Part shown: positions 1-33,352 of the stretch, piece by piece
Position numbering within the stretch: the first letter of the stretch is position 1
Layout: every line of letters starts with the position of its first letter
NCBI GenBank assembly: GCA_943325005.2
Contig: CALPNT020000010.1
Coordinates: forward strand, 1-33,352
Direction: 5' to 3'
Length of the DNA stretch: 33,352 nt
Source of the DNA: Bifidobacterium breve
Lineage (GTDB): Bacteria; Cyanobacteriota; Cyanobacteriia; PCC-6307; Cyanobiaceae
The notes under the pieces: generated by a model
Database searches by the model: none
Seen by the model: the letters and a program-made list of their open reading frames with translations, nothing else
Told to the model about the DNA's origin: nothing
Translations under genes and position numbers: made by a program

Positions 1-406
1 AGATCTCCTGATTGCGACAGAGAATTGGCCAAACCATCCCAAGCATTGACCGAATCAGGGCGAAGCTGACAAGCCTGCACAAATAAAGCTGCGGCCTCGT
101 TCGCTCGCCCTCCCTGACGGCTGATCATCACAGCCAGCTTTTCGAGAATCTCCGGGTCATCGGGATGAATCGCACGCAAGTGCCTGAGGAAGTTTTCAGC
201 GCCGGCCAGATCCCCCAATAAAAAACATAGTAAATAAGCTGCATTCCTAGGGTCTTAGGAACGGCCGGGGCCGAAGCATTGATGAGCTTCAGCACCTGAT
301 CGATGGCTCCCTGCCGCTGGCCCTGCTGCCAAAGCTGGTGGGCTCCTTCCTGCCAACCTTCAAGGCGAGAGGGCGCCGTCATGGTCATGACCTGGGTCTG
401 CGCCAT
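1..406 (-). CDS. TPR-containing protein, 5' part only (runs off window start); reading frame interrupted near 220-225
   Basis: Zero frame MAQTQVMTMTAPSRLEGWQEGAHQLWQQGQRQGAIDQVLKLINASAPAVPKTLGMQLIYYVF stops at 128. The -1 frame after the T6 tract is open to base 1 and reads LLGDLAGAENFLRHLRAIHPDDPEILEKLAVMISRQGGRANEAAALFVQACQLRPDSVNAWDGLANSLSQSGD, which is TPR-like. Confidence 0.7.
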
Positions 407-645
407 TCGCCTGTTAGCACCGATAAGTCACCATCGCTGAAGGTTGGCACTGAAGGGCCGTGCTGAATGACGGTTTTGAAGGGCGGTGCCGAAAACTGTG
501 GCTTGAGAATGGTGACAGAGAGCCAGGGCGAGCGCCCCTGTTCAACCCGACTGTCCATCTGTTGGCAAGACCCAGCTGTGGCGTGCTGCTGTGGCGCCCA
601 GCCCCGCCAGAGATCAGCTGACCGTTTGCAACGGCCGGGTTGTGG

Positions 646-684
646 GCCCCCGAAGCAACCCTCAAGGCGGAAGGATCCGGGGGC
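646..684 (-). terminator. Candidate hairpin downstream of the cupin gene
   Basis: GCCCCCG (646-652) and CGGGGGC (678-684) are perfect 7-bp inverted arms just past the cupin stop; no clear U-tract. Confidence 0.3.
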
Positions 685-700
685 TGGTGGCGCGGCAGCA

Positions 701-1150
701 TCAGCCTTGGCTTGCCGCAGCAACCTCCGGCGGGATCTGTTCCACCTGAATCAGCATCAGAACTGCCGGCTCGCTGCCCACGGCCCCGGAGCAGTGGCCC
801 TGGCGGCCCTCGATGCAGCGGCAGCCCTGGTCGCCGCCGAAGGAGAGCTCGCCAGGCCCCATCTCAACGCGATGGCCGTCCATGGTTTCGACGAACCAGC
901 GGCCTGACAGGGTCACGATCCACTGGGGCGCCGGATTTTCGTGCCAGTCGTAGATCACCCCAGGCACGACATGCAGCCACAGGGTGCCGGTGGTACCCCC
1001 CTGGGCAGGTGTGCGCCAGATGCTCTCCATGCCTGCCGCCAGGTGGGCGAGGGCGAAGCTGTCCAGCCAGGCCTGGTGCTGGTGGCTGATGCCTTCGGCG
1101 TCCCGCCAGACCTTCCAGTAGGGCACACGGGGTTGGGGGCTGGCGTCCAT
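701..1150 (-). CDS. Cupin-domain protein
   Basis: MDASPQPRVPYWKVWRDAEGIS...LWLHVVPGVIYDWHENPAPQWIVTLSGRWFVETMDGHRVEMGPGELSFGGDQGC; cupin-like beta pattern. Start at 1150 chosen inside the longer ORF 701..1411. Confidence 0.7.
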   Translation of the reverse strand: MDASPQPRVPYWKVWRDAEGISHQHQAWLDSFALAHLAAGMESIWRTPAQGGTTGTLWLHVVPGVIYDWHENPAPQWIVTLSGRWFVETMDGHRVEMGPGELSFGGDQGCRCIEGRQGHCSGAVGSEPAVLMLIQVEQIPPEVAAASQG

Positions 1151-1238
1151 GGCGTGGTTGTGCGGGTATGCCCAGCCTGGCCACAGATGGCCAGGGCGGC
1201 GATGCCCTCCAGAATGACGCCCATTCGGTACGGGGCCT

Positions 1239-2543
1239 GTGCTCAGTTCCCGTCCAGACCTGCCCATCAGGACGTGGCCACGATGGCAACACGGCCAGCG
1301 CGCCTGCCGTGCCTGCGGCCTGCTGCTGCTGCTGGCCCTGGGGGGCTGCCAGTCCGTGCCGCTGCTGCGTCGCCAGACCCTCCATGTGATGCTCTCCCTC
1401 AGTCCAGGCATGGAGTGGCTGGAGGCGGATTACCGCGGCGGTGGGTCCTGGGAGCCGTTGCTGCGCTCGTTCCGGCGCGTCCATCCCGAGGTGCGGGTGC
1501 AGTTCAGCCTGGTGGCGGAGGCCGACCTGGCCGAGGAGCTGCAGCACTCCCATCGCCGGGGACTGGGTCCTGACCTGTTGCTGGTGCGGGCGCCGGTGGC
1601 GATGGACCTGCTGCAACAGGGTCTGGTGATTCCCTTGCCCCAGACGGCGGAGCTGCAGGCCAGCCTGGCCACGCTCGAATCCCGGGCTCTGCACGCTGTC
1701 GAAACTCCCCACGGCCTGGCCGGTCTGCCGGTGTTCAGCGAGCCCAGCCTCGCCTGCTACGACCGCCAGCGGATCCCAGAGCCCCCGGCCACGACCGAGG
1801 CCCTGCTGGCCCTGGCGGCCGGAGGCCAACCGATCGGCCTGGCCGTCGATCCGGTCGGGCTGTGGTGGAGCGTCGGGGCCCTGGGGGCCCGCCAGGCTCT
1901 GGCTCCGCTGCTGACGGGGCTGAAGGCGCCTGCTCAGGACCAGGCTGCCGATCGACAGGCGATCCTGGGCTGGTTGTACTGGCTGCGCCAGGCCTCCCAG
2001 CAGAGCCGGGTCGATCTGGCGGCCGGGCCGGAGGAGCTGACCCAGGGACTGGAGTCTGGGCGGCTGGCCTGGATTCCCTGTTTCAGCATCGCGATTCCCC
2101 GGCTGGAGCGAACCATGGGCCAGCGTCTTGGCGTCGCCACCTTGCCGGCCGGTCCTGGTGGCCCCCCCAGCCCCTTCAATACCCTGCGCGTCTGGGCCTT
2201 CGGTGCCGACTCTTCCGGTCAGCAGCGCCGGTTTGCCATGGATCTGGCCCGTTTCACCCTTGACCCCGGCGTGCAGCGCAGCTTCGCCCTCAGAAACCAG
2301 ATCCTGGTGCCCGCCAACCGCTACGCCCCGATTCCGGTGGCCAGTTCCGGCCGGCTGGCGACCCTGGCGAAAGCCCAGCAGCAGGCTCTCCTGCTGGCCC
2401 CGATCCGTGAGCCCTCCTTCACTTCGGCCCGCATCCGCCGGATTCTGCCGCGGGTCGAAGGCGTGATGGATCAGGTGATGGAAGGGGTGCTCACCCCTGT
2501 GCAAGGCACCGAGGTGTTGCTGAAGCTGGAGGGTGAACCTTGA
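1239..2543 (+). CDS. Family 1-like extracellular solute-binding lipoprotein (ABC-type sugar-binding protein fold)
   Basis: Lipobox LLLLLALGGC; SBP-like features (GQPIGLAVDPVGLWWSVGALG, TQGLESGRLAWIPCFSIAI, LGVATLPAGPGGPPSPFNTLRVWAFGADS). GTG start is uncertain. Confidence 0.8.
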   Translation: MLSSRPDLPIRTWPRWQHGQRACRACGLLLLLALGGCQSVPLLRRQTLHVMLSLSPGMEWLEADYRGGGSWEPLLRSFRRVHPEVRVQFSLVAEADLAEELQHSHRRGLGPDLLLVRAPVAMDLLQQGLVIPLPQTAELQASLATLESRALHAVETPHGLAGLPVFSEPSLACYDRQRIPEPPATTEALLALAAGGQPIGLAVDPVGLWWSVGALGARQALAPLLTGLKAPAQDQAADRQAILGWLYWLRQASQQSRVDLAAGPEELTQGLESGRLAWIPCFSIAIPRLERTMGQRLGVATLPAGPGGPPSPFNTLRVWAFGADSSGQQRRFAMDLARFTLDPGVQRSFALRNQILVPANRYAPIPVASSGRLATLAKAQQQALLLAPIREPSFTSARIRRILPRVEGVMDQVMEGVLTPVQGTEVLLKLEGEP

Positions 2544-3730
2544 TGGGGCTGCTGCTGAATGTGGTGCTGGCCTGGCTGGCCTTTCTGCATCGGCCGTTCG
2601 TGCTCGAACAGCTGCTGCTCTCCGGCGGCTGGCTGCTGGTGGTGCTGCAGCTGCGGCGCCACTGGTTGCCGGCGCGGCGTCTGCCCCGCGGCCTGTTGCC
2701 GCTGGTCGGTCTGGCGACGCTGGCCCTGCTGCTGAACCTGACCGGTCGGCGCTACGGCCTGGTGCTGCTGGCCGCCCAGGTCAGCCTGGGCTGGTTGCTG
2801 CTGGGTCTGCTGGAGCGGCAGGTCCTGCGGCCCCGTCTGCCGGCGGTTCAATACCAGCTCCTGGTCAGTCGCCTGCTGCGGCCCTGCTTCTTCACCGTGG
2901 TGCTGCTGCAGCTGCTGCAGGCCTTGGGCAGTGTCATGGATCTGGCCAGCCTGCCCCTGGGGATCTGGTTCGGCAGTGCCATCAACCTCGGTGATCTGTC
3001 CCAGGTTCTCGCCCTGCTCTATCTGCTGCTGGTGGGCATGCCCCTGCCCTCGGCCTGGCTGAGCGCACTGCTCAAGCATGCTCTGAGCCTCAGTGAGGGC
3101 AGCCGCCGCGCCCTCGATCAGATCCTGCAGTACACCATCGTGGCGCTCGGTCTGATCTGGGCGTTGCAGCGGCTCGGCATCAACCAGACCGGGCTGCTCG
3201 CCATCGCCGGCGGCTTTTCGGTGGGTCTGGGTTTCGGCATCAAGGAGGTGTTCTCCAACATCGTCAGTGGCCTCTGGCTGCTGATCGAAGGATCGGTGCG
3301 ACCCGGTGAGGTGCTGATCCACGACGGCGAAGCCTGTGAGGTGCGCCGGCTCGGACCGCGGGCCACCACCCTCTGGCGCAGCAGTGACAACGCCGAGCTG
3401 GTGGTGCCCAACCAGACCTTCTTCACCACGTCGACCACCACTTACACCCACACCGATCGACTGCGGCGCTGCACGATCAACCTGGCCGTGGGTCGCCGCT
3501 GGCCGCCGGAGCAGATCGTGGCGTTGCTGGAGGCGATCGCCGCTTCACTGCAGGAGGTGCTCGCCGAGCCTCCGCCCCTGGCGCGCCTGCAGGAGTTCGG
3601 CCTCGAAACGTATCGCTACAGCCTCACCGTTGCCGTCAACGATCCCCTGCGGGCAGGGGCCGTGAGTGCGGCGTTGCGCCTGGCGATCTGCCGGGGCTTT
3701 GCCGATCAGGGGGTGGATCCGCCCTGCTGA
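2543..3730 (+). CDS. MscS-family mechanosensitive ion channel
   Basis: MscS core LLAIAGGFSVGLGFGIKEVFSNIVSGLWLLIEGSVRPGEVLIHDGEACEVRRLGPRATTLWRSSDNAELVVPNQTFF, preceded by hydrophobic helices. ATG overlaps the upstream stop (TGATG). Confidence 0.9.
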   Translation: MGLLLNVVLAWLAFLHRPFVLEQLLLSGGWLLVVLQLRRHWLPARRLPRGLLPLVGLATLALLLNLTGRRYGLVLLAAQVSLGWLLLGLLERQVLRPRLPAVQYQLLVSRLLRPCFFTVVLLQLLQALGSVMDLASLPLGIWFGSAINLGDLSQVLALLYLLLVGMPLPSAWLSALLKHALSLSEGSRRALDQILQYTIVALGLIWALQRLGINQTGLLAIAGGFSVGLGFGIKEVFSNIVSGLWLLIEGSVRPGEVLIHDGEACEVRRLGPRATTLWRSSDNAELVVPNQTFFTTSTTTYTHTDRLRRCTINLAVGRRWPPEQIVALLEAIAASLQEVLAEPPPLARLQEFGLETYRYSLTVAVNDPLRAGAVSAALRLAICRGFADQGVDPPC

Positions 3731-3760
3731 GCCAAGGCGGAACCGGCGCTGATCAGCGTC

Positions 3761-3796
3761 GCGCTCGATCCGCTCAGCAGCCCACGGATCGGGCGC
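3761..3796. terminator. Candidate bidirectional hairpin between convergent MscS and FUSC genes
   Basis: GCGCTCGATCCG (3761-3772) / CGGATCGGGCGC (3785-3796), 12-bp stem with one G-U pair and 12-nt loop; no U-tract. Confidence 0.5.
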
Positions 3797-3797
3797 T

Positions 3798-4973
3798 TCA
3801 GCCTGGGGCTGCGGTCTGCAGCTGGGCCAGCAGCCGGCGGAACTCCCGTTCCTGGCCCAGCACCCGGGCCTCCTCCAGGGCACTGGGCAGCAGCAGGGCC
3901 AGCTCGGGCGAAAGGTGGCCGGTCGGTTCGGGTTCCGCCGCCGCCAGTTGCCGGAAGCGCCGCAGCGCCGAAACCGGTCGCAGTAGCAGGCAGGTGAGCA
4001 GAGCCAGGCCGCAGCCCATGGTGTAGTCGATCCAGCGGCTGGGGACGTACCAGTCCGTAAGCGCGCCGTAGCCGACGAAGGTGACACCACTGGAAATCAA
4101 GGCGGTGCGCAGATGGGCCACCAGGCCGAAAGCCAGCATCAAGGCGGTGGTGCCGCCCATCACCAGAGCCACCGCCACACTGTTCACCCCCATGGTGTTG
4201 AACACCAGCCAGGGCATCAGCACCCCCAGGCTGACCCCGACCATGCGATCCCTCACCCGGTTCAAGGTGGCGCCGAGGCTGTCATTGAGCAGCAACACCA
4301 CACCGAAGTAGAGGTACTTGGGGTTCACGGCGCCGAGCCCGAGGCCCACGCTCAGAGCCAGGCTCGAAACCACCAGCTTGCGCCAGAAAAACGGGTCGCT
4401 GAAGCGAACGGCGAGGCTGCGGGCGGGCATGGGCACCTCCGCTTCCGGCCGGCCCGCAGCCTCGCCCGGCAGCCGCAGAGCCGCCTGAACGGCGGTGCCC
4501 ACCGCCAGGCCGATGCACACCGCCAGCAGCTGCTGCCAGGCGCCCAGCCAGGTGGCATTGGCATTGAGCAGGGGCAGCACCGCCAGCACCGCCAACAGGT
4601 TGCGCACCAACAGGAGTTTGTCGGGCAGGGCCTGGCCGAGGATCTGGGCGCAGGCCGTGACCACGGCGAACTGCCACACCGCTGGGGCCTCCAGCAGCGG
4701 TTTCAGCACCGTGCCCAACGCCAGTCCGATCACCACGACCAGCGGCAGCAGCACGAACACCGCCGGTGGCCAGCGATCAAACCGGGGACGCACGATCAGG
4801 GCCGCCACCACGACGCCGTAGGCGGTGGCCCCACCCAGGCCAAAGCTGTTGCAGATCGCCCAGGTGAGGGCACTGGCGAGGGCGATGACCACCATCAGCC
4901 GCAGGGCCAGCGTCGGCTCACTCGCCTGGTGGTCCGATTCCCCCGGCCGGCCGGTTTCGGCTGGGCTGCTCAA
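3798..4973 (-). CDS. FUSC-family membrane protein (aromatic-acid exporter / AaeB-like)
   Basis: Two hydrophobic blocks of FUSC type (LALRLMVVIALASALTWAICNSFGLGGATAYGVVVAALIVRPRF... and KLVVSSLALSVGLGLGAVNPKYLYFGVVLLLNDSLGATLNRVRDRMVGVSLG). ORF track extends to 5123, but a TTG at 4973..4971 overlaps the upstream stop (TTGA), so that start is preferred. Confidence 0.8.
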   Translation of the reverse strand: MSSPAETGRPGESDHQASEPTLALRLMVVIALASALTWAICNSFGLGGATAYGVVVAALIVRPRFDRWPPAVFVLLPLVVVIGLALGTVLKPLLEAPAVWQFAVVTACAQILGQALPDKLLLVRNLLAVLAVLPLLNANATWLGAWQQLLAVCIGLAVGTAVQAALRLPGEAAGRPEAEVPMPARSLAVRFSDPFFWRKLVVSSLALSVGLGLGAVNPKYLYFGVVLLLNDSLGATLNRVRDRMVGVSLGVLMPWLVFNTMGVNSVAVALVMGGTTALMLAFGLVAHLRTALISSGVTFVGYGALTDWYVPSRWIDYTMGCGLALLTCLLLRPVSALRRFRQLAAAEPEPTGHLSPELALLLPSALEEARVLGQEREFRRLLAQLQTAAPG

Positions 4974-5164
4974 GGGCGGCGCGCCTGGCTCTGCAGCAGC
5001 CCCACCAGCAGGCTGATCAACAACAGAGCCAGCCAGAACCACAGCCGTGGCGGTTCGGTGCGGCTGCAGAGCAGCAGCAGCACCAGGCTCACCCAGGGCC
5101 AGGGCTGCAGCCATGGGGCCCACAGGGCCTGACGCCGTTGACGGCTGAGCATGGGGAACTTCAT
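4970..5164 (-). CDS. Small 64-aa membrane protein between HlyD and FUSC genes (AaeX-like position)
   Basis: MKFPMLSRQRRQALWAPWLQPWPWVSLVLLLLCSRTEPPRLWFWLALLLISLLVGLLQSQARRP; two hydrophobic segments; ATGA overlap with HlyD stop. Confidence 0.6.
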   Translation of the reverse strand: MKFPMLSRQRRQALWAPWLQPWPWVSLVLLLLCSRTEPPRLWFWLALLLISLLVGLLQSQARRP

Positions 5165-6417
5165 GGACGCGATCCGCTCAACCAGCGCCAGAAGGGCACC
5201 AGGTAACTCAACGGGGCTCTGGTTTCCACTTCGGCCTCCACTTCGGCGGGGGTGCGGTCGGGCAGGGGGCGGTCCGGACCACGGCCCAGGGTCCAGGCCA
5301 GACCGGTGGGGGTGGCGGCCGCCTCCAGCCGCACCACCGCCAGCACCAGCGGCGCCCCTGCCCGCCCGGGCAGCTGGCTGGTGAGATCGCCGCCGTCACC
5401 GAAGGATCGCTGGCGGGCGCTGGCCATCAGGTTGGCGGCCTCCTCTTGGCTGCCCACTTGCGCCGTGACATCGGCCGCCTCCACACTGTCGCGCGACAGG
5501 CTGATCAGGCGCCCGGGCACCAGGCCATAGCGCTGCTCGGCACTGCCGAAACTGTCGCGGCTGAGCAGCTGGGGATTGAGACGCACCTCGTCTCCCAGCC
5601 GCAGGCGGCTGGCGTCGGCGCTGGTGAACAGCACGATGGCCAGCCGCTCGGTTTTGGGGCTGGGCAAGGCGATGCTGCCCAGTTTCTGGCCCGGTGCCAC
5701 CGGTTGCCCCGGCAGCACCGCCAGATCCAGCAACCGACCCGCCACCGGACTGAACACTTCCTGGGCCAGGGTTTCGGTGGCCAGGGCCGCTCGCTGCGCC
5801 TGGAGTTCCGACTTCTGGGCCGCCAGGGCTGTGCGCTGGGCGACCAGCTCCGCCTGGCGAGCCTGCAGGGCACTGAGCTCGGCGCGATTGCGTAACCACA
5901 GATCCTGGGCGCTCACCCACAGCGGGCTGTAGCGGGCGACGACATCATCGCGGCGCAGCTCTGCCAAAGCCTGGAGTTGCTGCCCCACCGGTTTGTTGGT
6001 GGTGCTGATCTGCTGGCGGCGTTGCTCCAGGGCTCGCTCCTGTTCGTCCAGAGCTCTGGATTGGGCCTGCTGCACCAGAAACTGCTGGTTGAGGGCGGCC
6101 TGGCGAGCCAGCCGCAGCTGCGGACTGGTGGCGGGGCCCCCATTGCCTCCCGGAGCGCTCTGGCCGACCTGGCTGAGGGTGAGCAGCAACTGACCGGCAC
6201 GCACCGGCTCACCGACACGCCCCAGCACCTGCTGGACCTCACCAGCGCCTCGGGCGTAGAGGCCGCGACGCTCCCCCGGAGGGGCGAGCAGCCCCATGCC
6301 ACGCACCACCACGCCAACGGTGGGTTGGCTGGCCCAGGCCAGCGTGCAAGCGGCCACCACCAGCACCGGCAAGGCCCTGTAGAAACGGGAGAAGGGGGAG
6401 AGCGCTGCTTCCGCCAT
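5161..6417 (-). CDS. HlyD-family periplasmic adaptor (membrane fusion protein)
   Basis: N-terminal TM, lipoyl-like halves (GEVQQVLGRVGEPVRAGQLLLTLSQ ... SPVAGRLLDLAVLPGQPVAPGQKLGSIA), long coiled-coil, beta barrel (RLRLGDEVRLNPQLL). Confidence 0.9.
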   Translation of the reverse strand: MAEAALSPFSRFYRALPVLVVAACTLAWASQPTVGVVVRGMGLLAPPGERRGLYARGAGEVQQVLGRVGEPVRAGQLLLTLSQVGQSAPGGNGGPATSPQLRLARQAALNQQFLVQQAQSRALDEQERALEQRRQQISTTNKPVGQQLQALAELRRDDVVARYSPLWVSAQDLWLRNRAELSALQARQAELVAQRTALAAQKSELQAQRAALATETLAQEVFSPVAGRLLDLAVLPGQPVAPGQKLGSIALPSPKTERLAIVLFTSADASRLRLGDEVRLNPQLLSRDSFGSAEQRYGLVPGRLISLSRDSVEAADVTAQVGSQEEAANLMASARQRSFGDGGDLTSQLPGRAGAPLVLAVVRLEAAATPTGLAWTLGRGPDRPLPDRTPAEVEAEVETRAPLSYLVPFWRWLSGSRP

Positions 6418-6504
6418 GGACCCGCTGATCAGGCTGGGATCGTAGGGGATCGAGTTCTAAGGTCGGTCCAACCCTTTGGCTTCGGGCCCGCATTTCTTTT
6501 GCCG

Positions 6505-8316
6505 ATGGCCCCACCGTTAGCTCCAGGGTGGCGCTGTCCTGGCGTCCAGAAGGCGTCATGGGGCCGCGCTTCAGCAGGGTTGGACTCGCCCCTCCTGCGC
6601 TCGGTGCCGCTGAGCTCAGCGGCACTCAGCTCAGCATGCTTTTCTTTGCCAGGGAACGGTTTGCCAGGGGTCAGCACCCCGTTGCTTGGATGCCAACGCC
6701 TTGAGACCCAAGCCTTGGCCTGGAACCGGCATCGCTTGCTGAGGCTGAACGCCGCAGGCCAGGGCCGTCTCGGTCTGAACCGTTTCGCGCTGAACCGTCT
6801 CGTGCTGAACCGTCTCGCGCTGGTCGGTGCGGCGCTGGTCTGTCTGGCGGGAGTGAGTCCGCCCTGTCTGGCCCAGGCACCTGTCCCCGCTGCGGCAAGG
6901 TCCGGCGCGCCTGTCCGGCGGAGCAGCGAAGCCGGTCAGGCTCTGCCGGCCCAACCCCTTGCCCTCAGCCTGAATCAGGTGCTGCAGGAGGGCATGGCGG
7001 TCTCGCGGCAGCTGGTGCGGGCCGATCGTCAGCTGGCTAGGGATCAGGCCCTGACGGCGTTGAACCGCTCGCTGCTGCGACCCGAGCTCAACCTGATCGG
7101 GCTGGCCAGTTACACCCAGGTGGGCACCTCCGTCGGCCTGCTCACCAACCTGCCCACCCTGGGGGACATCAGCCTGTCCCTGGAGCAGAACGGCTATGCC
7201 GTGTTGCGCAACAGCTTCGGCAACGCCGGTGTGGTGCTGAATGTCAATCTGCTGCCGCTGCGCCAGCTGGCCGAAGTGGCGGCCAGCGGCTCCCAGGAAG
7301 CAGCCAGCCGTGCCAGCCGCCAGGAAAGCCAGCGGCAGGCGCGTTTTGAACTGGTCAGCTCCTACCGGCAGCTGCAGCTGAGTCAGGCCCTGGTGCCGGT
7401 CTGGCAGGCCGCCCTGCAGGCCTCCACTGCCGTGGCAGCCGATGTGCAGGCGATCCACCGCCGCGGCTTGGCGGCCCAGATCGATCTGTTGCGAGCCCGG
7501 GCCCTGCAGGCGGCGGATCGCCAGGGGCTGGTGGCTGTGGAAGCTCAGTTACTGGCCCAGCAACAGCAGCTCGCCACTTTGATCGATCTGCCGGTGGGAG
7601 CGGCCCCGCAGGCCAGCGATCCGATTGGGGAACAGCCGCCCTGGCCGCTGAATCTGCAGGACAGCCTGGAGCAGGCCCTGCGGCAACGCCCTTTGCTGGA
7701 GGCCCTGCAGCGTCAGCAGCAGGCCCAGCGCTCCCAGGCGAGGGCGGCGCGGGCCCTGCTCTATCCCTCCTTCAATCTGGTGGCCGGCGCCGGCTACAGC
7801 GGCAATCAACTCAACGCTCCGGTGCTGCAACAGGGAGGCCAACTCAAGGGCCCCCAATCCCTGCCCCTGCCCAACCTGGAGCAGAGCGGATCAGCCTCGG
7901 GCTCCTTCTACAACTGGGGGGCGGCCCTGCTGCTGCGCCAACCGCTCTGGGATGGGGGCCGCTCCGCCTCCAGCGCCGCCGTGGCTGAGCGCCAGGGGGA
8001 TCTGCTGCAGGCCGATGAAGCGTTAGCCCGCCAACAGATTCGCCAGGATGTGAGTCGAGCCTGGGCCTCCCTGCAGGGTGCTGCCACGGCCATCGCCGCC
8101 GCTCGCGAGGCGGTGACAGCGCAGCAACGAGCCCTCGGCGATGCCCGGCTGCGCTATCGCGCCCAGGTGGATCCCCTCACCGAGGTGCTGCTGGTGCAGC
8201 GGGATCTGCAGGCCTCCCAGGCCTCGCTGCTGACGGTGCTGACCCGCCAGGCCCTGGACTGGGCTGTGCTGGAACGTGAAACCGGTGGGGCCGGCCCCCC
8301 TCCGCCGGACGCCTGA
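6505..8316 (+). CDS. TolC-family outer membrane efflux protein
   Basis: Signal-like region ending LVCLAGVSPPCLAQA, then paired TolC repeats (LSLNQVLQEGMAVSRQLVRADRQLARDQAL...LLRPELNLIGLASY; LDSLEQALRQRPLLEAL-like ... LYPSFNLVAGAGYSG ... RQPLWDGGRS). 6505 is the only ATG I found between the divergent gene and the signal peptide; a later TTG is possible. Confidence 0.82.
   Translation: MAPPLAPGWRCPGVQKASWGRASAGLDSPLLRSVPLSSAALSSACFSLPGNGLPGVSTPLLGCQRLETQALAWNRHRLLRLNAAGQGRLGLNRFALNRLVLNRLALVGAALVCLAGVSPPCLAQAPVPAAARSGAPVRRSSEAGQALPAQPLALSLNQVLQEGMAVSRQLVRADRQLARDQALTALNRSLLRPELNLIGLASYTQVGTSVGLLTNLPTLGDISLSLEQNGYAVLRNSFGNAGVVLNVNLLPLRQLAEVAASGSQEAASRASRQESQRQARFELVSSYRQLQLSQALVPVWQAALQASTAVAADVQAIHRRGLAAQIDLLRARALQAADRQGLVAVEAQLLAQQQQLATLIDLPVGAAPQASDPIGEQPPWPLNLQDSLEQALRQRPLLEALQRQQQAQRSQARAARALLYPSFNLVAGAGYSGNQLNAPVLQQGGQLKGPQSLPLPNLEQSGSASGSFYNWGAALLLRQPLWDGGRSASSAAVAERQGDLLQADEALARQQIRQDVSRAWASLQGAATAIAAAREAVTAQQRALGDARLRYRAQVDPLTEVLLVQRDLQASQASLLTVLTRQALDWAVLERETGGAGPPPPDA
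6766..6840 (+). repeat. 15-bp in-frame tandem repeat in the TolC signal region
   Basis: cgtctcggtctgaac / cgtttcgcgctgaac / cgtctcgtgctgaac / cgtctcgcgctggtc / ggtgcggcgctggtc (last unit degenerate); encodes RLGLN-RFALN-RLVLN-RLALV-GAALV. Confidence 0.9.
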
Positions 8317-8325
8317 ACCAGCCCT

Positions 8326-9156
8326 TCAGGGTTCGCCACCGGCGCTGCTGCCTGTGCCGCCCTGGCCACTGCCGTCCTGGCCACTGCCGCCCTGACCACT
8401 GCCGCCCTGACCACCGCCGCTGAACCGGCTGATCAACACTCCCAGCACCACCGCCATGTACAAGGGGCCCAGGATGCTCAGGGCGATGCAGACCACTTGC
8501 ACCACCGGTGCCGTTGGAATCACATCGCCATAGCCGACGGTGCTGAGGGTGACGAAGGCGAAATAGTTCAGACGCTGAAAGCCTTGGTCCCACAGGGAAC
8601 CAGCCTGAGCCACCGAGCCGATCGCCGGCAGCACCAGATCCGCTCCGGTCACGCTGTCGCGGAAGCTGCCCGGCAACAGGTTGGCCAGCACCGTGAGCAC
8701 CAGGCCGCCGGCGATGCCCAGCAGCAGGTAGCCGGCGGTGGCTCCAGCCAGCACCCGACCATCCATCTCCTGTTCAGTGGCGAGGGAATGGAGCAGCAGG
8801 CGCAGGCTGCGACCGATGTAGAGGGCGAACAGCACCAGCAACGGCACACCCGCCAAGCGCAGGGTCTGGGGCGCCACCAGCCAGAGCAACTCGGCCAGCA
8901 AGGAGGCCAGCGCCAGAATCCGATGCCAGCGCCCTGCTCCCGGCAGCCGGACCAGCAGAACGGTGAGGCCGAGATAGCCGACCCGGGTGAGCCTGGCCCA
9001 GTGGCCAGGCAAGGCGAAGCTGGCGATCACCGCAACGCAGAGATACAGCAGCTGGCGGTAGAAGCGGTGCCGCTGCGCAGTGGTGAGGAGGCGAGAGTGG
9101 GGCCCCTGGCGACCCGGAAGGCGCCGCCGCCGCCGGACAGTGGAGTTGTGCTGCAC
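8326..9156 (-). CDS. Potassium channel family protein (Ion_trans_2 type)
   Basis: Selectivity filter FVTLSTVGYGDVIPTAP followed by a pore-lining helix; several upstream TM segments; Gly/Ser/Gln-rich C-terminal tail. Confidence 0.9.
   Translation of the reverse strand: MQHNSTVRRRRRLPGRQGPHSRLLTTAQRHRFYRQLLYLCVAVIASFALPGHWARLTRVGYLGLTVLLVRLPGAGRWHRILALASLLAELLWLVAPQTLRLAGVPLLVLFALYIGRSLRLLLHSLATEQEMDGRVLAGATAGYLLLGIAGGLVLTVLANLLPGSFRDSVTGADLVLPAIGSVAQAGSLWDQGFQRLNYFAFVTLSTVGYGDVIPTAPVVQVVCIALSILGPLYMAVVLGVLISRFSGGGQGGSGQGGSGQDGSGQGGTGSSAGGEP
8356..8415 (-). repeat. 15-bp tandem repeat encoding (GGSGQ)n tail of the K+ channel
   Basis: gccgccctggccact / gccgtcctggccact / gccgccctgaccact / gccgccctgaccacc. 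Confidence 0.95.
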
Positions 9157-9180
9157 CTGCGGGCGCCGAGTGGAGGGGCT

Positions 9181-11481
9181 TCAGGCTGCGATGGCGACAC
9201 TCTCTGCCAAGGCGGCGCTGCGTGCTTCATCGCGGCGCAGAACCAGCACACTCAGGGGTGGCAGACAGAGGTCGAGCGATTGCTCATAGCCATGCAGACC
9301 CCAGGTATCGGTGAACTTGCCGCCGAGGTTGCCCAGGTTGCTGCCGCCATAGCGGGCGCTGTCGGTGTTGAAGGCCTCCTCGTAGAAGCCCTCCAATGGC
9401 ACACCAACTCGGTAATGGGAATGGCTCTCGGGGGTGAAGTTGGCGACCACCACCACCCAGCGACCCGTACTGCTTTCGCGCCGCATGAAGCTGATCACCG
9501 AATTGGTGGTGTCGCTGCAGTCGATCCACTGGAAACCGAATTGGTCGAAGTCATCGCCCCAGAGGGCTCGTTCTGATTTATAAAAGACGTTGAGATCGTC
9601 AACGAGATGCTGTAAAGCGAGGTGGGGTTCGTGATTCAGCAGTTCCCACTGTAGATCCCCCCAGACGTTCCATTCGGCGCGCTGGCCGAATTCCATACCC
9701 ATGAAAATGGTCTTCTTGCCGGGATGGGTCCACATGTAAGCAAGAAGTGCCCTCACATTGGCAAACTTCTGCCAGTCATCACCTGGCATTTTATGGAGCA
9801 GGTGACTCTTGCCATGCACCACTTCATCGTGGCTGAGGGCAAGCATGAAATTCTCGGTGAAGGCATACCAGATCGAGAAGGTCACATTGCTCTGATGGAA
9901 CTGACGGAACCACGGATCGAGCTCGAAGTAATCGAGCATGTCGTGCATCCAGCCCATGTTCCATTTGAGATTGAAGCCGAGGCCGCCGATCTCGGTGGGC
10001 TGGGTCACCATCGGCCAGGTGGTGGATTCCTCGGCGATCGAAAGGGCACCGGGGAAGCGCTGGAACAGCACATGGTTGGCCTGTTGCAGGAAGGTGACGG
10101 CTTCGGTGTTCTCACGGCCGCCCTGCTCATTGGCAATCCATTCGCCATCGGGCCTCAGATAGTCGCGGTAGAGCATGGAGGCCACCGCATCAACGCGGAT
10201 GCCGTCAATGTGAAACTCCTCGAACCAGAACACCAGGTTCGCCACCAGGAAGTTGCGAACTTCGTTGCGGCTGTAGTTGAAAATAAGTGTGCCCCATTCC
10301 TTGTGCTCACCGATGCGTGGATCGGCATGCTCATAGAGGTGGGCCCCATCAAAAAAGGCCAGGCCGTGGGCATCCTTGGGGAAGTGACCCGGCACCCAGT
10401 CGAGAATCACACCGAGGCCTTCGCTGTGACAGCGATCGATGAAGGCACGGAACTCATCGGGGGAGCCGAAGCGGCTGGTGGGGGCATACCAGCCCGTCAC
10501 CTGATAACCCCAGGAGCCATCGAAGGGATGCTCCGAAATCGGCATCAGTTCGATGTGGGTGAAGCCACGCGCCTTCACATAGGGAATCACCTTGTCGCCC
10601 AGCTCCGGATAGGTGAGCAGGCGGGCACCGGGCTTGAGATCGGCCGCCGGCACCGGAGGCCGCGGCGTGCCATCGGCTTCGATGTAGGGGGCATCGGCCG
10701 CCGCATGCATCCAGCTGCCGAGATGCATCTCGTAAACCGAGATCGGCTGGTCCAGTGGATTGCGATGGTCCCGCTCCTCGATCCAGTCGCTGTCGTGCCA
10801 GTGGTACTGGCTCAGTTGATCGACCACCGAACCATGGTTGGGGCGCACTTCGGCCCGGAAGCCATAGGGGTCGGTCTTCTGGTAACAGTGGCCGTTCTGG
10901 GCCCGCACCTCGTATTTATAGATTTCGCCGCGTTTCAGCCCGGGGATGAACAGCTCCCAGTTACCGCCGAGACGTTGTTGCATCGGATGGTGGCGGCCAT
11001 CCCAGCTGTTGAAGTTGCCCAGCACGGACACGCTGCGGGCATTCGGAGCCCACAGGCAGAACTGCACGCCAGCCACGCCATCGCGCTCGCCCACATGGGC
11101 CCCCATGCGCCGCCAGATGTGGTGATGGTTGCCCTCGGCGAACAGATGGCGATCGAGTTCGCCCATCCACTCATGGCGGAAGGCCCAGGGGTCGTGCTGT
11201 TCATGTTCGATGCCGCCCCGCAGCACCCGCAGCTGATAGCCGCAGCCGGGATCACCGTCCACGTCGGCTTCAAAAATCCAGGGATGGTTCGGGTTGTGCA
11301 TCGGCTGGCTGGAGCCCGCCTGCAGCAGCTCCACCCGGTCGGCTTCCGGCATCCAGGCCCGCACCACCCAGCCGCCCCCTTCCACCGGCTGGGGACCCAG
11401 CAGCGAGAACGGATGGTCGTGGCGGCATTCCGCCAGTCGCTGAGCGTCGTCGATCATCCAATCAAGGCTGAGTGGAGCCAT
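9181..11481 (-). CDS. glgB: 1,4-alpha-glucan branching enzyme
   Basis: GH13 motifs: [58 protein letters not shown]. Start [12 protein letters not shown] placed at 11481. Confidence 0.97.
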
Positions 11482-11548
11482 GGCCAAGGCTGGTTTACGA
11501 CGCGCACGGAGCCTACGGCGCCCCGGTCCCCGGCGTCTCCCCTCGCTT

Positions 11549-12355
11549 TCAGCGGGCGGGAGCAGCGCTGACCGGGGCCGCATCGGTGGGGAAATCGACG
11601 CCGATGATCTGGTTGCGCTCGTTCAGTGACACAAACAGGCTGTCGGTGAGACGGTTGAACTCGGCCTTGACGATCACCAGTTTCATCAACGCTGTGCTCT
11701 CGGCTTTCCAGATCTTTTTGACCTGCACGAAATTGCCGGTGAGCCGCTGCAGGTTCTGCCACTTTTTCTGCAGAGCGGCCTGGCTGATGTCCTCCTGCAG
11801 GGTGGGACTGAGGAAACCGCTGGCGGAGATGAACTGACCGTTGGTCAAAGCGTTCATGAAGTTGCGTACCACCGTTTCAGCGGCGACGTCGCGGGAGTCG
11901 ATGTTGTAACCCTCCAGCTTGCCGTCCGCATCGATCACCATCGTCAGCAGCCGCTGGCCGGTGCTGGTGACGATCCTGGCCTCGACGCTGCTGGAATCGA
12001 CGCCGGGCTGAATCGCCACGATCTCCCAGCTCAGCAACCGGGGCATGCGCTTGATCGATTCGGCCACCATCGCCGGGCTGCTCACCCGCTGCAGGCTCGG
12101 GGCGAACTGGTTGAAGCGGGCCTGGGCATTGCCGCTGCGCACGGCATTCAAGATCCGCTGCGCCGCGGCCTTGGCGGCCTCTTCCGCCATGGCGGCGGTG
12201 GGTTCGGCCCGATGGCCCGAGGCGTGCGGAGCCGTGGGGGCGCTCTGCGCTCCGGCCGGTCCGCCGGCCGCCACCAACCCCAGACCCGTGGCACTGATCA
12301 GCACCAACCCCAGCAGATGGCGGCGCAGGCTTGGGTTGGGGATCGGGCGGCGCAT
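11549..12355 (-). CDS. Secreted protein with two NTF2-like modules; C-terminal one DUF3887-like
   Basis: Signal peptide [27 protein letters not shown]; module 1 [22 protein letters not shown]..., module 2 [53 protein letters not shown]. Confidence 0.65.
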
Positions 12356-12375
12356 GGAGTGAGAAACGAATCGCC

Positions 12376-14061
12376 TCAGTTTGCCCCAAACAGCGGGTCC
12401 AGCCAGAACAGGGAACCGTTCAGGGCCAGCTCGATCGTGATCACCCGATGCTGCAGGCCCACGCCACCCTGGGGCATGGAGCCGTCGCCGGGGTTGACGG
12501 CGAAGGCCGGCCAGGCCGCCGGGGCCAGGCAAAGCCGCAGGCGCTCACCGCACTGGAGGGTGGCATCAAGGGGTTGGAGCTCCAGCCGCCGCTCCTGCTG
12601 GGCCCGGGCCCGCTCCCCCCGCAGGCGCAACCCGCCGGTGCAGAGCTGCTGTACCGCACCGGTGCTGGTCAGCACCGACAAGCAGGCCCAGAGATCGAAT
12701 CCAGGCTGATCGGCCCAGGCCACGAGCCGCAGCCGCGGTGTGCCCAGCAGCCGCAACGGCGTAGCCAGCGCCGCGGCGGTAAAGCAGGCCACCTCGGAGC
12801 GTTGATCCAGGTCTTGGCGCTCCACCACACCCGGTTCGGGACCCAGGTGGCCGCCGCGGCTGGGAGTCGGGCGCCAGGGATCGTGGACCAGCGTCACGCT
12901 GTTCTGGTCGTGATCTTGAGCCTGGTCTCGGCTCTGGTCTCGATCCTGGCTGGCCGCCAGCAACCGCCCCTCGTCACTGCGGATCGCGGCCAGTCCTGAG
13001 CTGGCCAGCCGCCAGCCTTGACGGGCAAGCGCATTCGGCAGGGGGGCCTGTGTTTGCCAGCGGCCGGTGCGGATGCACTGCAGAGCCAACTGAGCCGCCG
13101 CCGGAGCTGTTTCAGAAGCTGGCTGGGCTGGCGCCGGAGATTCCGGCGGCGGCAGCCCAGGCGGCTCCGAACCGGGATTGGGCAGCGGCGCCTGCAGATG
13201 GCGCCGCAAAAACTCCACTTGCAACGAGTCAATTCCGCCTTGCCAGTCGAGATGGCTCCAGGCACCGATGCGCAGCTCCGGTTGACCACCGGCGGCCAGG
13301 GCGAGCCGGTGCAGATCCAGCACCCCGCGCAGCTGGGGATCGTGCCAGCCAGCGACCAGCAGCATCGGGCGCCGCAGCAAGGTCTCGGCCACCGGGTGGC
13401 GCCGCCAGAGCTCAGGGCGCTCGGGATCGCAGCGCAGCCACGTCAAACCCATGCCTGTCGGATCGTGGCGTTCCAGCAGCAACAGGCCATCGCGCAGGTA
13501 GGCCCCGCTTTCAAGGCTGCGACGGATCTCCAGCCAAGCGACTCGATCCTGCCGCCGTCGACAGCCTTCGGCCGCCAGCTGCAGGGCCCAGCCGAGGCCC
13601 AGGCTCCACCAGTGGGCTCCTCCCTCGCTGGCCCAGTGCAGCCGCTCATCCAGGCCGCACAGCGCCGGCACCAGGCAGTCGGGCAGGCAGGCGCCATCGC
13701 CGTCGTTCAGCAACTGGCTCAGTCCCTGGTAAGAGAAGCCGTAGGTGCCCACCTTGCCGTTACTGCCTGGCAGGTTGCGGGCCCAGCTCACCGCCGCAGC
13801 GCCATCGGGACCTTCCTGGCTGAAGCCAGCGAACGCACCGCCGGAGTCGCCGCGGCCACGCACGTCCTGCACCACCACCAGAAAACCCTGCCGGGCATAC
13901 CAGCTGGGATGGGCATAGGTGACGGTGGAGGCAATCGCCAGGCCGTAGGGCTGGCGCATCAGCAACACCGGCCAGGGACCGGAGCCAGCGGGGGTCCAGG
14001 TGCGGCTGGCCAACGGGACGCCATCGGGCGTCATCATGGTCAGGTCAGCACCTGGGGCCAT
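12376..14061 (-). CDS. CocE/NonD-family hydrolase (X-Pro dipeptidyl-peptidase S15-like)
   Basis: MMTPDGVPLASRTWTPAGSGPWPVLLMRQPYG ... VVVQDVRGRGDSGG ... VGTYGFSYQGLSQLL ... LLVAGWHDPQLRGVLD ... RIGAWSHLDW; C-terminal jelly-roll type region. Confidence 0.9.
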   Translation of the reverse strand: MAPGADLTMMTPDGVPLASRTWTPAGSGPWPVLLMRQPYGLAIASTVTYAHPSWYARQGFLVVVQDVRGRGDSGGAFAGFSQEGPDGAAAVSWARNLPGSNGKVGTYGFSYQGLSQLLNDGDGACLPDCLVPALCGLDERLHWASEGGAHWWSLGLGWALQLAAEGCRRRQDRVAWLEIRRSLESGAYLRDGLLLLERHDPTGMGLTWLRCDPERPELWRRHPVAETLLRRPMLLVAGWHDPQLRGVLDLHRLALAAGGQPELRIGAWSHLDWQGGIDSLQVEFLRRHLQAPLPNPGSEPPGLPPPESPAPAQPASETAPAAAQLALQCIRTGRWQTQAPLPNALARQGWRLASSGLAAIRSDEGRLLAASQDRDQSRDQAQDHDQNSVTLVHDPWRPTPSRGGHLGPEPGVVERQDLDQRSEVACFTAAALATPLRLLGTPRLRLVAWADQPGFDLWACLSVLTSTGAVQQLCTGGLRLRGERARAQQERRLELQPLDATLQCGERLRLCLAPAAWPAFAVNPGDGSMPQGGVGLQHRVITIELALNGSLFWLDPLFGAN

Positions 14062-14448
14062 TCAGCGCACGTCCGGGCAGTAGAGGCCGATCACGTAGGT
14101 GGTGAGCACTTCGGCGTCCATCGTGCTGAGGCCCTGGCTGCTGGCCACCCGGGCCAGGGATTGGGGGGAGGTGGCCGATTGGCCTTGGGCATTGAGTTGC
14201 TTGAACTCGGCGCAAAGTTGTTTGGAAAGTTGTGGATTCTGCTTGACCGATTCCAGCAGGGCTGAAGCGGCCTCAACCGGCGCCAACGGCACCAGAGCCA
14301 GTCCCAGGCTCAGCACACCGGCAGCAAAGCGGCCTGCCAAGGGATGTGCCGTTCCAGGTCTGGCGACACCCAGTCTGCTGGCCGCCAGGCCAAGGGGCTG
14401 AAGCAGCAATGGCAAGGAGATGGGGTTCACGCTGGAATGGCGGGGCAT
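14062..14448 (-). CDS. Hypothetical secreted protein, 128 aa
   Basis: N-terminal hydrophobic segment ending ...LALVPLAPVEAAS; stop directly abuts the CocE start, consistent with an operon. Confidence 0.6.
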   Translation of the reverse strand: MPRHSSVNPISLPLLLQPLGLAASRLGVARPGTAHPLAGRFAAGVLSLGLALVPLAPVEAASALLESVKQNPQLSKQLCAEFKQLNAQGQSATSPQSLARVASSQGLSTMDAEVLTTYVIGLYCPDVR

Positions 14449-14512
14449 CGCTGCCTCCCAGAGATCGTTTCCATTTCAGGGACCCAGCGGCCGAGGCGGT
14501 GTTCGGTCGGGG

Positions 14513-14965
14513 TCAGTTCGGCGGGCGACTGGCGTTGTCCCGGGCCTGGCGAATCCAGCGACGCACCAGAGCCGCTTCGATCGGCACGGCCGCCCTGCCC
14601 AGCAGCTGACGCTGAAAGCGGCCCACCTGCACCAGCAGGCGATCGGGATCGGCTTGGGCCAGACCCTGGCGACTGGCAATGCCGGAATACAGCAACAAGG
14701 CCGCATCTGCCGGTGAGACACCGACATCGATCACCAGGCGAGCCTGGCCCCGCAGCTTGATCAGGCGCGCTTCGCTGGCGCCACCGCCACGAGCCAGCTG
14801 CCGCAGGCTGGCATCATCGAGATTGGCCAGGGTGTGCCAGTCGTCGATGCCCTGGGATTGAAGCCGCGCCGCCTCGCGGCTGAAGTGGGCTGGCAGTCGG
14901 AACTCCCAGGCACCATCGACCCCGGCAGCCGCGGCGCTGTTGGCCGACCCGGCCTGGTCGCTCAT
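14513..14965 (-). CDS. DUF4332-like helix-hairpin-helix protein
   Basis: QGIDDWHTLANLDDASLRQLARGGGASEARLIKLRGQARLVIDVGVSPADAALLLYSGIASRQGLAQADPDRLL. Confidence 0.7.
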   Translation of the reverse strand: MSDQAGSANSAAAAGVDGAWEFRLPAHFSREAARLQSQGIDDWHTLANLDDASLRQLARGGGASEARLIKLRGQARLVIDVGVSPADAALLLYSGIASRQGLAQADPDRLLVQVGRFQRQLLGRAAVPIEAALVRRWIRQARDNASRPPN

Positions 14966-15435
14966 GGGGTGAGAACGACGCTGTCACTGCCCAGATCGCG
15001 CACGGCCTCAGCCAGCACCACCGGCCGGCCCGCACCCTCTCCGGCCGATTCGATCGCCCGCAGCCTCACCCGCACCCGGCCATCGGCGGTGGTTCGGCCA
15101 CCGCCGTGCAGGTTGCTGGCCACCTGGATCACGGTGGGGCCAATCGCCTCTGGAGCCAGATGGCTGGGGGCGGCGGCGATCACCAGATCAGCACCGCCGT
15201 CGAAGACGACCGGTGCCACCACGGCGCCGCTGATCGTCACCCGTGGCGTGTAGCTGATCGAGAACGCCAGGCAGGAGATGGCGAGCAAGGCCGTGAAACT
15301 GGTGATGCCCACGAGCCGGAAGCGGATCCCCCAACGGCGCAGAAAGCCAGCCGCGGTGGCCAGAATCAGCAAGCCACTGGCGATGCCGAGCCACTTCGCG
15401 GCCACGAGCAGGATTGGATCGGCGGCCATCGGCAC
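14962..15435 (-). CDS. Ycf51-like (DUF2518) membrane protein
   Basis: WLGIASGLLILATAAGFLRRWGIRFRLVGITSFTALLAISCLAFSISYTPRVTISGAVVAPVVFDGGADLVI; ATGA overlap with the DUF4332 gene. Confidence 0.7.
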   Translation of the reverse strand: MPMAADPILLVAAKWLGIASGLLILATAAGFLRRWGIRFRLVGITSFTALLAISCLAFSISYTPRVTISGAVVAPVVFDGGADLVIAAAPSHLAPEAIGPTVIQVASNLHGGGRTTADGRVRVRLRAIESAGEGAGRPVVLAEAVRDLGSDSVVLTP

Positions 15436-15497
15436 TGGGTAAGGCTGTTCAACCTCCTTATATTGCGGCCGAACGCGCCGGTGATCGACCTGGGCAG

Positions 15498-18400
15498 ATG
15501 AGTTGGCTGCCCACAGATTGGTCTCGATCCCTGCGAAAGGCTTTGCAGCACAACATGGTGTCGGCCCCGGCAGGTGGCAGGGCCAGCCGTCCGCCGGTGC
15601 TGCTGCTGGTCGCCCTGGCAGGTGGCGGCGTTCTGGTGGTGGGGGCCGTCGCCCTGTGGCTGGTGTCGGATCGCATCCTGGCCGGCCTCTATGAGAGCTG
15701 GCGGCCTCGCCTCGAGCGCCAGGTGGGCACGATCATGGGTCGGCCGCTGCAGCTCGGTCCCTACTGCGGCCTGAGTGCCGATGGCCTCTGTGTGGGGCCC
15801 AGTGGCTTGCTGGCCGGTGCCAAGGACGGCTCCACCGCTGAGATCCGCCGCACCCATGTGCTGCTGGACCCGCTGGCCAGCTGGCGACAGCGCAGCCTCG
15901 TGCTCGATCTCAGTTTCAGCGGCGCTCGCGTCGATCTGCGACCCAATGCCAGCGGGCAGTGGTGGCTGCTGGGCCAGCTTCCCCCAGGCGGCAAGCCGCC
16001 ACGCCTTGCTCTGCGCTTCCGCCTGCTCCAGCCGGGGCGCGTACGGCTCTGGTGGCCGGCTCAAGCTGGCCAGCCGATTGAGTTGGCTGCCGTTGGTGCC
16101 GTCGGCCTGCAGCCCCATCAGCGCCAGATCGAGGGGCGAGTCCGGGTGGAGCTGCCCGGCCAGCCGGGTTCAGCGCTGCTGGTGGGCAGGGGCCAGTGGC
16201 AGCAGCGCAGTTGGCGGCTGCAGATCACCCCCCAGCAGTTCCCGATCGCCCCGCTGCGCCAATTCGTGCCGCTGCAGGGTCAGCTGGGCGGCCAGGCCGA
16301 TGGGGTGTTTTCCCTGCGCCTGGAGCAGGGCGTGGCCAGCTGCCAGGGGCAGGTGGAGCTCGCAGCGGTGCGCTGGCAGCAGCGCGGGGTGGCCCAACCC
16401 TTGCTGGCGGAGCGACTGCCGCTCCGCTGCCAGGCCCAGCAGCTCAGCCTGGCGCCGAGTCGCTGGCAATTCGGTGCCTGGGCCGGGCAGGTTTCCGGCC
16501 GGATCGACGCCGACCGCGCCCTCTCCCTGCGTCTGCTGGCCAGGCCGCCGGCCGCCCAGGCCCTCGGTTCCACCCCGATCCAGGCTTCCCTGCAGGGCCG
16601 CTGGCGCGCCGGCAGGTTGCAGCAGGCCCAGCTGCAGGCCTGGCGCGGCCAGTCCCGTCTGATGGTGAACGGTGCGATCGGCCGCCAGCTGGACCTGGCC
16701 GGCAGCTGGCGGCTCGATCCCGTTGACCTTCCCCACGGCCGGCAACTACCGGATTGGCTGCGGGAGCAGCCGCTGCAAGGTCGGATTCTGGCTGCCGGAC
16801 TGTTGCGACAGCCGCGGCTGCAGGTGGATACGGCCCAGCAGCGGGCCAATCCGCTGCTGGGCCGTTGGCAGGCCTCACTGCGGCTGGAGGACGACCGACT
16901 GCAGCTGCTGCAACTGGAGGCGGAGCATCTGCAGGCCACCGCCTCGCTGCCAGTGGGCTTCCAAGCGGGCCGGGGACTGCGTTGGGGGGACCTGCAGGCC
17001 GAGTTCAGGCTGCGCGATTTTCCGCTCGCCCGACTCAACCCTTTGGTAGGGACCAAGCTCCAGGGCAGGCTGGATGCCGAGGGCCGGGTGCATGGAGCGC
17101 TGAGCGCCTTGGTGCCCGACCTCGATCTGATGGTGCATCGGCCCGGGGCCGGCCCGCTGCGGCTGGAAGAAACCTGGGGCGGACAGCTGGTCGGCCTCAG
17201 CGGCGGCGGCGGTCAGCTGCGCCTCGAGGCCCAGTCTCCTGCCTCCAGCGGCACGATCACGGCCCAGCTCGATCGCCGCTGGTATCCGATCCACATCGCC
17301 CTGTTGCGCCAGGGCGGCAGCCTCGAACTGAGCGGTAAACCGGCCCAGTACCGCTGGCAGGCCAGGGGCCTGCCTCTGCACGGGCTGTCGCTGGCCCTGG
17401 GCCGCAACCGGCCGTTCCAGCCCCTTGATGGCGGACTGAGTGGTTCGGGCAGCCTGTCGCTCCAGTCCCTGGCCTTCAGCGGCGATGTGGCCCTGGATCA
17501 ACCCCAGTTCCTCGGGCTCGGTGGCCGCAGCGTGCGGGCCCAGGTGGCCTACGCCGATCGGCAGTACAGCCTCAAGGGCACGGTGCAACCGCTGGCGTCC
17601 GGCAACATCGACGTGGAGCTCAAGGGGCGCTGGGCGGGGCCCTTCGCGGCCCGCTTCCAGGCAACGGATCTGTCCTCGCTGTTGTTCAACCAGATGCTCC
17701 AGGCCTGGGCCGTATGGCGTGGCGCGCCTCTGCCCCGCCATCAGGGGGCGGCGGCGCTGGGGGTGGCGGCGATCGAAACCCTGGGTGCTTCGATCCAGAA
17801 GCAGCTGCTGGTGCTGCAGGAGATGCAGCAGGGGCTCAATTCCTGGGATCAACAGCGCCGCCGAGCCACGCGAGCTGAGCGACTCGCCCGGCTGCAGATG
17901 CGGCTGGATGCCGATCTGGCGATCCATGGTCCCGATCTGCGCCGGGCCCGGGCCGAGCTCAAGGCCAGTGGCCATCTGTGGCTGGCCCTGCGGGACCGGG
18001 ATCTGGCCCTGGCCCACGACCCCTTTCAGGTGCGGCTGGAGGGCCCCCTGTTTGCCGGCGCCGGCAGCTTCGAGCTCTCGGGTGTCTCGCTCTCGCTGCT
18101 GTCCCTGCTGACGCCAGTGCCGGAAAGCCTGCGCGGCCACCTCGGCCTGCGCGGGCGCTATCGCCTCGGCTCCAGCCAGCCCGAACTGGCGCTGGATGTG
18201 TCCCTGGACGACGCCGGCCTCGGCCAGCAGGCCCTCCAACTCGATCGCGGCCATGTCGAACTGATGGCCAAGGGCCTGGGTGTGGACCTGGCCCTGCGCG
18301 CCGCCGGGGCCTCCAGCAGTGTCGATCTGGCCGGCACCATCCCCCTGGACCGGCGCAGTGACAAGCTCGAACTGCGCCTGGCCAGCCGGGGTGACGGCCT

Positions 18401-19952
18401 GCGCTTTCTCACCGATCTCACCGGCCGGGCAGTGACCTGGCGCAAGGGCAGTGTCGACCTTCAGTTGCTGGTGCGCGGCAGCCTCGCTGATCCAATTGCC
18501 AACGGCTTCCTGCGCTTCCGCGCTGGCGAGTACGAGGTTGTCGGCCAAGCGCTGCAGGAGGTGGAGGCCACGGTGTTGTTCGATTTCCAGCAGCTGCTGG
18601 TTCAGGATCTGCGGGCGCGGGTCGGCAAGCGCGGCCGCATCCAGGGCGAGGGGAGATTGGGCCTGGTCCACGGCCTCAGCAACGAGCCGACCCTGTCTCT
18701 GAGCCTCAAGGACGTGCCCTTCGCCCAGTCGCGGATCGCTGCCATGGCGGCGGGTCGGCTGACCCTGGCCGGCAGCCTGGTGGCCCCCAGGCTCGGCGGC
18801 GACCTGACGATCAGCCACGGCACGATCAACGCCCAGCCCGGCCAGCTGGGCCGCCCCGAGCCGTCCACCCCAGCCGGGCCCGATCAGACCGCGGCAAGCC
18901 AGGCCAAAGCCGGCTCGCCGGTGCAACCCACCACCATGAATGAGCTGCTGCAGAGCCAGTGGGATTTCAGCCAGCCGCTGGTGTTGCTCGGTCCGGATGT
19001 CGAGTCGAGCACCAGTGCGGCCCTGGAGCAATCGATTCCCAATCTCCCCTGGCTCAGCTTCAACGACCTGGTGCTGCGCTTCGGACCTGGGCTGCAGGTG
19101 GTGCTGCCGAACATCGCCAACTTCAGCACCGGCGGCTCGCTGCGCCTCAGCGGCCAACTCGATCCCTCGCTGCGGGCCTCCGGGGTGGTGCGCCTGCTCC
19201 GGGGGCGGCTCAATCTGTTCACCACCACCTTCAACCTCGATCCCGATGCGCCCAACGTGGCCGTGTTCACCCCGTCGCTGGGTCTGGTTCCCTACCTCGA
19301 CATCGCCCTGCGCACCCGCATCGCCGACAGCCTCAACGTGATCTCACCCAGTGGGCTGGGCCAGGGAGGCATGGGCGGTTCGGGCTATTCCTCCCTGGTG
19401 GAGGCGGAGTCCCAGGGGGGCTTCTCGTCCCTGAATCAACTGAATCTGATTCTGGTCACCGTGAGTGTGAGCGGCCCAGCCGATCGGATCGCCGAGAACA
19501 TCCGCCTGCGCAGCAGTCCACCCCTGCCCCAGGAACGCCTGGTGGCCCTGATCGGCGGCAACTCCCTGGCGGGACTCAACGGGGCCCAGGCCGGCACCGC
19601 CCTGGCCACGGTGCTCGGCCAGTCGCTGCTCTCTCCCCTGCTGGCCTCGTTCAGCGATGCCTTGGGGCAGCGCATCAGCCTGGCCCTCTATCCCACCTAC
19701 GTGAATCCATCGACCGCCGTGCGCCGGGAGCTGCGCTCCGGCCGGGTTCCCCCCCAGCTGGTGCTGGCCTCGGAGCTGGGCTACGACATCACCGATCGCT
19801 TCAATGCCTCGCTGCTGGTGGCGCCCAACCGCTCCGATGTGCCGCCCCAGGTGACCCTCACCTACAAGGCTTCCGAAACCTTCAATGTGCAGGGCTCGGT
19901 GGACAGCCAGGGGGCCTGGCAGAGCCTGCTGCAGGTGTTTTTCCGCTTCTGA
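15498..19952 (+). CDS. tamB: TamB-domain (DUF490) translocation/assembly protein
   Basis: ~1480 aa, N-terminal TM anchor, long repetitive AsmA/TamB-like beta region, C-terminal DUF490-like end (LLRGRLNLFTTTFNLDPDAPNVAVF...ERLVALIGGNSLAGLNGAQAGTALATVLGQSLLSPLLASFSDALGQRISLALYPTYVNPS...). Confidence 0.85.
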   Translation: MSWLPTDWSRSLRKALQHNMVSAPAGGRASRPPVLLLVALAGGGVLVVGAVALWLVSDRILAGLYESWRPRLERQVGTIMGRPLQLGPYCGLSADGLCVGPSGLLAGAKDGSTAEIRRTHVLLDPLASWRQRSLVLDLSFSGARVDLRPNASGQWWLLGQLPPGGKPPRLALRFRLLQPGRVRLWWPAQAGQPIELAAVGAVGLQPHQRQIEGRVRVELPGQPGSALLVGRGQWQQRSWRLQITPQQFPIAPLRQFVPLQGQLGGQADGVFSLRLEQGVASCQGQVELAAVRWQQRGVAQPLLAERLPLRCQAQQLSLAPSRWQFGAWAGQVSGRIDADRALSLRLLARPPAAQALGSTPIQASLQGRWRAGRLQQAQLQAWRGQSRLMVNGAIGRQLDLAGSWRLDPVDLPHGRQLPDWLREQPLQGRILAAGLLRQPRLQVDTAQQRANPLLGRWQASLRLEDDRLQLLQLEAEHLQATASLPVGFQAGRGLRWGDLQAEFRLRDFPLARLNPLVGTKLQGRLDAEGRVHGALSALVPDLDLMVHRPGAGPLRLEETWGGQLVGLSGGGGQLRLEAQSPASSGTITAQLDRRWYPIHIALLRQGGSLELSGKPAQYRWQARGLPLHGLSLALGRNRPFQPLDGGLSGSGSLSLQSLAFSGDVALDQPQFLGLGGRSVRAQVAYADRQYSLKGTVQPLASGNIDVELKGRWAGPFAARFQATDLSSLLFNQMLQAWAVWRGAPLPRHQGAAALGVAAIETLGASIQKQLLVLQEMQQGLNSWDQQRRRATRAERLARLQMRLDADLAIHGPDLRRARAELKASGHLWLALRDRDLALAHDPFQVRLEGPLFAGAGSFELSGVSLSLLSLLTPVPESLRGHLGLRGRYRLGSSQPELALDVSLDDAGLGQQALQLDRGHVELMAKGLGVDLALRAAGASSSVDLAGTIPLDRRSDKLELRLASRGDGLRFLTDLTGRAVTWRKGSVDLQLLVRGSLADPIANGFLRFRAGEYEVVGQALQEVEATVLFDFQQLLVQDLRARVGKRGRIQGEGRLGLVHGLSNEPTLSLSLKDVPFAQSRIAAMAAGRLTLAGSLVAPRLGGDLTISHGTINAQPGQLGRPEPSTPAGPDQTAASQAKAGSPVQPTTMNELLQSQWDFSQPLVLLGPDVESSTSAALEQSIPNLPWLSFNDLVLRFGPGLQVVLPNIANFSTGGSLRLSGQLDPSLRASGVVRLLRGRLNLFTTTFNLDPDAPNVAVFTPSLGLVPYLDIALRTRIADSLNVISPSGLGQGGMGGSGYSSLVEAESQGGFSSLNQLNLILVTVSVSGPADRIAENIRLRSSPPLPQERLVALIGGNSLAGLNGAQAGTALATVLGQSLLSPLLASFSDALGQRISLALYPTYVNPSTAVRRELRSGRVPPQLVLASELGYDITDRFNASLLVAPNRSDVPPQVTLTYKASETFNVQGSVDSQGAWQSLLQVFFRF

Positions 19953-20021
19953 GCGGGCCAGAGTGCCGCTGTATCAGGCTCGGGGGCCAATGTCCGCGAC
20001 CAGCTCTGCCGCGCTTCTGTG

Positions 20022-20987
20022 ATGACCGAGTCCCTTGCTTGCCCCGTCTCCCCCGCTCGCGGCGGTGGATCCGACCCAGGAAACGCAGGCCAGCCCAGCG
20101 GGACGGGTCAGCTGATCGGCATTGATCTCGGCGGCACCGCCATCAAGTTTGGCCGCTTTGATCAGCAGGGCCAGCTGCTGGCCGAGCTGGAGGTGCCCAC
20201 GCCCCAGCCGGCGATGCCGGGGGCCGTCACCATCGTGATCGCCGAAGCGGTGGCTCAGCTCGATCCGGAGCGCCTGGCCGATCGGGTCGGGGTGGGCTTG
20301 CCGGGGCCGACGGATCGGGCGGCGCGCCTCGCCCGGATTTCGATCAATCTGCCCGGTTGGGTGGATGTGCCCCTGGCGGATTGGCTGGAGTCGCGGCTGC
20401 AACGGCGGGTCACCCTGGCCAATGACGCCAACTGCGCCCTGCTCGGTGAGGCCTGGCTCGGGGCGGCCCGTGCCGGTGGCGACACGATTCTGCTCACCCT
20501 CGGCACCGGCGTCGGTGGCGGTGTGATGCTGGCGGGACACCTGTTCACCGGCCATGGCGGTGCCGCCGGCGAACTCGGCCTGATCGGGCTGGATCCCGAC
20601 GGTCCCCCTTGCCGCAGTGGCAATCGCGGTTCCCTGGAGCAGTACTGCAGCATCGCCGGCCTGGCCCGGCTCAGCCCGATCGAACCCGATGAGCTCTGCC
20701 GCCTGGCCGATGCGGGGGACAGCGCAGCGTTGGCCGTGTGGACGCGCTACGGCCAGCTGCTGGGCATTGGCCTGAGCTCCCTGCTCTATGTGCTCACCCC
20801 GGAGCTGGTGTTGCTCGGCGGTGGCCTCAGTGGCGCCAGCCACCATTTCCTGCCGGCGGTGTGGGCCGAATTGGAGCAGCGGGTGCTGGCGGTGTCACGC
20901 GAGGGGCTGGAGATTCGGCCCTGTGCCCTCGGCAACGGGGCCGGCCGGCTCGGCGCCGCCAAGTTGGCGCTGGATCGCTTGGGATGA
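20022..20987 (+). CDS. ROK-family sugar kinase with degenerate zinc motif
   Basis: [89 protein letters not shown]. Confidence 0.9.
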
Positions 20988-20994
20988 TGGAGCC

Positions 20995-22302
20995 ATGACC
21001 GACATACCCGATCCCTCGCCCGAGTTGCTGCAGCGCGCCTTGGCCGTGCGGCGCTCAGCCCTGGCCCTGGGCCAGAGCAGCGATGGCCAGCGCTGCGAGG
21101 CCGTGCAGGCGATGGCGGCGGCCCTGGAAGCTGATGGAGCGGCGATTCTGGCGGCCAACCAGCGTGATCTGGCGGCCGCCGTGGCCGATGGCCTGGCGCC
21201 GGCGCTGGTGGCCCGGCTCAAGCTTGATCCCCCCAAGCTGGCCGCGGCGATCGCGGGGGTGCGCCAGGTGGCGAGCCTGGCCGATCCGCTGGGCCGGCGC
21301 CAGCTCCACACCGAACTGGATCAAGGGCTGGTGCTGGAGCGGATCAGCGTGCCGCTCGGGGTGCTGGGCGTGATCTTCGAGGCCAGGCCCGATGCGGTGA
21401 TGCAGATCGCCTCGCTGGCGATCCGCTCCGGCAACGGCGCCCTGCTCAAGGGGGGCCGGGAGGCCATCCACAGCTGCGAAGCGATCCTGGCGGCCCTGCA
21501 TCGCGGCCTGGCCACCACCAGCATTGAGCCCCAGGCCCTGGCCCTGCTCACCAGCCGCCAGGAAAGCCTGGCCATGCTGAAGCTCGATGGCCTGGTGGAT
21601 CTGATCATTCCGCGCGGCTCCAACGATCTGGTGCGCTTCATCCAGGACAACACCCGCATCCCGGTGCTGGGCCATGCCGATGGCATCTGCCATCTCTACG
21701 TGGACCAGGCGGCCGATCCCGAGCAGGCCCTGCGCCTGGCCCTCGACAGCAAGATCCAGTACCCGGCCGCCTGCAACGCCATCGAGACGCTGCTGGTGCA
21801 TCGTCAGATTGCCCCCAGCTTCCTGCCGGCGGCGATTGAGGCCTTTGCTGCCGCAGGCGTTGAACTGCGCGGCGATGCGGCCGCCTGTGCCCTGGGCGTG
21901 CCGCACGCCGCCCAGGACCAGGACTGGCGCACGGAGTATTCCGACCTGATTCTGAGTGTGCGGGTGGTCGATGACCTGGAGATGGCCCTCGAGCACATCG
22001 CCAGCTACGGCTCCCGCCACACCGATGCGATCGCCACCACCGACCCGCTGGCCGCCGATCGCTTCCTGGCGGCGGTGGACAGCGCCGGGGTGTATCTCAA
22101 CTGCTCCACCCGCTTCGCCGATGGCTTCCGCTATGGCTTCGGTGCCGAGGTGGGCATCAGCACCCAGACCCTGCCGCCGCGCGGTCCGGTGGGGCTGGAG
22201 GGGCTGGTCACCTACCGCTACCGGCTGCGCGGTGAGGGCCACATCGCCGCCGATTACGCCCGTGGTGTGCGCCAGTTCAGCCATCGCCCCCTGCCGCTGT
22301 GA
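20995..22302 (+). CDS. proA: Gamma-glutamyl phosphate reductase
   Basis: [107 protein letters not shown]. Confidence 0.97.
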
Positions 22303-22317
22303 CGGTGCCAGGCCGCC

Positions 22318-22914
22318 ATGGCTGAAGCGACTCCCCTGGTGCTGATCCACGGGCTCTGGGACTCGCCGAAGGTGTTCCGCCCCCTGCTGCGGGATCTGAA
22401 CCATCGCCGTGATCCGCTGCTGCTGCCCCATCTGCCCCATGGATTGGGTTCCAAACCGTTGCTGGCTCTGGCCCAGCAACTCGATGAGGCGATTCGAACG
22501 GCCTTCGGGCCTGAGCGACCGATCGATCTGCTGGGATTCTCAATGGGGGGCGTGATCGCCCGCACCTGGATTCAGCTGCTGGGGGGTGCGCCCCGCACCC
22601 GCCGCTTCATCAGTGTCGCCAGCCCCCACCAGGGCACCTTGACAGCCGTGCCGTGGCCGGGCCTGTGGCTGGCCGGCGTTGCTGACATGAAGCCGGGCAG
22701 TGGGCTGCTGCAGCGGCTCAACGCCGATCTCGAACCGCTGCGCCGCATCGATTGCTGCAGCTTCTATACGCTCACCGATCTGACCGTTTTCCCCGGCTGG
22801 CTGGCGGTGCTGCCGGTGGGCCGCCGCCAGCTGCTGCCGGTGTTGCGCCATGACTGTCTGCTGCGGGCGCCCCAAGGCGTGCAGCCGCTGCTGGCGGAGC
22901 TGCTGCGGCCGTGA
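22318..22914 (+). CDS. Alpha/beta hydrolase (lipase-like)
   Basis: TPLVLIHGLWDSPKVFRPLLRDL, nucleophile elbow LLGFSMGGVIAR, ISVASPHQGTLTA. Confidence 0.88.
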   Translation: MAEATPLVLIHGLWDSPKVFRPLLRDLNHRRDPLLLPHLPHGLGSKPLLALAQQLDEAIRTAFGPERPIDLLGFSMGGVIARTWIQLLGGAPRTRRFISVASPHQGTLTAVPWPGLWLAGVADMKPGSGLLQRLNADLEPLRRIDCCSFYTLTDLTVFPGWLAVLPVGRRQLLPVLRHDCLLRAPQGVQPLLAELLRP

Positions 22915-22920
22915 TCAGGC

Positions 22921-25119
22921 TCAGCTCGCCACCAGACCCGTGTGGCGGATCAAGGCTTCGGTGGAGGGCGGGCGGCCGCGGAAGCTCTCGAACACCTCAG
23001 CCGGATGGCGACTACCGCCCAGACTCAGCACGGTGTCGCGGAAGCGGCGGCCGATGGCGCGAATCGAATCCTCGTTCTCGAGACCACCCTCTTCAAAGGC
23101 ACTGAAGGCGTCGGCGCTGAGCACTTCGGCCCACTTGTAGGAGTAGTACCCAGCGGCATAGCCGCCGGCGAAGATGTGACCAAAAGAGCAGAGCAGCGCA
23201 TCTTCTTCAATCGGCTCCAGCACCGTGGTGGTGATGGCGATCTGGCGGCGCACCTGTTCGGGGCTCTGACCGCAGTCCGGCGTCCAGCTGCTGTGCAGCC
23301 GAAGATCCGTCAACGAGAAGTGCACCTGCCGCAGGGTGGCGGCGCCGGCCATGAAGGTGCGGGCGGCGAGCAGCTTGTCGTATTCCCCCTCGGGCAGCGG
23401 TTCGCCGCTCTGCCAATGGCGTGCCAGACCCAGCAAGGTGGCTTTGTCGTAGCACCAGTTCTCCATGAACTGGCTGGGCAGTTCCACCGCATCCCACTCC
23501 ACGTTGTTGATGCCGGCGGCCTGGGGCCGCTCGACGGTGGTGAGCATGTGATGGAGGCCATGGCCGAACTCATGGAAGAGGGTTTCCACCTCCTGGAAGG
23601 TCATCAGGCTGGGGGTGTCGCCCACCGGCGGGCTCTGATTGCAGATCAGATAGGCCACCGGCAGCACCGGGCTGCCATCAGCCGCCTGGGACAGGCTGAG
23701 GCATTCATCCATCCAGGCGCCGCCGCGCTTGCTGCCGGGCCGGCTGTAGGGATCGAGATAGAAGGCGGCGATCGGCCGGCCCTGGTCGCGGTCGTGGACG
23801 CGGAAGAAGCGCACATCCGGATGCCAGATCGGCGCTTCGCCATCGGCGGCGGTGATCGTCAGACCGAAGAGCCGATCGCAGAGGGCAAAGAGGCCATCGA
23901 GCACCCGCGGCAGGGGGAACCAGGGCCGCAGGGCCTCGCTGTCGAGATTGAAGCGCTCGCGACGCCGATGATCAGCCCAGAAACTCACATCCCAGGGCTG
24001 CAGATCGGTGGCCTCGGCGGCACCGTGACGCTCAGCGCAGGCGCGCAGGTCGGCGAGCTCCTGGACCGCCATCGGGTAGGCGGCAGTGCGCAGATCCTCC
24101 AGCAGGCTTTCCACCTGCTCGATCGAGTCGGCCATCTTGGCGGCCAGGCTCAGCTCGGCCCAGTTGGCATAGCCCAGGCGACGGGCCTGCTCCAGCCGCA
24201 GGCTGAGAATGCGCTCGATCACCGGCCAGTTGCTGTCGCCACTGGCTGCTTGCTCCGTGCTGTTTAGAGCAGGGCTGGTCTGATCAGTGCTGGTTTGGCC
24301 AGCGCTGAGCTGACCAGAGGGGGTCTCGCCTGAGGCGCGGCTCACCTGGGCTTTGTAGAGCCGTTCGCGCAGATCGCGGCGATGGCTGTATTGCATGAAC
24401 GGCCCGAAGCGGGGGTAGTCCAGTCCCAGCAGCCAGGGACCCGACTCCGCCGAGGCGTCGGCAGCGGCCGGATCGGCCTGACGGGCGGCCTGGGCCAGCT
24501 GCTCGCGCAGGCTCAGAGGCAGCCCCTCCACCTCGGCCGCCTCGGTGAGCCGCAGCGTCCAGCTGTTGGTGGCATCCAGCAAGCGATTGCCAAAGCTGGT
24601 GGAGAGTTCCGCCAGCTCCTGGCTGGCGGCGTTGAAGGCCAGCCGCTCGGCTCCGGCCAGCCCGACGCCGCGCCGGTCCATGTCGCGCAGCTCGGCCGTG
24701 AGGATGCGCTGCTGGGTGGCGTCCAGATCCGGTCGTGTCTGCAGCGCTTTCAGCGCCCTGTAGAGAATTTCGCTCTGACCGGCGCGATTGCCGAAGGCCA
24801 CCACCGCCGCCTGCTCCTGGGCATGGGCCTGGCGCAGTTCCGGCGTATTGCAGACGCCATTGAGATGGCCCACCACCCCCCAGCTCCAGCGCAGTCGTTC
24901 ATTGAGCTGATGCAGGGGCTCCATCACCGTTGGCCAGTCGGGCGACTGACCGCTGCGGTCGAGGACAGCGAGCCGGGCTTCGAGCGAGGAGAGCTCCTGC
25001 TCCAGTTCGGCCATCAGCTCCGGAATGTGCTGACTCACCTGCTCTGGTGTGATCAGCTCGAACTGGGGCAGCCCGGCGCCGGCCAGCAAGGCGGGTCGGC
25101 TCTGGAGTTCAAGGGCCAT
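22921..25119 (-). CDS. prlC: M3-family metallopeptidase (oligopeptidase A)
   Basis: FQEVETLFHEFGHGLHHMLTTVERPQAAGINNVEWDAVELPSQFMENW (HExxH), GGYAAGYYSYKWAEVLSADAFSAF. Confidence 0.95.
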   Translation of the reverse strand: MALELQSRPALLAGAGLPQFELITPEQVSQHIPELMAELEQELSSLEARLAVLDRSGQSPDWPTVMEPLHQLNERLRWSWGVVGHLNGVCNTPELRQAHAQEQAAVVAFGNRAGQSEILYRALKALQTRPDLDATQQRILTAELRDMDRRGVGLAGAERLAFNAASQELAELSTSFGNRLLDATNSWTLRLTEAAEVEGLPLSLREQLAQAARQADPAAADASAESGPWLLGLDYPRFGPFMQYSHRRDLRERLYKAQVSRASGETPSGQLSAGQTSTDQTSPALNSTEQAASGDSNWPVIERILSLRLEQARRLGYANWAELSLAAKMADSIEQVESLLEDLRTAAYPMAVQELADLRACAERHGAAEATDLQPWDVSFWADHRRRERFNLDSEALRPWFPLPRVLDGLFALCDRLFGLTITAADGEAPIWHPDVRFFRVHDRDQGRPIAAFYLDPYSRPGSKRGGAWMDECLSLSQAADGSPVLPVAYLICNQSPPVGDTPSLMTFQEVETLFHEFGHGLHHMLTTVERPQAAGINNVEWDAVELPSQFMENWCYDKATLLGLARHWQSGEPLPEGEYDKLLAARTFMAGAATLRQVHFSLTDLRLHSSWTPDCGQSPEQVRRQIAITTTVLEPIEEDALLCSFGHIFAGGYAAGYYSYKWAEVLSADAFSAFEEGGLENEDSIRAIGRRFRDTVLSLGGSRHPAEVFESFRGRPPSTEALIRHTGLVAS
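24256..24330 (-). repeat. Degenerate 15-bp tandem repeat inside prlC
   Basis: Strong units agggctggtctgatc / agtgctggtttggcc / agcgctgagctgacc (24271-24315) with degenerate flanks; encodes GQLSA-GQTST-DQTSP-ALNST-EQAAS. Confidence 0.65.
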
Positions 25120-25212
25120 GGTGGGTGTGGGGAGGCTGCTCGTTGCAGCTATTCCAGCCCAAAAGCGAGGCCGGCGTGGCTCGGGCTGGGGCGGGGATCA
25201 GCCCCAGGCCGT

Positions 25213-26790
25213 TCAGCCGAAGCTGGCGACGTGGCCAAGCGCCAGCTGGCTGGTGTGGCTGAGTTCGATCGACAAGGCATTGGTGCTGGCCTGGTAGAAG
25301 TCGATCGCCACCCGCGGCCAAAAGCCGATCACCAGGGTGGGCACCAGCAGGCTGAGGCCGATCACCAGCTCCCGCGGTGTCATGTCGCCGACCACCGCCA
25401 AAGCCGGAATTCGGGGACCGAAGAAGACCCTGCGGCAGAGGGAAAGCAGGTACACAGGGGTGAGCACCAGCCCGATCGCAGCCAGCACGATCGTCAGCAC
25501 CCGGAAAGGCACCGTGAAGTTGTCGTTGGCGGTGACCCCCAGGAAGATGGTGATCTCGCTGACGAAACCACTCATGCCCGGCAGGGCGAGCGAGGCCAGC
25601 GAACTGGCCAGGAAGAAGGCGAAGGTGATCGGCAGCGCCTTGGCCAGGCCGCCCATGTTGGGGATCGAGAGTGTCTTGGTGCGCTCGTAAAAAACGCCGG
25701 TCACAAAGAACATCGAGGCGGCGATCAGGCCATGGCTGATCATCTGCAACATCGCACCGCTCATGCCCAAGGCATCGATGGCGCCGATACCGAGCAGCAC
25801 GAAGCCCATGTGGCTCACCGAGCTGCAGGCGATGCGTCGCTTGACGTTGTCCTGGGCGAAGGCGTTGAGCGCCCCATAGATGATATTGACGATGCCAAGC
25901 ACAATCAGGGCGGGGGCCAACAACAGATGGGCCTCAGGCAACATCTGCACGTTGAAGCGCAGCAGCGCATAGCCCCCCATCTTCAGCAGCACACCAGCCA
26001 GCAGCATCGACACCGGCGCATTGGCCTCACCATGGGCATCGGGAAGCCAGGTGTGAAGCGGAAAAATCGGTAGCTTGACGCCGAAGCCCACCAAGAAACC
26101 GAGGTAGCAGAGCAGGCCGAAGGTCCCCCCAGGAGAGCGGGCCGCCAGCTCAGAGAGATTGAGGGTGAAGCTGTCACCGGAGAGGGCCAAGGCCAGGCCA
26201 CTGAGCAGGATCAGCAGGGAGGCTGAGGCGGTGTAGAGGATGAACTTGGTGGCGGCGTACTGGCGCTGCTTGCCACCCCAGATGGCGATCAGCAGATACA
26301 CCGGCACCAGCTCCAGCTCCCAGGCCAGGAAGAACAGCAGAAAATCCTGGGAGAGAAACACCAGGCCTTGGGCTGAAGCCTGCAACAACAGCAGGCCGAA
26401 ATAGAGCCGGGTTTTGCGATTGATGTTCCAGCTGGCGGCAACAGCCAGCAGGGTGACCAGACCACTGAGAACCACCAGGGGGGCCGACAGTCCATCGGCG
26501 GCCAGCGACCATTCGAGCCCGAGGGTCGGCACCCAGGGCACCCGCTCCACCAACTGCAGGCCAGCGAAGCTGCCATCGAAATGACGGCTGAACACCCACA
26601 GCATCAGCGCCAGATCAACCCCCAGCACGGCCAGAGCCAGGAGCCGGGGCAGCCTGGGATCATCGGCATCCCCAGGCAATAAAGGCATGAGCAAGGCCGC
26701 CGCCGCCGGCAGCAGCACAATCAGGCTGAGCCAGGGAAAAGTCGCTGAAAGCGACGACGCGGCCGAAATGGGCAGGGTGGCGTCCATCAC
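25213..26790 (-). CDS. ndhD: NAD(P)H-quinone oxidoreductase subunit 4
   Basis: [122 protein letters not shown]. Confidence 0.97.
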
Positions 26791-26904
26791 TACATCCGAC
26801 TGGTGACTTGGGGATCATCGACCGCAAGCCTTGGCGGCCGGTCAGATCCATCGGTGCAGGAATCTATCAGCTGAGTTGAAGTACTCATGGCCTGTGCTAA
26901 TGGG

Positions 26905-27858
26905 TCAAAAACTGAGTCGGGGCAGATGGCCCCAGCTGCTGCCCGCGTACTGGGGCTGGAGCACTTCGCCGCGACTGCTCACCCCTTCGCGCTGCCAGGC
27001 CTCCACCATCGCCTCGCTCACCGCCGCGGCGACGGAGGCGCTGCCCAGGGCGAGCAGGGTGGGGCCGGCGCCACTGATCACGCAGCCCCAGGCCCCCGCC
27101 TCCAGAGCCGCTTCGCGCACGGCCTTGCCCCCCTGGATCAGGCCCCAGCGGTAGGGCTCATGGATGCGATCGTGCATGCCATCGGCGATCAGATCGCCGT
27201 TGCCCGTGCGCAGGCCCTGAAGCAGCAGGGTGAGGGCGCCGAGGTTGATCACCGCATCACTGATCGGAATGCTCCGCGGCATGGCGCGCCTCGCCTCGGA
27301 GGTGCTGAGCCGGATCGAGGGGATCGCCACCACCGCCTGCACGCTGCTGGCCCATTCGCAGCGCACCACCCGCCAGCGATTGGAGGCGGCACGGGCGGTC
27401 AGGCACAGGCCACCCACCAGGGAAGGCACGACGTTGTCGGGATGGCCCTCGATATCGATCGCCAGTTCCAGCAGCTTCTCCTTGCTCAAGGGTTCGCCGA
27501 CCAGGGCATTGGCGCCGATCAGGCCAGCGACGATCGCCGTGGCGCTGCTGCCCAGTCCGCGGGCCGGCGGCACGGCCAGTTGCACCCTGGCCTCCAGGGC
27601 CACCGGTTCCTGGCCGGCTTCCTTCCAAACCCTCTGGGCAGAACGGTAGATCAGGTTGTCGGGACCACCGCGCAGATGGGCACCTTCGCTGCCTTCGATG
27701 ATCAGGTCGAAGCGGTCTCCGCCTCCCTCGATCACGCGCAGTTCAAAGCGGTTACCCAGCTCCAGAGCCGCTCCCAGGCAGTCGAAACCGGGGCCGAGGT
27801 TGGCGGTGGTGGCGGGGACCTCTACCACCACCCCTTGGCCGAGGCTTGGGCGCGCCAT
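26905..27858 (-). CDS. thrB: Homoserine kinase
   Basis: GHMP kinase: VEVPATTANLGPGFDCLGAALEL, LAVPPARGLGSSATAIVAGLIGANAL, WGCVISGAGPTLLAL. Confidence 0.97.
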   Translation of the reverse strand: MARPSLGQGVVVEVPATTANLGPGFDCLGAALELGNRFELRVIEGGGDRFDLIIEGSEGAHLRGGPDNLIYRSAQRVWKEAGQEPVALEARVQLAVPPARGLGSSATAIVAGLIGANALVGEPLSKEKLLELAIDIEGHPDNVVPSLVGGLCLTARAASNRWRVVRCEWASSVQAVVAIPSIRLSTSEARRAMPRSIPISDAVINLGALTLLLQGLRTGNGDLIADGMHDRIHEPYRWGLIQGGKAVREAALEAGAWGCVISGAGPTLLALGSASVAAAVSEAMVEAWQREGVSSRGEVLQPQYAGSSWGHLPRLSF

Positions 27859-27903
27859 CTAGGTCGTCTTACTCAGCCCAGTGTTGCAGCCGATGGGTCA
27901 GCC

Positions 27904-28953
27904 TCACGCCAGCAGCATCCGGGCTCGGCAGGCGGCACTGAAACTGCCGAAGGCTGGATCGATCACGGCCTGAATCGGCATCGGCTCCAGCACCGCTGCC
28001 AACCGACCCTTGGCCAGGAAGGCCGCGCTGAAGCGCTGCGAGCGCAGTCCCGCCAGTAGCTTGCCCGCCGTGCCGCCGCCCAGCCAGATGCCACCGCGGC
28101 AGAGGCTGGCCAGGGCTAGATCGCCGCAGACCGATCCGTAGGCCCCCAGCCAGAGTTCAAGCGCCTCAGTGGCCAGCGGTTCGCCAGCGGCGGCCGCCTC
28201 GGCCACGGCGGCGGGCAGATCGGCCGCTTCGGTGTTGGTGGCGCCGTCGCCTGCTGCTGCCTGTCTCCTGGCCAGCCAGCGGCCCGCCTGACCCTGCAGG
28301 GGATGCAGACCGTCAGGATCGCGGCTGGCCAGCAGCCAGCGGGCCACATCGCCCAGGCCGGTGCCGCTCACCACCCGCTCAATCGACAGCCGCTCCAGCT
28401 GACGATCCGCCTGGATCCATTGCTTGAGCTCCCACTCCTGCTGGCTGCGCGGCGCAAATTCGCCATGGGAGGCCTCGCTGGCCAGGGCCTGCAGGCCCGT
28501 GCTGGTCTGAACCCCCAGCGCCACCCCAAGACCGGTGCCAGCCCCGAGGATCAGCAGCGGGGCGTCCGCCACCGCGGTGCCGCTGCGCACGGGGGCCACC
28601 TGACTGGCCTGCAGATGGGGGAGGCCGTAGATCAGCACGGCGAAGTCGTTGACCAGCTCCAGGCGCTGGATCCCACAGGCCTGGGCCAGATCCGGCTCGA
28701 CCAGAATCCAGCTGAGATTGGTGAGCTGGGCGCGGCCACCATGCACCGGCCCGGCGACCGCCAGGCAGGCGGCAGCAGGCCGGGCCAGGCCACGGCCCTC
28801 GCAGTCCGCCAGAAAGTGACGCACCATCGCCGCCAGGTCTTCCCAGTCGGTGGAGGGGTAGCGACAGCTGGCCAGGATGTCCAGGCTGGCGGCGTGGTGA
28901 AGGCTCAGCAGGGTCTTGGTGCCGCCGATATCGCCGGCCAGCAAGGTGGTCAT
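27904..28953 (-). CDS. glk: Glucokinase (Glk family)
   Basis: MTTLLAGDIGGTKTLLSLHHA, LVNDFAVLIYGLPHL, LILGAGTGLGVAL, SEASHGEFAPRSQQEWEL, ERVVSGTGL, GGIWLGGGTAGKLL. Confidence 0.93.
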   Translation of the reverse strand: MTTLLAGDIGGTKTLLSLHHAASLDILASCRYPSTDWEDLAAMVRHFLADCEGRGLARPAAACLAVAGPVHGGRAQLTNLSWILVEPDLAQACGIQRLELVNDFAVLIYGLPHLQASQVAPVRSGTAVADAPLLILGAGTGLGVALGVQTSTGLQALASEASHGEFAPRSQQEWELKQWIQADRQLERLSIERVVSGTGLGDVARWLLASRDPDGLHPLQGQAGRWLARRQAAAGDGATNTEAADLPAAVAEAAAAGEPLATEALELWLGAYGSVCGDLALASLCRGGIWLGGGTAGKLLAGLRSQRFSAAFLAKGRLAAVLEPMPIQAVIDPAFGSFSAACRARMLLA

Positions 28954-29004
28954 GGCCGCAGGGCAATCGGAACAGGGATGGGGTTGATCAAGGCGCAAGC
29001 TCGA

Positions 29005-30834
29005 TCAGCAAGCGGCCAGGCCCGCCAGGCGCTGCTGGTTGGCCTGGACAGCCCGGGCGACCAGGGTGGCCAGGGGAAGGGCGCCGAGATCGCCATCGCG
29101 GCGGCTGCGCAGGCTGATCGCTCCGGTTTCAGCTTCCTTGGCGCCGATCACACCCAGCACGGGAATCTTCATCTGTTCGCCGTTGCGAATCAGTTTGCCG
29201 AGTCGATCACCGCTGCGATCAATCGTGGCCCGCACCCCCTGCTGCACCAGCTGTTGCTGCAGAGATTCGGCATAGGGCATCACCTCATCGGTGACCGGCA
29301 GCAAACGAATCTGCTCCGGTGCCAACCAGAACGGGAAATCACCGGCATAGTTTTCGGTCATGATGCCGAAGAAACGTTCCAGCGAGCCAAAGATGGCCCG
29401 GTGAATCATGATCGGACGCTGACGACTGCCATCGGCCGCTACATACTCGAGGTTGAAGCGTTCCGGCAGGTTGAAGTCGAGCTGGATCGTGGAGCACTGC
29501 CAGAGGCGGCCGATCGCATCTTCGATCTTGAGATCGATCTTGGGGCCGTAGAAGGCGCCACCCCCCTCATCCACCTTGTAGGGCCAGCCCTTGCGCTCGA
29601 GGGCCTCGATCAGGCCGCGGGTGGCCAGATCCCAGACGGCATCATCGCCGATCGATTTTTCCGGCCGGGTGGACAGATTGATCTCGTAGTGGCGGAAGTC
29701 AAAGGTGCTGAGGATGCGTTCGGTGAGCTGAAGCACCCGCAGGATCTCAGCGCCGATCTGCTCCGGCAGGCAGAACACATGGGCGTCGTCCTGGGTGAAG
29801 CCCCGCACCCGCATCAGCCCATGCATCACGCCGGGACGTTCGTAGCGATAGACGGTGCCGAGTTCAGCCCAGCGGATCGGCAGTTCGCGGTAGGAGCGCA
29901 GCCGGCTGGCATAGGTGAGCACATGGAAGGGGCAGTTCATCGGCTTGAGCTGGTACTGGCGCTCGTCCACCTGCATCGGCGCGAACATGCTCTCGGCGTA
30001 GAAGTCGAGATGGCCTGAAGTGCGCCATAGCTCGATGTCGGCGACATGGGGGGTATAGAGCAGCTCGTAGCCGTCGTCGAAGTGGGCTTGGCGCCAGAAA
30101 TCCTCGATCAGCAGGCGCATGCGGGCGCCGCGGGGATGCCAGAACACCAGGCCGGCACCGGCTTCATCTTCGATCGAGAACAGGTCCAGGTCAGTGCCCA
30201 AGCGGCGATGGTCACGCCGCAGCGCCTCCTGCTTGCGGCGCTGGTATTCGGCCAGTTGCTCGGCCGTTTCCCAGGCCGTGCCATAGATGCGTTGCAGCTG
30301 GGCCCGTTTCTCATCGCCGCGCCAGTAGGCACCGGCCACGCTTTCCAGGGCGAAGGCCTTGGGATTGAGCTCACTGGTGTTGGCCACGTGGGGACCGGCG
30401 CAGAGATCCCACCAGTCCTCGCCGAGGGTGTAGAGCGTGATCGGCTCCTGCAGGCCAGCCAGGATTTCCAGTTTGTAGGGCTCGTTCTGCTGGCTGATGC
30501 GGCGTTCGGCCTCTTCGCGGCTCACCTCGATGCGCTCCAGCGGCAGGCGGGCGCCGATGATCTTCAGCATCTCCTTACGGATCGCCTTGAGATCGGCCTC
30601 GGTGAACGGCTCGGGGTTGTCGAAGTCGTAATAAAAGCCGTTCTCGGTCCAGGGGCCGATCGTGACCAGGGCTTGGGGGAACAACCGCTGGACCGCCATG
30701 GCCAGCACATGGCTCATCGAATGGCGGATGCGCAGCAAGGCCGGGCTTTCGCTGGTTTTGGGCAGCTGGATCACCGCCGTGCCGCTCTCGTTCGCTGCCG
30801 CCTGGGGACCTACGGCAATCGGGGCGCTGGTCAC
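29005..30834 (-). CDS. thrS: Threonyl-tRNA synthetase lacking an N-terminal TGS domain
   Basis: HSMSHVLAMAVQRLFPQALVTIGPWTENGFYYDF, YQLKPMNCPFHVLTYASRLRSYRELPIRWAELGTVYRYERPGVMHGLMRVRGFTQDDAHVFC, MIHRAIFGSLERFFGIM. Confidence 0.97.
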   Translation of the reverse strand: MTSAPIAVGPQAAANESGTAVIQLPKTSESPALLRIRHSMSHVLAMAVQRLFPQALVTIGPWTENGFYYDFDNPEPFTEADLKAIRKEMLKIIGARLPLERIEVSREEAERRISQQNEPYKLEILAGLQEPITLYTLGEDWWDLCAGPHVANTSELNPKAFALESVAGAYWRGDEKRAQLQRIYGTAWETAEQLAEYQRRKQEALRRDHRRLGTDLDLFSIEDEAGAGLVFWHPRGARMRLLIEDFWRQAHFDDGYELLYTPHVADIELWRTSGHLDFYAESMFAPMQVDERQYQLKPMNCPFHVLTYASRLRSYRELPIRWAELGTVYRYERPGVMHGLMRVRGFTQDDAHVFCLPEQIGAEILRVLQLTERILSTFDFRHYEINLSTRPEKSIGDDAVWDLATRGLIEALERKGWPYKVDEGGGAFYGPKIDLKIEDAIGRLWQCSTIQLDFNLPERFNLEYVAADGSRQRPIMIHRAIFGSLERFFGIMTENYAGDFPFWLAPEQIRLLPVTDEVMPYAESLQQQLVQQGVRATIDRSGDRLGKLIRNGEQMKIPVLGVIGAKEAETGAISLRSRRDGDLGALPLATLVARAVQANQQRLAGLAAC

Positions 30835-30999
30835 GGAATCACGGGGGCTTGATCGGGACTGGATCCTACGGAGTCGGTTCAGACAGAAGCTGGGCGGCGG
30901 CGTGTCACGGCGGCCCCTGTGGCTATGGCCGAGGCGGCCTTGATGGCAGCCTGCCCGCAGACGAGGGCCCTACGGTGAAACCGGCCCCAATCGGCTGCG

Positions 31000-31491
31000 G
31001 TGACCCTTCGTCCTTCTCCCTCCTTCCTGCCCGCCCTGGTGGCTGGAGCCGAACGCCGCAGCGTCGCCGTGAGCTACCTGCTCTGGTGTGGCTCCCTGGT
31101 GGGGGTGTGCGGCCTGCAGCGCTTCTACAACCGACGCCCGATCAGTGGCACGGTCTGGCTGCTCACCTTTGGTCTCTGCTTTGTGGGCCAGTTGCTGGAT
31201 CTGCTGCTGATCCCGGATCTGGTGCAGCGGGCTAACCAGCCCCTGCTGCTGCAAGAGGCCCTCAACGCAGCGGAATCTGCCGCCTTGCCACCGCTGGAGC
31301 TCCAGTTGCTGCAGCTGGCGCGCCGTTCGGGGCGCCGCGGCTTCACCATCAACGACGCCCTGCTGGACCTGCAGCTGCCGCGCGAGGCCGACAGCGCCGT
31401 GGTGTGCGCTGAGATCGAGCGGTTGCTCCACGGCCAGCTGCTGGATGTGGGTAACGATGAACGCGGCCGGGTGGTCTACCGCGAACCCTGA
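31000..31491 (+). CDS. TM2-domain membrane protein
   Basis: SVAVSYLLWCGSLVGVCGLQRFYNRRPISGTVWLLTFGLCFVGQLLDLLLIPDLV; GTG start. Confidence 0.8.
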   Translation: MTLRPSPSFLPALVAGAERRSVAVSYLLWCGSLVGVCGLQRFYNRRPISGTVWLLTFGLCFVGQLLDLLLIPDLVQRANQPLLLQEALNAAESAALPPLELQLLQLARRSGRRGFTINDALLDLQLPREADSAVVCAEIERLLHGQLLDVGNDERGRVVYREP

Positions 31492-31507
31492 GCGGCAGGC
31501 ATCGAGC

Positions 31508-32584
31508 TCAGGTGCTGGCCAGGAAACCGAGCGCCTGATGCACCCGGTTCAAGGTGACAGCGGCCACGGCATTGGCCCGTTGCCGACCCTGGGCCAGCAC
31601 TTCGCCCAGATAGCCGGGATCGTCGCGCAACTCGCGGTAGCGCTCCTGCAGCGGGGTAAGGGCGGCTACGGCGGCCTCAGCCAGCAGGGGTTTGAAGGTG
31701 CCCCAGCCCATGGAGCCACATTCGCTGGCCGCAGCCGCGCGGCTGCGGCCAGCCAGCAGCGCGTAGAGCCCCAGCAGGTTGTCCGCCTCCGGTCGCTCCG
31801 GATTGCCGAACTCCAGGCCCATCTGCGGATCGGTCTTGGCCCGCTTGATCTTGCGTGTGATCAGCTCGGCTGAATCGAGCAAGGTGAGGCGCGATCCCTC
31901 ATTCGGATCGCTTTTGCTCATCTTGCTGCGGCCATCGGTGAGACTCATCACTCGGGCTCCTTCCTTGAAAATCAGGGGCTGGGGAACCTTCAGAATCGGA
32001 ATCGGTTCACCATCGCTGCCCCTGGCGCCGAAGCGGGCATTGATGCGCTGCTGGGCGATGTCACGGGCCAATTCCAGATGCTGTTTCTGGTCTTCGCCCA
32101 CCGGCACCCGATCGGCGTCATAAAGAAGGATGTCGGCCGCCATCAGCACGGGGTAGTCGAGCAGACCAGCGGACACGTCAGCCCCCTGTTTCAGCGCTTT
32201 CTCCTTGAACTGAATCATGCGCTCCAGCCAGTTCAACGGCGTGACGCAGTTCAATAGCCAGCAGAGTTCAGCGTGGGCGCTGACCTGGCTCTGGATGAAG
32301 ATCGTGGACTGCTGCGGATCAATGCCACAGGCCAGGTACAAGGCGGCGGTGCTGAGCGTGTCCTCCGCCAGCCGCGCCGGTTCATGGGGCACCGTGATCG
32401 CATGCAGATCGACGACACAGAAAAAGGTGTCGTGGTCGCTCTGCAGAGCGACCCAGTTGCGAATGGCGCCGAGCCAGTTGCCGAGATGAAGGGCGCCGGT
32501 GGGTTGGACGCCCGAGAGTACCCGCAGCCGCTCTGTTGGTCTGGCCTCACCGGGAGTGATGGCGCTGGCAACGGGCACTGGCAT
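31508..32584 (-). CDS. trpS: Tryptophanyl-tRNA synthetase
   Basis: VLSGVQPTGALHLGNWLGAIRNWV (HIGH-type), DVSAGLLDYPVLMAADILLYDADRVPVGEDQKQHLELARDIAQ, SLTDGRSKMSKSDPNEGSRLTLLD (KMSKS). Confidence 0.98.
   Translation of the reverse strand: MPVPVASAITPGEARPTERLRVLSGVQPTGALHLGNWLGAIRNWVALQSDHDTFFCVVDLHAITVPHEPARLAEDTLSTAALYLACGIDPQQSTIFIQSQVSAHAELCWLLNCVTPLNWLERMIQFKEKALKQGADVSAGLLDYPVLMAADILLYDADRVPVGEDQKQHLELARDIAQQRINARFGARGSDGEPIPILKVPQPLIFKEGARVMSLTDGRSKMSKSDPNEGSRLTLLDSAELITRKIKRAKTDPQMGLEFGNPERPEADNLLGLYALLAGRSRAAAASECGSMGWGTFKPLLAEAAVAALTPLQERYRELRDDPGYLGEVLAQGRQRANAVAAVTLNRVHQALGFLAST
31724..31753. repeat. Perfect 30-bp palindrome inside trpS
   Basis: GCTGGCCGCAGCCGC|GCGGCTGCGGCCAGC; second half is the exact reverse complement of the first. 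Confidence 0.95.
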
Positions 32585-32598
32585 CGTGGCTGGTTGGT

Positions 32599-33330
32599 TC
32601 AGGCGTCGCCGGAGCTCAGCGCGGCGGCTTCTGCCTCCGGGCTGGCCGCAGAGCTGCTGGCAGCAGGCTGATCCGGGGCCGCCGACTCCTGCTCGGACAG
32701 CGTTGAGCTGTCAACCTCATGCAGGTTGGCTTCAGCGCCTGCCGCTTCTGCTCCCGCCAGTTCCGTGTCGGCCGGTTCGGTTCCAGCTGGTTCAGAGGCT
32801 TCGAGATCCGCTGCTGGCGTCTCAGCGCTGGCCGGTGCCGGGCGACTGGGTCTGGCGAAGGGATCGATCCGCTGGCTGCGGCCACCGCCGCCAGCCTGGC
32901 CGCGTCCCTCGCTGCGACGACCATCCCGATCGCCACTGCCACTGCCGGCGCCACCACCACCACCACCGCCACGGGAGGCCGGAGGGCGTTGGTCGACCTG
33001 GGCGCGCTGTTGGTCCACCAGCTCCTGCAGCTGACCCGCTTCCAGCTGCTGGGCCAGGGTGCGCAGCGCAAAGCCGAGCACGGCCACGGTGGAGCGCAGT
33101 CCAAAGGCTTCCTGCAAGGCCCTGGCGGCCTGCAGTTCGTTATCGCTCAGGCGGATGCGGAAACCACCGGTATCGCGCTGGCCTCCCTGGGATTGCCCCC
33201 CTTGGCGCTGACCGCCTTCGCGGTGTCCGCCCTCGCGCGAACCTCCCTCCCGACGACCGCGTCCCGATTCCTCGGAACCAGCGTTGGTCTGGGGAGTGTT
33301 GGTGTCGTCAGCCATGCCCGCAGCACGCAT
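32599..33330 (-). CDS. Hypothetical protein: RHH-like core flanked by low-complexity tails
   Basis: Core GFRIRLSDNELQAARALQEAFGLRSTVAVLGFALRTLAQQLEAG (strand-helix-helix pattern); N-tail GRGRREGGSREGGHREGGQRQGGQSQGGQRDTGG; C-tail acidic/Ala-rich. A later ATG (MADDTNTPQ) may be the start. Confidence 0.65.
   Translation of the reverse strand: MRAAGMADDTNTPQTNAGSEESGRGRREGGSREGGHREGGQRQGGQSQGGQRDTGGFRIRLSDNELQAARALQEAFGLRSTVAVLGFALRTLAQQLEAGQLQELVDQQRAQVDQRPPASRGGGGGGGAGSGSGDRDGRRSEGRGQAGGGGRSQRIDPFARPSRPAPASAETPAADLEASEPAGTEPADTELAGAEAAGAEANLHEVDSSTLSEQESAAPDQPAASSSAASPEAEAAALSSGDA
32731..32805 (-). repeat. 15-bp periodic repeat in the C-terminal tail of the RHH-like gene
   Basis: ttcagcgcctgccgc / ttctgctcccgccag / ttccgtgtcggccgg / ttcggttccagctgg / ttcagaggcttcgag; encodes EPAGT-EPADT-ELAGA-EAAGA. 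Confidence 0.6.
33178..33252 (-). repeat. 15-bp periodic repeat in the N-terminal tail of the RHH-like gene
   Basis: ctggcctccctggga / ttgccccccttggcg / ctgaccgccttcgcg / gtgtccgccctcgcg / cgaacctccctcccg; encodes a pentapeptide repeat of REGGx/xQGGQ type. Confidence 0.65.
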
Positions 33331-33352
33331 TCAGGCGCAAGTGTGCCGCATC

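Follow-up and report, generated by a model that had tools for sequence, protein, structure and literature searches.

What does a solute-binding protein do when the gene that follows it encodes a mechanosensitive channel and not a part of an importer? Mechanosensitive channels have been seen mainly as valves that answer to membrane tension, and binding proteins, for the most part, as importer components; the locus presented here joins the two. It lies within a stretch of 33,352 nucleotides of cyanobacterial DNA (the window) on the contig C10. On the forward strand, positions 1239..2543 (stop included) encode a solute-binding lipoprotein (SBP) of MalE type, 434 amino acids long, with a GTG start, a TGA stop and a signal peptide that runs to Cys37. 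Positions 2543..3730 of the same strand (stop included) encode a channel of the MscS superfamily with an MscK-like pore, 395 amino acids long, which begins with ATG and ends with TGA. Read from the sequence, the stop codon of the one overlaps the start codon of the other in TGATG (2541..2545, forward strand), and translation of the two genes is presumably coupled through this overlap. A gene for a FUSC_2-type membrane protein on the reverse strand (window 3798-5123) converges on the pair.

An earlier note on the window had described this gene order, its coordinates and the overlap, all of which are correct on re-reading the open reading frames. It had also reported that the window holds no ABC permease or ATPase, and this is upheld for the whole of contig C10, where a Pfam domain search returned neither a BPD_transp_1 permease (PF00528) nor an ABC_tran ATPase (PF00005). 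Such a pair, the note proposed, might be a ligand-sensing channel module.

Precedents exist for the parts of this idea: bacterial Cys-loop channels with binding proteins for its principle (PMC549065), and MscK for dual gating. The Cys-loop (ART-LGIC) channels follow the same design, in which the gene for a binding protein adjoins the channel gene or is fused with it (PMC549065), although they are unrelated pentamers with a ligand-binding domain of their own, whereas the channel of the window has the tension-gated MscS-type fold. MscK (KefA) of Escherichia coli requires both tension and external K+ to open, and its periplasmic gating ring, attached to the membrane domain via an amphipathic helix, dilates on opening (PMC9653487). 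Our search of the open-access literature returned no report of an SBP-MscS unit, which leaves room for one elsewhere.

The binding protein and the channel

The signal peptide of the SBP ends in the lipobox LGGC37. Against the Pfam family SBP_bac_1 the protein scores 21.1 bits (E 3.4e-4), under the curated cut-off of 26, and its relative at locus L175 passes that cut-off. A profile built from 44 SBPs of the family matches MalE-type structures, among them MalE1 of Thermotoga maritima at E 8e-28. The AlphaFold model of the window SBP (pLDDT 89.6, pTM 0.85), when searched with Foldseek, matched MalE and GacH at E about 1e-18 with TM scores of 0.62-0.68. By family profile and model together, the SBP is clearly predicted to have the two-lobe MalE-type fold. 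The core motifs of this fold (GPDL, YNK/PP, W210, LP and PVN) are retained across phyla. In the family alignment the positions corresponding to the maltose contacts of MalE vary. The label of a sugar-binding type, which the earlier note had given the protein, therefore holds for the fold and does not extend to the maltose-contact positions. The candidate pocket positions are likewise variable across the family, which would be compatible with ligands that differ between members and, equally, with a pocket that has been lost. Compared with the MalE-type (SBP_bac_1) proteins of ABC importers, the window SBP shares fold, profile and lipobox, but differs in having a near-invariant channel partner in place of a neighbouring ABC partner, and in its maltose-contact positions. 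It is also not MsBP (CK_1342), the orphan sugar-phosphate SBP of marine Synechococcus, which is likewise picocyanobacterial and without adjacent ABC genes but is a different SBP whose gene adjoins mreBCD and not a channel (PMC8938411). As a side detail, Cys173 and Cys281 are both present in 105 of the 108 full alignment rows and both lost in the other three, and the idea of a disulfide between them was set aside.

In the channel, all three Pfam domains of the MscS fold (MS_channel_1st, PF21088; MS_channel_2nd, PF00924; MS_channel_3rd, PF21082) score above their cut-offs. The best NCBIfam match is the MscK-like PRK11281 (E 1.2e-34), with 119 bits where the whole-protein cut-off is 991. The profile of the channel family finds MscK (E 1.5e-62) and MscM as its best matches in the PDB, over the inner membrane helices and the cytoplasmic part. 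The AlphaFold model (pLDDT 89.7, pTM 0.60) predicts a short N-terminal helix (residues 2-15) and seven longer membrane helices, followed by the MscS beta and C-terminal alpha/beta domains. Because of the number of helices counted backward from the MscS pore helix, the N-terminus would face the periplasm. The likeness to MscK thus covers the aligned pore, beta and C-terminal domains, the extra outer membrane helices and the periplasmic N-terminal side. The difference is that MscK carries its own covalent helical periplasmic domain of about 500 residues and 11 membrane helices, whereas the 395-residue chain of the window lacks that domain, has about 7 membrane helices, and is accompanied by a separate MalE-type SBP.

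Conservation and descent of the pair

The earlier note had proposed genome neighbourhoods as the check on its reading, and in these the pairing proved to be conserved. A second SBP-channel pair stands in the same gene order on contig C31 of the same genome. SBP homologues were found in 24 of 40 sampled relatives, all 24 of the same genus; at every genus locus with downstream sequence (29/29) the channel is the next gene, and in 28 of these 29 the two genes overlap as TGATG or ATGA. Across the class, matches to the SBP at E <= 1e-3 come from 64 of 390 genomes, and by our count about 49 of these genomes match strongly; the channel lies directly downstream at 48 of 48 testable cyanobacterial loci. 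Fifty loci had been fetched, the two remaining being one locus cut by a contig end.

In the reverse direction, contigs were scanned with the channel alone and 80 loci were kept. SBP sequence lies directly upstream of the channel in 79 of them, and the eightieth (L192) ends at a contig end. Among the 79, the SBP is broken in L154 and L202, and L139 keeps only its C-terminal tail; in this last case (L139:3817-4947) unrelated sequence replaces all but the last ~35 residues, through recombination or as an assembly chimera. The pairs found in this way include those of Synechocystis salina, Microcystis, Planktothrix, Crocosphaera and Synechococcus WH7803, which has two, and outside the cyanobacteria six loci of Chloroflexota and one of Acidimicrobiales. 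Among 199 genomes sampled from the class of one Chloroflexota member, 18 gave strong matches, and among Acidimicrobiia 1 of 148 did so. When eight whole genomes were examined, all 12 channels that match the full profile were SBP-paired and the core-only MscS channels were unpaired, one of the latter being the third gene of a WH7803 operon. Two fuller relatives, L218 and L224, are unpaired and lack the R-x5-Q motif described below.

The SBP and channel genes are both under purifying selection (dN/dS well below 1). Since the adjacency is found again in essentially every relative and both genes are so constrained, it is not due to chance, and it is nearly certain that SBP and channel form a conserved module. 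Their histories run in parallel: across 44 pairs, the pairwise distances between SBPs follow those between channels (r = 0.89), and 2000 permutations reached at most 0.22. Among five paralogous pairs within a single Xenococcus genome the correlation is r = 0.97, which species history does not explain; SBP and channel are thus duplicated, and diverge, together. In genome G022 a second copy of the pair (L118:4848-5937) is degraded in both genes; in genome G308 (L112:4955-7558) the SBP is frameshifted and the channel intact, which counts against reading the two as one complex. The paired SBPs form a clade separate from the sampled cyanobacterial SBPs that do not adjoin an MscS gene (SH-aLRT 93). 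The nearest non-channel relatives in the sample are the orphan cyanobacterial SBPs of L119-L122, mostly with no visible adjoining ABC permease or ATPase.

Helix 1 and the R-x5-Q motif

At two loci from two GTDB families, L099 and L101, the open reading frame of the SBP continues with an amphipathic segment and a membrane helix (..LRRPIILVQIVLF..), which, judged by eye, resemble the N-terminus of paired channels and carry the motif R-x5-Q. The channel frame at these loci starts in another frame and without helix 1, the first 53-73 model columns being missing. Because the SBP frame has gained a helix with R-x5-Q and the channel frame has lost it, helix 1 appears to have moved from the channel onto the SBP. 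The conserved pairing, and members (L099 and L101) in which the binding protein is covalently joined to a helix of the channel, are what a ligand-gated channel complex would be expected to show, and SBP and channel very likely form a physical complex. No full one-chain fusion of SBP and MscS was found among the loci examined; a long frame in genome G393 that might have been one runs antisense over a valS-like gene and is open by chance.

The motif stands at the start of helix 1, in the window as R17-x5-Q23 (RPFVLEQ, codons at 2591..2611, forward strand). It is present in all 117 SBP-paired channels tested and in one of 17 unpaired MscS channels, there at a non-homologous position. In a further comparison 26 channels were examined, 25 loci of the Chloroflexota-class sample and in addition L214 of Acidimicrobiales; 16 are SBP-paired and all carry R-x5-Q (two after correction of the start), and none of the 10 unpaired channels has it at that place. 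Two changes of the pairing label suffice on the channel tree, and motif and SBP presence changed once or twice. With so few changes, the association of motif and pairing reflects shared ancestry and not many independent events.

How the pair may work

The SBP probably serves an MscK-like channel as its ligand-sensing subunit in the periplasm, and a solute would thereby tune the gating of the channel by tension. The lipoprotein would be anchored on the outer face of the inner membrane, with its MalE-type domain as the sensor, and the channel would be a heptameric, MscK-like MscS. The SBP may dock on the periplasmic N-terminal helix and helix 1 of the channel, in the region of R-x5-Q, a place that would correspond to where the covalent periplasmic gating ring of MscK joins the membrane domain, so that the SBP would play the part of this ring in trans. 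Binding of a solute would close the lobes of the SBP and shift the membrane tension needed for opening, and the release of cell solutes would then depend on both turgor and the external solute. Of the ligand-sensing module proposed in the earlier note, the conserved SBP-channel unit without an ABC transporter now stands, and the idea is strengthened by co-duplication, by the fusion of the SBP to the first transmembrane helix and by R-x5-Q; that a ligand gates the channel is still what we infer, and such control is likely. As to the ligand, the results lend no support to glucosylglycerol or sucrose, which the earlier note had offered as examples.

Other readings of the pair deserve weight. The channel might be an ordinary tension valve, coupled to the SBP by co-expression only, with the SBP catching leaked solute for a remote ABC permease. 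SBPs may indeed serve remote or shared permeases (PMC8938411), and the genome of the window has about 20 BPD permease matches elsewhere. At one WH7803 locus (L187:276-3409) a double BPD permease and an ATPase with an AAA-associated domain lie directly upstream of one pair. This is the only case among the loci examined in which importer genes adjoin the pair, and this permease and ATPase are absent from the same island in other marine Synechococcus. A motif screen placed an ABC ATPase-like frame near 4 of 109 pair loci, L187 among them. The earlier note had reckoned with orthologues that consistently keep an ABC permease; across the 109 loci there is no constant ABC neighbour, and a remote ABC partner was rejected as a rule. 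A physical link, beyond co-expression, is indicated by the fusion of helix 1, by the tandem SBPs described below and by a motif that is peculiar to the paired channels, and the paired SBPs stand apart from the sampled cyanobacterial SBPs without a channel, all of which makes recapture an unlikely explanation.

It is about equally doubtful that the SBP fold has lost ligand binding and sets the tension threshold as a ring, cap or wall tether in the periplasm. The variable maltose-contact positions would suit such a structural subunit, as would the constant attachment of the SBP to the membrane, through a lipobox or, in some members, an N-terminal helix, and the ring of MscK is itself a bundle of helices in which no solute pocket is known (PMC9653487). 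Against this stand the MalE-type core motifs kept across phyla, and chains with up to three SBP domains, which suggest that several ligands are sensed. A further reading would have the SBP pass its ligand on to the channel, so that the ligand enters passively with the help of a binding protein. Ligand delivery by SBPs is familiar from ABC and TRAP systems, an MscS-type pore is wide when open, and the pore here is MscK-like. However, MscS pores are weakly selective and shut at rest, opening them for uptake would dissipate gradients, and no energy coupling is visible, so that a solute conduit is highly improbable.

If the solute-tuned channel complex is the right reading, the conservation of the pair across many cyanobacteria and some Chloroflexota suggests pressure valves controlled by an outside solute, and a unit so widely conserved would give bacteria valves of this kind. 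There is perhaps an even chance that these pairs represent a hitherto undescribed class of two-component mechanosensitive channels, found in Cyanobacteria, Chloroflexota and Acidimicrobiia, in which a detachable periplasmic sensor of MalE type makes an osmotic release valve answer to a specific external solute, and which has diversified by duplicating both the pair and the sensor domain. For structural studies, the pair is a natural counterpart of the MscK gating ring that comes in two pieces. It also assigns a function to one group of orphan binding proteins in ecologically major cyanobacteria, in which annotation usually places proteins of this sort under sugar uptake.

The module varies in its parts. 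In Chloroflexota, tandem SBP domains precede the channel, two in L174:2170-4677 and L176:2050-4680 and three in L175:1130-4939. In L095, L098 and L104 the SBP has an N-terminal membrane helix instead of a lipobox. No general third partner gene was found, and in marine Synechococcus the pair is often joined by a second, weaker MscS gene: the island of these strains (L177, L178, L182, L187, L198, L200 and L114) holds several SBP-MscS pairs with a valS-like gene nearby, and the third gene after the pair encodes a second, smaller MscS channel. The channels of L099:6265-8010 and L101:6259-8034 carry a globin domain at the C-terminus (PF00042, E 2e-16 and 6e-17), and a haem- or oxygen-linked channel is possible there.
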